From NCBI RefSeq assembly GCF_014696355.1, contig NZ_JACJQA010000039.1, positions 1-64,000 of the forward strand: a DNA stretch of 64,000 nt, given 5' to 3'. This document shows positions 1 through 64,000 of this stretch, one piece after another. The notes under the pieces were generated by a model. It saw only the letters and a list, made by a program, of their open reading frames with translations, did no database searches and was not told the DNA's origin. Both the position numbers and the translations under genes were made by a program. The stretch comes from Pseudanabaena sp. FACHB-1998 (lineage in GTDB: Bacteria > Cyanobacteriota > Cyanobacteriia > Pseudanabaenales > Pseudanabaenaceae). Each line of letters begins with the position of its first letter. The stretch's first letter is position 1.

Positions 1-146
1 AAACTACTGATTAGGTAATCTGAGTATAGGTCTAAGAACTTTCTGTCCATACCTTTCAACCTCTGTCGGAGTCTATCTTTACTCTACTCTGTTTTCCTTC
101 CACGTAACATCAGTTACTATATAAAACCTCCACAGGCTATAATATC

Positions 147-243
147 AATTCACAAAAGTGGTGTCACACTTTTGTGAATTAAAAAACAAACCCAGTAAGA
201 GTTTTTAAATTAAGAAATGGCTACGCCATTTCTTAATTTGGGA
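147..243. repeat. Palindromic element, family C (copy 1)
   Basis: Two perfect or near-perfect hairpins stand in tandem: 147-180, with arms AATTCACAAAAGTG / CACTTTTGTGAATT, and 207-239, with arms AAATTAAGAAATGGC / GCCATTTCTTAATTT. A near-identical pair in the same order occurs at 58363-58465. A related 'caaatccagttaa' plus ATGGC-GCCAT hairpin is found at 45870-45925. There is no coding content and no transposase nearby. Confidence 0.75.
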
Positions 244-273
244 TAACTAAAAACTAGAGACTATCTTCTGTTA

Positions 274-390
274 TATAGCAAAGCAAAAGTTAGCCAGTAC
301 AAACCAAAACCCCAAAAAGCGAGTTGCGGCGCAAAGCGCCGCAACTCGCTTTTTGGGGTTTATTTCCTAAGCAAAACTTACATTGCTATA
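274..390. repeat. MITE-like palindromic element, family A (copy 1)
   Basis: The ends read TATAGCAA and TTGCTATA, giving short terminal inverted repeats. The core (306-361) is a long perfect hairpin with arms AACCCCAAAAAGCGAGTTGC and its complement around the loop GGCGCAAAGCGCC. The right part (CCTAAGCAAAACTTACATTGCTATA, split over 366-390) is repeated almost exactly at 58536-58559. It shares its right TA with the following family B element. Confidence 0.7.
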
Positions 391-496
391 GCTGTTTCTA
401 TTCTTGTTAAGACACAAAACCAGAAGAGGAGTTCGGCGCTTTGCACTGCAACTCCTCTTCTGGTTTTGTGTCCTAATGCAAGTGACCATAGCTATA
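387..496. repeat. MITE-like palindromic element, family B (copy 1)
   Basis: It is bounded by TATAGCTGT on the left and ATAGCTATA on the right. The core hairpin (412-473) has arms beginning GACACAAAACCAGAAGAGGA. Other family B copies sharing the TATAGCTGT...ACAGCTATA ends and the GTTTTGTGTCCTAA-type arm lie at 2921-3036, 15014-15127, 40131-40215 (left end unclear) and 45752-45862. Confidence 0.7.
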
Positions 497-518
497 ACAG
501 AAGTCAGTCCCTAGTTTA

Positions 519-1154
519 TTAGGCTGGTCTGACAAACCATAAACTTCTTTTTCCATCATGGGAAATGCAGTCAAGAATCAGGTTTTTAATTTTAAGAGGC
601 AAGCGCCCATGTCTACGGGAACGCCGCAAGCTGCTGGGAGAACATTCTAAAATTTTCGCGATTTCGATCGTTGTCCATAGACGCGTAAATAAGTCGTCAG
701 GAAATGAAGACATACTTTCCGCTAACTCTTTCCATGACTGAACATAGGCTTCTGTCGCCTCTGTATGTTGAATTATAGTTTCCCCATCGTTATTACCATT
801 TTCAATCTGTACTAAGGCAGGTGGTCGCGGATCTAACTCACCGTAAATATCTGTATCAATATAAACTTGGACGTTGAATATATCATCCCAACTTTTAAGA
901 AAATCAGACTCACTTTCTAGCTCTTGGTTATCTAGATAGTTATGAAGAGGTGGACTGACTTGATTTGGGAGAAGAGGATAATTCTTCCCCCCTTTTGTAG
1001 CAGTAATGAGATCGTTTAGCCCATCAATAACAACTAGTTGATTGTGGTGTTGATGATATAGATTAACGATCTCGTGGAACAATGAAGCAAGCTCCTTTGG
1101 CACGGCTAGCTTTTCCGTATCCGATGGATATGTTGGTTGTGATGGATCGACCAC
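519..1154 (-). CDS. Hypothetical protein with C-terminal helix-turn-helix-like segment
   Basis: This is a 211-residue open frame starting with GTG; no ATG lies near the N-terminus. The first ~150 residues are acidic and not recognisable. The last ~50 residues (TTIEIAKILECSPSSLRRSR... to ...KRSLWFVRPA) look like a MerR/excisionase-type DNA-binding helix-turn-helix with a wing. That is inference from pattern only. It stands alone between repeat elements on one side and a divergent deacetylase gene on the other. It is probably a real gene because codon use is like that of its neighbours and the frame is long, but the function is unknown. Confidence 0.55.
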   Translation of the reverse strand: MVDPSQPTYPSDTEKLAVPKELASLFHEIVNLYHQHHNQLVVIDGLNDLITATKGGKNYPLLPNQVSPPLHNYLDNQELESESDFLKSWDDIFNVQVYIDTDIYGELDPRPPALVQIENGNNDGETIIQHTEATEAYVQSWKELAESMSSFPDDLFTRLWTTIEIAKILECSPSSLRRSRRHGRLPLKIKNLILDCISHDGKRSLWFVRPA

Positions 1155-1284
1155 AGGAAAAACCCAAGTAAAATTGCTGTGGAACTAAGAAAGATTTCAA
1201 ACAAATCTATAGTTTTAAAAGTATAACGTTAGTCTCTATGGAGACAACAAATATTCCGAGAATTGTAGATAAGCCAAATTACTT

Positions 1285-2256
1285 ATGTTTTCTAACAATA
1301 TTTCCTCAACTTTAAATCCTTCTGATAAATTTCCTATTATCTATTCTGAGCTATTTTTAGAGCATGATACAGGGACTTATCATCCTGAAAAAGCAGGTCG
1401 TCTCACCGCTACCGTCGAAGCCCTTAAAAATTCGGCGATCGCCTCCCAATTAAATTGGCTAGAGCCAACCTCAATCGATTCCCATAGGCGATCGGGCTTG
1501 AATATTTTAGAAGAAGTGCAGCGCTTTCATACTCCTGAATATGTTGCCTCGCTCCAGTCATTAACCGATCGCGGCGGCGGCTATATTGATGGCGATACGA
1601 TCGCCTCAGCGCAAACCTATGATGTGGCTCTACTGGCAGTTAGTGCTTGGCTCGATGGACTAGACTTAGTTCTCGAATCAGGTCGCCCCGCCTTTGTGCT
1701 AGCACGTCCCCCCGGTCACCATGCCCGCGCTCATTCAGGAATGGGTTTTTGCATTTTTGGTAATGCGGCGATCGCCGCCATGTCGGCTTGCGATCGCCTA
1801 AATCTGGATCGCGTCGCCATCCTCGATTGGGATGTGCATCATGGCAACGGTACACAGGAGGCAGTCTGGGATCGAGCGGATATTGCCTATGTGTCTACCC
1901 ATCAGTCACCTTTTTATCCCATGACTGGTCGCGCCGATGAAAGGGGCGCACATAACAATATTTTAAATATTCCCATCCGCGCTAATTCCGCAATTAAGGA
2001 ATACTTGCCCATCTTTGAAAATCAGATCTTGCCATTTTTGCAAGATTTCAAGCCTGATTTGTTAATTGTGAGTGCGGGCTTTGATGCCAATGCCGATGAT
2101 CCTTTAGCAAGTATTTTGCTGAAACCCGAAGATTTTGGTGCTTTCACTAAGTTGTGTTTAGAAATAACCCCCAAAATTTTATTTGGTCTAGAAGGCGGCT
2201 ATGACTTTAACAGCCTTTCGCGATCGGTCATTAGCGTTATTAGTCAATGCTTGTAG
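1285..2256 (+). CDS. Histone deacetylase superfamily protein (AcuC/acetylpolyamine amidohydrolase-like)
   Basis: At 323 residues this has the usual length for bacterial class II-like deacetylases. Family hallmarks are visible. The early HDTGTYHPEKAGRL segment fits the substrate loop. RPPGHHA (G144-H145-H146) carries the catalytic histidine pair. DWDVHHGNG (D181, D183, H185) and SAGFDANADDP carry the zinc ligands. Members hydrolyse amide-linked acetyl or related acyl groups from lysine or polyamines, using zinc in the cytoplasm. The actual substrate cannot be read from sequence. The start is the ATG at 1285, in a divergent region with the gene at 1154. A hairpin terminator follows the stop codon. 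Confidence 0.92.
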   Translation: MFSNNISSTLNPSDKFPIIYSELFLEHDTGTYHPEKAGRLTATVEALKNSAIASQLNWLEPTSIDSHRRSGLNILEEVQRFHTPEYVASLQSLTDRGGGYIDGDTIASAQTYDVALLAVSAWLDGLDLVLESGRPAFVLARPPGHHARAHSGMGFCIFGNAAIAAMSACDRLNLDRVAILDWDVHHGNGTQEAVWDRADIAYVSTHQSPFYPMTGRADERGAHNNILNIPIRANSAIKEYLPIFENQILPFLQDFKPDLLIVSAGFDANADDPLASILLKPEDFGAFTKLCLEITPKILFGLEGGYDFNSLSRSVISVISQCL

Positions 2257-2260
2257 AATC

Positions 2261-2296
2261 AAAAAAAGAGAGTTGCAAAGCAACTCTCTTTTTTTA
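2261..2296. terminator. Bidirectional Rho-independent terminator
   Basis: The stem AGAGAGTTGC / GCAACTCTCT (2267-2289) is flanked by A7 on the left and T7 on the right. It therefore serves both the deacetylase gene (+) and rpsR (-), which converge here. Confidence 0.85.
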
Positions 2297-2322
2297 ACAA
2301 ATGACACTTTGTGCCTATTTCT

Positions 2323-2550
2323 CTAGCCTTCTTTGTTAATGAAGGGCAACAAAGCAACTACACGGGCTTGCTTAATCGCGGTGGTCAAAGCGCGTTGCTG
2401 CTTTGCAGTTAAACCTGTAATACGGCGGGGCAGAATCTTGCCACGCTCAGTAATGTATTTACGCAGTAATTCGACATCTTTATAGTCGATTTTGGCAGCA
2501 GGCGCGATCGGGGAGAGGCGCTTACGATAAAAAGAGGAGTTCATTGCCAT
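2323..2550 (-). CDS. rpsR: 30S ribosomal protein S18
   Basis: This is a 75-residue protein with the S18 core: [48 protein letters not shown], including the RRITG...KQQR rRNA-binding pattern. S18 binds the central domain of 16S rRNA together with S6 on the platform of the small subunit. The length matches cyanobacterial and plastid S18. It lies 49 bp downstream of rpmG on the same strand, the conserved rpmG-rpsR pairing of cyanobacteria and plastids, and ends before a shared terminator. Confidence 0.97.
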
Positions 2551-2599
2551 GATGGGATTATGCGGTTTTTTTAATTAGGGGACTAACGGACTTTAGAAA

Positions 2600-2794
2600 C
2601 TATTTAATTTCTTTGTGAACGGTGTGAGAGTTGCAATGAGGGCAGAACTTTTTGAGTTCTAATCTTGCGGTGGTATTACGACGATTTTTCATGGTTGTAT
2701 AACGAGATACACCAGGAGAACGCTTATTGGCATTGGTGCGACATTCGGTGCACTCTAGCGTAATAACGAGACGGACACCTTTGTTTTTAGCCAT
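2600..2794 (-). CDS. rpmG: 50S ribosomal protein L33
   Basis: This is a 64-residue protein with the L33 pattern [15 protein letters not shown]...[33 protein letters not shown]. Both CxxC pairs (CTEC and CPHC) are present, so this is the zinc-binding C+ form. L33 sits near the E site of the large subunit. It is the first gene of the rpmG-rpsR unit. The upstream region is repeat-rich DNA shared with the divergent Rieske gene. Confidence 0.97.
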
Positions 2795-2920
2795 TTTTTT
2801 AGTTGTGAGATTACTTAAAAGTGCGATCTACGATTGTTACACATAATTACCGCGATTTTCAATATAAATTTTGGGACTAATTGAAAATCTATAGCCCTCT
2901 AAGTTTTGCAGAGAAAAAAA

Positions 2921-3036
2921 TATAGCTATAGCCACTCTGGTTAAAATACAAAAACCAAGAAGTGAGTGGCGGCGCTTCGCGCCGCCACTCACTTCTTGGT
3001 TTTTGGCTTTTCATAAAGCAAGTGATTACAGCTATA
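2921..3036. repeat. MITE-like palindromic element, family B (copy 2)
   Basis: The ends are TATAGCTATA and ACAGCTATA. The core hairpin 2949-3004 has arms CAAAAACCAAGAAGTGAGTG and its complement around GCGGCGCTTCGCGCCGC. It lies between two divergent genes, so it is not simply a terminator. Confidence 0.7.
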
Positions 3037-3099
3037 AGTGGGGTGCAAAGCGCCGCCCCTTATTAAAAAAAGTAGCGTTTCGCACCGCTTTTATTAATC

Positions 3100-3147
3100 C
3101 CCAAAGAGAATGGCGACGCGAAGCGCCGTCATTCTCTTTGGGGGTTA
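3100..3147. repeat. GC-rich palindrome
   Basis: The arms CCCCAAAGAGAATGGCG and CGTCATTCTCTTTGGGG surround a loop containing GCGAAGCGC. A related hairpin with the AAAGAGAA...TTCTCTTT arm is found at 20582-20630. Confidence 0.6.
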
Positions 3148-3228
3148 GGGATTCGTGCAAAGTTATACAGAATAGAACCTTATCTCGTTGTAACGTCGGA
3201 CTTATACCTATATACAAAAGTGATCTTT

Positions 3229-4266
3229 ATGGTAGCGACCCAAGAAGTATCTTTGCCGCGCAATTGCACCTTTAGCCCAAGTGATTGGCAAGCGCTTGCC
3301 CCCTTCTGGTATCCCGTGGCGTTCTCCCATGAAATCACAGCCGAAAAGCCCTATGGCACTCGCCTATTAGATGAGCGCTTAGTAATTTATCGAGTTTCCG
3401 ATGGTACGATCATCGTCGCCAAAGATCTTTGCCTGCATCGAGGCGCACCCCTCAGCTTGGGTTGGATTGAAAACGATCGCCTCGTTTGTCCCTATCATGG
3501 CGTGCAGTACGATCGCGATGCACAATGTGTTTGTATTCCTGCGGAGCCAAATGCCAAAATTCCCGCAAGGCTCAGACTTAAGACTTTTCCTGCGGTAGAA
3601 CGCTATGGGCTGGTGTGGACAAGATTAATCGACAATGGCTTAGTTCCCTTTCCTGAACTAGAGGAATGGGAAGATCCTGATTACATTCAGGTATTACCCG
3701 AAGCCGTGAATTTAGAAGCCGCCGCAGGGCGACAAGTGGAAGGCTTTTTAGATGTGAGTCACTTTGCCTTTATCCATGCTAAATCCTTTGGTGAGGCGGA
3801 TAATCCAGAAGTCCCAGACTATGCCATTGAGCAAACTCCCTCTGGATTCCGTGCCGACTATATCAGCACGGTAAGTAACTACGGTCATGGTATGAAGCAT
3901 TTAGCGCCCCCTGATTTTTTATGGCGCAGACTGTTTGAGGTGTTCCTTCCCTTCACCGCTAAGCTTACAGTCTTTTTCCCTCACGGAAAGCTACATGTTC
4001 TCAATGCCGCTTCACCAATTTCCGCACGTAAAACGCGAGTATTTGTGCCAATTTGCCGAAATTTTGATAAGGATGCACCGCTCCAAGATACGCTTGATTT
4101 TAATCATCAAGTATTTGACGAGGATAAGGCGATCGTTGAGGAGCAATGGCCCGAAGATTTGCCCATATGCTTAGCCGATGAGGTTCATATCGCTGGCGAT
4201 AAAAGTTCTATTAATTTCCGTAAACGCCTTGCGGCTCTGGGTTTAGGTAAATCCTTTACTTCGTAA
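3229..4266 (+). CDS. Rieske (2Fe-2S) aromatic-ring/phytyl-type oxygenase, PaO/VanA-like
   Basis: The ATG at 3229 (MVATQEV) is preferred over a GTG three codons earlier, giving 345 residues. The N-terminal Rieske domain shows C68-x-H70 (CLHRGAPLSLGW) and C87-x2-H90 (CPYHG), the four ligands of the 2Fe-2S cluster. The middle contains EGFLDVSHFAFIHAKSFG, matching the mononuclear iron motif (D..H....H) of this oxygenase superfamily. Cyanobacterial relatives include pheophorbide a oxygenase, Tic55 and vanillate demethylase-like proteins. The C-terminal membrane helices typical of plant PaO are not evident. The substrate is unknown and an electron-donor partner is not encoded nearby. Confidence 0.85.
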   Translation: MVATQEVSLPRNCTFSPSDWQALAPFWYPVAFSHEITAEKPYGTRLLDERLVIYRVSDGTIIVAKDLCLHRGAPLSLGWIENDRLVCPYHGVQYDRDAQCVCIPAEPNAKIPARLRLKTFPAVERYGLVWTRLIDNGLVPFPELEEWEDPDYIQVLPEAVNLEAAAGRQVEGFLDVSHFAFIHAKSFGEADNPEVPDYAIEQTPSGFRADYISTVSNYGHGMKHLAPPDFLWRRLFEVFLPFTAKLTVFFPHGKLHVLNAASPISARKTRVFVPICRNFDKDAPLQDTLDFNHQVFDEDKAIVEEQWPEDLPICLADEVHIAGDKSSINFRKRLAALGLGKSFTS

Positions 4267-4348
4267 TAAATTTAGATGCGGACGTTTAATGTAGCGTCTA
4301 TCAACTAATTACCAATAACTCGCGATCGCTCATTCAAATCACCACAAA

Positions 4349-4440
4349 GCGATCGCGCTTTTGCTAAAAGTAAAACTGTGATTAGAATGGCGATCGCTTT
4401 AAATGATGATGAACAAATACTTGGTTTATGAGGCGATCGC
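4349..4440. repeat. HIP1-bounded dispersed repeat, family 1 (copy 1)
   Basis: It begins and ends with GCGATCGC and has an internal GCGATCGC. The interior reads ...AAAACTGTGATTAGAATGG... and TTTAAATGATG...ACAAATACTTGGTTTATGAGG. Other copies are at 5150-5229, 5834-5912 and 32568-32624. This copy touches the stop codon of the PIN-domain toxin gene. Confidence 0.8.
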
Positions 4441-4832
4441 TAAACGATCCAATTTTCCAACCCTAAACCAGAAATATTGATAAAGTCTTTTGTGTTATTT
4501 GTAACTACCCGATCATGACGCGATCGCTCTACAGCAGCAATCATGGCATCTAGTTCACCTGTGGGTTTACCGATTTGTCTAAGTTCTGATTGGATTTTGC
4601 CAAATTCTTTAGCAGCTAATAGATCGAAACTGATAATTGGCATATCTTGTAGAAAAAGCTCAAGTGATGCAAGGTTCTGTTCTAGGCGCTGTGAGCAATA
4701 AACACCTTTATAAAGTTCAGCAACGTTAATTGTGGAAATATAGCATTCATCAGCACAGGCATTAAAGGACAAAATAACTTGAGGATTGCCTTTGAGTAGT
4801 GCGATGCAGATGTTGGTGTCAAGTAAATACAT
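4440..4832 (-). CDS. vapC: PIN-domain toxin, VapC family
   Basis: This is a 130-residue protein with the PIN fold pattern: MYLLDTNICIALLKGN (catalytic D5), the ISTINVAELYKG segment with its acidic residue, ELDAMIAAVERS, and the C-terminal VTNNTKDFINISGLGLENW. VapC toxins are Mg-dependent endoribonucleases that cut tRNA or rRNA when the antitoxin is degraded. The gene begins 6 bp after a small upstream gene on the same strand, as expected for the toxin of a VapBC operon. The PIN acidic residues appear intact. HIP1-bounded repeats lie on both sides of the pair. Confidence 0.92.
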   Translation of the reverse strand: MYLLDTNICIALLKGNPQVILSFNACADECYISTINVAELYKGVYCSQRLEQNLASLELFLQDMPIISFDLLAAKEFGKIQSELRQIGKPTGELDAMIAAVERSRHDRVVTNNTKDFINISGLGLENWIV

Positions 4833-4838
4833 GAATAG

Positions 4839-5090
4839 TTAGAAGTCGAAGGAGTCGATGTTTCTCCCATAGTCCCGATGACGTTGTGTGTCAATATCGG
4901 TGAATATTAGATCAATATCTGGATGGTTGCACCATGTGCCAAATATACGATTTAGTCTTTCTATTCTGGCGCTTTTATCGCTAGGTTTATCTGCTTCAAT
5001 TTCCAGAAATACTGCTCCATCAGGGATGTTAACTATATCTAACAGTTGAATCGTTTGTCCTGATTTAATGCCTTGAATTTGTAGTTTCAT
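4839..5090 (-). CDS. Putative VapB-type antitoxin
   Basis: I start at the ATG at 5090, giving 83 residues (MKLQIQGIKSGQTIQLL...). The longer frame extends into a family 1 repeat and is unlikely. The N-terminus reads like a small beta-rich antitoxin (MKLQIQGIKSGQTIQLLDIVNIPDGAVFLEIEADKP), as in cyanobacterial antitoxins found before PIN genes. The acidic tail (DIDLIFTDIDTQRHRDYGRNIDSFDF) could wrap the toxin. The assignment rests mainly on position, 6 bp ahead of vapC on the same strand. It would neutralise VapC and autorepress the operon by analogy. Confidence 0.7.
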   Translation of the reverse strand: MKLQIQGIKSGQTIQLLDIVNIPDGAVFLEIEADKPSDKSARIERLNRIFGTWCNHPDIDLIFTDIDTQRHRDYGRNIDSFDF

Positions 5091-5149
5091 AGTTTTACAG
5101 AACCAGTAACGTATTGCTAGAGTAACACAACTGTCTGGAATGGTTTGGG

Positions 5150-5229
5150 GCGATCGCCCTTCAGCTAAAAGTGAAACTGTGATTAGAATGGCGATCACTT
5201 TAAATGATGAACAAATACTTGGTTTATGG
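5150..5229. repeat. HIP1-bounded dispersed repeat, family 1 (copy 2)
   Basis: It starts with GGCGATCGCC and shares GTGAAACTGTGATTAGAATG, ACTTTAAATGATG and ACAAATACTTGGTTTATGG with copy 1. The internal HIP1 is mutated to GCGATCAC and the terminal HIP1 is lost. It separates the VapBC-like pair from the YefM-YoeB pair. Confidence 0.75.
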
Positions 5230-5269
5230 GATAGTTGCTCAATCTCGATTTGAGTAGTTGCTTGAGACT

Positions 5270-5524
5270 TTAATAGTGGTAACGAATTTGAGCTAATAAA
5301 AGTGTATCATTCTCAATTTTGTAAAGGAGCCTATGCTCATCGTCAATACGTCTAGACCAATATCCCGATAATCCATGTTTCAATGGTTCGGGTTTGCCTA
5401 TGCCACTGTAGGAATTGCGTTGGATATCTTTGATCAGGCTATTAACTCGATTGAGCATTTTTTTGTCTGTTTGTTGCCAGTAAATATAATCTTCCCAAGC
5501 ACGTTCTGAGAAAAGTATCTTCAC
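5270..5524 (-). CDS. yoeB: Toxin of the YoeB/Txe family
   Basis: This is an 84-residue protein with the family pattern: MKILFSERAWEDYIYWQQTDKKMLNRVNSLIKDI, GIGKPEPLKHGLSGYWSRRIDDEHRLLYKI and a C-terminal QIRYHY. It retains the basic and aromatic residues, including the terminal H-Y, that form the ribosome-dependent mRNA interferase site in YoeB. It overlaps the upstream antitoxin gene by 4 bp (5521-5524), the classic coupled arrangement. Confidence 0.95.
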   Translation of the reverse strand: MKILFSERAWEDYIYWQQTDKKMLNRVNSLIKDIQRNSYSGIGKPEPLKHGLSGYWSRRIDDEHRLLYKIENDTLLLAQIRYHY

Positions 5525-5772
5525 TCGATTAACTCCCGCACAGTACCGCCGCCAGATTCTAATTCGGCGATCGCCTCAAAAATTCGCTTGGCATTATTAC
5601 GACTTTTTAAAAGGTAAGCTGTCTCTGCAAGGGATTCATAGTCTTCAAGAGATAGAAGCACTGCTGATGGTTGTTGATGGCGCGTAATGATCACAGGATC
5701 ATGATGATCGCATACTTGATCGATCATTTTTGCCAAGTTGCTCTGTGCATCAACATAAGAAACTGCATTCAT
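5521..5772 (-). CDS. yefM: Antitoxin of the Phd/YefM family
   Basis: This is an 83-residue protein. The N-terminal DNA-binding part is typical of YefM: MNAVSYVDAQSNLAKMIDQVCDHHDPVIITRHQQPSAVLLSLEDYESL. The C-terminal toxin-wrapping segment runs through YLLKSRNNAKRIFEAIAEL. It is the first gene of the yefM-yoeB operon and is expected to repress its own promoter, which should lie in 5773-5833. Residues encoded by a HIP1 site occur within the C-terminal half (GCGATCGC at about 5569). Confidence 0.95.
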   Translation of the reverse strand: MNAVSYVDAQSNLAKMIDQVCDHHDPVIITRHQQPSAVLLSLEDYESLAETAYLLKSRNNAKRIFEAIAELESGGGTVRELIE

Positions 5773-5833
5773 AAAGTTGTCGATCTGCTATTGATTGCTA
5801 GATTGTTAAAGATTATAGCTTTTACCTAAATCA

Positions 5834-5912
5834 GCGATCGCAAGTTGAGTGAAGTTAAATCGCCATCGCTTTAAATGATGTCAAACAAATGCTTGGTTTA
5901 TGAGGCGATCGC
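5834..5912. repeat. HIP1-bounded dispersed repeat, family 1 (copy 3)
   Basis: It starts and ends with GCGATCGC. The interior, CGCTTTAAATGATGTCAAAC followed by AAATGCTTGGTTTATGAGG, matches copy 4 (32568-32624) more closely than copies 1 and 2. It borders the yefM-yoeB pair on its upstream side. Confidence 0.75.
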
Positions 5913-5970
5913 TTTTTTCTGAAGTACAATAAAAACCGAGGTTACAGCGTAAGTTTTCATAAATAATCCT

Positions 5971-6195
5971 ATGAGTCAAGCCTTAAAAACGTCTCTGTTT
6001 CAAGAAGCTCTCACTGCCATAGAAGCTTTGTCTTTAGATGATCAAACTGCTTTAATTGACGTGTTGAATAATCGTTTGAAGTTACGTCAACGGCAGCAAG
6101 TTATTGGGGAAGTTCGAGAGGTTCAGAAGGAGTATCGAGAAGGAAAATTCAAATCTGGTTCTGTTGATGATTTTTTGGCGGAGTTGGATAAGTGA
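5971..6195 (+). CDS. Orphan antitoxin-like protein (addiction module component family)
   Basis: This is a 74-residue protein resembling the small 'putative addiction module component' antitoxins. The helical N-terminus reads LFQEALTAIEALSLDDQTALIDVLNNRLKLRQRQQVIGEVREVQKEYREG, and the acidic tail KSGSVDDFLAELDK is typical. These normally precede a RelE/ParE toxin. Here the frame after the stop codon (GTG at about 6194) ends after only 24 codons and does not resemble a toxin. The antitoxin therefore appears orphaned, 67 bp ahead of the type V-like effector and on the same strand. Co-transcription is plausible. Confidence 0.75.
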   Translation: MSQALKTSLFQEALTAIEALSLDDQTALIDVLNNRLKLRQRQQVIGEVREVQKEYREGKFKSGSVDDFLAELDK

Positions 6196-6262
6196 GTGTT
6201 TTTGGTTGGCTCAATGATTGCAATAGTTGGGCATATAATGAGTTTCTAGCTAGAATGATGTT

Positions 6263-8011
6263 ATGACAGGCGAAAAAACCAAAAAAATAACCGAATTTCG
6301 GCTATATCCAACAACTGAGCAAGCTGCAAAGATCGATTTGTGGCTTGCTCAGTTGAAGTGGGTTTGGAATGCTGGTTTGTCTTTGCTTGAAGAATCACAA
6401 CAGCTTGATTGGCGCAAAAAACATGAATGGACAGAGCCTAGTCCTGAAGTATGGCAGTATCGTAAATCTTGCAAAATAGACGGCGTTACCTATACCAATC
6501 CTGATAATCAGTACGGACTTTGCTGTGCTTATCATCCTGATCGCTGTGATATTCGCAAGCATCAGGGCAAGGACATTGATGATCCATACAAACACGTTGA
6601 AAACTATCGCTTTATCGCAAATAAACGATGTCCTGAGTTTCTGCACTCTATTGATCGCGAATCGCGTCGATCTGTTGTGGATAGCTTAATTGACGCTTGG
6701 AGTCAGTACCGTAAAGGCAAAAAAGGCAGACCACGATATAAAGGTAAAACCGACAGATTAGAAAGCTTCTCTAATAGCAATGGTCGGACATTAGTGCATA
6801 TTTTACCCTTGACTGGCGATAATTCTTTCATCGATTATCCAGAATTAGGACAAATTAAAGCAAAAGGACTTTATCGTAGATATGCTGGCAATCATACGAT
6901 TGTACGCATCGTTAAACGTGCCGATGGCTATTATGCCCAGTTCACTAGCGCTGTAGATGAGAAGCCTGTAAAACCTGCGAAAAAGCAAGAAGTAGGTTTA
7001 GATTTTGGTGTAGTCGCTCCCATTGCTGATAGTGATGGCAGACGGCACGAGTCAAAGCGCTATGCCAAGTTACAAGCTAAGAAATTGGCTCGTATTCAGC
7101 GATCTATTTCTCGCTCCGAGGAGTATGAGAAGCAGACTAAGCTTAAAAGCAATCGCCTCAAAGCTAAGCGCAAAAAATTAGCCGAAATCCATCTCAAGAT
7201 CGCTCGGCAACGAGACAGGTTTATCCATAAGCTCACCTCAAAGTATGTGAGTGAGTATCAGTGCATCGCGATCGAGGATACCAAAGTTAAAAATATGGTT
7301 CGCGCTCCAAAAGCAAAAGCTGGTGAAAATGGTGCTTTTTTACCCAATGGTGCGGCGGCTAAGGCGGGTTTAAACAAATCGTTGCATGATGTGGCGATTG
7401 GCAAAACAAAAACGATGCTAGAGACTAAATCCAAAGCATCAGAAAGAATATTTAAGAAAGTACCCGCACCGCACACTTCTCAAGGTTGCAGTCAATGTGG
7501 TTACTATTCTGAAAAGTTTCGTCCATCTCAAGCTGTGTTTAATTGCTTGAATTGTGGTCATAGCGACAACGCAGATAACAACGCTTCAACCGTTATCCGC
7601 AATATCGCATTTAAAGGCTTGGTATTGATACCCTACTCTGCTTCATCAGAGGAAGTCAAGGACGTGGATCGCTCAACGAGTGGGAAGAAACGTCAACTGA
7701 GTAAGACTCGCAAGAGTAAGAAAGGATCGGGAGGAAAAACATCTCCCGCAATCAACCGCGAAAGCGGGGCTTTAGAAATAGCTGATGAGATTAAACCCTC
7801 ACCAGTAAACGACTTGCAGCCACAATCGCCAATACCTATTCGCGCAAACCTTGAAATCCAATCACAGAGAGACCTTGAGCTATGGCAAGATTTCCAACCT
7901 GATACTATTGATTCTCCAAAACGTAGATCTCGCAAACGATCCGCGCAAGTAGATCCTGATATTGGCTCTCAGCTTAGTTTTTGGGATCTGGCGGATGCAA
8001 CTGGTAGTTAG
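6263..8011 (+). CDS. TnpB-like RuvC nuclease, putative type V-U CRISPR effector (Cas12-like)
   Basis: The protein has 582 residues, longer than a usual ~400-residue TnpB. The N-terminus (FRLYPTTEQAAKIDLWLAQL..WVWNAGL) and the segment SLIDAWSQYRKGKKGRPRYKGK match the TnpB/OrfB family. The RuvC residues are intact: D247 (VGLDFGVVAP), E338 (IAIEDTKVKNM) and D438 (NADNNAS). A zinc ribbon lies between them (C409-x2-C412, C428-x2-C431). Residues ~450-582 form a Lys/Ser-rich extension absent from TnpB. The last five residues (D578-S582) and the stop codon are encoded by the first repeat of the adjacent CRISPR array. No tnpA is present. I infer an RNA-guided DNA nuclease using this array. Subtype V-U2, which I recall as cyanobacterial, is a guess. 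A TnpB copy lying next to an array by chance is the alternative. Confidence 0.82.
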   Translation: MTGEKTKKITEFRLYPTTEQAAKIDLWLAQLKWVWNAGLSLLEESQQLDWRKKHEWTEPSPEVWQYRKSCKIDGVTYTNPDNQYGLCCAYHPDRCDIRKHQGKDIDDPYKHVENYRFIANKRCPEFLHSIDRESRRSVVDSLIDAWSQYRKGKKGRPRYKGKTDRLESFSNSNGRTLVHILPLTGDNSFIDYPELGQIKAKGLYRRYAGNHTIVRIVKRADGYYAQFTSAVDEKPVKPAKKQEVGLDFGVVAPIADSDGRRHESKRYAKLQAKKLARIQRSISRSEEYEKQTKLKSNRLKAKRKKLAEIHLKIARQRDRFIHKLTSKYVSEYQCIAIEDTKVKNMVRAPKAKAGENGAFLPNGAAAKAGLNKSLHDVAIGKTKTMLETKSKASERIFKKVPAPHTSQGCSQCGYYSEKFRPSQAVFNCLNCGHSDNADNNASTVIRNIAFKGLVLIPYSASSEEVKDVDRSTSGKKRQLSKTRKSKKGSGGKTSPAINRESGALEIADEIKPSPVNDLQPQSPIPIRANLEIQSQRDLELWQDFQPDTIDSPKRRSRKRSAQVDPDIGSQLSFWDLADATGS

Positions 8012-8684
8012 GCGATCGCTTGATTGGAAGATCCCGTCCATGCGGGTAGTGATACCAGCATCTTCGGATGCAACTGGTAGTTAGGCGATCGCTTGATTGG
8101 AAGAAGATGGGGTATTAGCTAATGGCTTACATTCAATTTGGATGCAACTGGTAGTTAGGCGATCGCTTGATTGGAAGCTAGTAGAAAGTTTCCCCAAATC
8201 ATGAAAGTTGCGATGCAACTGGTAGTTAGGCGATCGCTTGATTGGAAGAGCTTATTGATAAAGAAATTAATACACCTTCCTTAGATGCAACTGGTAGTTA
8301 GGCGATCGCTTGATTGGAAGTGAAGAATATTCAAAAGCAGTTTGAACATTGTCCCAAGATGCAACTGGTAGTTAGGCGATCGCTTGATTGGAAGTAGAAC
8401 GGGGTGCTTTTGGCGGCGTAAAAGATGCGAGATGCAACTGGTAGTTAGGCGATCGCTTGATTGGAAGAGCGCCGCGCCCGTTTAGCGCTGATGAAGTAAA
8501 GTTGATGCAACTGGTAGTTAGGCGATCGCTTGATTGGAAGGTAGGCTTTTTGATGATGGCGATCGCTTATCCAGTGATGCAACTGGTAGTTAGGCGATCG
8601 CTTGATTGGAAGATTGCCAGTGAGATCGACGAGCTTGCGTAGTTTTTGATGCAACTGGTAGTTAGGCGATCGCTTGATTGGAAG

Positions 8685-8719
8685 CATTTTCATGATTAGT
8701 AATTTGGTAATTAGGCGAT
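8685..8719 (+). other. Spacer 10, whose 3' part resembles the repeat
   Basis: The end of this spacer reads TTGGTAATTAGGCGAT, one base different from the repeat's CTGGTAGTTAGGCGAT over its last 15 bases. It may target another HIP1-containing sequence that resembles the repeat, or reflect a misprocessed acquisition. Confidence 0.5.
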
Positions 8720-10132
8720 GATGCAACTGGTAGTTAGGCGATCGCTTGATTGGAAGGTATAAACCTGCTACAGATGACCCGTATTGTGCTGAGATGCAAC
8801 TGGTAGTTAGGCGATCGCTTGATTGGAAGCAAGCTTCTAGATTCTGCTTTCAATGAAATAGAATCGATGCAACTGGTAGTTAGGCGATCGCTTGATTGGA
8901 AGTTAAGTTTATAAAATGCGATCGCTAACTCAGCGATCGATGCAACTGGTAGTTAGGCGATCGCTTGATTGGAAGGAATTCTTGGCACGGGTGCTAGGTT
9001 TTTATCTGGTAGATGCAACTGGTAGTTAGGCGATCGCTTGATTGGAAGTGATGATCTCACCATGCAGCCTTCCACTAATTCGCGGATGCAACTGGTAGTT
9101 AGGCGATCGCTTGATTGGAAGTCGTAATGCAAGCAATTTAAAGCGCGGTAATAACCAGAGATGCAACTGGTAGTTAGGCGATCGCTTGATTGGAAGTTAG
9201 TTTAAAAGGCTTGCCAGACAAAACCTTGATCGATGCAACTGGTAGTTAGGCGATCGCTTGATTGGAAGAATATTATTGGGGAAACCTTCGACTCCAATAT
9301 TTTGATGCAACTGGTAGTTAGGCGATCGCTTGATTGGAAGTTTGCTAAAGATTCTTGCTCAATAGTGACTTGAGGATGCAACTGGTAGTTAGGCGATCGC
9401 TTGATTGGAAGTGAGTACAAAGCCGCGTTACCTAAGCAAGGCGAAGATGCAACTGGTAGTTAGGCGATCGCTTGATTGGAAGGGTAAAATCTTGCAAGGG
9501 TTCTGACGCATCTATGTGATGCAACTGGTAGTTAGGCGATCGCTTGATTGGAAGACAACTTGGTAGATGGCGATGCAGTTTATGTCTCGCCCGATGCAAC
9601 TGGTAGTTAGGCGATCGCTTGATTGGAAGCAGTTTCGATCGATACTGGCAAAAATGATGGTGAGATGCAACTGGTAGTTAGGCGATCGCTTGATTGGAAG
9701 TCGCTACGCAAACTCCATCCAACTTCTCTATTACACGATGCAACTGGTAGTTAGGCGATCGCTTGATTGGAAGCATACAACAGCTTAGAAACTCATCCTA
9801 ACTTTGACGATGCAACTGGTAGTTAGGCGATCGCTTGATTGGAAGCCTCATTTTGATGAATTGCGGGGTAACACCTTAAGATGCAACTGGTAGTTAGGCG
9901 ATCGCTTGATTGGAAGTCGACCATTTAGCAGGTATACCTTTAACTCTTGCGATGCAACTGGTAGTTAGGCGATCGCTTGATTGGAAGACCATCAAACTTG
10001 ACGTTTTGGGGATAACTAATTGACGATGCAACTGGTAGTTAGGCGATCGCTTGATTGGAAGCAAGAAGTTATCAAAGCGCCAGAAAAATTATAACGATGC
10101 AACTGGTAGTTAGGCGATCGCTTGATTGGAAG

Positions 10133-10166
10133 GGGGTGACACTTAATGGTGATGTCACCATTGACA
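10133..10166 (+). other. Spacer 30, containing an internal palindrome
   Basis: The spacer includes AATGGTGATGTCACCATT, an 8-bp inverted repeat around a 2-bp centre. Its guide RNA could fold on itself. The protospacer may be an operator-like or terminator-like site. Confidence 0.5.
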
Positions 10167-10324
10167 GATGCAACTGGTAGTTAGGCGATCGCTTGATTGG
10201 AAGTCCCATATCTGCTCGGATGCTCCTGTGGCTTCGAGATGCAACTGGTAGTTAGGCGATCGCTTGATTGGAAGCGATCTTTTCAATTGCCTGACTTGGC
10301 GATCGCCGATGCAACTGGTAGTTA

Positions 10325-10366
10325 GGCGATCGCCCTTTACTCACAGAGATTAGAAAGGCGATCGCC
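10325..10366. repeat. HIP1-bounded dispersed repeat, family 2 (copy 1), abutting the CRISPR array
   Basis: It runs from GGCGATCGCC to GGCGATCGCC with the interior CTTTACTCACAGAGATTAGAAA. Its left HIP1 coincides with the HIP1 of the last CRISPR repeat, whose 3' third is missing. Its right end is directly next to the DUF2442 stop codon. Other copies are at 10907-10950 and 34407-34449. Confidence 0.8.
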
Positions 10367-10639
10367 TTAACTAATTGCTCTTGACTTTATCGGAGCAGGC
10401 GCACCACGCAACATACCTTCAGTACTCAGATCCTCATCAAGATCCTCCCAATGAATACCATAGCCACCACCACAGACTTCCCACTTAGTAAGCTGCTCAA
10501 TAGTTCCATTTAATAACCTTGGATACCACACCAACGGAACTACAATTGTCCGACCATCCATCAAGTCAACACTGATTGTATCTTCCGTGAAGCTAACATT
10601 CTTAACTCTCTCATCAGTCTTAATCGCCAAAGTACTCAT
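10367..10639 (-). CDS. DUF2442 domain protein (antitoxin-like partner)
   Basis: This is a 90-residue protein with the DUF2442 pattern: KNVSFTEDTISVDLMDGRTIVVPLVWYPRLLNGT....WEVCGGGYGIHWEDLDEDLSTEGMLRG. The family is small, widespread in cyanobacteria and almost always paired with DUF4160, as here. It overlaps the upstream DUF4160 gene by 20 bp. The pair behaves like a toxin-antitoxin module in gene-neighbourhood terms, but I know of no settled biochemical role. The 3' end touches a HIP1-bounded repeat next to the CRISPR array. Confidence 0.9.
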   Translation of the reverse strand: MSTLAIKTDERVKNVSFTEDTISVDLMDGRTIVVPLVWYPRLLNGTIEQLTKWEVCGGGYGIHWEDLDEDLSTEGMLRGAPAPIKSRAIS

Positions 10640-10856
10640 ACCATGCCTCCAATAGTTGTATTTGATTTTCGATCACCATAGATTGTAATTTCCTTAACTC
10701 TTTAGCAGGAAACCCAATATTTTGAGCTAGGCTAACTGGCTGTAACCAAAACTTAGCGGTCAAATTATCGCGATCAATGTGAATATGCGGTGGTTCATTT
10801 GGTTCGTGACTATAAAAATAAAAACGATATGCACCAATCCTTAAAATCGTTGGCAT
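10620..10856 (-). CDS. DUF4160 domain protein
   Basis: This is a 78-residue protein matching DUF4160: MPTILRIGAYRFYFYSHEPNEPPHIHIDRDNLTAKFWLQPVSLAQNIGFPAKELRKLQSMV...LLEAWYEYFG. The conserved EPPHIHV/I-type motif is the hallmark of the family. It is the first gene of a two-gene unit with DUF2442 (20-bp overlap). The unit as a whole is bordered by family 2 HIP1 repeats, at 10325-10366 downstream and 10907-10950 upstream. That suggests it was inserted or is mobile as a cassette. The biochemical role is unknown. Confidence 0.9.
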   Translation of the reverse strand: MPTILRIGAYRFYFYSHEPNEPPHIHIDRDNLTAKFWLQPVSLAQNIGFPAKELRKLQSMVIENQIQLLEAWYEYFGD

Positions 10857-10906
10857 GACTTAAAAATAACACAGCGTAATTCTTGGCTAATTAAAACATA
10901 TCAATA

Positions 10907-10950
10907 CGCGATCGCCCTTTACTTGCACAGAGATTAAAGAGGCGATCGCC
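10907..10950. repeat. HIP1-bounded dispersed repeat, family 2 (copy 2)
   Basis: It runs from CGCGATCGCC to GGCGATCGCC with the interior CTTTACTTGCACAGAGATTA and AAGA. It lies between the DUF4160 start and the downstream end of the DUF3326 gene. Confidence 0.8.
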
Positions 10951-10968
10951 TAATTGATTCCTAACTTG

Positions 10969-12063
10969 TTACGGCAATCTTAAACTGTGAGGATTGATTC
11001 CCGCTTTAATGGCGGATAAAACCCCGATCGCTTCCCAATAATTTTCCACTTCAATTCCCTTTAATCCCAACATTTCAGGGGTGACATTAAGGGTCGTGTG
11101 ATTTTCTTTCACAAAAATAGTTTGGACATGAGGTAACGGATTAAGCGCCAATAATCCTGCACCCCCGCAAGCACTGTAAGGCGTAACGATCGCATGGATA
11201 TCGTCAGATGTAATATCGCTAGGCTTCAATAAATTGCGATTGGAAATAATTTTAGGAGCGCGACTTAATCCCACTAAGACGCAGGGTAAAAAAGTATATC
11301 CTAATTCCTCGGCAGCGGCGCGGGGAGATACAGTTGCATCCAGAGGCAAAGATTGCAAGGCGGGGGCATGGGCGCAAGGGATGGCAAATTCCCGCACGAT
11401 CGCATGACTGATGACGGCTTCCGCACCCGCAAGCGCATCTACGCCTTTACCTTGCCGATAGTTTTGTAAAGCCTCGCTATCAGGATCATCGGGAAATCTG
11501 GCGACTACGGCGATCGCTTCGACTTTGGAGACTTTGATTAACTTCTCGGCAGCTCTCAATAAACTATCGAGATTGGCGATCGTTCCCCATGTCGCTCCTG
11601 AATCTCCTGATCGCAGTTCTACCCCAAGAGCGCAATCGGTCACCAACACGTCGCTAATATTTAGTCCTAATGTCGCCTGTGCAGCAGTGATCGCTTGACG
11701 ATGGCGCAATTCTAAATCTGATTCCATGCCGCGATCCAGAATTACACCGATGCGATTAGCTCTCACCTTTCGTAAGCCCCATTCCCCTTTTGCCATGCGA
11801 TCAAGGGCATATCCCTCGGTGTACAGCACATTGGGCATCGACCAATATAAACTTGCGCCATTCAAGACATTGGGATGGGTAATGACGTGATCAGAGATGG
11901 AAGCGATCGCTCTCGCCACTGGCAAGGCATCCCCCGCATAACCACCGATCGCCGCCTTAATGCCTGTCGGCACAAGCAATAAGACATTAAAAGTATTTAA
12001 AGCATTTTCCATTGGATTATTGGCATAAGTAGTTAAGGATATGGGGCGATTCGTGCCGCACAT
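10969..12063 (-). CDS. DUF3326 family protein
   Basis: This is a 364-residue frame. An internal ATG at 12012 (MENALNTFNVLLLVPTG) is an equally plausible start and would give 347 residues. The sequence carries the family pattern, including VPTGIKAAIGGYAGDALPVARAIASISD.LITHPNVLNGASLYW and the VTPYSACGGAGLLALN segment. DUF3326 is conserved in cyanobacteria and plastid-bearing plants, and the function is not established. It lies 8 bp downstream of the metalloprotease gene on the same strand, so the two are probably co-transcribed. Confidence 0.88.
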   Translation of the reverse strand: MCGTNRPISLTTYANNPMENALNTFNVLLLVPTGIKAAIGGYAGDALPVARAIASISDHVITHPNVLNGASLYWSMPNVLYTEGYALDRMAKGEWGLRKVRANRIGVILDRGMESDLELRHRQAITAAQATLGLNISDVLVTDCALGVELRSGDSGATWGTIANLDSLLRAAEKLIKVSKVEAIAVVARFPDDPDSEALQNYRQGKGVDALAGAEAVISHAIVREFAIPCAHAPALQSLPLDATVSPRAAAEELGYTFLPCVLVGLSRAPKIISNRNLLKPSDITSDDIHAIVTPYSACGGAGLLALNPLPHVQTIFVKENHTTLNVTPEMLGLKGIEVENYWEAIGVLSAIKAGINPHSLRLP

Positions 12064-12071
12064 CCTTAATT

Positions 12072-14921
12072 TTATTGAGATAGAAGTTTTGCGTCGATCG
12101 CTTTGGTAAGGCGATCGCTAGCTTCTTCTAGATGGGCTTTGGTATAGGTGTCGAGCTTATCGCCGCGATCGCGTAAAACATTGGCAAGGCGATCGCGGAG
12201 TTGGCGCAATTGATACCAAGCGAGAGTTCGCGCATCTTCGGGCGGATTGCTAGTTTGAATACCCACAATCAAATCAAGAAAGTTATCGATTTTGTCAAAG
12301 GATAGGCGATTGCGTAAAGCGAGATTGACTAATAGATTCATGTGTTGGCGTTGGAGCGATCGGCGCAAACTCGAAATTTGCGTCATGTCATTAGTGGGGG
12401 TGAGAACTTCTGACCAAATACTTTGCTGCAAAGTATCAAATAGTTCAGGCAGGGTGAGAGCTTCACCCGCATTAGTTTTTAACTCGGTATCGCGCAATCT
12501 TTGCAGGCGATCGGAAGAAAGCAAATCGCTCAATACTAAAGTTTGCAAAGACAAAATTCGTTCCAGAATGGGATAGTCGAGAGAAGAAAACTGTGGCGAA
12601 GTTCCCCAGTGATACCATCGGGAAGGCGCAAGTTTATTCAACAAATTGGGTGAGAAGTTGAAAGCATCCGCCGCAAATAAATTCCGTTGAATAGATGCTA
12701 GGGCTTCTCTTTGCTTAGTAACTGGAATTGGCTCAAAGGGCAACCTTCCGACTGCATCACCAGATCGATAACGATTAAAGGATTGCCCACCAACATAGGG
12801 AACTAAGGCGAATAGATTGTTAGCATAGTAATTAAAGACTTGATTGAAAGCAATTTTAGTATCATTAAAGCTTGCGCCTTTTCCGGGAAAACGCTTTTCG
12901 ATGCGATTCCACATGACACGGGCATTATCAAACTGCCATTGCGTATAGGTAACTAAATCATTGCTCAAATCATAGGATTGGGTCAGCGGATCGAGTCCTG
13001 CGGCAGCATCTTCATCGGGAGCATAGGCTAACTCTGGCTGGGCGGCGAGGCTGGTGATTTTGCCTAATTCCTTCAGTTCGTCAGAGGGAATGATCGCATT
13101 AATGGGAGTATATCCATAGGCGATCGCCCATTCATCATAGGCTCCAATTCTACTGGCAAAGAAATCTCCTTGCTTAGTTCCCTGTGGAGCTAAATTCACA
13201 GCGTTGTAGTCCATTACCGAACCTGCTAAACCACGCTTACTGGTAACTTCAGGATTATTTAATTCCTCAGGAGCAAGCATGGCACTACCATGAAAGTTAT
13301 GCCGTAAGCCAAGGGTATGCCCGACCTCATGGGCGGCTAGTTCACGCACAAATTGATTAATGTAATCTTTCATGCGATCGCTACTAGGCAGTACATTCTG
13401 CAAGAGTGATAAAGACATCGCACCTAATTTGAACTGTTCCATTGCCTCCATGCCATAACAGAGATCATTGGCACTAGACATAAATAGATTGCTATTACTT
13501 TGATTGCTTTCTAAATTCCGACCTTGATTTTTTAGCAAAGAGAGTTTATCCAGCTTGAGGCGACGAGCATCCATGCCATAGTTGCATAGATTTGGATTAC
13601 CCGTTAAACGTGCTAGAAATGGAATATTTTGCCAATTATTTTGCTGACCAACATTTTCATAGTTCTGTCTAATGGCTCGAATTAAGCTGCTGTCAATAAT
13701 AATATCCGCATCAAGAATTTGACCAGTTAAGGGATTGACTCGCGAAGGACCCATCGCAAAGAAGCCGTCAATGGAGTTAAACCAGCGAATCGTGTTGTAG
13801 CGAATATCCGCAGGGTCCCAATTAGCGCGATCGGGCATCTGTTTAACCACAATTGCGTTTTTAAAGCCGATCTTCTCAAAAGCTCTATTCCACATTAAAG
13901 TCCCTTCTCGAATTGCATCACGATATTCTAAGGGAACGGTATTTTCAATCCAAAAAGTGATGGGTTGCTTCGGTGGCGAGATTGACTCACTAGGATTCTT
14001 TTTCTCTAGTTGCCAACGATTGATATAGCGCACAAAGGGAACCTTACCAGAATTTTTAGATAAATCCTGATAAGCGGTGACGAAGTAGCCAACCCGCTCA
14101 TCGGCGTAGCGAGGTCGATAACCATTTTGGGTTGGTAGTTGCGAAAAACTGTAGCGAACCTTTAAGGTAAATGCATTGCTGTCGGGCAGACTATTTAAAT
14201 CAGGAGCATTAAATTCGCTTCGAGGCGATAGATTTCCCATAAATCCAAACACGGATTCTAATTCGATATTTTGAGGAAATACTTGAGCTTTGTTGAGATA
14301 GGATTTAGTGGGATCAAGCATAAAACTGCCTCCCAATCTATTTGCTAAGGTGCGATTCAAGTTGGGTAATGCATCGCTGACGACCAGAGGTTCTAAATCT
14401 ATTAGAAAAGCTTTGGTTTTGGGATGGATGCTCCGAATTGGTAATGATAATAAAATCGAGTCGCTAAAGGATTGTTTGAGCGATCGCTCCTGTGGATCTC
14501 CTAACTGAGTGCGAAAGTTGGTGTTAGGCAGGACAAATTGTAAATTGTTGTTTAAGCGCCGCAAATTAAAAATAAGATCGCGCAGAGGAATGCCCCGATA
14601 AAGCCCTCTTTCGCCAATCCCTGATTCTAAGGTCATTACCGCCAGAAAATTGCGATCGAGTTGCTCAGGCTTAATTTCGGCTAAGTATTTACCTGTTTCT
14701 TTGTGACGATAAATGGTAAATAGTCCTGTTAACTTTTCATGATTTTTAACAGCTTCATCAAAGCTTTGAAGTTCACCTTTTTCTGGGTTGCTGGGCGTGC
14801 TGATTAGGGGGGCTGGTGGAATTTGAGCCGCTAGGGGAGAGAGTCTTTCGATAAATGGATGGGAAATAAGGACTAGGAAAAAACTGAAGCAAATTGCTAT
14901 CCAAAATCGAAATCTCTTCAT
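12072..14921 (-). CDS. Secreted zinc metalloprotease, DUF5117/DUF5118 type
   Basis: This is a 949-residue protein. The N-terminal hydrophobic segment (FWIAICFSFFLVLISHPFIERLSPLAAQ) is a signal peptide. The region to ~residue 330 fits the DUF5118/DUF5117 N-terminal part (FTIYRHKETGKYLAEIKPEQLDRNFLAVMTLESGIGERGLYRGIPLRD). The extended zinc site HEVGHTLGLRHNFHGS starts at H531, with catalytic E532 and the third ligand in the same motif, as in gluzincin/metzincin-like enzymes. The metzincin-type methionine turn may be GSVMDYN. Substrates are unknown. It is the first gene of a unit with DUF3326. Confidence 0.9.
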   Translation of the reverse strand: MKRFRFWIAICFSFFLVLISHPFIERLSPLAAQIPPAPLISTPSNPEKGELQSFDEAVKNHEKLTGLFTIYRHKETGKYLAEIKPEQLDRNFLAVMTLESGIGERGLYRGIPLRDLIFNLRRLNNNLQFVLPNTNFRTQLGDPQERSLKQSFSDSILLSLPIRSIHPKTKAFLIDLEPLVVSDALPNLNRTLANRLGGSFMLDPTKSYLNKAQVFPQNIELESVFGFMGNLSPRSEFNAPDLNSLPDSNAFTLKVRYSFSQLPTQNGYRPRYADERVGYFVTAYQDLSKNSGKVPFVRYINRWQLEKKNPSESISPPKQPITFWIENTVPLEYRDAIREGTLMWNRAFEKIGFKNAIVVKQMPDRANWDPADIRYNTIRWFNSIDGFFAMGPSRVNPLTGQILDADIIIDSSLIRAIRQNYENVGQQNNWQNIPFLARLTGNPNLCNYGMDARRLKLDKLSLLKNQGRNLESNQSNSNLFMSSANDLCYGMEAMEQFKLGAMSLSLLQNVLPSSDRMKDYINQFVRELAAHEVGHTLGLRHNFHGSAMLAPEELNNPEVTSKRGLAGSVMDYNAVNLAPQGTKQGDFFASRIGAYDEWAIAYGYTPINAIIPSDELKELGKITSLAAQPELAYAPDEDAAAGLDPLTQSYDLSNDLVTYTQWQFDNARVMWNRIEKRFPGKGASFNDTKIAFNQVFNYYANNLFALVPYVGGQSFNRYRSGDAVGRLPFEPIPVTKQREALASIQRNLFAADAFNFSPNLLNKLAPSRWYHWGTSPQFSSLDYPILERILSLQTLVLSDLLSSDRLQRLRDTELKTNAGEALTLPELFDTLQQSIWSEVLTPTNDMTQISSLRRSLQRQHMNLLVNLALRNRLSFDKIDNFLDLIVGIQTSNPPEDARTLAWYQLRQLRDRLANVLRDRGDKLDTYTKAHLEEASDRLTKAIDAKLLSQ

Positions 14922-15013
14922 TACTGCGCCCGCAATATATGTTTAGTTAAAACAGATTAACTATATTAGTTGCACTTGCGGTAAATGGGATTAATTATTT
15001 ATAGATTTTTATA

Positions 15014-15127
15014 TATAGCTGTAGACACTTGCATTAGGACAAATCAAAACCCGAAGACGAGTTGCGGCGTGAAGCGCCGCAACTCGTCTTCGGGTTTTGT
15101 GATCTAACCAAAATGGCAACAGCTATA
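15014..15127. repeat. MITE-like palindromic element, family B (copy 3)
   Basis: The ends are TATAGCTGT and ACAGCTATA. The core hairpin 15046-15098 has arms AAAACCCGAAGACGAGTTGC and its complement. It separates two genes of the same orientation. Confidence 0.75.
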
Positions 15128-15152
15128 AATTAGAGCGATCGCTCTAATTTGT

Positions 15153-15923
15153 TTAACAAAATAAAAGTTCGTCGGTATGGTCGAAGCTATCTTGATTAGT
15201 TGGCGCAAAGGGCGCACCATAGGCTAGCTGAATATTTTTATTGGTCAAAACCTGTCGCGGTGTGCCACTGGCGACTAACTGGCGATTGAGGAGCAATAAT
15301 TGATCATAGCGATCAAGGGGGCTTCCCCATTCATGGCAACTAATTAATAACGTTTTACCTTCTTGCTTCAGCTCGCTATAAATTTGCCACATCAAAGCTT
15401 CAGTCTTTTTGTCAACTGCCGTCAAAGGCTCATCTAGCAATAAAATTTCCGCCTGTTGTGCTAAAGCTCTCGCCAGAAATACACGCTGTTGCTGTCCACC
15501 TGAGAGATTTTTGATCGGGCGATCGCGAAGTTCATACAGTTCAACCCGCTCTAGAGCTTGGCGGACAATTTCCTTAGATTGACGGCTGACTTTGCCAAAC
15601 CAGCCGCTATGCTGAGTCCGTGCCATCATCACCACGTTCCACACGGTCACGGGATAGTCCCAATCAATTTGCGATCGCTGTGGTAAATAAGCAACTTTAT
15701 GTCGTTGTTTTTTTAAAGGTTGTCCATCAAAAAAAATTTGACCACTTTGGGCGGGAATCAATTCGAGCATAGCTTTGAGTAATGTGCTTTTGCCTGCGCC
15801 ATTAGCCCCGATCAATCCCACTAATGAACCAGAACTCAGGCTAAAGGAAATATTCGACAAAGCGATAATTTCCCGATAGCTCACTGATAGGTTTTGCACT
15901 TCAAGCATTTGCGCTTTAAGCAT
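15153..15923 (-). CDS. ABC transporter ATP-binding protein, metal (Zn/Mn) type
   Basis: This is a 256-residue ATPase with Walker A GANGAGKST, Q-loop LPQRSQ, signature LSGGQQQR, Walker B ILLLDEP and switch CHEW. The sequence style (VAYLPQRSQIDWDYPVTVWNVVMMAR) is that of the ZnuC/MntB group, which energises uptake of zinc or manganese together with a membrane permease and a periplasmic binding protein. Neither partner is adjacent, so this ATPase is an orphan here. An ATG at 15908 (MLEVQNLS) is an alternative start. A Fur/Zur-like box lies 16 bp upstream of the start, supporting metal regulation. Confidence 0.9.
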   Translation of the reverse strand: MLKAQMLEVQNLSVSYREIIALSNISFSLSSGSLVGLIGANGAGKSTLLKAMLELIPAQSGQIFFDGQPLKKQRHKVAYLPQRSQIDWDYPVTVWNVVMMARTQHSGWFGKVSRQSKEIVRQALERVELYELRDRPIKNLSGGQQQRVFLARALAQQAEILLLDEPLTAVDKKTEALMWQIYSELKQEGKTLLISCHEWGSPLDRYDQLLLLNRQLVASGTPRQVLTNKNIQLAYGAPFAPTNQDSFDHTDELLFC

Positions 15924-15938
15924 AAGCTGCTCAAAAAA

Positions 15939-15953
15939 TGATAATCGTTTTCA
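15939..15953 (-). promoter_or_regulatory. Fur/Zur-like box upstream of the metal ABC ATPase
   Basis: TGATAATCGTTTTCA matches the palindromic Fur-family consensus TGATAATNATTATCA at all but two positions. It lies 16 bp before the ABC ATPase start, where repressor binding would block transcription. Which family member binds (Zur or Fur) cannot be decided by eye. Confidence 0.6.
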
Positions 15954-16177
15954 AAATTATACTCACAAACTTAGTGATTCGTGCAAAAAAAGTAGTATTT
16001 CAAATTTACTGTCTCAAGAATTTATTAAACATAGCAACCCAAAACTAGCTATTTCTCCTGTTTTATGACTATTGTCTGATTTACAGAAATCTAAAACTTT
16101 ACTCTTAAGCCACTTATGACTACATGCTCAGGCTTCCCCATAAAGAATTTACAAAATCAGAAGCCGATGCCTATATA

Positions 16178-17110
16178 TTAAGATTTTTGAGTTTTGATTT
16201 TATTAACACAGTAAAGACAAAAAAAACCTATATCTATAACTTCTCGTTTAAGAGTAGGAAATAACAAATAGTCTGGAAGAAAATTTTCTCCAATAAAATT
16301 ATTACAATTGCGACAAGTGTTAGCTAAGTATGTATTGTTTATGAATTGGCTGTATTGCTTGTTAAAAAAGCACCCATGTTCATTTGCAGTTTGGATATCT
16401 TCAGAAGATAAAATATCCAAATCAATTTGAATATCAGCTATAACAAGAGCAACTTTCATCTGTGAGTGACATTTCCAGCATGATGAATCGACAATGATTA
16501 ATTGCTTCTTTTGCATATAGTGACCACATTTTGAGCATTTTGGATTAGTGCATAAATCAATACTGTCAGGTCTCAGGGATTCATAATTTAGACGATCTAC
16601 ATCTTGATCAGCTTTCAAGATGTATAAAATTGGAATAACTTTGTTGTTTCTATAGTATTCAATTGCTGACTGTGAAGGCTTATGAGTTACAACTACCTCA
16701 ATTACAGCAATTGCTTTCCCGTTTTTATCCAATAGTGCAATATCAGGGCGGCAGACTCCTAAATCATGCTCTAGCCTAACCATTGTTGCTTTCTTCAATA
16801 GGTTCCCTTTGTGTACATCATTACAAATATTACATTTCCAATGAATATTTAAAGGTAGATTTTGATCTAGATGATATTGAATTTTATTGTGCAGTAGAGT
16901 CTTAAAACTGTAATGCAAAGCTGATTCTGGTGTGCAATTAGGGCTAACAGACTTATGTGCAAAATGTGGACGCTTCTTTAATCCTTTGCGAAGAATAAAG
17001 GGTTGTTTGCAGTCTGGGCAATAATATGAGCTATCTTTATCAGCATTTTTTGCCTTGATCAAATCCTTTAGTGGTGTCTCCCCAATAGAGTAAAGAATCT
17101 CATTAGCCAT
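16178..17110 (-). CDS. CoiA-like zinc-ribbon protein with PD-(D/E)XK-type nuclease segment
   Basis: I start at the ATG at 17110 (MANEILYSIG), giving 310 residues. The longer frame adds 30 hydrophobic residues that look like untranslated leader. The N-terminal zinc-binding segment (YYCPDCKQPFILRKGLKKRPHFAHK) is the CoiA-type 'CxxC...HFAH' motif. The middle segment VCRPDIALLDKNGKAIAVIEVVVTHKP carries D...IEV, the core of a PD-(D/E)XK nuclease. Further CxxC pairs follow (CNIC, CSKC, CWKC, CRNC, CLYC). CoiA-type proteins are linked to DNA processing in competence. Here the gene is isolated and AT-rich compared with its neighbours, suggesting transfer. Confidence 0.65.
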   Translation of the reverse strand: MANEILYSIGETPLKDLIKAKNADKDSSYYCPDCKQPFILRKGLKKRPHFAHKSVSPNCTPESALHYSFKTLLHNKIQYHLDQNLPLNIHWKCNICNDVHKGNLLKKATMVRLEHDLGVCRPDIALLDKNGKAIAVIEVVVTHKPSQSAIEYYRNNKVIPILYILKADQDVDRLNYESLRPDSIDLCTNPKCSKCGHYMQKKQLIIVDSSCWKCHSQMKVALVIADIQIDLDILSSEDIQTANEHGCFFNKQYSQFINNTYLANTCRNCNNFIGENFLPDYLLFPTLKREVIDIGFFCLYCVNKIKTQKS

Positions 17111-17271
17111 AGCAATAAATATAAAAGTAATGATTAAATAATAGCTTTTCAGTGCTTGTAGAGAGATTAGGAAAAATGCTTTAGAAACACAAAAACCCAA
17201 AGAACTAAACTAGCGTCAATCATTGCCGTTCATCTTTGGGTTTATATATTTTAGTAAAAGTAGCAAAGCTA

Positions 17272-17589
17272 CTACGAATCTCTAGTTGCTTTTACAGCGT
17301 AATAGCCGAGCAATGTCGCGATGGTGAAACCTGTGAAAAATAGCGCAAACAGGACACTAATACCGCCTGTAATGCCTACTTGAGCGAGAATACCTTTACC
17401 AGTAATCACTTCATTAGCAAAACCAGCAACTAAACCGATCATTGCCATGCGTCCGTTCCATGTTTCGGCAAAGTTACTAAAACCAAATACGCCTGCCCCT
17501 GTAGGATTTACATTAAGACCGACGGTTTTGTTAACTGTTGGAGAACTGTTGTTGTCGCTTGCTGGGGTCTTGGTTGGTGTAGATACCAT
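17272..17589 (-). CDS. High-light-inducible protein (Hlip, CAB/ELIP family)
   Basis: This is a 105-residue protein. A Ser/Thr/Asn-rich N-terminus of ~38 residues precedes the diagnostic chlorophyll-binding helix FAETWNGRMAMIGLVAGFANE, which contains the E-x2-N-G-R-x-A-M-x-G motif. A second hydrophobic stretch (ISVLFALFFTGFTIATLLGYYAV) follows, so two membrane segments are likely. That is longer than single-helix Hlips. Such proteins bind chlorophyll and carotenoid in thylakoids and protect photosystem assembly under excess light. An HLR1-type RpaB box precedes the gene. Confidence 0.93.
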   Translation of the reverse strand: MVSTPTKTPASDNNSSPTVNKTVGLNVNPTGAGVFGFSNFAETWNGRMAMIGLVAGFANEVITGKGILAQVGITGGISVLFALFFTGFTIATLLGYYAVKATRDS

Positions 17590-17642
17590 GATTAATTAAT
17601 TTCCTACAGAAGTTTTATATTAATTAAATAAACTTTACATTT

Positions 17643-17660
17643 AGTGTAAACAAATGTAAA
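17643..17660 (-). promoter_or_regulatory. HLR1 (RpaB) box upstream of the Hlip gene
   Basis: On the minus strand the site reads TTTACATTTGTTTACACT: two 8-bp direct repeats of the (G/T)TTACA(T/A)(T/A) type separated by 2 bp, with one mismatch. HLR1 is the known binding element of the response regulator RpaB in promoters of high-light-inducible genes. It lies 54-71 bp before the Hlip start, in the divergent region shared with the kinase gene. Confidence 0.75.
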
Positions 17661-17675
17661 TCTATCGTCAGAAAT

Positions 17676-19109
17676 ATGCCCTACTGCCTTAACCCCCAAT
17701 GTCAAAAGCCAAACAATCCCGAAACGGGTCGATTTTGCATGAATTGTGGAAAAAATTTGCAGCTTAAAGGGTTATATGAGGCGATCGCTTTAATTGGACA
17801 GGGAGGCATGGGACGCACTTTTCGGGGGAGAGATTTGGGGCGATTGGGGCAACCCTGTGCAATTAAGCAGTTTTTACCGCAGTTTGCCGATTCTCAATTA
17901 CCAGACTCTAAGTTAATGACCAAAGCGATCGCCCTATTTGAGAGCGAAGCTAATCAACTTAAAGAACTGGGTTCTCATCCTCAAATTCCTGAATTGATTG
18001 CCTACTTTGAAGAAGATGGTTGTTGGTATTTAGTTCAAGAGTTAATAGAAGGCGAAAATCTCTACAATGAACTGCAACGCCAAGGTGTATTCAGTGAAGC
18101 AAAAATCTATCAGTTACTAGCTGAGATTTTGCCTGTGCTTCAGTTTATTCACGATCGCCAAGTTATTCATCGGGATATTAAGCCAGATAATATTATTAGA
18201 AAAAAAGGAAAAAGGAAAAAGGGAAAGATGAGTTTAGTATTGGTGGATTTTGGGGCGGCGAAAGTTTTTAAAAGTAATACGGCAAGAACAGGAACTTTAA
18301 TTGGGAGTGCGGAATATATTGCACCCGAACAAACACGCGGCAAGGCAGTAATTCAGAGCGATCTGTATAGTTTGGGTGTGACTTGTATTCATTTACTAAC
18401 AGGTATCTCTCCCTTTGATTTGTACGATGATGCTAGCGATCGCTGGATTTGGCGAGAGAAGTTACCTAATGCCATATCTACGCAATTAGCAAAGATGGTA
18501 GATCAGCTTTTGGCTAAGGCGATCGTCAATCGCTATCAATCGGCTGAAGAAGTTTTAAAGGATTTACAGCCTCTTAAAATTACAAATATTACCAGTTCTG
18601 CAAACATGGCTTTACGCTCTAAGGGATTGCGAGAACTTAGAGAAGCTCTGAGTTTAGGACAATGGCAAGAAGGCGATCGCTTAACCAATCAAATCATTCT
18701 TGAACTTGCCAAAAAAACTCAAATATCGCAACTTACGACCGTAGATATTCAACAAATCCCCTGTGATCTTTGGCTAGAAATAGATCGCGCTTGGATGGAA
18801 GCTAGTAATGGTCATTTTGGTTGGACTTCCCAAAGGCAAATTTGGGACAGTTTAGGAGGGAAGTTAATTTATCGCGAAAATAATTATTGGGAATTTGCTG
18901 TTGTTTATGAGCGGTTTGCCGATCGCGTTGGTTGGCGCAAACCACGTTGGTTTAAGCTTGCTTTTTCGCCGAAAGTATGGCGCAAATATGAAAATCTAAC
19001 CTTTACGATCGCTTCTCCTCAAGGACATTTGCCGACCCTATTCTTTTGGGAAGGATTTAATTTAGTAGATGCAGTTTTCTATCGCTTAGAAATATGCCAA
19101 ACCTACTAA
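17676..19109 (+). CDS. Serine/threonine protein kinase with N-terminal zinc ribbon and C-terminal GUN4 domain
   Basis: This is a 477-residue protein. Residues 1-28 form a zinc ribbon (CLNPQCQKPNNPETGRFCMNCG). The kinase domain follows, with GQGGMG, AIKQF (catalytic lysine), HRDIKPDNI, DFGAAK and GSAEYIAPEQ all intact. It is interrupted by a basic stretch (KKGKRKKGKMS) after PDNI. From ~residue 315 the C-terminus carries a GUN4 domain (WLEIDRAWMEASNGHFGWTSQRQIWDSLGG). GUN4 binds porphyrins and activates Mg-chelatase, and cyanobacteria have several kinase-GUN4 fusions. A tetrapyrrole-sensing role is inference. It is divergent from the Hlip gene and shares a promoter region containing HLR1. Confidence 0.93.
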   Translation: MPYCLNPQCQKPNNPETGRFCMNCGKNLQLKGLYEAIALIGQGGMGRTFRGRDLGRLGQPCAIKQFLPQFADSQLPDSKLMTKAIALFESEANQLKELGSHPQIPELIAYFEEDGCWYLVQELIEGENLYNELQRQGVFSEAKIYQLLAEILPVLQFIHDRQVIHRDIKPDNIIRKKGKRKKGKMSLVLVDFGAAKVFKSNTARTGTLIGSAEYIAPEQTRGKAVIQSDLYSLGVTCIHLLTGISPFDLYDDASDRWIWREKLPNAISTQLAKMVDQLLAKAIVNRYQSAEEVLKDLQPLKITNITSSANMALRSKGLRELREALSLGQWQEGDRLTNQIILELAKKTQISQLTTVDIQQIPCDLWLEIDRAWMEASNGHFGWTSQRQIWDSLGGKLIYRENNYWEFAVVYERFADRVGWRKPRWFKLAFSPKVWRKYENLTFTIASPQGHLPTLFFWEGFNLVDAVFYRLEICQTY

Positions 19110-19159
19110 ATATGAAACGCTTTGCGTTTCATATTATTCATACAGACTATTTAGGGTTT

Positions 19160-19251
19160 GTGTAATACAGATAAATTTTGAAAAAGCTTGCGAAGCAAGC
19201 TTTTTCAAAATTTATCTGGGATTCGAGAAAGCGCAAAGCGCTGTATTAGAT
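19160..19251. repeat. Palindromic element between kinase and LivJ-type genes
   Basis: The inner hairpin 19168-19218 has arms CAGATAAATTTTGAAAAAGC and its complement around TTGCGAAGCAA. The outer parts TGTAATACAG and CTGTATTAGA form an imperfect terminal inverted repeat. A smaller hairpin (TGAAACGCTTTGCGTTTCA, about 19113-19131) precedes it and may be the kinase gene's terminator. Confidence 0.6.
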
Positions 19252-19300
19252 GATAAAACTATAAACTATTGAAAACTTGCTTTTTGAGGCTCATTGACTA

Positions 19301-20545
19301 ATGTTAAGACTAATACCAAAACCTATCAAAAATCTACTGGGCTATGCGATCGCAGCATTGATGACTTGCTTACTCGCAATAGCTTGTACCCCAACAAGTC
19401 CTACTTCTAATCCAACTACTCCCAATAGTCCTGCCACAGGAGGCAACCAAACCTCCATTCCCATCGGCATTGCCTTTGCCCAAACCAGCAACGTCGCGCT
19501 ACTCGGACAAGAAGGCGTTACAGGCGCAAAAATCGCGGAAGCTTATTTTAATAAGCAAAACGGAGTTAATGGCACACCCATCCGCCTTGTTTTACAAGAT
19601 ACCGCAGGGGATGAGCAAGGTGCAATTAACGCTTTTAATACTTTAATCTCTCAAGATAAAGTTGTTGGCATTGTGGGACCCACCCTTTCTCAACAAGCCT
19701 TTGGAGCAGATCCGATCGCTGAGCGTGCGGGTGTACCCGTGATCGCCGCCTCCAACACTGCTAAGGGCATTCCCCAACTTGGAAAATATATTTCGCGAGT
19801 ATCAGCTCCCGTAGCTGTAGTTGCTCCCAATGCGATCGAGGCAGCCTTAAAAATTAATCCGCAAATTAAAAAAGTAGCTGTTTTCTACGCTCAAAATGAT
19901 GCCTTCAACAAATCAGAAACAGGCACTTTCCAAGAGACAGTCAAACAAAAAGGTTTAGAACTCGCAACAGTACAAACTTTCCAAACAACGGATACAGATT
20001 TTCAATCTCAAGTTACTAATGCCATTAACGTTAAACCCGATCTAGTGATCATCTCAGGTTTATCGGCTGATGGAGGCAACCTTGTCAAACAGTTACGGGA
20101 ACTTGGTTACAAGGGTTTAATCATTGGAGGTAATGGACTAAATACTTCCAATCTTTTGCCAGTATGTAAGACTCTGTGTGATGGAATTATCATCGCGCAA
20201 GCCTACAGCCCTGAATTAAATAATCCAATTAATACTGAATTCCGTAAACTCTACAACGAGCAGAATAAGAAGGAACCACCTCAGTTCAGCGCTCAAGCCT
20301 TTACCGCCGTGCAAGTTTATGTTGAAGCATTGCGGACTCTAGATAAGCAAACTAAGCTCAGTACTTTGCAATTACCTGAACTGCGAACAAAGCTCAATGA
20401 AACTTTGCTAGCAGGTAAATACGAAACTCCCATTGGTGAAATTTCTTTCACCCCAGAAGGTGAAATCGTACAGAAGCAATTCTATGTTGCTCAAATCAAA
20501 ATGGCTCCCGATGGCAACAGTGGCAAATTTACATTTATTCAATAG
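19301..20545 (+). CDS. Branched-chain amino acid-type ABC transporter substrate-binding lipoprotein (LivJ-like)
   Basis: This is a 414-residue protein. A signal peptide ends in the lipobox LAIAC (lipidated C29), followed by a Pro/Thr/Ser-rich linker. The mature part is a type I periplasmic binding fold: IPIGIAFAQTSNVALLGQEGVTGAKIAEAYFNKQNGVNG, AFNTLISQDKVVGIVGPTLSQQAFGADPIAERAGVPVIAASNT and the DFQSQVTNAINVKPDLVIISG segment. It would capture branched-chain or other amino acids, or related ligands, outside the cell membrane. No permease or ATPase gene is adjacent, so partners must be elsewhere or it acts as a sensor. Confidence 0.92.
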   Translation: MLRLIPKPIKNLLGYAIAALMTCLLAIACTPTSPTSNPTTPNSPATGGNQTSIPIGIAFAQTSNVALLGQEGVTGAKIAEAYFNKQNGVNGTPIRLVLQDTAGDEQGAINAFNTLISQDKVVGIVGPTLSQQAFGADPIAERAGVPVIAASNTAKGIPQLGKYISRVSAPVAVVAPNAIEAALKINPQIKKVAVFYAQNDAFNKSETGTFQETVKQKGLELATVQTFQTTDTDFQSQVTNAINVKPDLVIISGLSADGGNLVKQLRELGYKGLIIGGNGLNTSNLLPVCKTLCDGIIIAQAYSPELNNPINTEFRKLYNEQNKKEPPQFSAQAFTAVQVYVEALRTLDKQTKLSTLQLPELRTKLNETLLAGKYETPIGEISFTPEGEIVQKQFYVAQIKMAPDGNSGKFTFIQ

Positions 20546-20581
20546 CTAGAAAACAAAAATAGCGGCGCAAAGCGCCGATAT

Positions 20582-20630
20582 AAATCCAAAGAGAAAGGCG
20601 GCGCAAAGCGCCGCCTTTCTCTTTGGATTT
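20582..20630. repeat. Perfect GC-rich palindrome
   Basis: The arms AAATCCAAAGAGAAAGGCGG and its complement surround a CGCAAAGCG loop. It lies between convergent genes (LivJ-like and hydrolase) and may serve as a terminator. A smaller GGCGCAAAGCGCC precedes it. Confidence 0.65.
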
Positions 20631-20641
20631 AAAGTTACAGA

Positions 20642-21550
20642 CTAATAGCTATTAGCGAATAACCTTTGCAACCAATGAACGACAAGAGCATTCACAATTT
20701 CAGGGCGATCGTCGTGGGGACAATGCCCAGTATTTGGAATAGCAATCACCTCAATATCTTTAGTCTTACTCGCCTCTTGATATATCTTTGCTCCATTAAT
20801 CGGAGTCCAAGGATCAGCATCCCCCCATAAAACTAGCAAAGGTTTCTCCACTTTTGCCAACAAATCCGACGTGCGTGGGCCCGCAGGCGCAGTTAGAATT
20901 GAGGCAAAAACCTTTTGTGCGCCTTCATCACAGGATGGTTGATAGAGCATATCTACTAGCTCATCATCGATCACCTGATGATTACGATAGACTTGGCGTA
21001 AGGAGTTCCGAATATTTCGCTTTTGACGCACTTGATTAAAAACAAATTTTCCAGTTGTTTCGGAGCTAACCAAATTTGCAAAAGCACCCATCACCAAACG
21101 CAAAGGCAAATTTAACTCTTCAGGACGATGATTTAAGCCCCCTGCGGCATTGAGCAGCACTGCCCCGCTCGCAATTTCTGGGGTATTAGTCGTCAGCATC
21201 AACGCCAGTAAAGCCCCAATCGAATTTCCAATAAACACCGCAGGACGCGCCACCAATTCTTGATGAAAATCCTTGAGCAGATCTTCCCAAAGTTCTAAAG
21301 AGTAATCTAAGGCTGGTTTTGCAGAAGCCCCAAATCCCAGTAAATCAAGGGCAAATACTTGATAACCTGCCTCAGCCCAAACGGTCATATTCTTTTTCCA
21401 GTGACCGATGGACGCACCAAAGCCATGAATCAAGACAAGCGGTGTCCCCGTACCAATCACAGCATATTGAATTTGATGTCCTCGCCATGTCCATTGCTGC
21501 AATGAAGTCTGAAAGCGATCGCAATTTGAAGAAATCTCTGTAGTTAGCAC
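20642..21550 (-). CDS. Alpha/beta hydrolase
   Basis: This is a 302-residue protein with a standard alpha/beta-hydrolase layout: oxyanion HGFGASIGHW, nucleophile elbow GNSIGA, acid in LLVLWGDADPWTP and histidine in PNTGHCPHDDRPE. The whole protein aligns well with cyanobacterial and plastid epoxide hydrolase/esterase-like proteins. The substrate cannot be assigned. It is convergent with the LivJ-like gene and divergent from the secreted hypothetical gene at 21811. Confidence 0.9.
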   Translation of the reverse strand: MLTTEISSNCDRFQTSLQQWTWRGHQIQYAVIGTGTPLVLIHGFGASIGHWKKNMTVWAEAGYQVFALDLLGFGASAKPALDYSLELWEDLLKDFHQELVARPAVFIGNSIGALLALMLTTNTPEIASGAVLLNAAGGLNHRPEELNLPLRLVMGAFANLVSSETTGKFVFNQVRQKRNIRNSLRQVYRNHQVIDDELVDMLYQPSCDEGAQKVFASILTAPAGPRTSDLLAKVEKPLLVLWGDADPWTPINGAKIYQEASKTKDIEVIAIPNTGHCPHDDRPEIVNALVVHWLQRLFANSY

Positions 21551-21642
21551 GGCGGTATTTATCTGAAGAATATATAAATGTAATTTTTGCTAGTCATTAT
21601 TCTATGAGTAACCTCAGTAATCTGCATCCTGCTTAATATCTA

Positions 21643-21721
21643 ATTGAGATGCGGCACTTCCTGACGCATCTCAATATTTTTTGAAGATAAATGGCGCCGC
21701 TTCGTTTCGCCATTTATTTTT
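21643..21721. repeat. Two adjacent hairpins
   Basis: The first (21643-21675) has arms ATTGAGATGCG and CGCATCTCAAT. The second has arms ATAAATGGCG and CGCCATTTAT around CCGCTTCGTTT. They lie in a divergent intergenic region, so they are unlikely to be terminators. Confidence 0.5.
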
Positions 21722-21810
21722 TCGGATTTAGCACTTATGCACCTATTGGAAATTCGCTATAAGAGAGTAGAATCAAAGGAATAATATTAAGTTATATAAA
21801 CACAATTTTT

Positions 21811-22341
21811 ATGACCATCAAACAATGGCGATCGCTTGCCAAAATATTTTTGATTTGTGTGATTTGTCTGGTCATCACCTTTGCCAATTCCTTAAGCAAC
21901 AAAGTATCCGCCGCCAATGAGCTTGACTCCCATCAAATCATTGAGCGCTTTGAGAATATCAAAAATAAAATGGCAAAATTACGCTTTTGCAATAATGAAA
22001 GCTGCTTTTATCGCAACGTCACCAGCAAAATTATTCCCCCCACTAATAGCAATCCCCATTACACCGCCGAAATTTCGGCAGCCGTCGAGCGCCCATCTTC
22101 CAGCCCCGACTTGGCAGATTATCATTTTGTCTATGTCAACGATCGCTGGCAATTGACCAAAGGCGAAGAATTTACGGATGTAGCTGATTATGTATTTATT
22201 GGCGATCGCTATGAAATTTACAGCGTTCACAATAGCCACACCTTAAAAGGCAACCTCGATAAGGCAAAAGAAGATAGCGGCATCAAGTCAGGCTATTTGC
22301 CCCTTTATTACGAAGTTTTAGATCACGGCATTGAGCGCTAA
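21811..22341 (+). CDS. Secreted protein of unknown function
   Basis: This is a 176-residue protein. Residues ~8-34 (SLAKIFLICVICLVITFANSLSNKVSAA) form a signal peptide with a likely A-x-A cleavage site. The mature part has two nearby cysteines (RFCNNESCFY) that could form a disulfide. It ends in a mixed alpha/beta region with YHFVYVNDRWQLTKGEEFTDVADYVFIGDRYEIYSV. I recognise no family. The start ATG is supported by the signal peptide. It is convergent with the rpsI end of the ribosomal operon. Confidence 0.65.
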   Translation: MTIKQWRSLAKIFLICVICLVITFANSLSNKVSAANELDSHQIIERFENIKNKMAKLRFCNNESCFYRNVTSKIIPPTNSNPHYTAEISAAVERPSSSPDLADYHFVYVNDRWQLTKGEEFTDVADYVFIGDRYEIYSVHNSHTLKGNLDKAKEDSGIKSGYLPLYYEVLDHGIER

Positions 22342-22421
22342 TAACAAATTAAAAACTCTTACTAAATTTAGTTTTTAATTTATAAAAAAGTTTGCCCATT
22401 TTCGCAAACTAGGGTAGATAC

Positions 22422-22452
22422 AAAAAAAAGGTCACGTAGTGACCTTTTTTTA
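22422..22452. terminator. Terminator of the ribosomal protein operon
   Basis: The stem AAAGGTCAC / GTGACCTTT is flanked by an A-run on the left and T7 on the right, so it works in both directions between rpsI and the secreted protein gene. A second hairpin, AGTTTGC / GCAAACT, lies at 22389-22410. Confidence 0.85.
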
Positions 22453-22463
22453 TGATTTGAATA

Positions 22464-22877
22464 TTAACGCTTCGAGTATTGAGGAGCCTTACGCGCTTTC
22501 TTAAGTCCGTATTTCTTACGTTCCTTACAACGAGGATCGCGGGTCATATACCCTTCAACCTTAAGAGGCTTACGATTTTCAGGAGCTAGTTCGCACAACG
22601 CACGAGCAACACCTAAGCGAATTGCATCGGCTTGTCCTGTAACACCGCCACCATGAGCATTGACCAATACGTCATACTCATTTTCTAAGCCCAAGGTTTC
22701 CAAAGGAGCCTTAACACCTGAAATGTAGCTAGGGTTAAACTGCAAATATAAATCGCCGGGCTTACCATTGATTACGATTTTGCCTTCACCAGGAACGAGG
22801 CGTACACGGGCGATCGCGGTCTTACGACGACCAGTACCCCAGTAAACAGCACGATTAGAACGTTCAGTATCTGACAT
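22464..22877 (-). CDS. rpsI: 30S ribosomal protein S9
   Basis: This is a 137-residue protein with the S9 pattern: [19 protein letters not shown], the central [19 protein letters not shown] and the terminal [11 protein letters not shown], whose final Lys-Arg contacts P-site tRNA. It is the last gene of the minus-strand operon, 12 bp after rplM. In many cyanobacteria rpmE follows rpsI. Here a terminator follows instead. Confidence 0.98.
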
Positions 22878-22889
22878 CGGTTATTTCTC

Positions 22890-23357
22890 CTACTTCTGCG
22901 ATGGAATGGTATTGATGACCAAGGTTTCAGGCTGTTGAGCCTCATGGGGATGGCTAGCACCCTTGTAAACTTTGAGCTTAGTGAAAAGCTGACGACCAAG
23001 GGTATTCTTTGGCAACATACCTTTAACAGCATGTTCGAGAACGCGCTCAGGTACGCGGGCGATTACCTTATCAAAAGTTTCAGTCTTCATCCCACCTGGA
23101 CGACCAGAATGTCTTCTGTATAGCTTTTGGGTTGATTTCTTACCAGTTACGGCGATTTTTTCCGCATTAATCACAACGACGAAGTCGCCAGTATCTAAGT
23201 GGGGCGTATAGATAGCTTTATCTTTACCGCGCAAAATTACTGCGATCGCGCTAGCAAGTCGCCCGAGGCGCTGACCTTCCGCATCGATAACATACCATTT
23301 GCGATCTGTATCTTTTGGTAAGTAGCTTTTATTAGGAGTGAGAGTAGTTGTAGTCAT
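22890..23357 (-). CDS. rplM: 50S ribosomal protein L13
   Basis: This is a 155-residue protein with the L13 pattern: [48 protein letters not shown], the [10 protein letters not shown] segment and [23 protein letters not shown]13 is an early assembly protein binding 23S rRNA. It lies between truA and rpsI in the conserved truA-rplM-rpsI order. The cyanobacterial C-terminal tail (HPHEAQQPE) is present. Confidence 0.98.
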
Positions 23358-23431
23358 TAGTTTCTCTACAAGCGAAATTTATCTATTAAACTTTTTTCTT
23401 GGAAAACTTGAGCTTGGCTTTTTAAATCCAG

Positions 23432-24283
23432 TCAAATCAAACTAATAGCTTGATTATCTAATAAGCTCAAAGTCTGCTTGCACGATGCGAACTCAGCGAA
23501 TGGGTTATCAGCATAGCCGATCGCCAATAAACACAAACCTTGCGGCGGTGCAGCATACTTAACTTCGATACGGCGCTTGTCTTTCCATCTACTGGTAAAG
23601 GCTTCGATACTCAGGCGATGACACCCTACATCGATTAACTGCCCCACTAGCAAACGAATCATGCCATACAGAAAGCCACTAGCTTGGACTTCCACATGGA
23701 CAAAATCACCCTCTCGCCAGCATTGAGCTTCTTGAAGCTCAAGACGACTATGGGGACGACTTGACCCTGCTCTTTGAAAGGCAGCCATATCTTGCTCGCC
23801 CAACATTGGCTGTAGGGCTTCATGGATAAGCTGCTCATCAAGGCGATCGTGGTAATAATGCCAACTAAACTGCTTTACAAATAGATTCGGAATCGCCGCC
23901 GTATAAATCGTGTACCGATAACGCCGCCATGTTGCCGAAAATCTTGAGTGCCAGTCAGAAGGAACCTTCGACGATCCGCAGATTAAGATATCGTCAGGTA
24001 AGTATGTGTTTAGCACCTTTGCCCATCGATGGGGTGGAATCATACTAGGCGTATCAAAGTGGGCAACCTGAGCCGCCGCATGAACGCCTGTATCAGTCCT
24101 ACCTGCACTATGCACAACGGTTGGTTTACCGCAAATCTTGGCGATCGCTTCTTCAATCGTTTGCTGCACAGAGGGATGATTGGGCTGTCTCTGCCATCCA
24201 TAATAATGTGTACCTAGATATTGAATAACTAAAGCAACACGTTGGGAAGACTGAGGATCGACAGCAAAAATCATCTTTGACAA
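23432..24283 (-). CDS. truA: tRNA pseudouridine(38-40) synthase
   Basis: This is a 283-residue protein with TruA signatures: the N-terminal VALVIQYLGTHYYGWQRQPN, the catalytic SAGRTDTGVHAAAQVAHFDT (nucleophile Asp in RTD), FSATWRRYRYTI and the C-terminal FLYGMIRLLVGQLIDVG. The enzyme modifies U38-U40 in the anticodon arm of many tRNAs. Its position within the rplQ-truA-rplM-rpsI order is conserved in cyanobacteria. The start at the ATG at 24283 leaves 85 bp from rplQ. Confidence 0.97.
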   Translation of the reverse strand: MSKMIFAVDPQSSQRVALVIQYLGTHYYGWQRQPNHPSVQQTIEEAIAKICGKPTVVHSAGRTDTGVHAAAQVAHFDTPSMIPPHRWAKVLNTYLPDDILICGSSKVPSDWHSRFSATWRRYRYTIYTAAIPNLFVKQFSWHYYHDRLDEQLIHEALQPMLGEQDMAAFQRAGSSRPHSRLELQEAQCWREGDFVHVEVQASGFLYGMIRLLVGQLIDVGCHRLSIEAFTSRWKDKRRIEVKYAAPPQGLCLLAIGYADNPFAEFASCKQTLSLLDNQAISLI

Positions 24284-24368
24284 TAGTTCAGGATTGGCTA
24301 TTACTTATTAATTTGACTAAGTAATTCAACTAAGTAATCTAAGGGAGTAACTTAACTAATTACTAGCC

Positions 24369-24803
24369 TTATACAAGTTGCAAGATTGCCATTTCCGCAT
24401 TGTCACCACGACGGCTGATCGTGCGAACAATACGGGTATAGCCACCATTACGCTCAGCATAGCGATCTTTAGCTTGGGTGAACAATAAGTCAACCAAGGT
24501 AGTTACGCGCTCTTCTTCAGGTAATTGTTCTTGTTTGGTCTTGGTCTGAGGACGATCGCTTACGGGTTCGCCATCTTTGACGGAGATATCGTATAAATAG
24601 GCGATCGCCTGACGACGAGCGTGCAAAGAACCATCCTTAGCCAAAGTGATCATGTGATCGACAGTGGTGCGAACAGCATCAGCCTTAGCTCTGGTCGTCT
24701 TAATTTCGCCTCTGAGGATTAGCTCAGTCGTCAAAGCCCGTAAAAGAGCTTTACGCTGATCGGCAGCCCTATTTAGCTGCGGGGTTTTACAACGGTGACG
24801 CAT
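24369..24803 (-). CDS. rplQ: 50S ribosomal protein L17, with an internal insertion
   Basis: This is a 144-residue protein with [46 protein letters not shown] and the C-terminal [29 protein letters not shown] typical of L17. The usual cyanobacterial length is about 116. Here ~28 extra residues (around [26 protein letters not shown]) sit where other L17 proteins have a short linker after the AYLYD segment. L17 lies near the polypeptide exit. It is downstream of rpoA, as usual. Confidence 0.97.
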
Positions 24804-24845
24804 AGGTGTGTACTAGATGGATATAAAACTCTTTAGAGAGCTTGT

Positions 24846-25799
24846 TTACAGAGCTTTAGATGATTTGGACTCAGTTAAGGTCAAGCCAAGATGCTGTTTG
24901 AGGGCATCCATAACTTCCTCAGCCGACTTTTGACCAAAGTTTTTGATTTCCAATAGATCGTCTTGAGTGTACTCCAGCAAATCCGCCACAGTATTGATCT
25001 GTGCGCGTTTAAGACAGTTGTATGCTCTAACCGATAGTTGCAGTTCTTCAATATGAATTTGCTTGGTCTCATCCTGCTCATCACGCTCTTGAGGCAGAGT
25101 TGGAGCAAGAGTAATTTCTTGAAGAGGCGAGAACAAGTTCACCAACACACTAGCCGCTTGGCTCAATGCTTCTTGAGGTGTAATGCTGCCGTTAGTCCAA
25201 ATATCAATCTGAAGACTCTCTTTATTGATCGCATCACCGATCCGAGCGTCCTTAATCTCATACTTGACCTTACGCACAGGCATAAACACAGCATCAATTT
25301 TGAGTGTGTCAATAGGAGAACTGTGATCTTCCTTAGAGCGATCTACGGAACGATAACCTTTACCACGCTCAATCGTTAATTCCATCTCCAAAGTTGCACC
25401 CTCACTGAGAGTCGCAATGTATTGGTTAGGGTTAACAATCTCGATATCCGATGGCAAAGAATGGAAACTAGTTGCCGTGACAAGTTTTGGACCTCGCTCT
25501 ACCAAACGAATGATCTGTGGTGCTGAGCTGTAAGACTTCAACACTAGTTCCTTCAGGTTGAGCATCAAATCCAAAACGTCTTCCCGCACGCCAGGAATTG
25601 TCGCAAACTCATGGTTGACACCAGCAATGCGAACAGCAGTGACGGCCGCACCCTCAAGATTGGAGAGCAATACCCGTCTGAGCGCATTTCCAATGGTAAT
25701 GCCTTGCCCCCGGTCTAGTGGTTCCAGTACAAATTGGCTGTACTGGCTATTATCTTTTTCTGTGTGGGATGCAACGCACTCAACCTGAAACTGTGCCAT
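24846..25799 (-). CDS. rpoA: DNA-directed RNA polymerase subunit alpha
   Basis: This is a 317-residue protein. The N-terminal dimerisation domain is recognisable from SQFVLEPLDRGQGITIGNALRRVLLSNLEGAAVTAVRI. The C-terminal domain (LSVRAYNCLKRAQINTVADLLEYTQDDLLEIKNFGQKSAEEVMDAL) binds UP elements and activators. Full length is normal for cyanobacteria. It lies in the rpsM-rpsK-rpoA-rplQ order. The 161-bp gap before it contains a short tandem/inverted repeat. Confidence 0.98.
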   Translation of the reverse strand: MAQFQVECVASHTEKDNSQYSQFVLEPLDRGQGITIGNALRRVLLSNLEGAAVTAVRIAGVNHEFATIPGVREDVLDLMLNLKELVLKSYSSAPQIIRLVERGPKLVTATSFHSLPSDIEIVNPNQYIATLSEGATLEMELTIERGKGYRSVDRSKEDHSSPIDTLKIDAVFMPVRKVKYEIKDARIGDAINKESLQIDIWTNGSITPQEALSQAASVLVNLFSPLQEITLAPTLPQERDEQDETKQIHIEELQLSVRAYNCLKRAQINTVADLLEYTQDDLLEIKNFGQKSAEEVMDALKQHLGLTLTESKSSKAL

Positions 25800-25886
25800 A
25801 TTTGTACCGACTTAGTCTGCAAGAGTAAACGAAAATCAAAGGGGAATTGGACGAGTAAATAATCAAAATTGGAAAAGACTTGAAAT

Positions 25887-25958
25887 AATTACGAATTACG
25901 AATTACGAATTAATTGTCTATTAATTTCTTGTAATTCGTAATTGCTAATTCGTAATTC
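25887..25958. repeat. Heptanucleotide tandem and inverted repeat (AATTACG)
   Basis: Three and a half tandem copies of AATTACG (25887-25912) are followed after 18 bases by the same units in inverted orientation (25931-25958). The result is a long AT-rich hairpin within the rpsK-rpoA gap. It resembles the short tandemly repeated repetitive sequences of cyanobacteria. Confidence 0.7.
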
Positions 25959-25960
25959 AT

Positions 25961-26356
25961 TTAGACTCTTCTACGCTTAGGAGGACGGCAACCATTGTGA
26001 GGAATGGGGGTAATATCACGAATCAAAGTGATTTCCAAACCAGCAGCTTGTAAAGCTCTGACTGCGGTTTCACGACCCGATCCAGGTCCTGTAACCATCA
26101 CTTCAACTTGGCGCATTCCTTGCTCGATCGCTCTTCTAGCAGCAGATTCTGCGGCAGTTTGCGCTGCAAATGGAGTACCCTTCTTCGCGCCCTTAAAGCC
26201 ACTCGCACCAGCCGAAGACCAAGAGATTACATCACCTACGGTGTCAGCGATCGTGACGATAGTATTGTTGAAAGTAGACTGGATATAAGCCACTCCATTA
26301 GGAACATTACGCTTATTCTTGCGTGCGCCAGTTCTACGTGTTGTTTGACGAGCCAT
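25961..26356 (-). CDS. rpsK: 30S ribosomal protein S11
   Basis: This is a 131-residue protein with S11 signatures: [74 protein letters not shown] and the terminal [17 protein letters not shown]11 forms part of the platform near the mRNA exit. It is 20 bp downstream of rpsM in the conserved operon order. Confidence 0.98.
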
Positions 26357-26376
26357 AGTTTCGTATTAATCCTTAA

Positions 26377-26760
26377 TTACTTCTTACCTGGAGCCTTCTT
26401 CTTACCTGCAACAGTGCGACGACCGCCACGACGGGTACGAGCATTGGTGCGAGTACGTTGTCCGCGCACAGGAAGTCCCATACGATGCCTACGACCTCTG
26501 TAGCAACCGATGTCTACTAGGCGTTTGATGCTTAAACCTTCGAGACGACGCAGATCGCCTTCTACTTGAAAGTTGGATTCTACCTCTTGGCGTAAAGTCG
26601 TTACTTCAACGTCAGTAAGCTCTTTAACCCGCGTATCGGGGTTTATTTTGGTAGCTGCTAAGATTTTTTTGGCGCTAGTTAGACCGATTCCGTATATGTA
26701 CGTTAGTCCTATTTCGATGCGCTTGTCACGAGGAAGGTCAACTCCTGCAATGCGAGCCAC
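26377..26760 (-). CDS. rpsM: 30S ribosomal protein S13
   Basis: This is a 127-residue protein with S13 signatures: [60 protein letters not shown] and a basic tail. S13 sits in the head of the small subunit and contacts P-site tRNA and L5. It is the first gene of this minus-strand operon segment. In most cyanobacteria rpmJ, infA, adk and secY lie just upstream. None is present in the next 300 bp, so the S10/spc-type superoperon is broken here. Confidence 0.98.
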
Positions 26761-27085
26761 TATAAGTCTCCCAATTTGTTGTCAGTTTTCAATTTTGTTA
26801 CATTTGCCCTAGGTATGGTCGATCCCAACTAACTTGTGGTTAAGTTGTAGATAAACTTTTGGAGCAGATGGCTGTACAACACAATCTTCGTGAGAGCGTG
26901 CGTTTTATGCAGTGGGTTAGCTACAATTCAGCAGAAGCAAATTACGAAGACAGAATATTTTACAGCGAACTCTATAATATATTGACAATGGCAACTTCTG
27001 TCAATATTTTTAAAATTAGCTTTGTCCTAGAGTTATGGATGAGCGATGCCCTTACATGCATAATTCAGGCGAAGCGACCTCCGCT
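26761..27085. other. Intergenic region upstream of rpsM
   Basis: The promoter and leader of the rpsM operon should be here. I find no rpmJ or infA frame on either strand. A 76-codon plus-strand frame exists but shows no recognisable pattern. Confidence 0.5.
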
Positions 27086-27778
27086 TTAGCTATCGATGTC
27101 GCTTTCAAGGGCGGCAATTCCTGTAATTGGACGATAGGCGTAGCTTGCGATTGATGGCGCTGAGGAAGAAGAAGGCGGACGTGATATTTTCATGATATCC
27201 TCTTTGATTGCCTCTAGATCGACGTAGCGATCGGCAACGTTAATTAGATGATCACTAGTCATCGATCGCAGACTTACCACCTCAACTCGCACGCCTCGAT
27301 AGCTAGCCGCATCAACAGCATAGGCAAGATCGCCATCGCCACTGACTAACACAGCCGTGTCGTAGGAACCGATGAGAGCCATCATGTCTACGGCGATCTC
27401 AACGTCAAGATTGGCTTTTTTAGAGCCATCTGGTAATTGGACTAGCTCTTTAGAAATGACCCGATAGCCATTCCGACGCATCCACAATAAAAATCCCTGT
27501 TGCTTTTCATTAGTGCGATCAACTCCCGTATAGAAGAAAGCACGAAGCAGCCGAGAGCCGTCGGTCAAGCACAAAAGCAACTTGGTGTAGTCGATTTCAA
27601 TCCCTAATTGTAGGGCTGCGTAAAAGAGGTTAGAGCCATCTATGAAGATGGCAACCCGCCCTCGATTTTCTAAAATTTGGTCTGGCTTAAAGCCAGAATC
27701 TTGCTCGAAAGGTAACATGTTTTTGCCTATAGAACGTTTATTATCTAGTGCCGTGGGATGAAGCTTTGGTATTAGCAT
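27086..27778 (-). CDS. NYN domain protein, LabA/DUF88-like
   Basis: This is a 230-residue protein. The domain starts at RVAIFIDGSNLFYAALQLGIEIDYTKLL and continues through FFYTGVDR..., LDVEIAVDMMALIGSYDTAVLVSGDGDLAYAVDAASYRGVRVEVVSL and INVADRYVDLEAI. The conserved acidic residues of the PIN-like NYN nuclease fold are in place (D in FIDGSN, D in DVEIAVDMM, D in SGDGD). In Synechococcus a relative, LabA, modulates clock-dependent gene expression. RNA cleavage is inferred from the fold. The ATG at 27718 is an alternative start. The last ~35 residues are Ser/Pro-rich. Confidence 0.9.
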   Translation of the reverse strand: MLIPKLHPTALDNKRSIGKNMLPFEQDSGFKPDQILENRGRVAIFIDGSNLFYAALQLGIEIDYTKLLLCLTDGSRLLRAFFYTGVDRTNEKQQGFLLWMRRNGYRVISKELVQLPDGSKKANLDVEIAVDMMALIGSYDTAVLVSGDGDLAYAVDAASYRGVRVEVVSLRSMTSDHLINVADRYVDLEAIKEDIMKISRPPSSSSAPSIASYAYRPITGIAALESDIDS

Positions 27779-28143
27779 TGATACTTAAAAACCGTCCTAA
27801 GTGTTTACCTAATTCAGAAGAACCTCTTAAAACTCTTTAATAAACTAACGCATAGCTTAGGGCTAGCGGTGGACGTTAAAAGATATCCTTAATATAAGGA
27901 GTCAGCTTTTCCCAAAACTCTTTAAAAGACAAATTCAAAATAAATTTAGAAATATAAAAATGATTTTTTTGGGATAAAATTATTTAAAATTATTTTGATA
28001 AATAACTTATCTTTATAGCTTATTTTAGATTATACACCATAAGTAAATATACTCATAGACATAGATATAGGGTGCTTTAATGGTTAAAAAATTACAAAAC
28101 TCAAACTTCTCAATAAACAATTAGCTAAATATTCAGCTAAATA
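27779..28143. other. AT-rich intergenic region
   Basis: No gene, tRNA or clear hairpin is visible. It lies between the 3' end of metG and the 5' end of the NYN gene, both on the minus strand, so it probably carries the NYN promoter. Confidence 0.5.
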
Positions 28144-29703
28144 TTAAGTGTTTTCAATGCGTTGGAAGATCGGCGTTGGCGTTGATAGCGATTCGCCTGA
28201 TTGTAGTATTCCCCAGTTTGCGTGACTCCAATCAGGGGAGAAAGTTTCATCAAACCTTAACCCTAGCTGTTGATAGGCGGAATAGCTGAGATTTGGGGTG
28301 ATGGGTGATAAGAGGTAAACTGCGATCCTGACTGCTTCTAGCAAGGTGTAAAGGGTTTCATTGACTTCTTTTTGTTTACCTTCCTTAAATTTTTTCCAAG
28401 GTGTAGTTTCATCAATTAATTTGTTGCAATTCCAGATTAGTTCAAGAATTCTTTCGCAGGCTGATCGGAAGTCTAATTTTTGGTAAGCAATCGCTACGCG
28501 ATCGCCCAAACTTGATGCTAGTTCGATAATGGGTTGCACCAATGCAGTTATTTCACTGGGATCATGTTCTGGCACAACTTGCTGACAATATTTATTAGCC
28601 ATGCCGAGGCTACGATTAAGTAAGTTGCCAAGACTATTGGCGAGATCGGCGTTAACAATTGCGATGAATCTTTCTTCGTTAAAGTCTCCGTCTTTGCCAA
28701 ATTCAATTTCTTTAAGAAAAAAGTAGCGGATGGGATCGGCTCCGAAGCGATCGACTAGATCGTAGGGATCAATTGTATTGCCAAGAGTTTTGCCCATTTT
28801 CAAGCCGTCTTTTGTCAGCAATCCATGACCAAATACTCGTTCAGGTAAGTCTAATCCTGCGGACATCAGCATTGCGGGCCAGTAAATTGCATGAAATCTT
28901 AGAATATCCTTGCCGATGATGTGCAGATTGAAGGGATACCACTTTTTGAGGGCATTGGCGAGGGTAGGCTCATCGTCAGGCTCTAGTAAAGCGGTGACGT
29001 ATCCTAACAAAGCGTCAAACCAAACATAAATTGTATGGCTGGGATCGGTGGGGATCGGGAAGCCCCAATCAAGATTAACGCGAGATATGGAGAAATCTTG
29101 CAAGCCTTGCTTCATGAAGCCGAGGACTTCATTACGACGGCTTTCGGGCTGAATAAATTGGGGATTGACTGCGTGAAATTGATCGAGGGCTTCTTGATAT
29201 TTAGATAGGCGGAAGAAATAGTTGGGTTCGTCGCGCCATTCGCACACAACATTGGTGTGGATGGGACAGTGATGGCTTTCAGGTAATTCTCGTTCCTCTT
29301 TAAATTCTTCACAGGCTACGCAATACCAGCCTTGTTGCTGATTTAGGTAAATGTCCCCTGAGTCATAGACTCTTTGAAAAAATTCGTTAACGATCGCTTG
29401 ATGTTTTGCTGCGGTCGTGCGCGTAAAGCGGTCAAAACGAATATTGAATTTTTCCCAGAGGGCATAAAAATCGGCTACGGTGCGATCGCAATGCTCTTGG
29501 GGGGATAGATGATTTTTTTCGGCTGTGCGTTGGATTTTTTGTCCATGTTCATCGGTTCCAGTCACAAACATAACTGGATGTCCTTTGAGGCGATAGAACC
29601 GTGCAAAAGCGTCGGCAGCGATCGTGGGATAGGCACTGCCAATGTGAGGGCGATCGTTGACGTAAAAAAGTGGTGTGGTTAAAGCAATGGGTTCTAAAGT
29701 CAT
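28144..29703 (-). CDS. metG: Methionyl-tRNA synthetase
   Basis: This is a 519-residue class I synthetase. The HIGH motif appears as PHIGSAYPT, the KMSKS motif as KMGKTLGNTID, and the zinc-binding insert contains CVACEEFKEERELPESHHCPIH. The anticodon-binding helical domain follows (YQKLDFRSACERILELIWNCNKLIDETTPW). The C-terminal EMAP-like dimerisation domain of longer MetG forms is absent, as usual for cyanobacteria. It charges initiator and elongator tRNA-Met. It is divergent from tadA, with 73 bp between the starts. Confidence 0.97.
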   Translation of the reverse strand: MTLEPIALTTPLFYVNDRPHIGSAYPTIAADAFARFYRLKGHPVMFVTGTDEHGQKIQRTAEKNHLSPQEHCDRTVADFYALWEKFNIRFDRFTRTTAAKHQAIVNEFFQRVYDSGDIYLNQQQGWYCVACEEFKEERELPESHHCPIHTNVVCEWRDEPNYFFRLSKYQEALDQFHAVNPQFIQPESRRNEVLGFMKQGLQDFSISRVNLDWGFPIPTDPSHTIYVWFDALLGYVTALLEPDDEPTLANALKKWYPFNLHIIGKDILRFHAIYWPAMLMSAGLDLPERVFGHGLLTKDGLKMGKTLGNTIDPYDLVDRFGADPIRYFFLKEIEFGKDGDFNEERFIAIVNADLANSLGNLLNRSLGMANKYCQQVVPEHDPSEITALVQPIIELASSLGDRVAIAYQKLDFRSACERILELIWNCNKLIDETTPWKKFKEGKQKEVNETLYTLLEAVRIAVYLLSPITPNLSYSAYQQLGLRFDETFSPDWSHANWGILQSGESLSTPTPIFQRIENT

Positions 29704-29776
29704 AGGGTACTCAATTCACGGCTAATACCATTTTGCAAAAAAATGGTGGTAAATGTAACATTTTTCACCAAAAGTA

Positions 29777-30241
29777 ATGAAAAACCTACAAACTCATCAA
29801 TATTGGATGGATCAAGCGATCGCTTTAGCAAAAAATGCTGGGGAAATGGGAGAAATCCCTGTGGGGGCAGTGATTGTAGATAAAGAAGGGCAAGCGATCA
29901 CCACAGGTGTAAATCAAAAAGAGCGATCGCAAGATCCTACGGCTCATGCCGAAATGGTCGCGATTCGCGAAGCGGCAAAATTTTTAAAAGATTGGCATCT
30001 GACGGATTGTACTTTGTATGTGACTTTAGAGCCTTGTCCGATGTGCGCGGGGGCAATTTTGCAGGCTAGGGTGAGTACTTTGGTTTATGGGGCGGATGAT
30101 CCTAAAGCGGGAGCGATTCGGACAGTGGCAAATTTACCCGATAGTCCTTTGTCATTTCATAAACTAAAGGCGATCGCTGGTATCCGCGAACAGGAATGTC
30201 AAGATTTATTACAATCTTGGTTTCAAAAGCTCAGGAAATAA
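29777..30241 (+). CDS. tadA: tRNA-specific adenosine deaminase
   Basis: This is a 154-residue protein with zinc deaminase motifs: AHAEMVAIREA (His ligand and catalytic Glu) and CTLYVTLEPCPMCAGAI (two Cys ligands). Residues VGAVIVDKEG and the QDPTAHAE context are characteristic of TadA, which converts A34 to inosine in tRNA-Arg(ACG). The start is the ATG after a short leader with metG divergent. A bidirectional hairpin terminator follows. Confidence 0.96.
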   Translation: MKNLQTHQYWMDQAIALAKNAGEMGEIPVGAVIVDKEGQAITTGVNQKERSQDPTAHAEMVAIREAAKFLKDWHLTDCTLYVTLEPCPMCAGAILQARVSTLVYGADDPKAGAIRTVANLPDSPLSFHKLKAIAGIREQECQDLLQSWFQKLRK

Positions 30242-30276
30242 GCGCAAATCTTGCTTTGTAAGATTTGCGCTTATTT
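30237..30276. terminator. Bidirectional terminator between tadA and the lipoprotein gene
   Basis: The long stem AAATAAGCGCAAATCTT / AAGATTTGCGCTTATTT surrounds a 7-nt loop, between two convergent genes. It ends in TTTTCTT on the right. Confidence 0.85.
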
Positions 30277-30278
30277 TC

Positions 30279-30728
30279 TTACTTAGCACATAGGGCATTT
30301 AAGCGATCGGCAATATCATTTTCTTTGCTCGCCGCCGATTCTAGATCTTGTTTAGCTTTCGTCAAGGCATTGCTGTCCTTAGCTTCAGTAGCTTTAGCTT
30401 GCGCTTTCAGGGCTTGTGAAGCATCACCATACATACCTAGCAATTGCACTTGTAACTCTTTGAGTTTTGCCTCTTGCACGGGAATTGCTTGCACTTCTGT
30501 ACGAATCTGATCGATATTTTCAGCTAGGGGAACCAAGCCTGAAATATCCTGCGGCGCTGATAAGGCTTTAGTTTTATTGGCAACAGTAACAACTTTGTTA
30601 CATTGAGAAATCTTACTTTCACCACAGCCATATAACCCCAACCCAATAGTCATACTGATTGCAGTGATTACAGCATAACGCTTTAAAGAATTTGGCAAGG
30701 AAAGGGATAGGATTTTTTGAAGTTGCAT
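30279..30728 (-). CDS. Putative lipoprotein, helical
   Basis: This is a 149-residue protein. A membrane segment (YAVITAISMTIGLGLYGC) ends in a lipobox-like LYGC, with lipidation predicted at C35. The remainder is charged and helical, with heptad-like character (VQEAKLKELQVQLLGMYGDASQALKAQAKATEAKDSNALTKAKQDLESAASKENDIADRLNALC). A conserved QCNKVV near residue 44 and a terminal Cys could pair. Similar small proteins are common in cyanobacteria but have no known role. Confidence 0.75.
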   Translation of the reverse strand: MQLQKILSLSLPNSLKRYAVITAISMTIGLGLYGCGESKISQCNKVVTVANKTKALSAPQDISGLVPLAENIDQIRTEVQAIPVQEAKLKELQVQLLGMYGDASQALKAQAKATEAKDSNALTKAKQDLESAASKENDIADRLNALCAK

Positions 30729-30819
30729 TGTTTAGTCGCCGATAGTCCAAATATATTGTTCTCGCGTCCAAAAATTCTAAAATGTTTTAGTTGATTAAAC
30801 TAATAAAGAGATTTGAATT

Positions 30820-32505
30820 ATGTCTGACAATCGCCGCAGTCGTGCAATTACCGAAGGCGTTCAGCGATCGCCTAACCGTGCCATGTTGCGTGCCGTTGGG
30901 TTCCAAGACACGGATTTTACTAAACCTATCGTCGGTGTAGCAAGCGCCCACAGCACAATTACCCCTTGTAATATGGGGATCGCGCCCCTCGCAGTACGCG
31001 CAGAAGCAGGAATTCGTGCGGCAAATGGGATGCCTCAAGTTTTCGGGACGATCACCATTAGTGATGGTATTTCGATGGGAACTGAGGGGATGAAGTATTC
31101 CCTTGTTTCCCGTGATGTAATTGCTGACTCTATTGAGACGGCCTGTACTGGTCAAAGTATGGACGGGGTTTTGGCGATCGGTGGCTGCGATAAGAATATG
31201 CCAGGAGCGATGATCGCAATGGCAAGAATGAACATTCCTGCTGTTTTTATCTATGGCGGCACAATTGAGCCAGGACATTTAGAGGGTGAAGACCTAACTG
31301 TAGTAAGCGCTTTTGAAGCTGTGGGTCAATATAGTGCAGGCAGAATCGACGAAGTAAGATTGATGTCCGTAGAGCGCAATGCTTGTCCGGGAGCTGGTTC
31401 CTGCGGCGGTATGTACACTGCCAATACAATGTCTTCGGCTTTTGAGGCGATGGGAATGAGTCCCATGTATTCCTCCACCATGTCGGCAATTGCGCCCGAA
31501 AAGGCAGAAAACACGGAATTAGCTGGCAAAATCCTCGTCAATGCGATTCGGAATAATCTCTGTCCTCGCGATATCATCACCCGCAAGTCGATCGAAAACG
31601 CTATTTCTGTAGTTATGGCGGTGGGCGGTTCCACTAACGCGGTCTTGCACTTTTTGGCGATCGCCCATTCCGCAGGTGTGGAATGGCATCTTGATGATTT
31701 TGAGCGCATTCGCCAAAATGTCCCAGTTCTCTGTGACCTCAAGCCATCGGGTCGCTATGTCGCTACTGACCTCCACAAAGCAGGCGGCATCCCTCAAGTA
31801 ATGAAGATGCTCTTAGCTCATGGCTTATTACATGGCGACTGCATCACAGTCACAGGTCAAACTGTTGAGGAAGTTCTCAAAGATATCCCTGCGGAACCTC
31901 GCGCCGATCAAGATGTGATCCGTCCTTGGGATCGTCCCATGTATAAGCAAGGACATTTAGCCGTCCTCAAAGGCAACCTCGCTGAAGAAGGCGCAGTGGC
32001 AAAAATCTCTGGCGTAAAGAATCCAATCATCACAGGGCCAGCCCGTGTTTTTGAATCAGAGGAAGATTCTCTTGCCGCAATTCTTGATAACAAGATCAAT
32101 GCAGGAGATATTCTCGTCATTCGCTATGAAGGGCCTAAGGGTGGGCCCGGTATGCGCGAGATGTTAGCGCCCACAAGTGCAATCATCGGTGCTGGTTTAG
32201 GTGATTCCGTTGGTTTAATCACCGATGGACGCTTCTCTGGTGGAACCTATGGCATGGTAGTCGGTCACGTTGCCCCTGAAGCCTATGTTGGTGGCACGAT
32301 CGCCTTAGTCAACGAAGGCGACTCAATCACGATTGATGCCCATCAGCGCTTGATTCAACTCAATGTCAGCGATGAGGAGTTAGCCGCCCGTCGTGCTAAT
32401 TGGAAAGCGCCTGCGCCGCGCTACACCAAAGGTGTTTTGGCAAAATACGCCACCCTTGTTTCGACCAGCAGCAAAGGTGCTGTTACTGATTTAGATTTGT
32501 TCTAA
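30820..32505 (+). CDS. ilvD: Dihydroxy-acid dehydratase
   Basis: This is a 561-residue protein with IlvD signatures: [25 protein letters not shown], the [27 protein letters not shown] Fe-S/substrate segment, and the C-terminal [24 protein letters not shown]. The cysteines for the Fe-S cluster are present (in ITPCNMG, GCDKNM and [10 protein letters not shown]). It dehydrates 2,3-dihydroxy-isovalerate and dihydroxy-methylvalerate in valine and isoleucine synthesis. It is monocistronic, with a terminator downstream. Confidence 0.98.
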
Positions 32506-32518
32506 TTTATTGCAACTT

Positions 32519-32556
32519 GAGAGAGGCTTGTAATCGCAAGTCTCTCTCTAACTTTT
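32519..32556 (+). terminator. Terminator after ilvD
   Basis: The stem GAGAGAGGCTTG / CAAGTCTCTCTC (one G-T pair) is followed shortly by T6. Confidence 0.75.
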
Positions 32557-32567
32557 TTGCATAAAAG

Positions 32568-32624
32568 CGAAATCGCGATCGCTTTAAATGATGTCAAACA
32601 AATGCTTAGTTTATGAGATTGCGG
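32568..32624. repeat. HIP1-bounded dispersed repeat, family 1 (copy 4)
   Basis: GCGATCGCTTTAAATGATGT continues to AAATGCTTAGTTTATGAG, as in copy 3. The terminal HIP1 is decayed to GATTGCGG. It lies 12 bp from the 3' end of the methyltransferase-nuclease gene. Confidence 0.75.
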
Positions 32625-32636
32625 CTAAATTGCTAT

Positions 32637-34316
32637 TTACTCGAAATCCAAACTACCTTGCTTAACCTCCATTTGCTTTTCAGCCGATTTGAGGACTTCT
32701 AGGGCAAGGAGAATATCAAGGCGTTTTTGTTCTTCGATGATTTCTTGGACGGTGACGATCCGAATTGTATCAACGGGAGCGTTCATGTACTGACTCTTAT
32801 AAATCCCTGCTTCTTTGGCTTCTTTGATCATGTCTTTGGTGGGCTTTTGCAGAGTGATGAAAATGCCGAGGGTGGCGCTTTCACGGGTGATTGTGCCTTG
32901 CAGATCGCGAATATCACGGGATGAGACTTTGCCAGATTTGACTTGCAAGATAATTTTTTCAGGGTCGTCTTTTTCGCTTCTAAAGTAAGCAATGCCATCG
33001 ATGCCTTTGTCTGCGCCTTTCTTTTGATTAATTGTGGCGCGGTTGTTGGAATAGGTAAGGACTGCCCATTTTTCAAATTCTTTACGGGTGCGATCGTCGC
33101 TTTTAAGAGCTAACGCTTCGGCAGATTTCATGTCTTTGGGAATGCCATTTAGCAAGATGTTGTCTAATACGCCTTTGCCAAAGCTATCTTCTAAGCGTTT
33201 GAGAATTAGGCTGATGCTTTGATAGGTGATATCAATTCCAATCCATTGACGATTTAATCTTTGAGAAACTGCAACAGTTGTACCACAACCACAGTAAGCA
33301 TCAAGAACTACATCACCTTCTTTGCTGCTAGATTTAATAACTCTTTCTAATAGTGATTCAGGTTTTTGAGTTGGATAACCTAAACGCTCGGCTGCATGAG
33401 GAGTTAGCGATTGAATGTCAGTCCAAATATTTGTAATAATCGAACCTTCCTGCTCTTCCAAATAGCGCTTTAACTGAGGACGTTTTTTTGTGTCGAATTT
33501 ACCATCTGAATGACGAGGATAATAAATTCTTCCCTCATCATGTAATTTTTGCATTGTTTCTATTTGGTAACGCCAACCTTTACTTGGATAAGGATATCCC
33601 ATCCACTCATACATCATATTTGGTCGTGGATTAGGACTAGTCATATCTGAAAGTCTATATCTTCCCCTCCCGTCATTATCGTCATGTCTATAAAATTTTT
33701 CAACGTAATTGCTATCATGTTCTCCGTATTGTGGATGGAAAACCGTTTTTGATGATTTCACATAGTAGAAAATAATATCTGCAATATCACAAAACTTTTT
33801 TGTAGCGTCACTATGAGCAGATTGACGTTTCCAAATAATGTCGTTTTTATAATCTCCACCTTGTGGACAGAAAATAGCATCTGTAATTATCTTTAAGTAA
33901 TGAGAAGCACTGGGATCGCAATGCAAATAAAAACTTCCAGTTGGCTTTAAAACTCGATAGATTTCAGCAATCCGTAACGTCATGCTGACCAGATAAGCAA
34001 GTAAACTTCCCTTCCCCAAAACCTTAGCCAAACCAGAAATGAGATCAATACTTTGGGAAGTAAAATGACCTAGATAATTTTCTTGAATCTCCGCCAAACC
34101 CTGATTAGCAATATCATCCCAAGTCCAAGTATCGATAAAAGCTTGCGCCTGTGCCTGATCTTCCTTCCCAATATTGTTATAAATCTGGTTATAGTTGCGC
34201 TTCGAGTTAAACGGCGGATCGATGTAACACAAATCAACCGACTCATCCTTGATATGCCGCCGCAACACCTCAAGATTATCCCCGTAAAATAGTTGATTTT
34301 TAGCTGGATCTACCAT
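32637..34316 (-). CDS. DNA methyltransferase (N4-cytosine/N6-adenine, beta class) fused to an Mrr-like nuclease domain
   Basis: This is a 559-residue protein. The catalytic motif DPPF (D33-F36) is near the N-terminus and the AdoMet-binding motif (VVLDAYCGCGTTVAVSQRLNRQWIGIDI) comes later. That order fits the beta class, with a target-recognition region of ~230 residues between them. From ~residue 410, KWAVLTYSNNRATINQKKGADKGIDGIAYF...KIILQVKSGKVSSRDIRDLQG resembles an Mrr-type PD-(D/E)XK domain (D in GIDG, then QVK). That suggests cutting and methylation in one chain, or a methyl-directed nuclease. No separate restriction subunit is nearby. HIP1-bounded repeats lie on both sides. Confidence 0.88.
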   Translation of the reverse strand: MVDPAKNQLFYGDNLEVLRRHIKDESVDLCYIDPPFNSKRNYNQIYNNIGKEDQAQAQAFIDTWTWDDIANQGLAEIQENYLGHFTSQSIDLISGLAKVLGKGSLLAYLVSMTLRIAEIYRVLKPTGSFYLHCDPSASHYLKIITDAIFCPQGGDYKNDIIWKRQSAHSDATKKFCDIADIIFYYVKSSKTVFHPQYGEHDSNYVEKFYRHDDNDGRGRYRLSDMTSPNPRPNMMYEWMGYPYPSKGWRYQIETMQKLHDEGRIYYPRHSDGKFDTKKRPQLKRYLEEQEGSIITNIWTDIQSLTPHAAERLGYPTQKPESLLERVIKSSSKEGDVVLDAYCGCGTTVAVSQRLNRQWIGIDITYQSISLILKRLEDSFGKGVLDNILLNGIPKDMKSAEALALKSDDRTRKEFEKWAVLTYSNNRATINQKKGADKGIDGIAYFRSEKDDPEKIILQVKSGKVSSRDIRDLQGTITRESATLGIFITLQKPTKDMIKEAKEAGIYKSQYMNAPVDTIRIVTVQEIIEEQKRLDILLALEVLKSAEKQMEVKQGSLDFE

Positions 34317-34406
34317 AAATACATCATTTAATCGTCATATTTGCCTATACATTATCACATATGAGGATTATACGAAAATAAAGTATATAAAAATACTCAA
34401 CTTTTA

Positions 34407-34449
34407 GCGATCGCCCTTTACTAACACAGAGATTAAAGAGGCGATCGCG
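34407..34449. repeat. HIP1-bounded dispersed repeat, family 2 (copy 3)
   Basis: GCGATCGCCCTTTACTAACA continues to CAGAGATTAAAGAGGCGATCGC, matching the copies beside the CRISPR array. It lies between the start of the methyltransferase-nuclease gene and the MnmC-like gene. Confidence 0.8.
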
Positions 34450-34470
34450 TATTAGGTATTCTTTTAGACT

Positions 34471-35322
34471 ATGGATACACTCTCACTTTTCCCTACCGAA
34501 GATGGTTCGATTACCTTTTGGTCAGAAACCTTTCAAGAAACCTTTCATAGCTCTCATGGCGCGAAAAATGAAGCCGAAGCAAAATTTGTGATCCCGACAA
34601 AGATTTCGGAAAAAGCCCAAACGCAAACTTATCTCCACATTCTCGATGTTTGCTATGGCTTAGGCTATAACTCGGCAGCCGCGATCGCCAGTATCTTCGC
34701 CTTACCCACACCATCTGCCAAACTTCACATCATCGCCCTCGAAAATAACCTTGATGTCCCCCAACAAGCGATCGCCGCAGGCTTAGTCAATATCTGGCAA
34801 CCAGCGATCGCCCAAATTCTCACCACTGCCGCCGAAAAGCAAATAGTCGAAACCAAGGATCTCACACTCCAACTACTAATTGGCGATGCAAGGCAAACTA
34901 TTAGCCAAGTCCCTCAAAAATGGGCAGATGCCATCTTTCTCGATCCCTTCTCCCCGCCCCATTGTCCCCAACTCTGGACAGTCGAATTTATTCAACTTTT
35001 AGCCAACTGCCTCAAACCCGACGGCTATCTCGTCACTTACTCCTCATCCGCTGCCGTTCGCGCCGCCATGCTTGCCGCAGGATTACGAATTGGCGCAATC
35101 GCCCCCATCGGACGCAAATCCCCCAGCACGATCGCCTCCTTTCCTTCCACCCCACTTCCCCCCATCTCGGACACCGAAGCCGCCTTTCTCACCACTCGTG
35201 CTGCGATCCCCTACCGCGATCGCACCTTACAAAGCAACGCCTCCGAAATTATCGCCAACCGTCAAACGGAACAGAATAAGAGTAACCTTCCCCCTAGCTC
35301 TAGCCTTCGCAAAAACATTTAA
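34471..35322 (+). CDS. MnmC-like tRNA methyltransferase (DUF752 domain)
   Basis: This is a 283-residue protein with the MnmC methyltransferase-domain layout: DGSITFWSETFQETFHSSHGAKNEAEAKFV at the N-terminus, the AdoMet-binding ILDVCYGLGYNSAAAI, the acidic LHIIALENN, and the ADAIFLDPFSPPHCPQLWTVEFIQLLANCLKPDGYLVTYSSSAAVRAAMLAAGL segment that includes the catalytic Asp. The FAD-dependent oxidase half of full MnmC is missing, as in other free-standing MnmC1-type proteins. It probably finishes the mnm5(s2)U34 modification of tRNA. The C-terminal ~20 residues are polar and unconserved. Confidence 0.9.
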   Translation: MDTLSLFPTEDGSITFWSETFQETFHSSHGAKNEAEAKFVIPTKISEKAQTQTYLHILDVCYGLGYNSAAAIASIFALPTPSAKLHIIALENNLDVPQQAIAAGLVNIWQPAIAQILTTAAEKQIVETKDLTLQLLIGDARQTISQVPQKWADAIFLDPFSPPHCPQLWTVEFIQLLANCLKPDGYLVTYSSSAAVRAAMLAAGLRIGAIAPIGRKSPSTIASFPSTPLPPISDTEAAFLTTRAAIPYRDRTLQSNASEIIANRQTEQNKSNLPPSSSLRKNI

Positions 35323-35402
35323 GATTTTTGATGGCGCGGCAAAGTCCTAAACAAGTTGCTCTGCCTTGTCCTTACTTTTTTTGCAAAAAATATAGACATT
35401 AG

Positions 35403-35440
35403 CGCGATCATCCACTAACATAGATGATCGCGACTTTTTT
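35403..35440 (+). promoter_or_regulatory. Terminator-like hairpin in the rplS leader
   Basis: The stem CGCGATCATC / GATGATCGCG surrounds a 10-nt loop and is followed by ACTTTTTT, ending 10 bases before the rplS start codon at 35451. An intrinsic terminator placed directly before the ribosomal gene suggests attenuation or autoregulation. Confidence 0.5.
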
Positions 35441-35450
35441 GGCATTCCTC

Positions 35451-35813
35451 ATGAACGCTGTTGAAATCATACGCTCAATTGAAGCGGAATATATCAAAAC
35501 AGATCTTCCTCAACTTTATGTGGGAGACACTGTTAAGGTTGGAGTTAGGATCAAAGAGGGCGGCAAAGAACGTACTCAGCCATACGAAGGCGTGATCATC
35601 TCAAGACGTGGTTCTGGCATTAACTCTGTCATAACTGTTCGTCGTGTATTTCAAGGAGTTGGAGTTGAGCGAGCCTTCTTGCTACATTCTCCTCAAGTTG
35701 AAAGCATTAAAGTGATTCGTCGTGGCAAAGTCCGTCGTGCTAAGCTCTACTACTTACGCGACCTTGTTGGTAAAGCAACTCGTCTTAAACAACGTTTTGA
35801 TCGTCCACTATAA
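35451..35813 (+). CDS. rplS: 50S ribosomal protein L19
   Basis: Starting at the ATG at 35451 ([14 protein letters not shown]) gives 120 residues, the normal cyanobacterial length. The upstream ATG at 35424 lies in a hairpin and is rejected. The L19 pattern is clear: [93 protein letters not shown]19 bridges the subunits near the A site. The rplS-trnW-secE-nusG order is typical of cyanobacteria. Confidence 0.97.
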
Positions 35814-35901
35814 AACCATCTACAGGTATACTAATTATCGAATACTTTTTTGATACATTAGATATAGCTGGTTTCGTATCAAAACAGCGTTTTCAATACG
35901 T

Positions 35902-35974
35902 GCGTCCTTAGTTCAGTTGGTAGAACGCAGGTCTCCAAAACCTGATGTCGGGGGTTCGAGTCCCTCAGGGCGCG
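35902..35974 (+). tRNA. trnW: tRNA-Trp (anticodon CCA)
   Basis: The acceptor arms GCGTCCT and AGGGCGC pair with one G-T. The D arm TTCAGTTGGTAGAA, anticodon stem CAGGT/ACCTG with loop CTCCAAA, and T arm GGGGGTTCGAGTCCCTC are all canonical. The CCA tail is not encoded. It sits between rplS and secE. Confidence 0.97.
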
Positions 35975-36066
35975 CTTCACCACACTTAAAATATAGATAT
36001 GCTCAAGCTTTAAGTTGAACATATCTCACTTATAAAGATTGCAAAAGGATCGCAAGAGTTGCCCCT

Positions 36067-36318
36067 ATGACCAAAAACGAACTAAAAGAGCAACCAAAAG
36101 AAATATCAAAGTCTGACTCAGAATCGACATCTGACATCTCTGGTATATCTCAGTTTTTTGCAGACTCCAAAGCCGAGTTCGGCAAAATTGTTTGGCCTAG
36201 CCGCCAACAACTTATTAGTGAATCTGCATCTGTTCTTTTAATGATCGTTGCGGTTGCAACTTTTGTTTATCTAATTGATGCATTGTTTAGAACACTAGCA
36301 TTGCAGGTGTTTCAATAA
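36067..36318 (+). CDS. secE: Preprotein translocase subunit SecE
   Basis: This is an 83-residue protein. A polar N-terminal extension is followed by the SecE core FFADSKAEFGKIVWPSRQQLISESASVLLMIVAVATFVYLIDALFRTLALQVF, with one amphipathic helix (KIVWPSR) and one membrane helix. SecE clamps SecY in the plasma and thylakoid membrane channel. Its stop codon overlaps the nusG start by one base (TAATG). Confidence 0.96.
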   Translation: MTKNELKEQPKEISKSDSESTSDISGISQFFADSKAEFGKIVWPSRQQLISESASVLLMIVAVATFVYLIDALFRTLALQVFQ

Positions 36319-36959
36319 TGTTTACTGAAGACATCGACCATTATTCTAGCCAAGAGGAATCAGACGTACTATTTCAATGGTATGCCGTCCAAATTGCCTC
36401 TGGTTGCGAAAAAAAGGTTAAGTCAAGCCTAGAACAACGCATCAAGACCCTTGATGTGGAAGATAGGATTAAGCAGATCGAAATTCCGCAAACACCTACA
36501 GTCAAGCTCAGAAAAGATGGTAGTCGTCAGACCTCTGAAGAAAAAATCTTTCCTGGGTATGTTCTTATCCAGATTAAGACTGTCAAAAATGAAGCTGGAC
36601 AACTAGAAGTTGATGACGATGCATGGTTGGCTGTAAAAAGCACTCCCCATGTAATCAACTTTGTGGGTACAGAACAAAAACGTCACTATGGTCGTGGTCG
36701 CGGACATGTTAAGCCCCGTCCTCTGACCGAAAAAGAAGTCGAAAGAATCTTCCGTGTCACCGTCGAGCAAGAGCCAGTAGTCAAAATTGATATGGCTCAA
36801 GGCGACAAAATCAAAGTGCTTAATGGACCTTTCAAAGATTTTGAAGGTGAAGTGGTTGAAGTTAGCCCAGAGCGCAGTAAGCTGAAAGCCCTTCTCTCGA
36901 TCTTTGGTAGAGATACGCCTGTAGAACTAGAGTTCAATCAGGTACAAAAGCAAAATTAA
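36318..36959 (+). CDS. nusG: Transcription termination/antitermination factor NusG
   Basis: This is a 213-residue protein. The NGN domain starts at FQWYAVQIASGCEKKVKSSLEQRI and includes EIPQTPTVKLRKDGSRQTSEEKIFPGYVLIQI. The KOW domain is QGDKIKVLNGPFKDFEGEVVEVSPERSKLKALLSIFGRDTPVELEFNQVQ. It binds RNA polymerase and couples it to ribosomes. A ~25-residue acidic/Ser N-terminal extension is present, as in other cyanobacteria. It is translationally coupled to secE. Confidence 0.98.
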   Translation: MFTEDIDHYSSQEESDVLFQWYAVQIASGCEKKVKSSLEQRIKTLDVEDRIKQIEIPQTPTVKLRKDGSRQTSEEKIFPGYVLIQIKTVKNEAGQLEVDDDAWLAVKSTPHVINFVGTEQKRHYGRGRGHVKPRPLTEKEVERIFRVTVEQEPVVKIDMAQGDKIKVLNGPFKDFEGEVVEVSPERSKLKALLSIFGRDTPVELEFNQVQKQN

Positions 36960-37029
36960 ATTCGCTTAAACTCAAGTTTTTAGCGTCTTTAGTAGAAATT
37001 TTAACGGCTATCATTGGCTAAAAAAGAAA

Positions 37030-37455
37030 ATGGCTAAAAAAGTTACGGCAATTATCAAGTTAGCACTTAATGCTGGCAAAGCAAGCCCAACTCCACCAGT
37101 TGGTCCTGCCTTGGGTCAGCATGGTGTAAACATTATGATGTTTTGTAAGGAATATAATGCCCGTACTGCCGATCAGGCAGGTATGGTTATTCCTGTAGAA
37201 ATATCTGTATATGAAGATAGAAGTTTTACCTTCATCCTCAAAACTCCTCCTGCATCAGTTTTAATTCAAAAAGCTGCTGGCATTACCTCTGGATCGGCAG
37301 AACCTAACCGTAAGAAAGTTGGTTCAATTACTCGCGATCAGCTTCGCCAAATTGCGGAAACCAAGATGCCAGACATCAATGCCAATGACATTGATGCGGC
37401 GATGAAGATTATCGAAGGTACTGCTAAAAACATGGGCGTTACTATTACTGCCTAA
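37030..37455 (+). CDS. rplK: 50S ribosomal protein L11
   Basis: This is a 141-residue protein with the L11 pattern: [70 protein letters not shown] and the C-terminal RNA-binding domain [38 protein letters not shown]. It forms the GTPase-associated centre with L10-L7/L12. It lies 70 bp after nusG and 129 bp before rplA. Confidence 0.98.
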
Positions 37456-37584
37456 GTTTAGAAGTCTTTAGATGAAATCTTTAAATACTTATAACTTCAA
37501 TTAAATAAGTATCTCAACCACAACAATCAAAACTTTAGTTGGGGGAGGAAATTAATTTTCCGATCGCACCCCGTAGGAGCAATC

Positions 37585-38298
37585 ATGGCAAAAAAAGTAT
37601 CAAAGCGTCTTAGGGAAGCTCAAAGTAAAGTTGAGGAGCGTCCTTATGAACCTACTGAAGCTCTAGAACTAGTCAAAGCAACAGCGACAGCTAAGTTTGC
37701 GGAATCAGTAGAAGCTCACGTCCGTTTAGGTATAGATCCTAAGTACGCCGACCAACAATTGCGTACTACCGTAACCCTTCCCAAAGGAACTGGTCAGACC
37801 ATTCGAGTAGCGGTAATCGCCCGTGGGGAAAAAGTTGCTGAAGCAACAGCCGCAGGTGCAGATATCGCTGGTTCTGAAGAACTAATTGATGAAATCAGCA
37901 AGGGCAGAATGGACTTTGATTTGCTGATTTCTACACCCGACATGATGCCGCAGGTGGCTAAACTCGGTAAGTTGCTCGGTCCAAGAGGCTTGATGCCTTC
38001 GCCTAAAGGTGGTACGGTAACTACTGATTTGGGTGGTGCAATTAATGAGTTCAAAGCTGGTAAGCTAGAATTCCGTGCCGATCGCACAGGCATTGTTCAC
38101 ATCCTATTTGGCAAAGCTGCGTTTTCCGCAGAAGATTTACTTGCCAACCTCAAAGCTTTGCAAGAAACGATTGACCGCAATCGTCCATCTGGCGCGAAGG
38201 GCAGATACTGGCGATCGCTATATGTATCTGCAACTATGGGACCTGCGATTGAGGTCGATGTCGCTGCACTGCGCGATCTCAAGTTGTCAGAAGCATAG
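37585..38298 (+). CDS. rplA: 50S ribosomal protein L1
   Basis: This is a 237-residue protein with the L1 pattern: [40 protein letters not shown], the signature around [27 protein letters not shown] and the C-terminal [27 protein letters not shown]1 forms the stalk at the E site and in many bacteria autoregulates the L11-L1 operon. The 129-bp rplK-rplA gap contains a G-rich and C-rich pair (GGGGGAGGAAA ... TTTTCC) that could be such a site, which is inference. Confidence 0.98.
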
Positions 38299-38320
38299 TT
38301 ATAAAGCCTTTTAAAGTCAT

Positions 38321-38372
38321 TATTTTTGTCAAAGTTATTGCTTTCATAAAGTTGAAACTTTGACAAAAATAA
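38321..38372. repeat. Inverted repeat downstream of rplA
   Basis: TATTTTTGTCAAAGTT and AACTTTGACAAAAATA form a 16-bp stem with a ~20-nt loop. It may partially end transcription between rplA and rplJ. Confidence 0.6.
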
Positions 38373-38384
38373 GAAAGCCAAATC

Positions 38385-38545
38385 TAAATTGTTGTTATAA
38401 GCCTAGAGAGAAATTTCTACAACTGAATAGCTCCAAAGACAGCAGGTGCTAATGGCTTAATTTCCTGCCGAGGTGATTACAAAGGATTCCAATTTGGATA
38501 CCTTTTGAGCCTTGGTCTTTTAAAAGATAAGGCTTTTTTTATGGC
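38385..38545 (+). promoter_or_regulatory. Ribosomal L10 leader with attenuator
   Basis: The conserved L10-binding leader is recognisable from CCAAAGACAGCAGGTGCTAA and CCTGCCGAGGTGA. It is followed by a terminator-like stem (AGCCTTGGTCTTTT / AAAAGATAAGGCT, 38518-38535) and T7. Binding of the L10-L7/L12 complex is expected to favour termination and so set rplJ-rplL output. Confidence 0.85.
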
Positions 38546-38623
38546 TTTAAGGGTTCTATAGCAAGGTTTAAAGTTATAAGTCAACTTTAAATCTTACGAA
38601 AAACAAAAGGAGGTGAAAAATAT

Positions 38624-39151
38624 ATGGGCAAGACCCTAGACCAGAAAAAAGTTTTAGTCGGTGAAATGGCAAAAGAGTTTGAAGGAACTCAGATGGTCAT
38701 GGTCATTGACTTTGCAACTTTGACAGTGGCGGAAATTACTAAGCTCCGTCGCTCACTTCGTTCCACAGGAACAGTGTGCAGAACTACCAAAAACACTTTG
38801 CTCAAGCAAGCAATTTCTACAACTCCTGAATGGAAGCCTCTTGAAAGTTTCTTGACTGGACCTTCTGCTTGCTTGTTTGTTAAGGAAGACATTGGTGGTG
38901 CTGTTAAAGCCTATCAAGCTTTCCAGAAGGAATCTAAGAAAACCGAACTTCGGGGCGGTGTCTTAGAAGGTCGCGCGTTGTCTGCAAAAGACTTGCAGGC
39001 GATCGCCGATCTCCCCTCCAAGGAAGTTCTTATCTCTCAAATTGCTGGTGCAATCAATGCTGTTACTGCCAAGATTGCGATCGGTATCAAAGAGGTTCCC
39101 CAATCTTTGGGACGCGCTATCAAAGCTGTTTCCGAAAAAGAAGCTGCTTAG
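38624..39151 (+). CDS. rplJ: 50S ribosomal protein L10
   Basis: This is a 175-residue protein with L10 signatures: KKVLVGEMAKEFEGTQMVMVIDFATLTVAEITKLRRSLRSTGTVCRTTKNTLLKQAI, the central GPSACLFV and a C-terminal helix that binds L7/L12 dimers. A good ribosome binding site (AGGAGGTG) lies 9-16 bp upstream. It is preceded by its own L10 leader. Confidence 0.98.
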   Translation: MGKTLDQKKVLVGEMAKEFEGTQMVMVIDFATLTVAEITKLRRSLRSTGTVCRTTKNTLLKQAISTTPEWKPLESFLTGPSACLFVKEDIGGAVKAYQAFQKESKKTELRGGVLEGRALSAKDLQAIADLPSKEVLISQIAGAINAVTAKIAIGIKEVPQSLGRAIKAVSEKEAA

Positions 39152-39269
39152 ATCGTTATTGGCTATTAGCGTCTAGCTATTAGCTCAATCTCTCCAAAAT
39201 GCTTAAGGCTAACCGCCTGAAGCGACCAAAACTAAAATCTAATAACTGACTAAATCAAAGAGAAAACCT

Positions 39270-39659
39270 ATGTCCGCAAAAATTGACAGCATTGTTGAAG
39301 AACTAAAGACTTTGACCCTTCTTGAAGCTTCTGAATTGGTTAAAGCAATCGAAGAAACCTTTGGTGTTTCTGCTGCTGCTCCTGTTGGTGGTATGGTAAT
39401 GGCTGCTGCTGGCGCTGCTGCTCCTGCTGAAGAAGTTGAAGAGAAGACCTCTTTTGACTTGGTACTTGATGAAGTTCCTGCTGATAAGAAGATTGCCGTT
39501 CTGAAGATCGTCCGTGAAATCACAGGCTTGGGCTTGAAGGATGCTAAGGACATGGTTGAGTCTACTCCTAAGACCATCAAGGAAGCTATGCCTAAGGCTG
39601 ATGCTGAAGCTGCTAAGAAGCAAATCGAAGAAGCTGGTGGTAAGGTTTCCATCAAGTAA
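39270..39659 (+). CDS. rplL: 50S ribosomal protein L7/L12
   Basis: This is a 129-residue protein. The N-terminal dimerisation part reads [30 protein letters not shown]. An Ala/Pro-rich hinge follows, then the C-terminal factor-binding domain [72 protein letters not shown]. Codon use is strongly biased, as expected for a very highly expressed gene. Two terminators follow. rpoBC does not follow, as is usual in cyanobacteria. Confidence 0.98.
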
Positions 39660-39682
39660 TTGTTGGCAACAACTAATTTTTT

Positions 39683-39746
39683 TGAATGTCTTGCAAAGCA
39701 AGACATTCAAGATAAATAAAGGCACGCATAGCGTGCCTTTATTATT
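39683..39746 (+). terminator. Two tandem terminator hairpins after rplL
   Basis: The first stem is TGAATGTCTTGC / GCAAGACATTCA (39683-39709). The second is AATAAAGGCACGC / GCGTGCCTTTATT (39715-39743). Confidence 0.8.
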
Positions 39747-39805
39747 AAGATAGTGAGGTACAAACAAAGTACTTCACAATTACTTTGCATAAGTACTTTG
39801 ATTTT

Positions 39806-40084
39806 ATGAATGATCCTCTGTCTGAATTATTTGCCGTAATTGTCGATCGCCGCGAGCATCCGCAAGAAAGCTCCTATACCTGTAAATTGTTTGCAGGTGG
39901 CGATAATAAGATTTTAAAGAAAATAGGTGAAGAATCTGCGGAAGTGGTCATGGCTTGTAAGGATGATGATCCTGATGCGATCGCTGGTGAAGTAGCGGAT
40001 TTGTTTTATCACACCTTGGTAGCGATCGCCCATCACCATGTCGATCTGCAATTGGTCTACGACAAACTAGCCCAACGCCGCTAA
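39806..40084 (+). CDS. hisE: Phosphoribosyl-ATP pyrophosphatase, stand-alone
   Basis: I take the ATG at 39806 (MNDPLSELFAVI) rather than a TTG seven codons earlier, giving 92 residues. The MazG-like helical pattern is clear: LFAVIVDRREHPQESSYTCKLFAGGDNKILKKIGEESAEVVMACKDDDPDAIAGEVADLFYHTLVAIAHHHVDLQLVYDKLAQR, with the EESAE and D..DLFYH metal-binding acidic residues. It hydrolyses PR-ATP in the second step of histidine synthesis. Cyanobacteria commonly carry a fused HisIE, so a free HisE implies a separate HisI elsewhere. Confidence 0.93.
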   Translation: MNDPLSELFAVIVDRREHPQESSYTCKLFAGGDNKILKKIGEESAEVVMACKDDDPDAIAGEVADLFYHTLVAIAHHHVDLQLVYDKLAQRR

Positions 40085-40130
40085 CCTATAAACAAAACAT
40101 AGCTACGCCATTTTTTGTTTTGAAAATTTT

Positions 40131-40267
40131 TTACTGGATTTCTTTTTTAGTGGCGGCGCTTCGCGCCGCCACTTGCTTCTGGTTTTGTGTCCTAACAAGA
40201 ATGCCAACAGCTATAAAACCGATAAATGAAAGCAGGTGCTTTACACCTGCTTTCATTTATCGGTTTT
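40131..40267. repeat. Palindromic elements, including a family B right end
   Basis: A hairpin AGTGGCGGCG / CGCCGCCACT (40149-40173) continues into GTTTTGTGTCCTAACAAGAATG and ends in ACAGCTATA at 40215, as in family B. The left end is not clear. A second perfect hairpin (40216-40267) has arms AAAACCGATAAATGAAAGCA and its complement. Confidence 0.65.
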
Positions 40268-40324
40268 AATTTATTTGAATAATGCAGTAAGATTACCTAT
40301 GAGTTAATCAAAGGGTAGATTGCT

Positions 40325-42256
40325 GTGGCATCGAATAGTGTAGAGCGTTCTGAGTCTCTTACTGGCAGTATTATAAAAGGCACTCTCAAAGCTGTTGGTG
40401 GCACGTTACTGGGCATTATCATGATTGGTGGTGCAGCAGTAGCTGGCGGACTAGTGGGACTAGCCCTAAGTTTTCGGGATCTACCAGATGTGAGGGTTCT
40501 GAAAGGCTATGTACCCGTAGAAACAACTTATATTTATGATATCAATGGTGAGTTAATCGCCCGCTTACATGGTGACGTTAACCGTGAAGTCGTTACCCTC
40601 GATCGCATTTCTCCCCATTTAAAGCGATCGGTTCTGGCGATGGAAGATGCCTACTTTTACACCCATAAAGGCATTGATCCCAGTGGGATCGGTCGGGCAG
40701 TTTTAGCCAACTTTAATGCTGGAGGAACCGTAGAAGGAGGATCTACCTTAACGCAGCAATTAGTTAAAAACTTATTTTTATCAAACGAACGTAGTCTTAA
40801 TCGCAAAGTTGCTGAAGCAGTTTTAGCAATGCGAGTAGAACAGGTATTTACCAAGGAGCAAATCCTTGAGATGTATCTTAATCAAGTGTTTTTGGGGAAA
40901 AACACTAACGGAGCCGAAACCGCTTCTCAAAATTACTTTGGTAAATCGGCGGCTGACTTGACCCTCGGCGAATCCGCCATGCTAGCGGGGACTATTCAAG
41001 CACCCTCTGTATTTAACCCCGTCGATAATTTTGCGGAAGCTAAGAAGCGCCAAGGATTAGTTTTAGATCGACTTTTAGAACTGGGGTGGTCAACACCTAC
41101 GGAGGTAAAAGCCGCTAAAGCTCAAAAAATTGTCATTCGCAAACAAGGGATCTCCTACGAAGCTAGCCGTGTACCTTACGTGTCACAGGCTGTAACTGCG
41201 GAATTAGAAGAAAAATTTGGTAAAGATGTGGTGTTGCAGGGTGGTTTGCGCGTGCAGACTACGATTGATCTGAAACTCCAAAGAATTGCTGAAGAAGTTG
41301 CGGCAGAGGGGCATAAGGATCTGGTCGATCGCGGAGCGTATGCTGATCAATTAGCCTTAGTAGCGGTCGATCCGCGTACAGGTTTTGTGAAAGCGCTAGT
41401 GGGAGGTGTTGGTGATTTTGATAAAAACCAATTTAACCGAGCCGTATTAGCCAGAAGACAATTAGGTTCTTCGTTTAAGCCTTTCGTTTACTATGCAGCT
41501 TTTGCCACAGGCAACTATACTCCTGACTCGGTGATCGATGATAGTCCGATGACGATTCCCGATGGGGACGAACCCTATGTACCGCGCAACTATGACAACA
41601 AGTTTTCAGGTTCTATTAGTATTCGTCAGGCGATCGCTGTATCCCGCAATATTCCCGCCATTAAGTTAGGCATTGAGGTGGGTAACGACAATGTAATTGC
41701 AATCTGTCGCAAACTGGGAATTAATAGCCCGCTTAAACCCGTAGTATCCTTGCCTCTAGGTGCTGCTGATGTAACTCCCATGGAAATAGCGGGAGCCTAT
41801 GCCGTATTTGCGAGTGGTGGCTATAAATCGAAAACTACTTTGATTGCTCGTGTAACCGATCGCAATGGCAACTTGGTTTTAGATAACACGCCCAAACCCG
41901 AGCTAATTCTTGATCCGATAGCTGTTTCTTATTTAACTGATGCGTTAAGAGGTGTAATTACTAATGGGACGGCAACTGAGGCGCAACTTAGCGAAGGACG
42001 ACCTGTTGCAGGGAAAACAGGAACCACTTCGGATTTTCGTGATGCTTGGTTTGTGGGATATGTACCCCAATTATCTGTAGCGATTTGGATCGGCAATGAT
42101 GATTATTCGCCTATGGCAAATGGGGTTACGGGTGGTGTTTATGTCGTTCCCATTTGGCGCAAGTTTATGGAAAGAGCTTTAGCAGGGCAACCGATTGAGC
42201 AATTCCCTGTGCCTGCGGAAATTCAAGACAAAGAAGGTGGTAAAAAGAAAAATTAA
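40325..42256 (+). CDS. Class A penicillin-binding protein (PBP1A family)
   Basis: This is a 643-residue protein starting with GTG. A transmembrane segment (GGTLLGIIMIGGAAVAGGLVGLAL) is followed by the glycosyltransferase domain (AMEDAYFYTHKGIDPSGIGRA, GGSTLTQQLVKNLF, the EQVFTKEQILEMYLNQVFLG segment). The transpeptidase domain then has SSFK as the SxxK serine, SRN and KTGTT. Both activities therefore look intact: polymerising lipid II and cross-linking peptidoglycan outside the membrane. The C-terminus ends in a short basic tail (GGKKKN). It is followed after 2 bp by a small membrane protein gene, likely in one transcript. Confidence 0.96.
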   Translation: MASNSVERSESLTGSIIKGTLKAVGGTLLGIIMIGGAAVAGGLVGLALSFRDLPDVRVLKGYVPVETTYIYDINGELIARLHGDVNREVVTLDRISPHLKRSVLAMEDAYFYTHKGIDPSGIGRAVLANFNAGGTVEGGSTLTQQLVKNLFLSNERSLNRKVAEAVLAMRVEQVFTKEQILEMYLNQVFLGKNTNGAETASQNYFGKSAADLTLGESAMLAGTIQAPSVFNPVDNFAEAKKRQGLVLDRLLELGWSTPTEVKAAKAQKIVIRKQGISYEASRVPYVSQAVTAELEEKFGKDVVLQGGLRVQTTIDLKLQRIAEEVAAEGHKDLVDRGAYADQLALVAVDPRTGFVKALVGGVGDFDKNQFNRAVLARRQLGSSFKPFVYYAAFATGNYTPDSVIDDSPMTIPDGDEPYVPRNYDNKFSGSISIRQAIAVSRNIPAIKLGIEVGNDNVIAICRKLGINSPLKPVVSLPLGAADVTPMEIAGAYAVFASGGYKSKTTLIARVTDRNGNLVLDNTPKPELILDPIAVSYLTDALRGVITNGTATEAQLSEGRPVAGKTGTTSDFRDAWFVGYVPQLSVAIWIGNDDYSPMANGVTGGVYVVPIWRKFMERALAGQPIEQFPVPAEIQDKEGGKKKN

Positions 42257-42258
42257 CT

Positions 42259-42465
42259 ATGCCACTAACCAAATTCACTCAGTTTTTGTTTGTATTACAG
42301 CTATTTGTATACTCAACTCTCATTTCGGCTGTAATCAAATACCTTGCGCCATTATTACCATCACTTAACGATCTATCCATAGAAGCAATGAATGCGATCT
42401 CCCTTGCGGCGATTAGCTTACCGATCGCCTTGTTTGCCTTTGTGTTATGGATAAAGCGCTACTAA
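42259..42465 (+). CDS. Small membrane protein of unknown function
   Basis: This is a 68-residue protein with two predicted membrane helices (FLFVLQLFVYSTLISAVIKYL and AISLAAISLPIALFAFVLWI) joined by a short polar loop. It begins 2 bp after the PBP1A stop codon. The spacing and hydrophobic pattern make it a likely real gene, co-expressed with the peptidoglycan enzyme. No family is recognised with confidence. Confidence 0.7.
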   Translation: MPLTKFTQFLFVLQLFVYSTLISAVIKYLAPLLPSLNDLSIEAMNAISLAAISLPIALFAFVLWIKRY

Positions 42466-42518
42466 AACCCCAAAAGCGAGTTGTGGCACTTCGCGCCACA
42501 ACTCGCTTTTGGGGTTTG
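42465..42518. repeat. GC-rich palindrome, possible bidirectional terminator
   Basis: The arms AAACCCCAAAAGCGAGTTGTG and its complement (up to 19 pairs) surround GCACTTCGCGC. It lies between convergent genes. The core resembles the family A element at 274-390. Confidence 0.65.
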
Positions 42519-42525
42519 GTTAAGA

Positions 42526-42987
42526 TTAAATTTCTGAAGAACTGGAATATTTTTTGGTCATGATAAAACAATTACGACCATCGGCTTCAGATTCGTAGCT
42601 TAAGTTATCCGCGATCGTTTTTGCTATAACTAAGCCCCTTCCGCCTGTAGGAATGTCGTCAATACTTTCTAAGTTTTGATTTCGCTGGGCTTCGGTCATG
42701 CGCCGATCCATTTCTGTCTTAAAGTCAAAGGGCTTGCCATAGTCCCAGATTTTAAGCTCCAAGCTCCCTTCTGATTCATGGATGAGTACTTCAATATCAA
42801 TCGGTGTTTCCTCTGGCATGGCTTCGTGGGCATAGGAAACGACATTAGTAAACACTTCAACCAATACGAGATTGCATTGCATCCATGTATTTTTGGGCAA
42901 AATGGTTTGAAACTGCTCAAACCAGTCCTGTAACTTGGTAAGAGCGTAGATATCACTGTTAACTTGGATATGATAATGCTGTGACAC
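42526..42987 (-). CDS. Anti-sigma factor-type serine kinase/ATPase (RsbW-like)
   Basis: This is a 153-residue protein of the HATPase_c family. The N box is seen in WMQCNLVLVEVFTNVVSYAHEAMPEE (E and N residues), the G1 box in LKIWDYGKPFD and the G2-like segment in IPTGGRGLVIAKTIADNLSYE. RsbW/SpoIIAB relatives phosphorylate anti-anti-sigma proteins and bind sigma factors. In cyanobacteria such proteins belong to partner-switching systems for stress or motility. No STAS-domain partner is adjacent. It is upstream of, and on the same strand as, nothing obvious. Confidence 0.88.
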   Translation of the reverse strand: MSQHYHIQVNSDIYALTKLQDWFEQFQTILPKNTWMQCNLVLVEVFTNVVSYAHEAMPEETPIDIEVLIHESEGSLELKIWDYGKPFDFKTEMDRRMTEAQRNQNLESIDDIPTGGRGLVIAKTIADNLSYESEADGRNCFIMTKKYSSSSEI

Positions 42988-43064
42988 TGAAAGTATTTTT
43001 TAACGTTTGGCGAATCTGATATTTAAAAATTGAGCTTTAAAAGTTGAGCTTTGAAAATTGAGCT

Positions 43065-44408
43065 TTATTGACGGTTATACCAACGCATTAGCACCCCTGC
43101 AAGTTTTTCGGAATCATGACACACAGTCCCATTATTCTTTTCTCGCATTATATTGGCTACTAGTACGGGACAACCAATTTTGGCAAGATTTTCACGATCT
43201 AAATAGGTGAAGTGGGAGCCGAAAGATTCATAGTGTTGTAGCGATCGCTCAGAAGGTGGATATTTTTGGACTAAAACCACATCAAACAATCGTACGCCAG
43301 CTAACTCATCTAAAACTCGTACATAATCAGATACGGTGTAACCGTCAGTTTCTCCTACCTGACTCATGATATTACAAAGATAGATTGATGGTACATTCCG
43401 ATTGATCAATGCTTGTAAAATATCTGGAACCAGCAAATTAGGAATAATGCTGGTGTAAAGACTGCCGGGTCCGATGATAATCAGATCGGCTTCATTAATG
43501 TCATCAATAGCTTGAGGTAAGCCTTTGGGATTTTCGGGTTTACAACCAATATGTTTGATTTTGCCCTTAGCTTCAGGAATATTGGACTCGCCCTCTACAT
43601 AGCGTCCATCCTCAAACTCCGCCCATAAAACCATGTGATCGAGGGTGGCAGGTAGTACCCGACCACGAACAGCTAAAACCTGTGAACTCGCGGCGATCGC
43701 CTTTTCGAGATCCCCAGTCACTTCACTCATGGCGGTCAGAAATAAATTACCGAAGCTATGCCCTGAAAGCCCTTCACCTGTTTTAAATCGATATTGAAAT
43801 AACTCAGTAACTAATTTTTCCTCATCCGCTAAGGCGGCAAGGCAATTACGAATATCCCCCGGAGGCAAGACCCCATGCTCACGGCGCAAGCGCCCTGACG
43901 AGCCACCATCATCCGCGACCGTCACGATCGCCGTAATATTGGCGCTATATTGCTTGAGACCCCGTAATAAATTGGATAAGCCTGTCCCCCCCCCAACGGT
44001 GACAATTTTGGGACCGCGATTGAGTTTGCGATGGGAGACTAATAAATCTACGAGTTCCTTGTCTTGATCAGGCATCAGTACTTGAGTAATCGACCCAAGG
44101 GCTCGTTTCTGACCAAACCAAAGCAAGCCCAGCCCGATCGCCAAGGCAATGGGCCCACTGATATTTCGTGGCAAAATCGAGACTAATAAATCGAGTGTAT
44201 TACCAATTACTCGCGATAGAAATAAAATTGGGGTCAGTCTGGCGGAAATGGCAATACCTAAGACGATCAAAATAATGCCAATAATGCTGACAAAAAGCCA
44301 TCGCTTGACTAGCAATCCTGGCAAAAACCACTGGAATCCTCTCAGCCACTTTTTTTGTTTAGTTGTGGGGCGATATCGACTCGCTGATGGCTTTTTGGAG
44401 GTCTTCAT
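43065..44408 (-). CDS. YvcK/CofD-like protein (gluconeogenesis factor family)
   Basis: This is a 447-residue protein. The first ~120 residues contain two membrane helices ([19 protein letters not shown] and [13 protein letters not shown]), a cyanobacterial extension. The YvcK core follows: [67 protein letters not shown] and [17 protein letters not shown]. In Bacillus, YvcK binds UDP-GlcNAc and affects carbon use and cell-wall synthesis. The same role here is inference. The start is adjacent to the yjbQ-like stop codon, so the two genes form an operon with rsmE. Confidence 0.92.
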
Positions 44409-44876
44409 CTAGCATCCTGTAATGTGTATCAATACTTCGCGGGTATGTCCCATATTGCGATGTTCCCAGACAAAAATCCCTTGCCAAGTACCGAGGGCAA
44501 GTTTACCATTGGCGATCGGGATAGTTTCTGAGGTTTTAGTTAGGGTGCTGCGAATGTGGGATGGCATATCGTCAACACCTTCGGAAATATGGCGATATTG
44601 GCTAGCATCTTCGGGGATAAGCTTACTAAAAAATGTTTCTAGGTCAGCTAATACATCGGGATCAGCATTTTCTTGAATGATCAAACTGGCAGATGTATGT
44701 CTTAAAAAGACGTTACACAGTCCCATCTTTATCCCTGATTGGGTTAATACTGCTTCCACTTGGCGGGTAATATTGTGGAGATTCTTACCGTTGGTACGCA
44801 GAGCAATGGTTTGCTGCACCATTTGTAATGGTTGGGTTTGTAATGTTTGGGCTATTTGGGATTGATTGGCAATCAT
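44409..44876 (-). CDS. YjbQ/UPF0047 family protein
   Basis: This is a 155-residue protein with the family pattern: LHNITRQVEAVLTQSGIKMGLCNVFLRHTSASLIIQENADPDVLADLETFF and DDMPSHIRSTLTKTSETIPIANGKLALGTWQGIFVWEHRNMGHTREVLIHI. The conserved HTSAS, E/D...H and W..E.R residues form a metal site. Some members show weak thiamin-phosphate-synthase activity, but the physiological role is uncertain. The stop codon touches the yvcK-like start, and the rsmE stop lies 10 bp upstream. Confidence 0.94.
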   Translation of the reverse strand: MIANQSQIAQTLQTQPLQMVQQTIALRTNGKNLHNITRQVEAVLTQSGIKMGLCNVFLRHTSASLIIQENADPDVLADLETFFSKLIPEDASQYRHISEGVDDMPSHIRSTLTKTSETIPIANGKLALGTWQGIFVWEHRNMGHTREVLIHITGC

Positions 44877-44886
44877 AATATGAATT

Positions 44887-45723
44887 TCAACAGGCTTCTA
44901 AAAAGGCGCTAACTATAGACAATGCTACCACTGGGGCTGTGACTGCTGATAAGACCCGATCGCCTAGAGAAACAGGAATAAATCCTGCGGCGATCGCCAT
45001 TTCTTCTTCTCGTTCTGTCCATCCGCCTTCGCAACCGATCGCCATAAATATTTGCGATCGCGCTTCGACATCATTAATACTTTGTAAATTCACGCTTTGT
45101 AAAGCATTGAGCAAATGGGGGACATCGGCACGAATCACGCAAATATATTTGTGAGATTGCTCTAGTAATTGCGTGGAATTATTTAGCCATTCCTTGAAAG
45201 ATTGGGGAGGATTTATCTCTGGCACATAGTTTCGTAGGGAAAGCTCGGCGGCTTCCTCGGCAATGCGTTGCCAGCGATCGCGTTTTTGAGTGCCAATATC
45301 TGTCCCTGATTTGATAACGGTGCGATCGCTAAATAATGGCGAAATTTGGCGCACCCCTAGCTCGGTCGTTTGGCGAATGATGGACTCGATATTGCTGCCT
45401 TTAGGCATGGCGATGCCAAGGGTGATGTGGGCAAATAATTCGGAATTATTTTCTAGTTGATCAATAATTTTTGCTTGAATAGTTTCCCCATCGGCGGCGA
45501 TCGCTAATTGAGAAAGCCACCATCCACCTTGGCGATCGAGGGCAATAAATTCAGCCCCCAGTTCGAGGCGCAATACGTTGGTTAAATAGTGTTTCTGCTC
45601 TGGAGTGAGGGCGATCGCGCTATGAATTTGCAGATTTTGGGTGACTTGGTGGGCTTGTAAAGTTACCCTTTGCAATCTCCGTTTTTTTAGTTGATTTTTA
45701 CTTTGAGTTTTCGGAAGTAGCAT
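44887..45723 (-). CDS. rsmE: 16S rRNA (uracil(1498)-N(3))-methyltransferase
   Basis: This is a 278-residue SPOUT methyltransferase. The N-terminal PUA-like part reads HYLTNVLRLELGAEFIALDRQGGWWLSQL. The central ITLGIAMPKGSNIESIIRQTTELGVRQISPLFSDRTV and the knotted C-terminus IFMAIGCEGGWTEREEEMAIAAGFIPVSLGDRVLSAVTAPVVAL are characteristic of RsmE. It methylates U1498 near the decoding site. It is the first gene of a run with yjbQ and yvcK. A palindromic element precedes it. Confidence 0.96.
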   Translation of the reverse strand: MLLPKTQSKNQLKKRRLQRVTLQAHQVTQNLQIHSAIALTPEQKHYLTNVLRLELGAEFIALDRQGGWWLSQLAIAADGETIQAKIIDQLENNSELFAHITLGIAMPKGSNIESIIRQTTELGVRQISPLFSDRTVIKSGTDIGTQKRDRWQRIAEEAAELSLRNYVPEINPPQSFKEWLNNSTQLLEQSHKYICVIRADVPHLLNALQSVNLQSINDVEARSQIFMAIGCEGGWTEREEEMAIAAGFIPVSLGDRVLSAVTAPVVALSIVSAFLEAC

Positions 45724-45751
45724 ATTTTCCTTAAATTCATATTTTGGGAAT

Positions 45752-45862
45752 TATAGCTGTCGTCACTTGAATTAGGTCGGGAACCACCGAAGCGAGAGGC
45801 GGCGCAAAGCGCCGCCTCTCGCTTCGGGTTTTGTTTTCTAATCAAGACAGACGACAGCTATA
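45752..45862. repeat. MITE-like palindromic element, family B (copy 4)
   Basis: The ends are TATAGCTGTCGTC and GACGACAGCTATA, the best-preserved terminal inverted repeat (13 bp) in the window. The core hairpin has arms CCGAAGCGAGAGGCGGCG and its complement. Confidence 0.8.
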
Positions 45863-45880
45863 AAAAACAAATCCAGTTAA

Positions 45881-45923
45881 AGCAAAGAACAAAATGGCAT
45901 TGCCATTTTGTTCTTTGCTTTAA
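45881..45923. repeat. Palindrome related to family C
   Basis: The arms AAAGCAAAGAACAAAATGGC and its complement form a nearly loopless hairpin, preceded by AAAACAAATCCAGTTAA as in family C elements. It lies at the 3' end of corA and may terminate it. Confidence 0.6.
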
Positions 45924-45933
45924 GTAAAAAATT

Positions 45934-47109
45934 TTATTTTGGGCTAAAGAGCCAGCCCTTTTTCCAGAAGTAAAAGATTAAACCTCCTGAAATACCTAAC
46001 ATTCCGACCCAACAACCCACATAACCGTAGGGCATTTTCAGTTCAGGCATATTGCCCGCCAAACTAGTATCAAAATTCATGCCATACAGACCAACCACAA
46101 AAGTTAGGGGAATGAAGAGGGTCGAAATCACGGTCAAGAAACGCATTACCTCGTTAGTGCTATTGCTCAAGGAAGACAGATAAATATCCATCAAGTTAGC
46201 CGCAAGTTCGCGGTAAGTCTCTACCATGTCGATCACCTGTACGGTATGGTCATAGCAGTCGCGCAAAAATACCCGAACATCGCGATCGATCAAGGGACTC
46301 TCTTCGCGAATGAGAGAATTAATCGCATCTCTTTGCGGCCAAATGGCGCGGCGCAGTAGCAATAATTCTCGCTTAATTTTATGGATTTTATCAAGGGTTT
46401 GGCGCGTGGGCTTATCCACCACTTCATCTTGCAAGTCTTCTAAACGCTCGCCATAGTCTTCTAACACGGGAAAAAATCCATCAACGATCGCATCAATGAG
46501 GGCATAAGTAAGATAGTCGGCTTTTTGCGATCGGATCACCCCACGATTGCGATGGATACGCTGGCGAATTGGCTCAAATACATCATTTTCAGGCTCCTCT
46601 TGCACTGTTAAGACATAATTTTTCCCCAAAATTAAGCTCACCTGCTCATCATAAAATCCCCGCCCATCTTCACGACTTGTAACCATGTGCAGAATGATCA
46701 ATTCCTGATCCTCAAAGCTTTCTACCTTTGGTCTTTGGGGAATATTCACGATATCCTCAAGAACCAATTCATGGAGACTAAAAACTTTGCCTAAGCGCTT
46801 CAAAACATCCTCAGAGCCTAACCCCTGTACATCCACCCATGACACCGACTGACTATCAAGATAAGGAAAGCATTCCTCTGGAGTTGCCAATTGAACTCCC
46901 AGTGCTTCATCCGTATTGTAATCAATCAAGAAAATATTCGGAATGCTGGCATCTTCATCAATGATTAATGTCCCAGGTGGACTGCCGGGTTCTGGCTCAT
47001 TAAAATCATAAAATTCTAATTCCTCGTCATTTTCGGAGTCAGCTTCGATCGAACTAGGCTTAAATCTGGTGGGGTTGTGAAGCATGGTTAAGCGATTCGT
47101 GAAATACAC
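45934..47109 (-). CDS. corA: Magnesium/cobalt transporter CorA
   Basis: This is a 391-residue protein. A long acidic cytoplasmic N-terminal domain is followed by two C-terminal membrane helices, with the ion-selectivity motif YGMNF between them (FLTVISTLFIPLTFVVGLYGMNFDTSLAGNMPELKMPYGYVGCWVGMLGISGGLIFYFWKKGWL). CorA pentamers import Mg2+. An ATG at 47085 (MLHNPTRFKPSS) is an alternative start and may be preferable, because the first eight residues are not typical. It is divergent from the GHL10-like gene across a palindrome. Confidence 0.96.
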   Translation of the reverse strand: MYFTNRLTMLHNPTRFKPSSIEADSENDEELEFYDFNEPEPGSPPGTLIIDEDASIPNIFLIDYNTDEALGVQLATPEECFPYLDSQSVSWVDVQGLGSEDVLKRLGKVFSLHELVLEDIVNIPQRPKVESFEDQELIILHMVTSREDGRGFYDEQVSLILGKNYVLTVQEEPENDVFEPIRQRIHRNRGVIRSQKADYLTYALIDAIVDGFFPVLEDYGERLEDLQDEVVDKPTRQTLDKIHKIKRELLLLRRAIWPQRDAINSLIREESPLIDRDVRVFLRDCYDHTVQVIDMVETYRELAANLMDIYLSSLSNSTNEVMRFLTVISTLFIPLTFVVGLYGMNFDTSLAGNMPELKMPYGYVGCWVGMLGISGGLIFYFWKKGWLFSPK

Positions 47110-47171
47110 TTGTCAGTGTGCCACATTGTTAAGGCTAGTCCGTCTATATAAGCGGGAAATCTTGTCGCTCT

Positions 47172-47216
47172 CAACCAATAAGAGTGGCAACCAAGCGCCG
47201 CCACTCTTATTGGTTG
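47172..47216. repeat. Palindrome between divergent genes
   Basis: The arms CAACCAATAAGAGTGGC and GCCACTCTTATTGGTTG surround AACCAAGCGCC. It sits in the corA/GHL10 divergent promoter region. Confidence 0.6.
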
Positions 47217-47258
47217 AATACGCCTCCAGAAAAGCAAACATAATTTTTATCAGTTTTC

Positions 47259-48854
47259 GTGAAGTCTATGAAATGGAAAGCAGCTATCAAAAATTTGTCA
47301 TGGTTAAATTTGCTATCGATCGCGTCCGTGGGGTATCTCAGTACATTTGCGGGAGGGGCGATCGCGGGAGCTTTGCCCGACAAAATTTTATGGGGTAAGC
47401 CAACCTGCGATGTAAGTACGGCGGAGATTTTACGGAAACATGAATTACGAAAATTAGCCCTAGTCAGTGCCACCGATCCTAAGCTCCAAGCGCAATATCA
47501 GTCTCAATATCAAGGAATTATTCAAAAACATAAATCAGATTTACAAACCTGTCGCGATCGCCTCGCACCTCAAACCCAAGCGACATGGCTGCGCCTCTAT
47601 CCCAATGATGTTAAGGCTGGGGTGCTAGAAGATGTCTTTGATAAGATGGCGAATCGGGGCTATAACCAAGTTTTTATTGAAGTTTTTTATGATGGGCGGA
47701 TATTACTGCCTGTGGCGAATAATCCCACACCTTGGCGATCAGTGATGGAAGAAGCCGTCAAGGCGGGTGAAGTGCCTGCGGACTATGATCTCTGGCAAAA
47801 GGCGATCGCGATCGGGCGCGAACGAGGCATCAAAGTATACGGCTGGTCGTTTGCAATGAATTTTGGCTATGGCTATAGCGAAGTACGCGGACGGACTGCG
47901 GCTCTGGCAATTAATGGCAAAGGTGATAACAGCATTGCCAATACCAATTTTGACCGCAAGCTGGTTGCCAATGGTCGCGCCTTTTATGAAGATGCCTACG
48001 AATCCGATCATCTGTTTGTCGATCCCTACAGCCAGATCGCCAAAAATGACTTGCTAGCAGCAGTCAACGCTCTAATGCAGCGTAATCCCGATGGGATGGT
48101 CTTTGACTATGTGCGTTATCCCACTAATCTCACTGGTGAATTAATTGATAACGTCAAGCAGCTATGGATTTACGGAGCCTCTTCGCGATCGGCTTTGCTT
48201 AATAGCATTGACAACAAAAATGTGAGAGAGATGATGGCGCTCTATCTCAAAAATGGCGACCTCACTGCCGATGATGTCGTTCAGACCGAAAAACAACTCG
48301 CCCAAGCCGCTAAGGTCAAACCCAATAATATTAAAAATCCTGCGGAAACTGCGGCGATCGCGGAAGGCTTACTGTGGAATATCGCCACAAACCATGCCTA
48401 TCAAGGCGTAGTTAATTTTCTCACGGTCGTTACTAATCCCCTCAAGCAAAATAATCTCCCCATCGGCACAGTTTTCTTCCCCAATGGCAATCGTGTGGAA
48501 TCAGGAAAATATGAGGCAAGAATGCAACCTTGGGATCGCTTCCCTAGCCATATGCAACGCCATCCGATGACCTACGCTCTTTGTGCTGATGGCAAATGTG
48601 TTGCCGATCAAGTCAGTGAAGTTGTCCGCCAATCGCCGCCCGAAACTTTAGTTTGTCCAGTGCTTGCTGGCACTTGGGGACAAAGCTTTGATGGACATCC
48701 GAGTTTTGAAATCCAAATGCGAGCGATTCTTGCCCAAGAGCCAAAGATTAATTGCTTCAGTCATTTTGTCTATTCATGGATGGAACCCGAAAGCGATCGC
48801 CTCCGTAAAGCAGGTAAAGCCACAGGTTTAGAAAGTCCTACAGTTCCAAACTAG
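47259..48854 (+). CDS. Family 10-like glycosyl hydrolase (GHL10 type), exported
   Basis: This is a 531-residue protein. The frame opens with GTG at 47259, and an ATG at 47268 (MKWKAAIKNLS) is an equally good start. Residues ~10-38 (LSWLNLLSIASVGYLSTFAGGAIAGALP) form a signal peptide. The core, from VLEDVFDKMANRGYNQVFIEVFYDGRILLPV through GRERGIKVYGWSFAMNFGYGYSEV to PDGMVFDYVRYP, matches the GHL10/DUF187 barrel often annotated as 'family 10 glycosylhydrolase' in cyanobacteria. Substrates are unknown. Four cysteines towards the C-terminus may form disulfides. Confidence 0.85.
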   Translation: MKSMKWKAAIKNLSWLNLLSIASVGYLSTFAGGAIAGALPDKILWGKPTCDVSTAEILRKHELRKLALVSATDPKLQAQYQSQYQGIIQKHKSDLQTCRDRLAPQTQATWLRLYPNDVKAGVLEDVFDKMANRGYNQVFIEVFYDGRILLPVANNPTPWRSVMEEAVKAGEVPADYDLWQKAIAIGRERGIKVYGWSFAMNFGYGYSEVRGRTAALAINGKGDNSIANTNFDRKLVANGRAFYEDAYESDHLFVDPYSQIAKNDLLAAVNALMQRNPDGMVFDYVRYPTNLTGELIDNVKQLWIYGASSRSALLNSIDNKNVREMMALYLKNGDLTADDVVQTEKQLAQAAKVKPNNIKNPAETAAIAEGLLWNIATNHAYQGVVNFLTVVTNPLKQNNLPIGTVFFPNGNRVESGKYEARMQPWDRFPSHMQRHPMTYALCADGKCVADQVSEVVRQSPPETLVCPVLAGTWGQSFDGHPSFEIQMRAILAQEPKINCFSHFVYSWMEPESDRLRKAGKATGLESPTVPN

Positions 48855-48870
48855 TGGTTTACCAACGAAA

Positions 48871-49000
48871 TTATGTAAGTCCCCCCAAACCTGTGGCGCA
48901 GGCGCAGCCTGCGCCACAGGTTTGGGGATTTTGTATTTAATTTCGCCTCGCTACTTAAGTTCGTAGAAATCTGCTTGGCAGGTTTCTACGAACTTACATA
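48871..49000. repeat. Nested palindromic element
   Basis: The outer inverted repeats TTATGTAAG and CTTACATAA enclose two hairpins: 48882-48930, with arms CCCCAAACCTGTGGCGCAGG and its complement, and 48957-48995, with arms AAGTTCGTAGAAA and TTTCTACGAACTT. It lies between two genes of the same direction. Confidence 0.65.
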
Positions 49001-49101
49001 ATTCAATAACTAACTTAACAAGCTCGTCGGTTGTAGGAAGATAAAATCAAGAGGCTAGGACATAGCCGCTTCTGAGGTTCTAGTTAAGTTGCGAGCGCTC
49101 T

Positions 49102-51117
49102 ATGAAGAATTTAGGTCAAAGTAATTTATCAGCCCCCAGTCCATCTCAAGTTGACTGGGGAAATCTGATTGTGACGATTGTCTTGCGGATTAGAGAATCC
49201 TTGGAACTATTAACAATTTTACAAACAACTGCCGATGAGGTTCATCAACTGCTGGGCTGTGAGCGTGTATTGCTGTATCAGTTTGATCCAGACGGCAGGG
49301 GTGAGGTAGTGGTAGAGTCGGTTTCTGAGCCACAGTTTTCCTTGCTTGATCGCGTAGTGCGGGACTTCTGCTTTGAAGAAGCTGAATTAGAACCATTTCG
49401 TCAGGGACAGTTCTCAACAAGGACAGATATTGTCGCTGATCATAGTCTTACACCCTGCCATGCGGAGTTTCTCGCGAAGTATCAAATACGAGCAAATCTG
49501 GTCTGCCCGATATTTTATCAATCTCAGCTTTGGGGCTTTCTGATTGCCCACAATTGCACTGCACCACGTCAGTGGTTGCCTGACGAAATTAATGGATTAC
49601 AGCAGATTGCCGTCCATGTCGGTATTGCGCTCTATCAAGCTTCTTTGCTAGAGCAATTGCAAGTTTCTAAAGCATCCTTAGAAGCACAGGTTGCGTCTCG
49701 CACTTTTGACTTAGCCCAGCTAGCAGCCATTGTGAAATATTCTCAAGATGCGATCATTAGTAAAACTCTTAACGGTACTATTACTAGTTGGAATCAAGCA
49801 GCCGAGAATTTATTGGGATATAGCGCTCAAGATGTAATTGGTCAAAATGTATTAATGCTGATTCCTTTGGAGCGTCAATCTGAAGAATCTCACATTTTAT
49901 GGGCTATCCATCAAGGTGAAAGAATAGAAACTTACGCAACCCAACGCCTACATCAGAATGGCAGTCTCATAGATGTGGACTTGACGGTTTCGCCGATTAG
50001 GGATGAGAACGATAATGTGATTGGTGCATCGAAAATTTTGCGAGATATTCGCGATCGCAAACAAGTGGAACTCGATCTCAAACTTGCTAATCAGCGGCTT
50101 AGCGAGCATATTGCTGAACTAAACCAGCGCCATTGGGAAATGGTGAAGTTGAGTGAAATCATTGATTTTCTCCAAGCTTGTTTTACCGTAGACGAGGCTT
50201 GTAAGGCTCTGAGTCATTTGATAGAACCGCTCTTCCCCGAATGTGTAGGTGGGATTTTTCTCACCTGTGCTTCTCGCGATCACGTTGAGATGATGTCATT
50301 TTGGGGAGAAGCGCTTTATTCGGAAGTTGCTTTTTTGCCTAATAACTGTTGGGCTTTGCGCCGAGGTCGGGTGCATTTTGTAGATCACAGGTCAGGGCTA
50401 TATTGCAATCATATTTTGTTAGGTGAGGCGATCGATCTTACTCTTTGTATCCCCATGATTGCTCAGGGTGAAACCCTTGGTTTATTTCATCTCAGCACCA
50501 ATTATGCAAACGCTTTAACTGAATCGAAACAACAACTGGCGAAAACATTAGCAGAACAGGTGGGATTAGCGATCGCCAATCTCCGCTTACAAGAAACCCT
50601 GCAACAGCAAAGTATCCGCGATCCCCTCACAGGTTTATTTAACCGCCGCTATCTCCAAGAAACTTTTAACCAAGAACTATCCCGCGCCCAACGTCAGCAG
50701 CATCAAATTGGGGTAATCATGCTGGACATTGACCATTTCAAGAAGTTCAACGATACCTATGGACATGAGGCAGGTGACTACGTACTACAAACCGTGGGAA
50801 CCTTGCTCAAAAAATATGTGCGTGGTTCTGATATTGCCTGTCGCTACGGCGGCGAAGAACTAATCCTCGTTTTGCCAGATTCATCTTTGGAAATCGCTAG
50901 TAAACGTGCCGAAGAGATTCGAGAGGCGATCGCCAAAATCTCTCTAACCCATAATGCTCAACATCTAGGCAATCTGACGGCTTCTCTTGGTGTGGCAAGT
51001 TTCCCTCAACATGGCGCAACGGGTAGCGCCGTCATGCAATCCGCCGATGCTGCTCTCTATCGCGCCAAAGCCGCAGGGCGCAATCAAGTTTTGACAGCAC
51101 CACTGCCGAAAATTTAA
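49102..51117 (+). CDS. Cyanobacteriochrome-type GAF-PAS-GAF-GGDEF diguanylate cyclase
   Basis: This is a 671-residue protein. The first GAF domain (~35-185) contains both cysteines of DXCF cyanobacteriochromes: D88-F-C90-F and the canonical C119-H120, 29 residues apart. It also has LYQFDPDGRGEVVVESV. A PAS domain (~205-325), a second GAF (~345-505, without the bilin cysteines) and a GGDEF domain (~510-665) follow. The GGDEF active site is GGEEL (583-587) and an RxxD inhibitory site (RGSD) lies five residues upstream, so cyclase activity and product inhibition are expected. I infer a violet/blue-green light sensor controlling c-di-GMP. Bilin attachment is predicted, not shown. Confidence 0.88.
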   Translation: MKNLGQSNLSAPSPSQVDWGNLIVTIVLRIRESLELLTILQTTADEVHQLLGCERVLLYQFDPDGRGEVVVESVSEPQFSLLDRVVRDFCFEEAELEPFRQGQFSTRTDIVADHSLTPCHAEFLAKYQIRANLVCPIFYQSQLWGFLIAHNCTAPRQWLPDEINGLQQIAVHVGIALYQASLLEQLQVSKASLEAQVASRTFDLAQLAAIVKYSQDAIISKTLNGTITSWNQAAENLLGYSAQDVIGQNVLMLIPLERQSEESHILWAIHQGERIETYATQRLHQNGSLIDVDLTVSPIRDENDNVIGASKILRDIRDRKQVELDLKLANQRLSEHIAELNQRHWEMVKLSEIIDFLQACFTVDEACKALSHLIEPLFPECVGGIFLTCASRDHVEMMSFWGEALYSEVAFLPNNCWALRRGRVHFVDHRSGLYCNHILLGEAIDLTLCIPMIAQGETLGLFHLSTNYANALTESKQQLAKTLAEQVGLAIANLRLQETLQQQSIRDPLTGLFNRRYLQETFNQELSRAQRQQHQIGVIMLDIDHFKKFNDTYGHEAGDYVLQTVGTLLKKYVRGSDIACRYGGEELILVLPDSSLEIASKRAEEIREAIAKISLTHNAQHLGNLTASLGVASFPQHGATGSAVMQSADAALYRAKAAGRNQVLTAPLPKI

Positions 51118-51118
51118 C

Positions 51119-52261
51119 CTACTTAATTTCTGACAGAGCTTTACGGGTTTGGGCTAAGCCATCAATATTTCCTTGTTGATTAAATAAACGCTCCGCATTT
51201 TCCAGAATCTTGCGTGCCTCGGTAGTGCGCTGCTGCGTGATCAGTAGTTTTCCTAGAGCAAGATGTATAGACGCTTCCTCAGGGTTAGTTTCAATAATTT
51301 GTCGATAGGCAACGATCGCCCCAGATAAAGAACCTTGCTGAATATAAATATCAGCGATCGCCTGTTGAATTTTGACAAAATTATCAGGGGCAATATTCCG
51401 CGCCGAAGCAGCCCGACGCAGAGCCGTGATCGCGTCGTTATACTTTCCTTCGCTTTGAAATACCTTGGCAATGGCGAGATTAGCTTGGGAATGGCGAGGA
51501 TTGATTTCTAGCGCTCTTTTGTATTTGGCGATCGCCTCTTCGTATTGATTTTGCTCCGCAAATAGCCCACCGATCGCCACCAAAATATCCGCATCAAAGG
51601 GTGAAATCCGATCAGCTTGACTATAAGTCTCAAAGGCTCCCTTGCGATCGCCCGTTAATTTCAGAACATAGCCTAAGTTGAGGTAGCTCTTAGCATTTCT
51701 AGGCGCAATCGCGATCGCTTGGCGATAGATTTTGGCAGCTTCCGTATAGTTTTTTTGTTCCGTTAGTAAAAAGCCCACACTGTTATAGGCATCAATATTT
51801 TGGCGATCCAAGGCGATCGCCCGACGGTAGGCATTAAGTGCATTGCCCGAGTCTTTAATCCTCACATAGACAAAACCCAAAGCATTAAAAGCTTTGGCAT
51901 TAGTCGCATCTAATTTCGTAGCTCGCTCTAAGACACTAATGGCTGCCGAATAATTATTTTGCTGGGTCAGCAAAAAGCCTAGACTAGTAAGAATTTTGGA
52001 ATTTTTTGGTTCTAATTGGGAGGCTTGTTGATAGGCTGCGATCGCCCCAGCGATATCATTTTTTTGCCAGAGTTGTCGTCCTTGTCTGATCCAGTCGGTT
52101 GCATCTTTTTTAGATTGAGCATAGGCGCTATCTGATACTTGCACCAATACAGGAACTGTCATCCCCCCAGCGATTGCGATCGCCAAGGCGATTTTGGCAC
52201 AACTAGAAGCAATCCCAGAAGTAAAATTTTGAGTGAGGAAAATTGAACGAAACAATCGCAT
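51119..52261 (-). CDS. TPR-repeat periplasmic protein
   Basis: I start at the ATG at 52261 (MRLFRSIFLTQ). The longer frame begins inside a palindrome and is rejected. This gives 380 residues: a signal peptide ending ...SDSAYAQSKK (A-x-A-type site), then about nine TPR units of 34 residues (for example DIAGAIAAYQQASQLEPKNSKILTSLGFLLTQQNNYSAAISVLERATKLDATN). TPR arrays mediate protein contacts, and the partner is unknown. It is transcribed with, and downstream of, the pentapeptide gene, with a strong hairpin between them. Confidence 0.9.
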   Translation of the reverse strand: MRLFRSIFLTQNFTSGIASSCAKIALAIAIAGGMTVPVLVQVSDSAYAQSKKDATDWIRQGRQLWQKNDIAGAIAAYQQASQLEPKNSKILTSLGFLLTQQNNYSAAISVLERATKLDATNAKAFNALGFVYVRIKDSGNALNAYRRAIALDRQNIDAYNSVGFLLTEQKNYTEAAKIYRQAIAIAPRNAKSYLNLGYVLKLTGDRKGAFETYSQADRISPFDADILVAIGGLFAEQNQYEEAIAKYKRALEINPRHSQANLAIAKVFQSEGKYNDAITALRRAASARNIAPDNFVKIQQAIADIYIQQGSLSGAIVAYRQIIETNPEEASIHLALGKLLITQQRTTEARKILENAERLFNQQGNIDGLAQTRKALSEIK

Positions 52262-52291
52262 AAGCTTTTTTAATTTACATACCAATTTATT

Positions 52292-52336
52292 AAATTTGAA
52301 AGTATCGTGGGCAAAGCCCACGATACTTTCAAATTT
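52292..52336. terminator. Hairpin after the pentapeptide gene
   Basis: The stem AAATTTGAAAGTATCGTGGG and its complement surround CAAAG. It overlaps the pentapeptide stop codon and precedes the TPR gene. It may terminate or attenuate readthrough. Confidence 0.6.
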
Positions 52337-53051
52337 ATTCTGGTGAATTTATTGAGTTTAACTCTTCCATATTAACAAGCTCAACGGAGTTAGGGGCATT
52401 ACGCGCATCGGTAAAGTCCGTCCCCTCAATACTTTTCAACGTTGATAAATAAGTCCCCGTAAGGTCTGCGCCCACCAGCTTCGCATTAGCCAGATTTGCC
52501 CAATTCAGTTTGGCATTAGTTAAATTAGCGCGAGTGAGATTTGCGCCCGATAAGTTTGCCCCAGTAAGATTTGCCCTCGTCAGATCCGCTTCGGTGAGAT
52601 TTGCGCCGCGCAAATCGGCTCCATTGAGACAAGCACCCGTCAAAAAGGCATTGGCTAAATTAGCCCGACATAACCTTGCCGCAGTTAAGTTAGCGCCCGT
52701 TAAAAATGCATTACTAAAATTGGCTTCAACCAAAATAGAATCACTAAGATCCGCCTCAATTAAGAAAGCTTCGGAGAGATTAGCGCCAATCAGCGAAGCC
52801 TGTTCCAAAATTGTGCCATTCAGATTTGCTTGAATCAAAATTGAACCACTCAAGTTAGCCCGCACTAAATTAGCCAGATTTAGCTCAACATCTTCTAAAT
52901 TGGCAACATCCAGCGTCACCTCTTCGAGATCGGATTCAATAAAGTTGGCTCCAGCTAAGTTAGCTCCAGTCAAAATCAATCCTATGAGCGATCGCTTACT
53001 AAAGTCGCGATCGCCCAAAGCGTAACTTTCGAGAAGTTCTTTTGCGTTCAT
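52335..53051 (-). CDS. Pentapeptide repeat protein
   Basis: This is a 238-residue protein. From ~residue 27 it consists almost entirely of A(D/N)LXX repeats (GANLAGANF, SEAFLIEADLSDSILVEANFSN, ANLTEADLTRANLTGANLSGANLTRANLTNAKLNWANL), which fold as a right-handed quadrilateral beta-helix. The first ~25 residues (ELLESYALGDRDFSKRSLIGLILTG) match the short cap common in cyanobacterial members. No signal peptide is visible, so it is probably cytoplasmic. The molecular role is unknown. The hemB stop codon lies 10 bp upstream on the same strand. Confidence 0.95.
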   Translation of the reverse strand: MNAKELLESYALGDRDFSKRSLIGLILTGANLAGANFIESDLEEVTLDVANLEDVELNLANLVRANLSGSILIQANLNGTILEQASLIGANLSEAFLIEADLSDSILVEANFSNAFLTGANLTAARLCRANLANAFLTGACLNGADLRGANLTEADLTRANLTGANLSGANLTRANLTNAKLNWANLANAKLVGADLTGTYLSTLKSIEGTDFTDARNAPNSVELVNMEELNSINSPE

Positions 53052-53061
53052 TTTTTAAGGA

Positions 53062-54096
<1,035 letters not shown>

Positions 54097-54226
54097 TTAA
54101 TAGATTTGCCGTAAAAGCACTTTGTTAAAACAGAATCAAAACAGACCTTTTCAGTTATGGATTATACCAGAGAGACTACCGCCAAAATGCTCACCAATGA
54201 TCGCTCTACCTGAGGCTAGGCATTGC

Positions 54227-54261
54227 AAAAGCAAGCTTGTACTTGTTACAAGCTTGCTTTT
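54227..54261. repeat. Perfect palindrome in the hemB/Ycf39-like divergent region
   Basis: The arms AAAAGCAAGCTTGTA and TACAAGCTTGCTTTT surround CTTGT. It is located between divergent genes, so it is not an obvious terminator. The rest of 54055-54347 shows no gene. Confidence 0.6.
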
Positions 54262-54347
54262 ACCTACGGGGAGAAGACAACTCTCTGCGCCTTGCTTACT
54301 TGAAAAGCGCTATAGAATCTAAATAATCTATAAATAATTAATTACCT

Positions 54348-54992
54348 ATGAAAGTATTTGTCGCAGGAGCCACAGGGCAAACAGGACAGCATATTGTGGC
54401 GGAATTAATCAAACGTAATATTTCCGTCAGGGCTTTAGTCCGAAATTTAGACCAAGCTAGGCAGATCTTGCCACCCGAGGCGGAATTAGTTCAAGGCAAT
54501 GTCCTATTTGCCGACCCGTTAAACGCGGCGATCGCTGATTGTGACATGGTGATCTGCGCTACGGGTGCAAAGCCAAGTCTTAATGCTCTCGAACCCTATC
54601 TAGTCGATTATTTAGGCACAAAGAATTTAGTTAATACTGCTAAGGCAAAAAATATTCAACATTTCGCGATCGTTTCTTCCCTTTGCGTATCTAAATTTTT
54701 TCACCCCTTAAATCTTTTTTGGTTAGTGCTGTTTTGGAAAAAACAAGCGGAGCAGTATTTACAAGCCAGTGGCTTGACCTATACGATTGTGCGCCCCAGG
54801 GGATTGCTGAATTATGAAAAGCAAGGCGGATTGGTTATAGCTGGGGCAGATCAGCTATTTGAAGGCAGTATTCCCCGTACTAAAGTTGCCCAAGTGACAG
54901 TGGAGGCTTTGTTTCAGGAGTCCGCCCACAATAAGATCGTAGAGATTGTGACTAGTGCGGATGCAAGCGATCGCCCGATCGCCTTCCCATAA
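54348..54992 (+). CDS. NAD(P)-binding atypical short-chain dehydrogenase (Ycf39-like)
   Basis: This is a 214-residue protein. The N-terminal MKVFVAGATGQTGQHIVAELIKRNISVRALVRN is a GxxGxxG dinucleotide-binding motif of the atypical SDR type. The middle has CDMVICATGAKPS and a FAIVSSLCVSKFFHPLNLFWLVLFWKKQAEQYLQASGLTYTIVRPRGLLN segment typical of NAD(P)H-binding/NmrA-like proteins. Relatives assist photosystem II assembly (Ycf39) or quinone chemistry, and the specific role is open. It is convergent with the LCP gene across a terminator. Confidence 0.9.
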   Translation: MKVFVAGATGQTGQHIVAELIKRNISVRALVRNLDQARQILPPEAELVQGNVLFADPLNAAIADCDMVICATGAKPSLNALEPYLVDYLGTKNLVNTAKAKNIQHFAIVSSLCVSKFFHPLNLFWLVLFWKKQAEQYLQASGLTYTIVRPRGLLNYEKQGGLVIAGADQLFEGSIPRTKVAQVTVEALFQESAHNKIVEIVTSADASDRPIAFP

Positions 54993-55025
54993 ATAAGGGC
55001 TGCGCTTCGCGCAGCCCTTATTTTA
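54990..55025. terminator. Bidirectional terminator between Ycf39-like and LCP genes
   Basis: The stem AAATAAGGGCTGCGC / GCGCAGCCCTTATTT surrounds a TTC loop, between convergent genes. Confidence 0.8.
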
Positions 55026-55026
55026 A

Positions 55027-56523
55027 TTAGCGTTGATTAGTGGGGGTGGGTTTCACAGGCTTAAGCGGAATATTATTCGCTTGGAGCCAGTCCTTACCAA
55101 CCCGCACCGTTACATCAGACTCTAAATCCCCCGTAGACTCAACTAAAACCTCACCAATCCCCAAGGCTTCACGCACTTTTTCCGCAGTTTCGCGATCGCC
55201 ATTTTGAGCAATGATCTGGGTCTTCGGTAGAGACTTAGTCCAGCGATCGCTAGCAGGAAAAACTTGTGAATATCCAGCCTTAGACAAAGTAGTAGTAGCT
55301 TTTTTGGTTCCTTCAGGCTGAGACAGACTATCTTGAATCGCCACTCTCAAAGATTGGGGACTACTATCGGTAGAGCTAGCATCTGCCTTTTTAAGCACGC
55401 CAAAGCTTTGGGACATAATCTTGGCAAGCAGGCGATTATCCAAAATCCAGTAACTCAGGTTGTCAAATTCCCCAGGATTGCTAAATCGCCCAGGAGCCAT
55501 GTGCATCTGAATATTTTTGCGATCGATTTTAGACGTATAACCAGCAAGGGCTAAAACCTCTTCAACGGAGAGATTCGTATCAATATTGTCCTTAACAATG
55601 GCAAGGATTTCGGAAAACTTGGTAATACTTTCAGGCTTTAGCTTTTGATCGATGAAGGCGCGAAAAAATGCTTGTTGGCGTTGTACGCGACCAATATCGC
55701 CTAAATCATCATGACGGTAACGCATATATTGAATAGCCTTGCTACCGTTTAGCTTTTGCTGCCCCGCATTGAGATTAATGTATAGATGTTGGCTATCGTC
55801 TTGATATTTCATCTTTTTGGGGACATATACATCTACCCCACCAAGGGCATCGACGAGCTTGCCAAACCCATTGACGTTAAAGCGAATGTAGCGATCAATC
55901 GGAATATCGCCTACTAATTGGCTTACGGTCTGAGCCGATAGCGAGGCTCCACCTGCGTAGTTAGCAAAATTAATTTTGGTTGTGCCTACGCCTTGAATAT
56001 TGACGCGACTATCACGCGGAATTGAAAGAACTGAAACTTTTTGGGATGCGGGATCAAAGCGGATCAGTAGCATGGCATCGCTCATGCCGTTGAAATTGTT
56101 GTCAACTTCAGCTAAATATTTGCCTTTAGGTCTGGTTTGAGCATCAGGGAGATCGGAGGTGAGGATAATTGTCCCTAAAACTAGGATATTGACAGGACGT
56201 GACAGAGTAGGCACACCTGCGATCGCCGCCGTCATACTGTCGGAGTTGCGATTAAAGACAGCCGCTTCATCAGCCGAAAGTTGACGCTGCTGAAAAGGTC
56301 TACTGCTTAGTACAAAAGCTAAGCCTGCTCCTAATCCCCCCGATAACAGCGCGACAAACAGAACGAAAAAGATCGTCCATTTAGGGCTGATAACGTTTTT
56401 TTTCTTAGATGGATTATTAGCCAACCGCGATTTTTGACCTAGATTAATGGGATTTGTTGCCACAGGTAGAAAATGCTCCTCACGACTGAATATTTGCTTC
56501 AGCGATCGCCCAGCCCTGAGCAA
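55027..56523 (-). CDS. LytR-CpsA-Psr (LCP) family protein
   Basis: This is a 498-residue protein. A cytoplasmic N-terminus and one membrane helix (WTIFFVLFVALLSGGLGAGLAFVL) precede the LCP domain. That domain contains DAMLLIRFDPASQKVSVLSIPRDSRVNIQGVGTTKINFANYAGG, YIRFNVNGFGKLVDALGGVDVYVPKKM, NGSKAIQYMRYRHDDLGDIGRVQRQQAFFRAF. The Arg and Asp residues that bind pyrophosphate-linked lipid are present. LCP enzymes attach polysaccharides to peptidoglycan or similar acceptors. A C-terminal LytR_C-like domain follows (~400-485). The end is Pro/Thr-rich. Confidence 0.95.
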   Translation of the reverse strand: MLRAGRSLKQIFSREEHFLPVATNPINLGQKSRLANNPSKKKNVISPKWTIFFVLFVALLSGGLGAGLAFVLSSRPFQQRQLSADEAAVFNRNSDSMTAAIAGVPTLSRPVNILVLGTIILTSDLPDAQTRPKGKYLAEVDNNFNGMSDAMLLIRFDPASQKVSVLSIPRDSRVNIQGVGTTKINFANYAGGASLSAQTVSQLVGDIPIDRYIRFNVNGFGKLVDALGGVDVYVPKKMKYQDDSQHLYINLNAGQQKLNGSKAIQYMRYRHDDLGDIGRVQRQQAFFRAFIDQKLKPESITKFSEILAIVKDNIDTNLSVEEVLALAGYTSKIDRKNIQMHMAPGRFSNPGEFDNLSYWILDNRLLAKIMSQSFGVLKKADASSTDSSPQSLRVAIQDSLSQPEGTKKATTTLSKAGYSQVFPASDRWTKSLPKTQIIAQNGDRETAEKVREALGIGEVLVESTGDLESDVTVRVGKDWLQANNIPLKPVKPTPTNQR

Positions 56524-56781
56524 GGATGGGACTCAACACACTTTAGTTTTTTACTCGGGTTTTGCCCTGCTGGGAGAGATGGGAGTCCCTCTCAAGAAAT
56601 TTCTCAAGATTTTTGCACAGGGTTCTTGAGTTTTTTAGACTAATTTGCATCTAACTTTAGCACTGTATTGTAACTTATCGTTACAATTGCCGAACCAATA
56701 TGTAGTACAAAATCTGAAAAAATCAATTTCTTGGCACGGATAATACTACATATTTACCGATTTGGATAAATATCCCGCACC

Positions 56782-58290
56782 TTACATGGTTATTTGTCGA
56801 ACCACCGTTAAAGCAGAATAACTTACGCCTGCGGTTCCTTCCCCCGGATGCGTAGAGTCACCGACTAGCCAAATATTTTTGATAGGGGTGCGATTAGCAA
56901 AACCAAAGGGGCCAAAAGTAGAGACGCGCATTCCCACGCCGCCCACAATGCCGCGATCGCGTCCTGTGTAACGCTCAAAGGTTTGCGGTGTCGCCGCCTC
57001 GACATGAATAATAGTCTGCTCATTGAGATAAAAATAGGTACTTAACTGCGCGATCGCCCGTTCGGTAAATCTCTTTTTGAGTTCTTGATAATCCTCACCA
57101 CCGTACCAAACCGCCGCATCGGTAAATTCCGAAGCAATAATGGTCGCTTTACCCTCTGGAGCGCGACCATCTCCCTCTTTGCTCACGGATACAAATAACG
57201 AATGGGGTTTGGTGCAGGAATTATTTTTATGGGCTTCTTCATAGGCTTCTAGGAATTGCAAATGCGGCGGACAGCCATCGGGAATTGCGGCGCGATCTAC
57301 ACCTAAATAAACCACAAACGCCACAGCAGCAGGTTTGAGATTCTCAACTCGATTAACATAGCCCTTAGGCGCAGCATCTCCCAAAAGCTGCACAAAATTA
57401 TTCACCGTCACATTTGCCACCACATGATCCGCCTCATCCCACCAGATTTCTCCTGTTCTTAAATTTTTTACTTTGACCTGTTTACTTTTGCCGTGATCAG
57501 CGATCGCGCTAACTTGATGCTGCATTAACACTTTCCCGCCATCCCTCTCAATACTTGAAATGAGGCGATCGCTTAAAACTTGCATACTTCCCTTAAGATG
57601 GGATAACCCTAATGGAGTTTGAGAAACTGCTAAAGCCGTTGCTGCATAGAGCAGAGCCGTCTCTTCAGCATTCACTTGTGAATAGAGCTTCAATTGCAAA
57701 TCCAGAAAGGTGCGTAATCTTTGGTCATTTGCTAATCCAAAACCACGCAAAGCATCGCCCACAGTCGAGAAGGTATAGGGAACTGTTGCCAAGGTATCGA
57801 TTCGCAAAGCTTTAACTAATTGCCATACATCCCAAAGATTACGAGGTGGCAAAATCGGATCGCGAGACTGAAAGCGCCAACTCCGCCAAAATAAGTCTTC
57901 TAGAAAATTCCAAAATGGTTCGCTATTAGGAAATTGTCTTTGGCGTTCTAGTTTCCATTTGTGGCGATCGCGCCAGACATTAATCGGTTCTGTCTCATTG
58001 GGCAAAAATACCGCACAGGCTGGATCGCAATCGGTCGCTTCAGGAAGTTCTATTTCGAGTTCTTTAAAAATGCGATCGTGAATCCCACCCGATTCTAATC
58101 CCGCCACCTGTGTTGCTCCCACATCAAATGTAAAGCCGCGCCGCTTAAATGTCGATGCACAGCCACCCGCCACGATCGCCAAGTCATAAACAACGACTTC
58201 ATAGCCCCGCTTTGCCAACAAAGCTGCCGCCGTTAAGCCGCCGATTCCCGCCCCAATGACAATTATTTTTTGTTTAGATTTACTCAACAC
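56782..58290 (-). CDS. crtD: Carotenoid 3',4'-desaturase CrtD-like (FAD-dependent amine-oxidase fold)
   Basis: This is a 502-residue protein. The FAD motif IIVIGAGIGGLTAAALLAKRGYEVVVYD is at the N-terminus, and the C-terminal FAD loop is NIWLVGDSTHPGEGTAGVSYSAL. The whole protein resembles the cyanobacterial CrtD group: VAGGCASTFKRRGFTFDVGATQVAGLESGGIHDRIF and SQTPLGLSHLKGSMQVLSDRLISSIERDGGKV. It would desaturate the myxol ring-side chain in myxoxanthophyll synthesis. Other desaturase/isomerase relatives (CrtH, CrtO) are the alternative, so the exact reaction is less certain than the family. Confidence 0.85.
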   Translation of the reverse strand: MLSKSKQKIIVIGAGIGGLTAAALLAKRGYEVVVYDLAIVAGGCASTFKRRGFTFDVGATQVAGLESGGIHDRIFKELEIELPEATDCDPACAVFLPNETEPINVWRDRHKWKLERQRQFPNSEPFWNFLEDLFWRSWRFQSRDPILPPRNLWDVWQLVKALRIDTLATVPYTFSTVGDALRGFGLANDQRLRTFLDLQLKLYSQVNAEETALLYAATALAVSQTPLGLSHLKGSMQVLSDRLISSIERDGGKVLMQHQVSAIADHGKSKQVKVKNLRTGEIWWDEADHVVANVTVNNFVQLLGDAAPKGYVNRVENLKPAAVAFVVYLGVDRAAIPDGCPPHLQFLEAYEEAHKNNSCTKPHSLFVSVSKEGDGRAPEGKATIIASEFTDAAVWYGGEDYQELKKRFTERAIAQLSTYFYLNEQTIIHVEAATPQTFERYTGRDRGIVGGVGMRVSTFGPFGFANRTPIKNIWLVGDSTHPGEGTAGVSYSALTVVRQITM

Positions 58291-58362
58291 TAGCTATGAC
58301 TGATTAACAATTCTTAATCTAGTTTAAGCGATCGCCCTCACAGGAGCTATTTCACTCTAAGT

Positions 58363-58465
58363 AATACCAAATCACGAAAGTGTTGGCACACTTTTGTGAT
58401 TTAAAAATCAAATCCAGTAAGGTTTTTAAATTAAGAAATGGCGTAGCCATTTCTTAATTGGTATT
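58363..58465. repeat. Palindromic element, family C (copy 2)
   Basis: It is bounded by AATACCAA and TTGGTATT. The first hairpin, AAATCACGAAAGTG / CACTTTTGTGATTT, and the second, AATTAAGAAATGGC / GCCATTTCTTAATT, match copy 1 at 147-243 in order and spacing. Confidence 0.75.
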
Positions 58466-58559
58466 ATGCTATGGCAAAAACCAAAAAGCAAGTTGCGGCG
58501 CGAAGCGCCGCAACTTGCTTTTGGGTTTTTATGTCCTAAGCAAAACTTACATTGCTATA
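58466..58559. repeat. MITE-like palindromic element, family A (copy 2)
   Basis: The core hairpin has arms AAAACCAAAAAGCAAGTTGC and near-complement around GGCGCGAAGCGCC. The right end, GTCCTAAGCAAAACTTACAT then TGCTATA, matches the element at 274-390. Confidence 0.75.
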
Positions 58560-58663
58560 TTTATTTGATAATGGTGATTCCTAATTTCGATTTTTGGCGT
58601 TTTAGCCATAGCTAGGAAAACTTGCTATAATTAAAAATTGTGATTATTTTAAGAGCGTAAGTT

Positions 58664-59959
58664 TTGATAGAACGCTATACATTGCCCGAAATGGGTCGGT
58701 TATGGACGGATCGCCATAAGTACCAAACTTGGTTGCAAGTTGAGATCGCAGTTTGCGAAGCACAGGCTGAACTAGGATATATTCCTGAGGATGCTGTCGA
58801 AGAAATTAAGGCGAAGGCAAACTTTGATGCCGATCGCGTCAATGAAATTGAGTTAACGGTCAAGCACGACATGATTGCGTTTTTGACCAACGTAAATGAA
58901 TATGTAGGTGATGCAGGACGCTATATTCACCTCGGTTTGACTAGTTCCGATGTGCTAGATACGGCTCTAGCAGTGCAATTAGTCGATAGTTTAGAAATCA
59001 TCCAAGCCCAGTTAGAAGAAGCAATCCAAGCCATTCGCTACCAAGCCCAACAACATCGCTACACGATTATGTCGGGACGGACGCATGGTATCCATGCCGA
59101 GCCAATTACCTTTGGATTTAAGCTCGCTGGCTGGTTAGCGGAAATGTTGCGCCATCGCGATCGCCTATTGAACTTAAATAAAACGATCGCCGTCGGCAAA
59201 ATTTCGGGCGCAGTGGGTACTTATGCCAATGTCGATCCACGTATTGAAGCGATCGCCTGTCAAAAGTTAGGACTACAGCCCGACTGTGCTTCGACACAGG
59301 TAATTTCTCGCGATCGTCATGCGGAGTTTTCGCAAGTATTAGCCCTAATCGGCGCATCAATCGAGCGCTTTGCGGTGGAAATCCGTAACTTGCAGCGTAC
59401 CGATGTTCTCGAAGTCGAAGAGCATTTCACCAAGGGACAAAAAGGTTCCTCGGCAATGCCTCACAAGCGTAATCCGATTCGCTCAGAGCGTTTGACAGGT
59501 ATGGCGCGTTTGTTGCGTGGCTATGCGACCACGGCTCTGGAAAACGTTGCCCTATGGCATGAACGTGATATTTCTCACAGTGCGGCGGAACGGGTATTGC
59601 TACCTGATAGCTGCATCCTCACCCATTTCATGCTCAGGGAAATCACGGATTTGACCAAAAATCTGTTGGTGCATACCCACAACATGGAGCGCAATCTCTA
59701 TTGTTATGGTGGTGTGGTCTTCAGTCAGCAGGTGTTGCTGGGACTGGTCACTAAGGGCTTGAGTCGTGAAGATAGCTATGCGATCGTTCAGAAAGCTGCA
59801 CACCTTGCATGGAATAAAGCTGATGGTGATTTCCGTAAATTGATTAGCGAAGATGAAACTGTACAGAAAACTTTCTCTGAAGAAGAGTTAGCCGCTTGCT
59901 TCGACCCTAATAAGCATCTGAAGAATCTCGATCAGATTTATCAAAGATTGGGAATATAA
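58664..59959 (+). CDS. purB: Adenylosuccinate lyase
   Basis: This is a 431-residue protein that starts with TTG at 58664. The conserved N-terminus MIERYTLPEMGRLWTDRHKYQTWLQVEIAVCEAQ begins exactly there and no ATG is available, so the rare start is well supported. Catalytic and signature segments are HLGLTSSDVLDTALAV, RTHGIHAEPITFGFKLAGW and the fumarase/aspartase loop GSSAMPHKRNP. It acts twice in purine synthesis, releasing fumarate from SAICAR and adenylosuccinate. A terminator follows. Confidence 0.97.
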   Translation: MIERYTLPEMGRLWTDRHKYQTWLQVEIAVCEAQAELGYIPEDAVEEIKAKANFDADRVNEIELTVKHDMIAFLTNVNEYVGDAGRYIHLGLTSSDVLDTALAVQLVDSLEIIQAQLEEAIQAIRYQAQQHRYTIMSGRTHGIHAEPITFGFKLAGWLAEMLRHRDRLLNLNKTIAVGKISGAVGTYANVDPRIEAIACQKLGLQPDCASTQVISRDRHAEFSQVLALIGASIERFAVEIRNLQRTDVLEVEEHFTKGQKGSSAMPHKRNPIRSERLTGMARLLRGYATTALENVALWHERDISHSAAERVLLPDSCILTHFMLREITDLTKNLLVHTHNMERNLYCYGGVVFSQQVLLGLVTKGLSREDSYAIVQKAAHLAWNKADGDFRKLISEDETVQKTFSEEELAACFDPNKHLKNLDQIYQRLGI

Positions 59960-59990
59960 AAAAGGCGGCGCGATGCGCCGCCTTTTTTAT
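59957..59990 (+). terminator. Terminator after purB (also used by the convergent SIMPL gene)
   Basis: The stem AAAAAGGCGGCGC / GCGCCGCCTTTTT surrounds GAT and is flanked by A- and T-runs. Confidence 0.85.
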
Positions 59991-60763
59991 TACTCAACTG
60001 CAAAGGTAATGGCGACTACGGCGCGGATATCTTTGTCGATGGTTGTGGTGTTGTATGCGCCACTGTTGCTGACTTCGGTGGAATATCGGGCGGTAATTTG
60101 GAAGACATCGGTTTCGGCTTTGCGGATTGTGCCAAGGCGACTGCCTGAGACATTGAGGATCGCTTCTCCTCTAGATTTAGCATCTTTAGTTGCTTCCGAA
60201 ATCATATCTACTCGCAATTTGCCAAGCTCAGTATAGAGATATTCCGCAGGCTCAGAGATAAAGGGCAGACCATCATTAATCAAATCCGTACTCGATCGCG
60301 CGATCGCTGTAATTGCATCGACATCTTTGGAACGAATTTCAAAGCGTTGGACTAGGCGATAGGCAATAGTTCGACCTGTTTGTGCGCCATTACTATTGGT
60401 TTCGGGAATGGGTTGGGTATCGATCGCACTCAGGGTAATCGCATCATTGGGAATATTTTTGCTCTTGAAGTAGGCTTGTACTTTGTCGGAATGGCGTTTG
60501 AGTTCTTGATAGGCAAGGGGCAATGTGGCTTGCTGACTAGAAACGGAACTTCGCCAAATCACAAAATCGGAACGAATCGGACGGGTTGAGGAACCAATTA
60601 CCGTCAGGTTGTCATTTGACCTCAGCGATCGCAGGGCATTTCCTGCAAGATAGGCGCTACCGACTAGGGCGATCGCGATGGCAAGCATTCCACTAAATAG
60701 TTGGGGAAATGCTTTGGAATTTTGGGTGTTGGATTCTGGTAGCATGGCTTTGAGGGAAATCAT
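59990..60763 (-). CDS. SIMPL (DUF541) domain protein, exported
   Basis: I use the ATG at 60763 (MISLKAMLPESNTQN), giving 257 residues. An ATG at 60745 is possible, and the longer frame needs a TTG. A membrane segment (LFSGMLAIAIALVGSAYLAGNAL) is followed by the SIMPL domain: NLTVIGSSTRPIRSDFVIWRSSVSSQQATLPLAYQELKRHSDKVQAYFKSKNIPNDAITLSAIDTQPIPETN, RLVQRFEIRSKDVDAITAIARSSTDLINDGLPFISEPAEYLYTELGKLRVDMISEATKDAKSRGEAIL. These proteins are periplasmic or membrane-anchored, with no settled function. It is convergent with purB. Confidence 0.9.
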   Translation of the reverse strand: MISLKAMLPESNTQNSKAFPQLFSGMLAIAIALVGSAYLAGNALRSLRSNDNLTVIGSSTRPIRSDFVIWRSSVSSQQATLPLAYQELKRHSDKVQAYFKSKNIPNDAITLSAIDTQPIPETNSNGAQTGRTIAYRLVQRFEIRSKDVDAITAIARSSTDLINDGLPFISEPAEYLYTELGKLRVDMISEATKDAKSRGEAILNVSGSRLGTIRKAETDVFQITARYSTEVSNSGAYNTTTIDKDIRAVVAITFAVE

Positions 60764-60950
60764 GGCTAAGTTAGCTGACGCAGATAGAGGGGATAGGTTA
60801 CAAGTTGAAATAAATCGCAATGTTGGGCTAGGTCGGTTTTTACTATGTCGCGGACAATTTATACATAGCGATCGCTGGTAGGATAAATTTGCTATATAGG
60901 GTTAAACTTTAGGCACGATCAGAATTTTGTGAGTGCATGAGACAAAAGGT

Positions 60951-62246
60951 ATGAGCGATCGCATCGAACAATTTCAGGCAGCTTCGCGTAATTTGCAGTT
61001 ACAGCCTCTTTTGACTGACGAAGATCGCCAAAAGTTTATGGTGGATTATGGCAGCGAGTGCATTGATATATTGGAGCAGAAAATTTTAGTTTGCGATGAA
61101 AATACAAATCAGTTTGTGTTTGCGGGACATCGCGGCTGTGGCAAATCGACTTTGTTATGTGATTTTGCTCAGCAAATGGAAGGACAATTTTTTACGGTAT
61201 TTTTCTCAATCTCTGACTTGATTCAGATGAAAGAGATTAGCCATATTAATATTTTGTTTGCGATCGCCTTAAAGATGATGGAAAAGGCGGAACAGGATAA
61301 GGTCACCATTGCGGATGATAAAAAACAAGCTTTTTTTGATTGGTTTAAGGAACGGACTAAGACGGAAACTGTTGAGATCAAAGGGCAGATGAGTCTGGGT
61401 ATAAATCTGTTTGAGGTGATTAAGAGCAAACTCTCAACGGAACAAGGTACTAAGGAAGAGATTAAGACTAAGTTCACACAAAATTTTCGTGATTTGATTG
61501 ATACTTTGAATGCGATCGCTACAGAAATTAAGCTGGCGACTAAGTTAGAAATATTGGTGATTGTTGACGATCTGGACAAGGCTGATTTGGCTCAAATCGA
61601 TGATATTTTTCAAAAGAATCTCAAGGCTTTACTTCAGCCTAAATTTATTATTATTTACACAGTGCCGATCGCCACGATCCGCGATGGTAAGTTAAAAAAA
61701 TATATTGAAGATGAGACGAGCAACCGCATTTTTGTAATGCCTGTGTTAAAGCTTTATCCGATGGGAGAAAGCCGTAAACCTCATGGAAAGCCAAATTCTA
61801 ATGCGATCGAGATTTTGCAATCGGTATTAACGCGGCGGATCGATCCTGATTTGTTTGAGGCAGGAGTTGAGGAGCAGATTGCGCTGAATAGTGGTGGTGT
61901 GCTGCGTGAAGTAATGCGAATTACGAAGGAATGTTGTGATTTAGTTTTGGTAAAGTTGCGGCAGCAGATGCGTCGAAAACAAAATGTCGATGATTTGAAA
62001 ATTGATCAAGGGATTTTGGCTGAGGCTCTCGATAATATTCGCAATGATATGAAGATTACTTTGAGTAAGAGCGATCGCCAAATTTTGCTACAAACCTATG
62101 AAAACTATACGCCTGACGATCCCAAACAGCAGGAGTTTCTTGATTTGTTGCATAATCTTATTGCGATCGAATATCGCAATCGCGAGAGTTGGTATGATGT
62201 CCATCCTTTGATTGTGGAACAGTTAAAGATTGAGAAGATGATTTGA
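60951..62246 (+). CDS. P-loop ATPase (AAA/STAND-like) of unknown function
   Basis: I start at the ATG at 60951 (MSDRIEQFQ), giving 431 residues; an upstream GTG adds six. Walker A is GHRGCGKST (G59-T67) and Walker B is ILVIVDDLDK (201-210). A charged insertion (~115-180) separates them. The C-terminal part has a sensor-like NRIFVMPVLKLYP and a helical/winged-helix-like region ending HPLIVEQLKIEKMI, resembling Orc/Cdc6- or STAND-type ATPases. It is followed 104 bp later by a TPR protein gene with its own degenerate ATPase-like N-terminus, probably a functional partner. The role is unknown; defence or signalling is inference. Confidence 0.75.
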   Translation: MSDRIEQFQAASRNLQLQPLLTDEDRQKFMVDYGSECIDILEQKILVCDENTNQFVFAGHRGCGKSTLLCDFAQQMEGQFFTVFFSISDLIQMKEISHINILFAIALKMMEKAEQDKVTIADDKKQAFFDWFKERTKTETVEIKGQMSLGINLFEVIKSKLSTEQGTKEEIKTKFTQNFRDLIDTLNAIATEIKLATKLEILVIVDDLDKADLAQIDDIFQKNLKALLQPKFIIIYTVPIATIRDGKLKKYIEDETSNRIFVMPVLKLYPMGESRKPHGKPNSNAIEILQSVLTRRIDPDLFEAGVEEQIALNSGGVLREVMRITKECCDLVLVKLRQQMRRKQNVDDLKIDQGILAEALDNIRNDMKITLSKSDRQILLQTYENYTPDDPKQQEFLDLLHNLIAIEYRNRESWYDVHPLIVEQLKIEKMI

Positions 62247-62323
62247 TCCCCCTCAATCCCCCTTAAAAAGGGGGAAGAAGAAAAGAAAATTCTCCCCCCT
62301 TTTTAAGGGGGGCTGGGGGGGAT
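62246..62323. repeat. Dispersed C/G-run hairpin
   Basis: GATCCCCCTCAATCCCCCTT and its approximate complement at 62300-62323, with inner AAAAAGGGGG / CCCCCTTTTT, form a long imperfect hairpin. This repeat type is common in cyanobacterial genomes. It starts in the stop codon region of the ATPase gene. Confidence 0.75.
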
Positions 62324-62350
62324 CTCCACTCTGAAACGTAGCAAAAAATC

Positions 62351-64000
62351 ATGTCCGACCTAATCCTTCTCAATGAAGAAAATGCCAATGTTTACGATCG
62401 CTTGGTCGTATCCCTTGAGGCTGGATTGGGAACGTTGCAGATTTTGATCGCTGTGTGTGATAATTCGGCACTGAAGCAGGAGGTGATTAGGCGCTATGAG
62501 GCGGAGTTAGAGGCGGAGGGGGTAAAGGTCTATCGGTTGGCGTTAAATCCTGATGAGCCGAGTTTGTTACAGGCTTTGATTGATGGCAAGATTGATAAAA
62601 ATACACAGGCGATCGCTACGGTATTAGGTGCAGAGAAGTTAAGTAATTTGGGTGCAAATAATCGCGAAAGGTTAGATAGTTTTTTGGGCTATTTGCAATG
62701 GACGCGGGAGGCTTTGCGGGGTTATCCTCTGCCAATTGTGTTGTGGTTGCCTTCGGCGCTATTAGTGGAGATTGCTAAAAAAGCGCCTGATTTTTGGAGT
62801 TGGCGCGGTGGTGTGTTTAACTTTGGCTTTGCGAAGTTGGATTTCTCAAAGGTGGTGTTTAGTAACAATAGAGATTTTGTGTCAGCCCAAAGCGATATTT
62901 CTCAAAGCTCAAGTTCTGTTCTTTCGGTAAAACAATTAGAAGATTCCCTTACAGAAGCAATTAAGACTTGGGGTGAAGATAGCGCTAATACGGAACCAGT
63001 TTATGCTCAGTTAGGGAAGCTTTATGCAGAAAGGGTTAGAGGAAATAAAACGGAAGATCGAGAAAGAGAAACTGTTTTAGCAGAAACATATCTCCTACGG
63101 GCTATTGATATACAAAAAACATATAAACGCAGATCCGATCTTATATATTCGCTAAATAGTTTGGCTGATATGTATAAGTTTCTTGGCTATTGGGATAAAG
63201 CTGAAGCACTTTATAAAGAATCTCTAGTAGAATTGCGAGAAGAACTAAATAATAAAGAAAGAATTGCATTGATTTGGGGGCATTTGGGAGACATTGAGCG
63301 CAATCGAGGCAACTGGGATGCGGCGGAATCTCTCTACAGGCAATCTTTGCAATTGTTTACTGAATTAGGCAATCGCGTGGGTAAGGCAGCATTTTGGGAG
63401 CGGTTGGGAGAAATCGAGCGCAATCGAGGCAATTGGGATGCGGCGGAATCTCTCTACAGGCAATCTTTGCAATTGTTTACTGAATTAGGCGTTCGCGCGG
63501 GTATGGCAACTTCTTGGGGAGCATTGGGATATATCGAGAATATTCGTGGCAACTGGGATGCGGCGGAATCTCTCTACAGGCAATGTTTAGCAGTTAAAGA
63601 AGAATTAGGTGATCGCGCGGGTATGGCAACTTCTTGGGGATTATTGGGAGACATTGAGCGCAATCGAGGCAACTGGGATGCGGCGGAATCTCTCTACAGG
63701 CAATCTTTGCAATTGTTTACTGAATTAGGCGATCACGCGGGTATGGCAACTTCTTGGGGAGCATTGGGAGAAATCGAGCGTAATCGAGGCAATTGGGATG
63801 CGGCGGAATCTCTCTACAGGCAATCTTTGCAATTGTTTACTGAATTAGGCGGATTATATCTCATTGCTGAAGGGAATTTTGATTTTGCCTTACTCGAAAA
63901 ACAACGCGGCAATCTCACTCTTGCTCAGCAATATTATGACAAAGCCAAAACCATCTATCAACAACTCGGTGCGATCAAAGACTTAGAAGAAATCGAAAAG
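62351..64000 (+). CDS. TPR protein with N-terminal degenerate ATPase-like domain (partial, runs off the window)
   Basis: Open from the ATG at 62351 to the window edge, this is 550 codons with no stop. Residues 1-175 (VYDRLVVSLEAGLGTLQILIAVCDNSALKQEVIRRYEAELEAEGVKVYRLALNPDEPSLLQALI ... VLGAEKL ... FLGYLQWTREALRGYPLPIVLWLPSALLVEIAKKAPDFWSWRGGVFNF) resemble an ATPase fold without a Walker A lysine, a known N-terminal module of cyanobacterial TPR proteins. A linker is followed by TPRs. At least five consecutive 40-residue units (63291-63851) are nearly identical in DNA. It likely works with the preceding ATPase. Confidence 0.85.
   Translation, partial: MSDLILLNEENANVYDRLVVSLEAGLGTLQILIAVCDNSALKQEVIRRYEAELEAEGVKVYRLALNPDEPSLLQALIDGKIDKNTQAIATVLGAEKLSNLGANNRERLDSFLGYLQWTREALRGYPLPIVLWLPSALLVEIAKKAPDFWSWRGGVFNFGFAKLDFSKVVFSNNRDFVSAQSDISQSSSSVLSVKQLEDSLTEAIKTWGEDSANTEPVYAQLGKLYAERVRGNKTEDRERETVLAETYLLRAIDIQKTYKRRSDLIYSLNSLADMYKFLGYWDKAEALYKESLVELREELNNKERIALIWGHLGDIERNRGNWDAAESLYRQSLQLFTELGNRVGKAAFWERLGEIERNRGNWDAAESLYRQSLQLFTELGVRAGMATSWGALGYIENIRGNWDAAESLYRQCLAVKEELGDRAGMATSWGLLGDIERNRGNWDAAESLYRQSLQLFTELGDHAGMATSWGALGEIERNRGNWDAAESLYRQSLQLFTELGGLYLIAEGNFDFALLEKQRGNLTLAQQYYDKAKTIYQQLGAIKDLEEIEK
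63291..63851 (+). repeat. 120-bp tandem repeats within the TPR gene
   Basis: Units begin at about 63291, 63411, 63531, 63651 and 63771 and share long identical blocks such as GGATGCGGCGGAATCTCTCT. Each encodes one 40-residue TPR. The third unit differs most (CAATGTTTAGCAGTTAAAGA). The last is cut by a divergent segment after ~80 bp. Confidence 0.9.

Follow-up and report, generated by a model that had tools for sequence, protein, structure and literature searches.

A cyanobacteriochrome-type diguanylate cyclase of Pseudanabaena with a conserved Cys3-His GAF domain as a candidate second input

Domain order of the gene and its cyclase domain

The window analyzed here is a 64,000-nt stretch of DNA from Pseudanabaena sp. 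FACHB-1998 (contig NZ_JACJQA010000039.1, positions 1 to 64,000), which contains on its forward strand, at 49102..51117, an open reading frame that starts with ATG and encodes a protein of 671 amino acids. The reverse strand of the same segment is interrupted by many stops in the register that was translated. The translation and the domains detected with Pfam and NCBIfam defined the order of the protein as a cyanobacteriochrome (CBCR)-type GAF domain (GAF1), a PAS domain, a second GAF domain with a set of three cysteines and a histidine (GAF2, Cys3-His), and a GGDEF diguanylate cyclase domain. In the segment that separates this gene from the one upstream lies a GC-rich palindrome of 20 pairs (48883-48927), possibly a terminator or a copy of a dispersed repeat, and after it comes a second stretch that resembles a hairpin, near 48960-48995. 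On the opposite strand, the sequence at 53062-54054 resembles, by eye, the tetrapyrrole gene hemB, which encodes porphobilinogen synthase.

The GGDEF domain extends from residue 505 to residue 662 (50614..51087, forward strand; Pfam E 5.3e-54, TIGR00254 E 2e-59). Its conservation was counted in 33 of the 61 rows of our first alignment of relatives, of which 32 were used for the corresponding GAF2 counts, and the GGEE, DHFKKFND and K..GR sequences are invariant in all 33. The original prediction had pointed to GGEEL and RGSD sequences in a cyclase domain bearing an I-site, and both are present, GGEEL as the active-site loop at residues 583-587 (50848..50862) and RGSD as the predicted I-site at residues 574-577 (50821..50832). 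The fifth position of the loop, which is leucine in the window protein, is phenylalanine in 28 rows and leucine in five. R574 and D577, each conserved in 22 of the 33 rows, make up an intact RxxD motif five residues ahead of GGEEL, which is the predicted allosteric I-site. With both its catalytic residues and its I-site intact, the domain is predicted to be an active diguanylate cyclase.

Between GAF1 and the GGDEF domain, Pfam placed the PAS domain (residues 206-316, 49717..50049; E 5.7e-19) and GAF2. The PAS domain weakly matched FixL (1d06, E 1.7e-6), with the HEH stretch of FixL located opposite Ser, Glu and a gap. A heme of the FixL type in the PAS domain is not supported by this weak comparison. 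An AlphaFold2 model of residues 313-671 (mean pLDDT 94.3) predicted that a single continuous helix, formed by residues 474-505 (50521..50616; H162-193 of the model), runs from GAF2 into the GGDEF domain.

The cyanobacteriochrome-type GAF domain

GAF1 spans residues 35-177 (49204..49632), and its assignment as a DXCF cyanobacteriochrome-type bilin domain is based on Pfam, on matches to CBCR structures and on an alignment with 15 relatives. A DFCF and a CH cysteine had been noted 29 residues apart in this domain, and the translation agrees, with C90 in DFCF (residues 88-91, 49363..49374) and C119 in PCH (residues 118-120, 49453..49461), which is part of a TPCH sequence. When compared with the PDB, GAF1 matched CBCR and phytochrome GAF domains, among which 6oap was the best (E 1.4e-38). 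The chains of the DXCF-type TePixJ (3vv4, 4fof, 2m7u) matched with E values of about 1e-29, and miRFP670nano was also matched. The alignment set DFCF opposite DPCF of TePixJ and TPCH opposite TECH, and C119-H120, a canonical cysteine followed by histidine, was in register with the known CH. With GAF1 matching CBCR and phytochrome GAF domains of known structure, its motifs are, as judged from sequence, not a product of chance. C119 is the predicted canonical bilin-attachment cysteine, while C90 is the predicted second cysteine, which would bond C10 of the bilin in one photostate. At the level of sequence, both the proposed joining of a DXCF CBCR to a diguanylate cyclase and the proposed I-site have good support.

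The 15 relatives with N-terminal CBCR GAF domains are 46-64% identical to GAF1 in a 16-row alignment. Fourteen of them are of the DXCF type, and the CBCR GAF domains precede the same GAF-GGDEF core. A pattern search of the fetched loci gave 27 distinct DXCF...C[HY] pairs, in which the spacing was 28 residues in 23 cases, 27 in three cases and 29 in one case, which is the window protein. Compared with its relatives, GAF1 of the window contains a one-residue insertion just ahead of the canonical cysteine, which is absent from the other 26 DXCF pairs, and in its EPQFS stretch, located before DXCF, it has phenylalanine where all 15 relatives have tryptophan. Because of the insertion and the Trp-to-Phe replacement, the normal photochemistry of GAF1 is uncertain and its colour is not predictable. 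Typical DXCF GAF domains are reported to isomerise phycocyanobilin to phycoviolobilin and to switch between blue and green states (PMC11284453).

The same two departures, the additional residue between the cysteines and the changed EPQFS stretch, could alternatively reflect a loss of normal bilin chemistry in this species, which would leave a protein controlled mainly by GAF2. However, both cysteines, the adjacent histidine and most of the CBCR core residues are kept, as is the 46-64% identity to relatives, which makes such a loss quite improbable. The genome also contains genes for bilin supply, as one ferredoxin-dependent bilin reductase (Fe_bilin_red) and two heme oxygenase genes were found over the cut-off. 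We consider it probable that GAF1 binds a bilin. Several further GAF1-like stretches, some with both cysteines, are present in the same genome; another GAF domain of this genome (L002, G000:C41 18120-19064) carries DNCF, whereas its canonical Cys-His is replaced by ESQ.

The original prediction went further and saw in this protein a direct light-to-c-di-GMP switch. Light as one of the inputs is supported, but the word "direct" is not, as about 330 residues separate GAF1 from the GGDEF domain; the claim is thus only partly upheld, because light would be just one of the inputs and would act from further away. The second GAF domain had been assigned an additional input, which holds as such, but this undersold the domain, since GAF2 together with GGDEF looks like the conserved core. 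Neither the unusual spacing of the GAF1 cysteines nor the Cys3-His set of GAF2 had been pointed out in the original prediction.

Conservation and spread of the Cys3-His GAF domain

GAF2 (residues 350-492, 50149..50577) was delimited as a member of a Cys3-His GAF family by alignments and by its AlphaFold2 model, and Pfam matched it with the GAF_2 model at residues 416-492. Its conserved set consists of C416, C435, H437 and C449, arranged as C-x18-C-x-H-x11-C. C416 (50347..50349) starts a short helix in a CWALRRGR sequence, C435-x-H437 (50404..50412) is located in the loop preceding a core strand, and C449 (50446..50448) belongs to the LCIP sequence of a core strand. When the whole protein served as the query, relatives across many phyla matched only the second half of it. 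The set was complete in 61/61 rows of the first alignment, but this count is flattered because the E-value cut of 1e-8 left out L135, a distant relative (the same gene as L222/L308, CCDC) in which the histidine is missing. A partial locus (L073) was also left out, and the 61 rows include repeats, with L111 and L134 overlapping and many Roseobacter rows close to each other. In an alignment of 28 rows chosen for spread, the invariant columns were the four Cys3-His residues and one glycine. The four residues also made up four of the seven invariant columns among 32 rows with 28-48% identity to the window domain, in which the other cysteines of window GAF2 vary.

To a profile of GAF2 alone, run against 291 genomes of the class to which the window belongs, 54 genomes responded with 87 matches, including the window. 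One protein per match was taken for the 86 non-window loci, some of whose fetched stretches overlap, and the set was complete (C-C-H-C) in 77 of them. The remaining nine were CCDC (three), CCQC (two), CCRC, CCLC, YGHC and YCGC (one each), where the letters of divergent rows were assigned by automatic alignment and may be displaced by one column. A GGDEF domain follows GAF2 in the same frame in 70/77 homologues with the full set and in 9/9 of those departing from it, which means that the Cys3-His site is not required in every such enzyme. The gap between GAF2 and GGDEF was 5-11 residues in 85/86 cyanobacterial pairs, a few of them from overlapping stretches.

Among the seven full-set homologues without GGDEF, L277 and L295 are truncated by a contig end, and L263 ends just inside the GGDEF start. 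The other four have frames of 342-372 residues; L258, L262 and L273 were scanned and consist of two GAF domains, and L243 reads alike. These frames combine an ordinary GAF domain with a Cys3-His GAF domain and adjoin a Cys3-His cyclase gene in genomes G046, G087 and G195 (L258, L273, L243, and also L262), and they look like sensor-only partners.

An N-terminal CBCR GAF domain with the canonical cysteine was found in at least 15 of the 77 full-set homologues, at least 14 of which are of the DXCF type (at least 16 and 15 with the window included). These are lower bounds, because the CBCR model, used with a cut of E 1e-8, may miss distant members and because the reading frame of L238 is cut upstream, although L130 reveals a DPCF GAF domain in that same long frame. 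In L278 and L280, the DXCF pairs lie outside the frame that carries the four residues. In a genome of the same genus, two Cys3-His cyclase genes are neighbours (L231 and L227, G002:C1 2061117-2066658), one with a GAF2-GGDEF part 86% identical to that of the window and PAS domains ahead of it, and the other with a DXCF CBCR ahead, which suggests front-end swapping. GAF2-GGDEF looks like a conserved core, with the photosensor apparently one of several interchangeable front ends.

The family is found in Cyanobacteriota, Pseudomonadota, Deinococcota, Chloroflexota and others, including many non-photosynthetic bacteria. When GAF2 alone was compared by tblastn with 72,556 plasmid records, 48 matched, and the annotated ones were mostly labelled as diguanylate cyclases. 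In the 15 plasmid records examined (the 33 left out include Klebsiella and Legionella), the set was complete in 12, CCPC in one and CCHE in two, and GGDEF followed in all 15. Both matched stretches on contigs of the viral collection (2/2) have the full set and GGDEF. Hence, the GAF2 domain is not tied to photosynthesis. The plasmid matches include NZ_CP046157.1 of Leptolyngbya sp. BL0902, and the two CCHE sets belong to alphaproteobacterial plasmid cyclases of Microvirga and Sphingomonas (L323, L324), which are natural variants with the last cysteine changed to glutamate. Two rhizobial plasmid copies are located near katG (L328, Sinorhizobium sp. B11) and near bcsN (L321, Neorhizobium), two cases hinting at links to oxidative stress or cellulose.

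It could also be considered that GAF2 is a degenerate bilin-binding domain, because a weak profile alignment places C416 opposite the DXCF cysteine and H437 opposite the histidine that follows the canonical cysteine. However, GAF2 showed no significant similarity to CBCRs in this profile comparison with GAF1 (probability 3.7), and its matches to bilin GAF domains in the PDB were weak. The four residues are also present in Deinococcus, rhizobia, Roseobacters, Vibrio and others, groups that are not known for CBCRs. This explanation is therefore highly improbable.

A possible metal or redox site in GAF2 and a proposed two-input model

GAF2 was modelled alone, because GGDEF domains dominated the first fold comparison. 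The AlphaFold2 model (pLDDT 92.7, pTM 0.88) was most similar to PtsP GAF domains (3ci6, 3trc; Z 18.1-18.2) and to free methionine-R-sulfoxide reductases (fRMsr; 3mmh, 1vhm, 3rfb, 3ksf; Z 17.0-18.1), with rmsd values of 2.3-3.2 over 145-158 residues, Z scores overall of about 17-18, and sequence identities of 10-16%; Foldseek gave the same kind of match. With the ligand pocket placed according to the known topology of GAF folds, C416 at the helix start, C435 and H437 in the loop and C449 in the core strand would, at the level of secondary structure, border this pocket.

No close solved structure was found for the GAF2 family in a profile search of the PDB, where the matches were all weak and of a generic GAF type, with a best E value of 1.4e-4. 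In Pfam the 28 rows matched generic GAF models, with a weak SpoVT_C match in four and no dedicated model, and in NCBIfam the window domain had no match, and two weak matches among 32 rows were nothing specific. The full-text literature searched, mostly without subscription papers, did not contain a description of the Cys3-His GAF domain in the parts available, including those of PMC8846402, PMC13075795, PMC10581220, PMC6949291, PMC13421787, PMC5871770, PMC8294551, PMC2994820, PMC4223177 and PMC11284453. A review of the c-di-GMP network, as far as its text was available, names no Fe-S sensor, and the terms "Fe-S" and "iron-sulfur" are absent from it. The disulfides reported for a GAF-GGDEF-EAL protein of M. 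tuberculosis are a different matter, as they join distant cysteines of that protein and do not involve the present Cys3-His set.

The departures from the set bear on its possible function. The commonest ones change the fourth position of the Cys3-His set, that is H437 to D, Q, R, L or P (CCDC, CCQC, CCRC, CCLC, CCPC), or replace C449 with glutamate (CCHE). If GAF2 were a metal-free thiol switch, which forms a disulfide or reacts with oxidants or sulfur species as in fRMsr, the high rank of the fRMsr structures among its fold matches (Z 17.0-18.1) would be explained, and fRMsr indeed uses three conserved GAF cysteines. However, PtsP GAF domains rank equally high and the identity is only 10-16%, which suggests that the fRMsr match may reflect the GAF fold only. 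The conserved histidine and the Cys-to-Glu changes suit metal ligation better, and the changes at the histidine likewise suggest that a ligand set fits better than a disulfide. We therefore regard the thiol switch as unlikely.

A simpler explanation is that the protein is a plain photoreceptor of the SesA type, in which GAF1 is the sole sensor, GAF2 and PAS play a passive part as spacers or in dimerisation, and a structural zinc is bound by the Cys3-His residues. Such sets commonly bind structural zinc, and in the model GAF2 belongs to the region of the coupling helix, whose stability would be important; the reported example of SesA also indicates that a DXCF GAF domain can control a GGDEF domain. 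On the other hand, the replacement of H437 by Q, R, L or P in several homologues is unusual for a structural zinc ligand, and two divergent homologues (L208/L294 and L217/L303) lack two of the four residues together. Moreover, the same GAF2 core follows a wide variety of front ends and is present in many non-photosynthetic bacteria, as would be expected of an independent sensor. The passive role of GAF2 appears as unlikely as the thiol switch. A metal or Fe-S centre in GAF2 is, on sequence grounds, moderately probable, and with the set conserved and such a centre favoured, GAF2 is proposed as a redox or metal input beside the cyclase.

The model which we infer for bilin binding, the cofactor and signal of GAF2, the direction in which light acts and the order of gating is that of a soluble diguanylate cyclase with two inputs. 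Phycocyanobilin would be attached to GAF1 at C119, with C90 as a reversible second linkage, and blue/green-type light would alter its state. The light-induced change would be passed through PAS and a helical linker to GAF2. There, C416/C435/H437/C449 would bind a small cofactor of inorganic or redox type, for which an Fe-S cluster or some other metal ion is the most likely candidate. The combined state would reach GGDEF through the single continuous helix, and product feedback at the RGSD site would restrict the output, so that light colour would determine c-di-GMP synthesis only as far as the state of GAF2 permits. We consider it reasonably likely that two inputs control this cyclase, with GAF1 responding to light and GAF2 gating the output in response to a metal, Fe-S or thiol-redox signal, although the gating of light by GAF2 is the least certain step. 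More tentatively, the Cys3-His GAF domain might be a redox sensor with an Fe-S or metal centre that is a widespread component of diguanylate cyclases in several phyla. In cyanobacteria, DXCF photoreceptors would then have been placed in front of it, giving enzymes that combine light colour with the redox or metal state of the cell. For many GAF domains of c-di-GMP enzymes the signal is not known, and a four-residue site makes such an input testable. As a single polypeptide would receive both light and the second signal, one purified protein could serve to test how cyanobacteria combine light colour with metabolic state in the decision to settle or to move.

Among known systems, SesA has a CBS-type region, and its bilin GAF domain adjoins GGDEF without an intervening sensor. 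Unlike SesA, the window protein has the PAS and Cys3-His GAF domains between photosensor and cyclase and a spacing of 29 between the bilin cysteines, and no CBS-type region was found in it. What the window protein has in common with SesA/Tlr0924 of Thermosynechococcus is a DXCF bilin GAF domain joined to GGDEF with a conserved RXXD I-site. SesA is reported to be activated by blue light and to make c-di-GMP in a colour-dependent manner, with product inhibition at RXXD measured (PMC5871770). GAF1 also resembles the TePixJ GAF domain (3vv4, 4fof/4glq, 2m7u), as DXCF and the canonical Cys-His are in the same aligned places, but TePixJ is a methyl-accepting chemotaxis protein with one residue fewer between the cysteines.

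The likeness of GAF2 to the GAF domain of Hik2 and of the chloroplast sensor kinase (CSK), which is reported to bind a redox-active [3Fe-4S] cluster with at least one cysteine ligand, is one of precedent, as a candidate Fe-S site would be located in a GAF domain. Unlike these proteins, which have a histidine kinase output, the window protein combines a clearly defined C-x18-C-x-H-x11-C set with a GGDEF output. The structural similarity to fRMsr is predicted to be high and the GAF fold is shared, but fRMsr is a stand-alone enzyme, 10-16% identical to GAF2. Its conserved cysteines are spaced otherwise, and it has no matching conserved histidine. The CZB zinc domain of some diguanylate cyclases is reported also to link a Cys/His metal site to GGDEF, but it is a helical bundle with three histidines and one cysteine, whereas GAF2 is a GAF domain with three cysteines and one histidine. 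Hence, the combination of photoreceptor and cyclase is already known from SesA, and the Cys3-His GAF domain is the part of this protein for which we found no earlier description.

Follow-up and report, generated by a model that had tools for sequence, protein, structure and literature searches.

We describe a pair of adjacent genes, one for an intact ATPase and one for a nucleotide-dead AAA+ domain followed by a TPR array, which together may form a STAND-like switch that is split over two proteins and carries a TPR sensor open to exchange, a reading for and against which we see the case as evenly balanced. Its observed basis is the pair itself and its conservation, the overlap of the two frames, the motifs that are intact in one protein and missing from the other, the variation in repeat number, and an exchange of heads at one locus; the AAA+ folds of both proteins are predicted from structural models. 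The pair lies at the right end of the window—the whole 64,000-nucleotide stretch that was analyzed—which comes from a cyanobacterial genome, here G000 (contig C33; 71,414 bases); the other G-numbers denote the genomes with which it was compared within Pseudanabaena.

A preliminary description, made from the sequence letters, had placed an ATPase frame before a TPR frame on one strand, and our reading of the open reading frames bears this out; taken as a whole, that description was partly right, in that the pair is real but the near-identity of all five repeat units was overstated. The first gene (60951..62246, plus strand) encodes an active AAA+ ATPase that belongs to the ORC/Cdc6-TnsC-STAND clade and has 431 aa from an ATG or 437 aa from a GTG at 60933. 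The second encodes a pseudo-AAA+/TPR protein of 554 aa, which occupies 62351..64000 (plus strand) in the window, its frame (62351-64015) closing with a stop codon at 64013-64015. In the source strain, 104 bp separate the two genes, and this gap holds a palindromic GATCCCCC...GGGGGATC element (62245..62331, strand not assigned); similar palindromic GATCCCCC...GGGGGATC elements lie 3' of the TPR gene, just beyond the window's right edge (L002:4118-4340). Because the TPR gene stops 15 bases past the window, ending in TPRs, the C-terminal effector expected beyond that edge is absent, and no effector domain was found in either protein of the pair. The flanks in the window are housekeeping genes, with purB and a divergent gene (59990..60820, minus strand), which we take to be SIMPL/DUF541-like, before the pair and a phosphoglucomutase gene on the opposite strand after it. 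The SIMPL/DUF541-like gene also adjoins the pair in G011, G020, and G021, as it does in G000, and adjoins an ATPase-less copy in G001. Elsewhere in the window, a CRISPR-like array (8067-10275) carries roughly 30 copies of a 37-nt repeat, GATGCAACTGGTAGTTAGGCGATCGCTTGATTGGAAG, at a spacing of 71-73 nt.

The ATPase retains both nucleotide-binding motifs. In its Walker A motif, GHRGCGKST (61125..61151, plus strand), residues G65, H66, G68, G70, K71, and T73 are invariant in 30 relatives, and in the Walker B strand, the LVIVDDLDK region with its DDLD (61548..61577, plus strand), D212 and D215 are invariant and D213 nearly so in the same number; of the 94 partner ATPases that are full-length, 93 retain GK[ST]. 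Pfam placed KAP_NTPase marginally over its cut-off (20.5 vs 20) and AAA_16, NACHT, and DAP3 all under theirs, with no curated Pfam STAND model above cut-off for this protein. A fold search with the AlphaFold model (pLDDT 85) returned Orc/Cdc6 (Z 16.1), TnsC (15.9), CED-4 (13.4), and plant NLR cores (∼13), matches that make the earlier label "AAA/STAND-like" correct at the level of the fold. Motifs and model thus combine intact Walker A and B, an AAA+ core, and a C-terminal helical and winged-helix-like part, as in the STAND/ORC-Cdc6 clade. A paralogous ATPase in the same genome (G000:C41) has no dead-domain neighbor.

The N terminus of the TPR protein had been read as an ATPase lacking Walker A, and rightly so: not one of 106 relatives has a Walker A motif, and the model adopts an AAA+ fold. 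Alignment, model, and fold search together delimit an AAA+-fold domain with neither Walker A nor Walker B at residues 1-161 (62351..62833, plus strand), with mostly CD(D/N) at the P-loop position across the family. Pfam has no match for residues 1-177; the model (pLDDT 86.5) has the strand and helix order of AAA+ proteins, and its best fold match is TnsC (Z 12.2), then Orc1/Cdc6 (11.0). An AAA+ fold that has lost its Walker motifs is also what characterizes inactive-STAND (iSTAND-like) domains. Because profile comparison found no sequence relationship between the dead domain and its partner ATPase, we make no claim that the two are paralogues, and their kinship is one of fold only; among solved structures, the search for sequence relatives of the dead domain gave nothing convincing. 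A clue to its role may be Arg152 of the APDFWSWR motif (62804..62806, plus strand), a candidate arginine finger in trans that is present in 97 of the 101 relatives with a readable motif. In AAA+ proteins, arginine fingers (Box VII) occur where the last core strand begins, and Arg152 is placed just before this strand, the model having a helix at 146-150 followed by a strand at 152-158. Given this usual finger position, we propose Arg152 as the finger lent to the partner, and infer that the dead domain might complete the partner's ATP site in this way. All C termini behind the dead domain in the proteins scanned are either TPR or nSTAND1-WD40; the latter belong to proteins of 1649 and 1833 aa, which the dead AAA+ domain heads in the same genome (C21 and C40; L063:5860-12238 and L064:7142-12643), and one of these two genes has a distant ATPase homologue directly upstream.

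The two genes stand side by side repeatedly among 97 relatives. A scan with one genome per species gave 248 relatives, and the 80 dead-domain genes kept for the neighborhood count are cyanobacterial, bar one record labeled Gracilibacteria (L146), which we suspect to be mis-binned. The ATPase gene immediately precedes 75 of these 80, usually with frames that overlap by 1-14 nt. The other five comprise two that do have an ATPase upstream (L164 and L166), one with only its 3' part (L117), strain G001 (L104), and one in which no upstream ATPase was found (L147); the dead-domain genes L094-L096 have no partner nearby. In G001, the ATPase has been deleted down to about 25-30 codons (L069:9710-9808) and the TPR gene is open, its array reduced to one unit, which argues against a strictly obligate pair. 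The partner ATPase persists only as broken or partial frames in L116, L133, L163, and L169, showing that the pair also decays in a few species. Viral contigs yielded no relative and plasmids only six distant cyanobacterial matches, several of them annotated as WD40-type; a literature search found no description of exactly such a pair of an ATPase and a dead AAA+/TPR protein.

The TPR array consists of five 40-residue units of 120 bp each (63266..63865, plus strand), detected by TRF as a tandem array at 63273-63851 with a period of 120 bp, 4.8 copies, and a score of 865, far beyond chance. The preliminary description had called the five units almost identical in DNA and freshly duplicated. The array stands, but near-identity extends only to a 72-nt core common to units 1, 2, 4, and 5 (97-100%), and neither to unit 3, whose core is 76% identical, nor to the whole 120-nt units, which are 73-89% identical to one another. 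Likewise, not every unit is new: the sole unit of G001 is the closest match of unit 5, and unit 3 is closest to one from G008. Between Pseudanabaena strains, repeat number does vary, as the comparison suggested at the outset has now revealed, with 1 to 8 clean units (source strain, 5; G011, 5; G021, 4; G008, 4; G020, 8; G001, 1; G005, 4) and protein lengths of 400-673 aa. The terminal units match across strains and the middle ones turn over; G011 carries a clear recent 240-bp duplication (98%), and some arrays elsewhere in the family have windows of 100% identity. A stable repeat number beside housekeeping genes only, the pattern that the preliminary description had set against its own reading, does occur in part of the family: many or most Nostoc species keep the gene near 587 aa with a stable array of diverged repeats, and the flanks in our window are purB and phosphoglucomutase, but the counts in Pseudanabaena vary. 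Since recently amplified TPR arrays were already known from cyanobacteria, as Fig. 1a of PMC5074805 illustrates, TPR amplification as such is not new.

Unexpectedly, the heads in front of the array have been exchanged at this locus. We compared the site across the genus as purB, an optional SIMPL gene, a variable element, and a right-flank gene; the exchange described here concerns one locus in five genomes. The variable element is absent, leaving an empty site, in G014, G017, G023, and G025 (the right flank being alaS-like in G023 and G025); it is the pair in G000, G020, and G021, with a different right flank in G000; and it is an MNT-HepT module plus a STAND-TPR gene in G002 and G013, the head of this STAND gene being NB-ARC/NACHT and unrelated to the pair. 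Between G002, a one-contig genome, and G020, the left flank and the MNT gene are 94-95% identical, and the array and C-tail of the STAND gene align with the pair gene at 83% over 1.2 kb, the alignment running directly into a common right flank (96%). Between MNT and array, G020 has the ATPase and the dead domain, whereas G002 has HepT and the NB-ARC/NACHT head; the G002 tail also matches the pair tail of G011 at 87.6% over 250 nt. The G021 junction begins with 90 bases that match MNT-HepT (96.7%), followed by 106 that match sequence 5' of the G000 ATPase (91.5%); at base 90/91, a HepT stub is thus fused to what lies upstream of the pair. Immediately 5' of the ATPase, both G020 and G021 keep an MNT gene (L068:7599-7940 and L067:11429-11770) that has been left without HepT as its partner, with a HepT stub remaining, and G013 retains the 3'-terminal 94 nt of the pair gene behind the stop of the STAND gene. 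Similarity between arrays is by itself no proof of exchange, because other STAND-TPR genes of the genus, such as a STAND homologue found elsewhere in G004, carry like units, which would let arrays recombine; it is the flanks, the C-tail, and the stubs, beyond the arrays, whose alignment establishes head exchange at this one locus. The direction is suggested by the stubs: the pair apparently took the place of a HepT-STAND head in the lineage of G020 and G021, and the STAND gene of G013 probably now sits where a pair-type 3' end once was. Directly 3' of the pair, G021 also has a PIN-domain toxin-like gene (L067:8006-8422).

Among published systems, the nearest layout is that of the nSTAND2 two-gene systems (Kaur et al. 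2021; PMC8195603, section 15), in which an active and an inactive STAND NTPase are paired and the inactive one has a variable C terminus. By analogy of layout, the pair could itself be such an Aravind-group nSTAND2 system with TPRs in place of GT4 or HEPN, which we consider possible but rather doubtful. In both, neighboring genes encode an active STAND-type NTPase and one that is nucleotide-dead (its NTP site being eroded), the dead partner has a variable C terminus, and a conserved arginine is proposed as a finger; the sub-threshold DAP3 match of our ATPase points the same way. However, the C-terminal domains differ, being GT4 or HEPN effectors in the nSTAND2 systems described there and TPR or nSTAND1-WD40 here, no GT4 or HEPN effector occurs on the inactive partner among the proteins we scanned, and no Pfam model for that family matched. 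The ternary iSTAND/iSTAND2 conflict systems (PMC7159879 and PMC8195603) resemble the pair in that an inactive STAND domain is one of their constant components and in their enrichment in multicellular cyanobacteria, but they are tied to MoxR and vWA genes, whereas the pair's only fixed partner is a KAP/ORC-like ATPase, and no MoxR/vWA pair was recognized by eye among the neighboring genes that were read. Cyanobacterial TPR and WD40 arrays of recent amplification, among them the WRAP operon with its two STAND genes, as presented in Fig. 1a of PMC5074805 and in the citation of Dunin-Horkawicz 2014 by PMC9218822, share with the pair near-identical repeats amplified separately in orthologues and the coupling of STAND genes; the pair differs from what these sources describe in that a nucleotide-dead AAA+ domain serves as the partner and in that one locus documents a head exchange before the array. 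Bacterial NB-ARC/NACHT STAND-TPR proteins, finally, have a like TPR array and, in G002 and G013, the same chromosomal site, but unlike the pair, they are single-chain proteins that contain a Walker-bearing NTPase of their own and have HepT/MNT as a neighbor.

The neighborhood gives no sign of a defense island. A survey for defense genes, called for at the outset, found no enrichment around 24 homologous loci, where matches were generic ABC, kinase, or IscS-type genes only, plus scattered toxin-antitoxin genes, and no PADLOC defense model matched over the full protein length. PADLOC matches to VakA and mad8 cover part of the ATPase domain only (in the case of VakA, the P-loop) and were set aside; the other partial match was to a generic TPR. 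This lack of defense neighbors and the housekeeping flanks would suit a scaffold in housekeeping or stress signaling, whose ATPase would remodel some cellular complex or, as do its ORC/TnsC fold relatives, bind DNA, with the TPR partner as adaptor and array changes tolerated rather than selected. The stable protein length in Nostoc would fit as well, as would stable syntenic paralogues beside DnaJ-like and peptide-deformylase-like genes in three strains. Such a role nevertheless seems unlikely to us, as the patchy presence of the pair, with four empty sites, and its replacement at the same site by an NB-ARC/NACHT STAND gene are unusual for housekeeping. That near-identical units arise by unequal recombination across cyanobacteria, making their freshness uninformative on function and the head exchange a by-product of array homology, agrees with the known amplified arrays (PMC5074805, Fig. 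1a) and the conserved array ends but is quite improbable to our minds, because frames stay open through repeated unit changes and both exchanged heads are intact ATPase modules.

The preliminary description had further proposed a role in conflict or sensing. Its structural elements, a STAND-type ATPase, a pseudo-ATPase partner, and a strain-variable array, are all supported; the proposal itself gains from the array changes between strains and from the alternative STAND-TPR gene in relatives, which is as expected of a receptor locus in conflict, but not from the missing effector or the defense survey. The pair may have a role in phage defense or another conflict.

In the split STAND-like switch that we favor, the first gene product would be the NTP-hydrolyzing AAA+ engine and the second a nucleotide-blind AAA+ partner that presumably docks on it and may supply the arginine finger. 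The TPR arm would act as a sensor, probably by binding a ligand, and decide whether both proteins assemble in the active form. As the array gains and loses whole units and the heads before it are exchangeable, one type of sensor could be run by either a two-gene engine or a one-gene NB-ARC/NACHT engine. More tentatively, and with considerable doubt, we speculate that the TPR array is a plug-in sensor for two unrelated and functionally interchangeable ATPase engines, which recombination within the array or 5' of it would swap, so that an immune-type receptor would be re-equipped with its recognition arm kept. If the engines are interchangeable in this sense, the dead AAA+ domain and the ATPase would be the two-piece equivalent of a STAND receptor, which would open the function of a large family (248 relatives in the species scan) to simple tests, and it would be seen how NLR-type bacterial receptors can alter engine and sensor independently, through recombination at repeat arrays.
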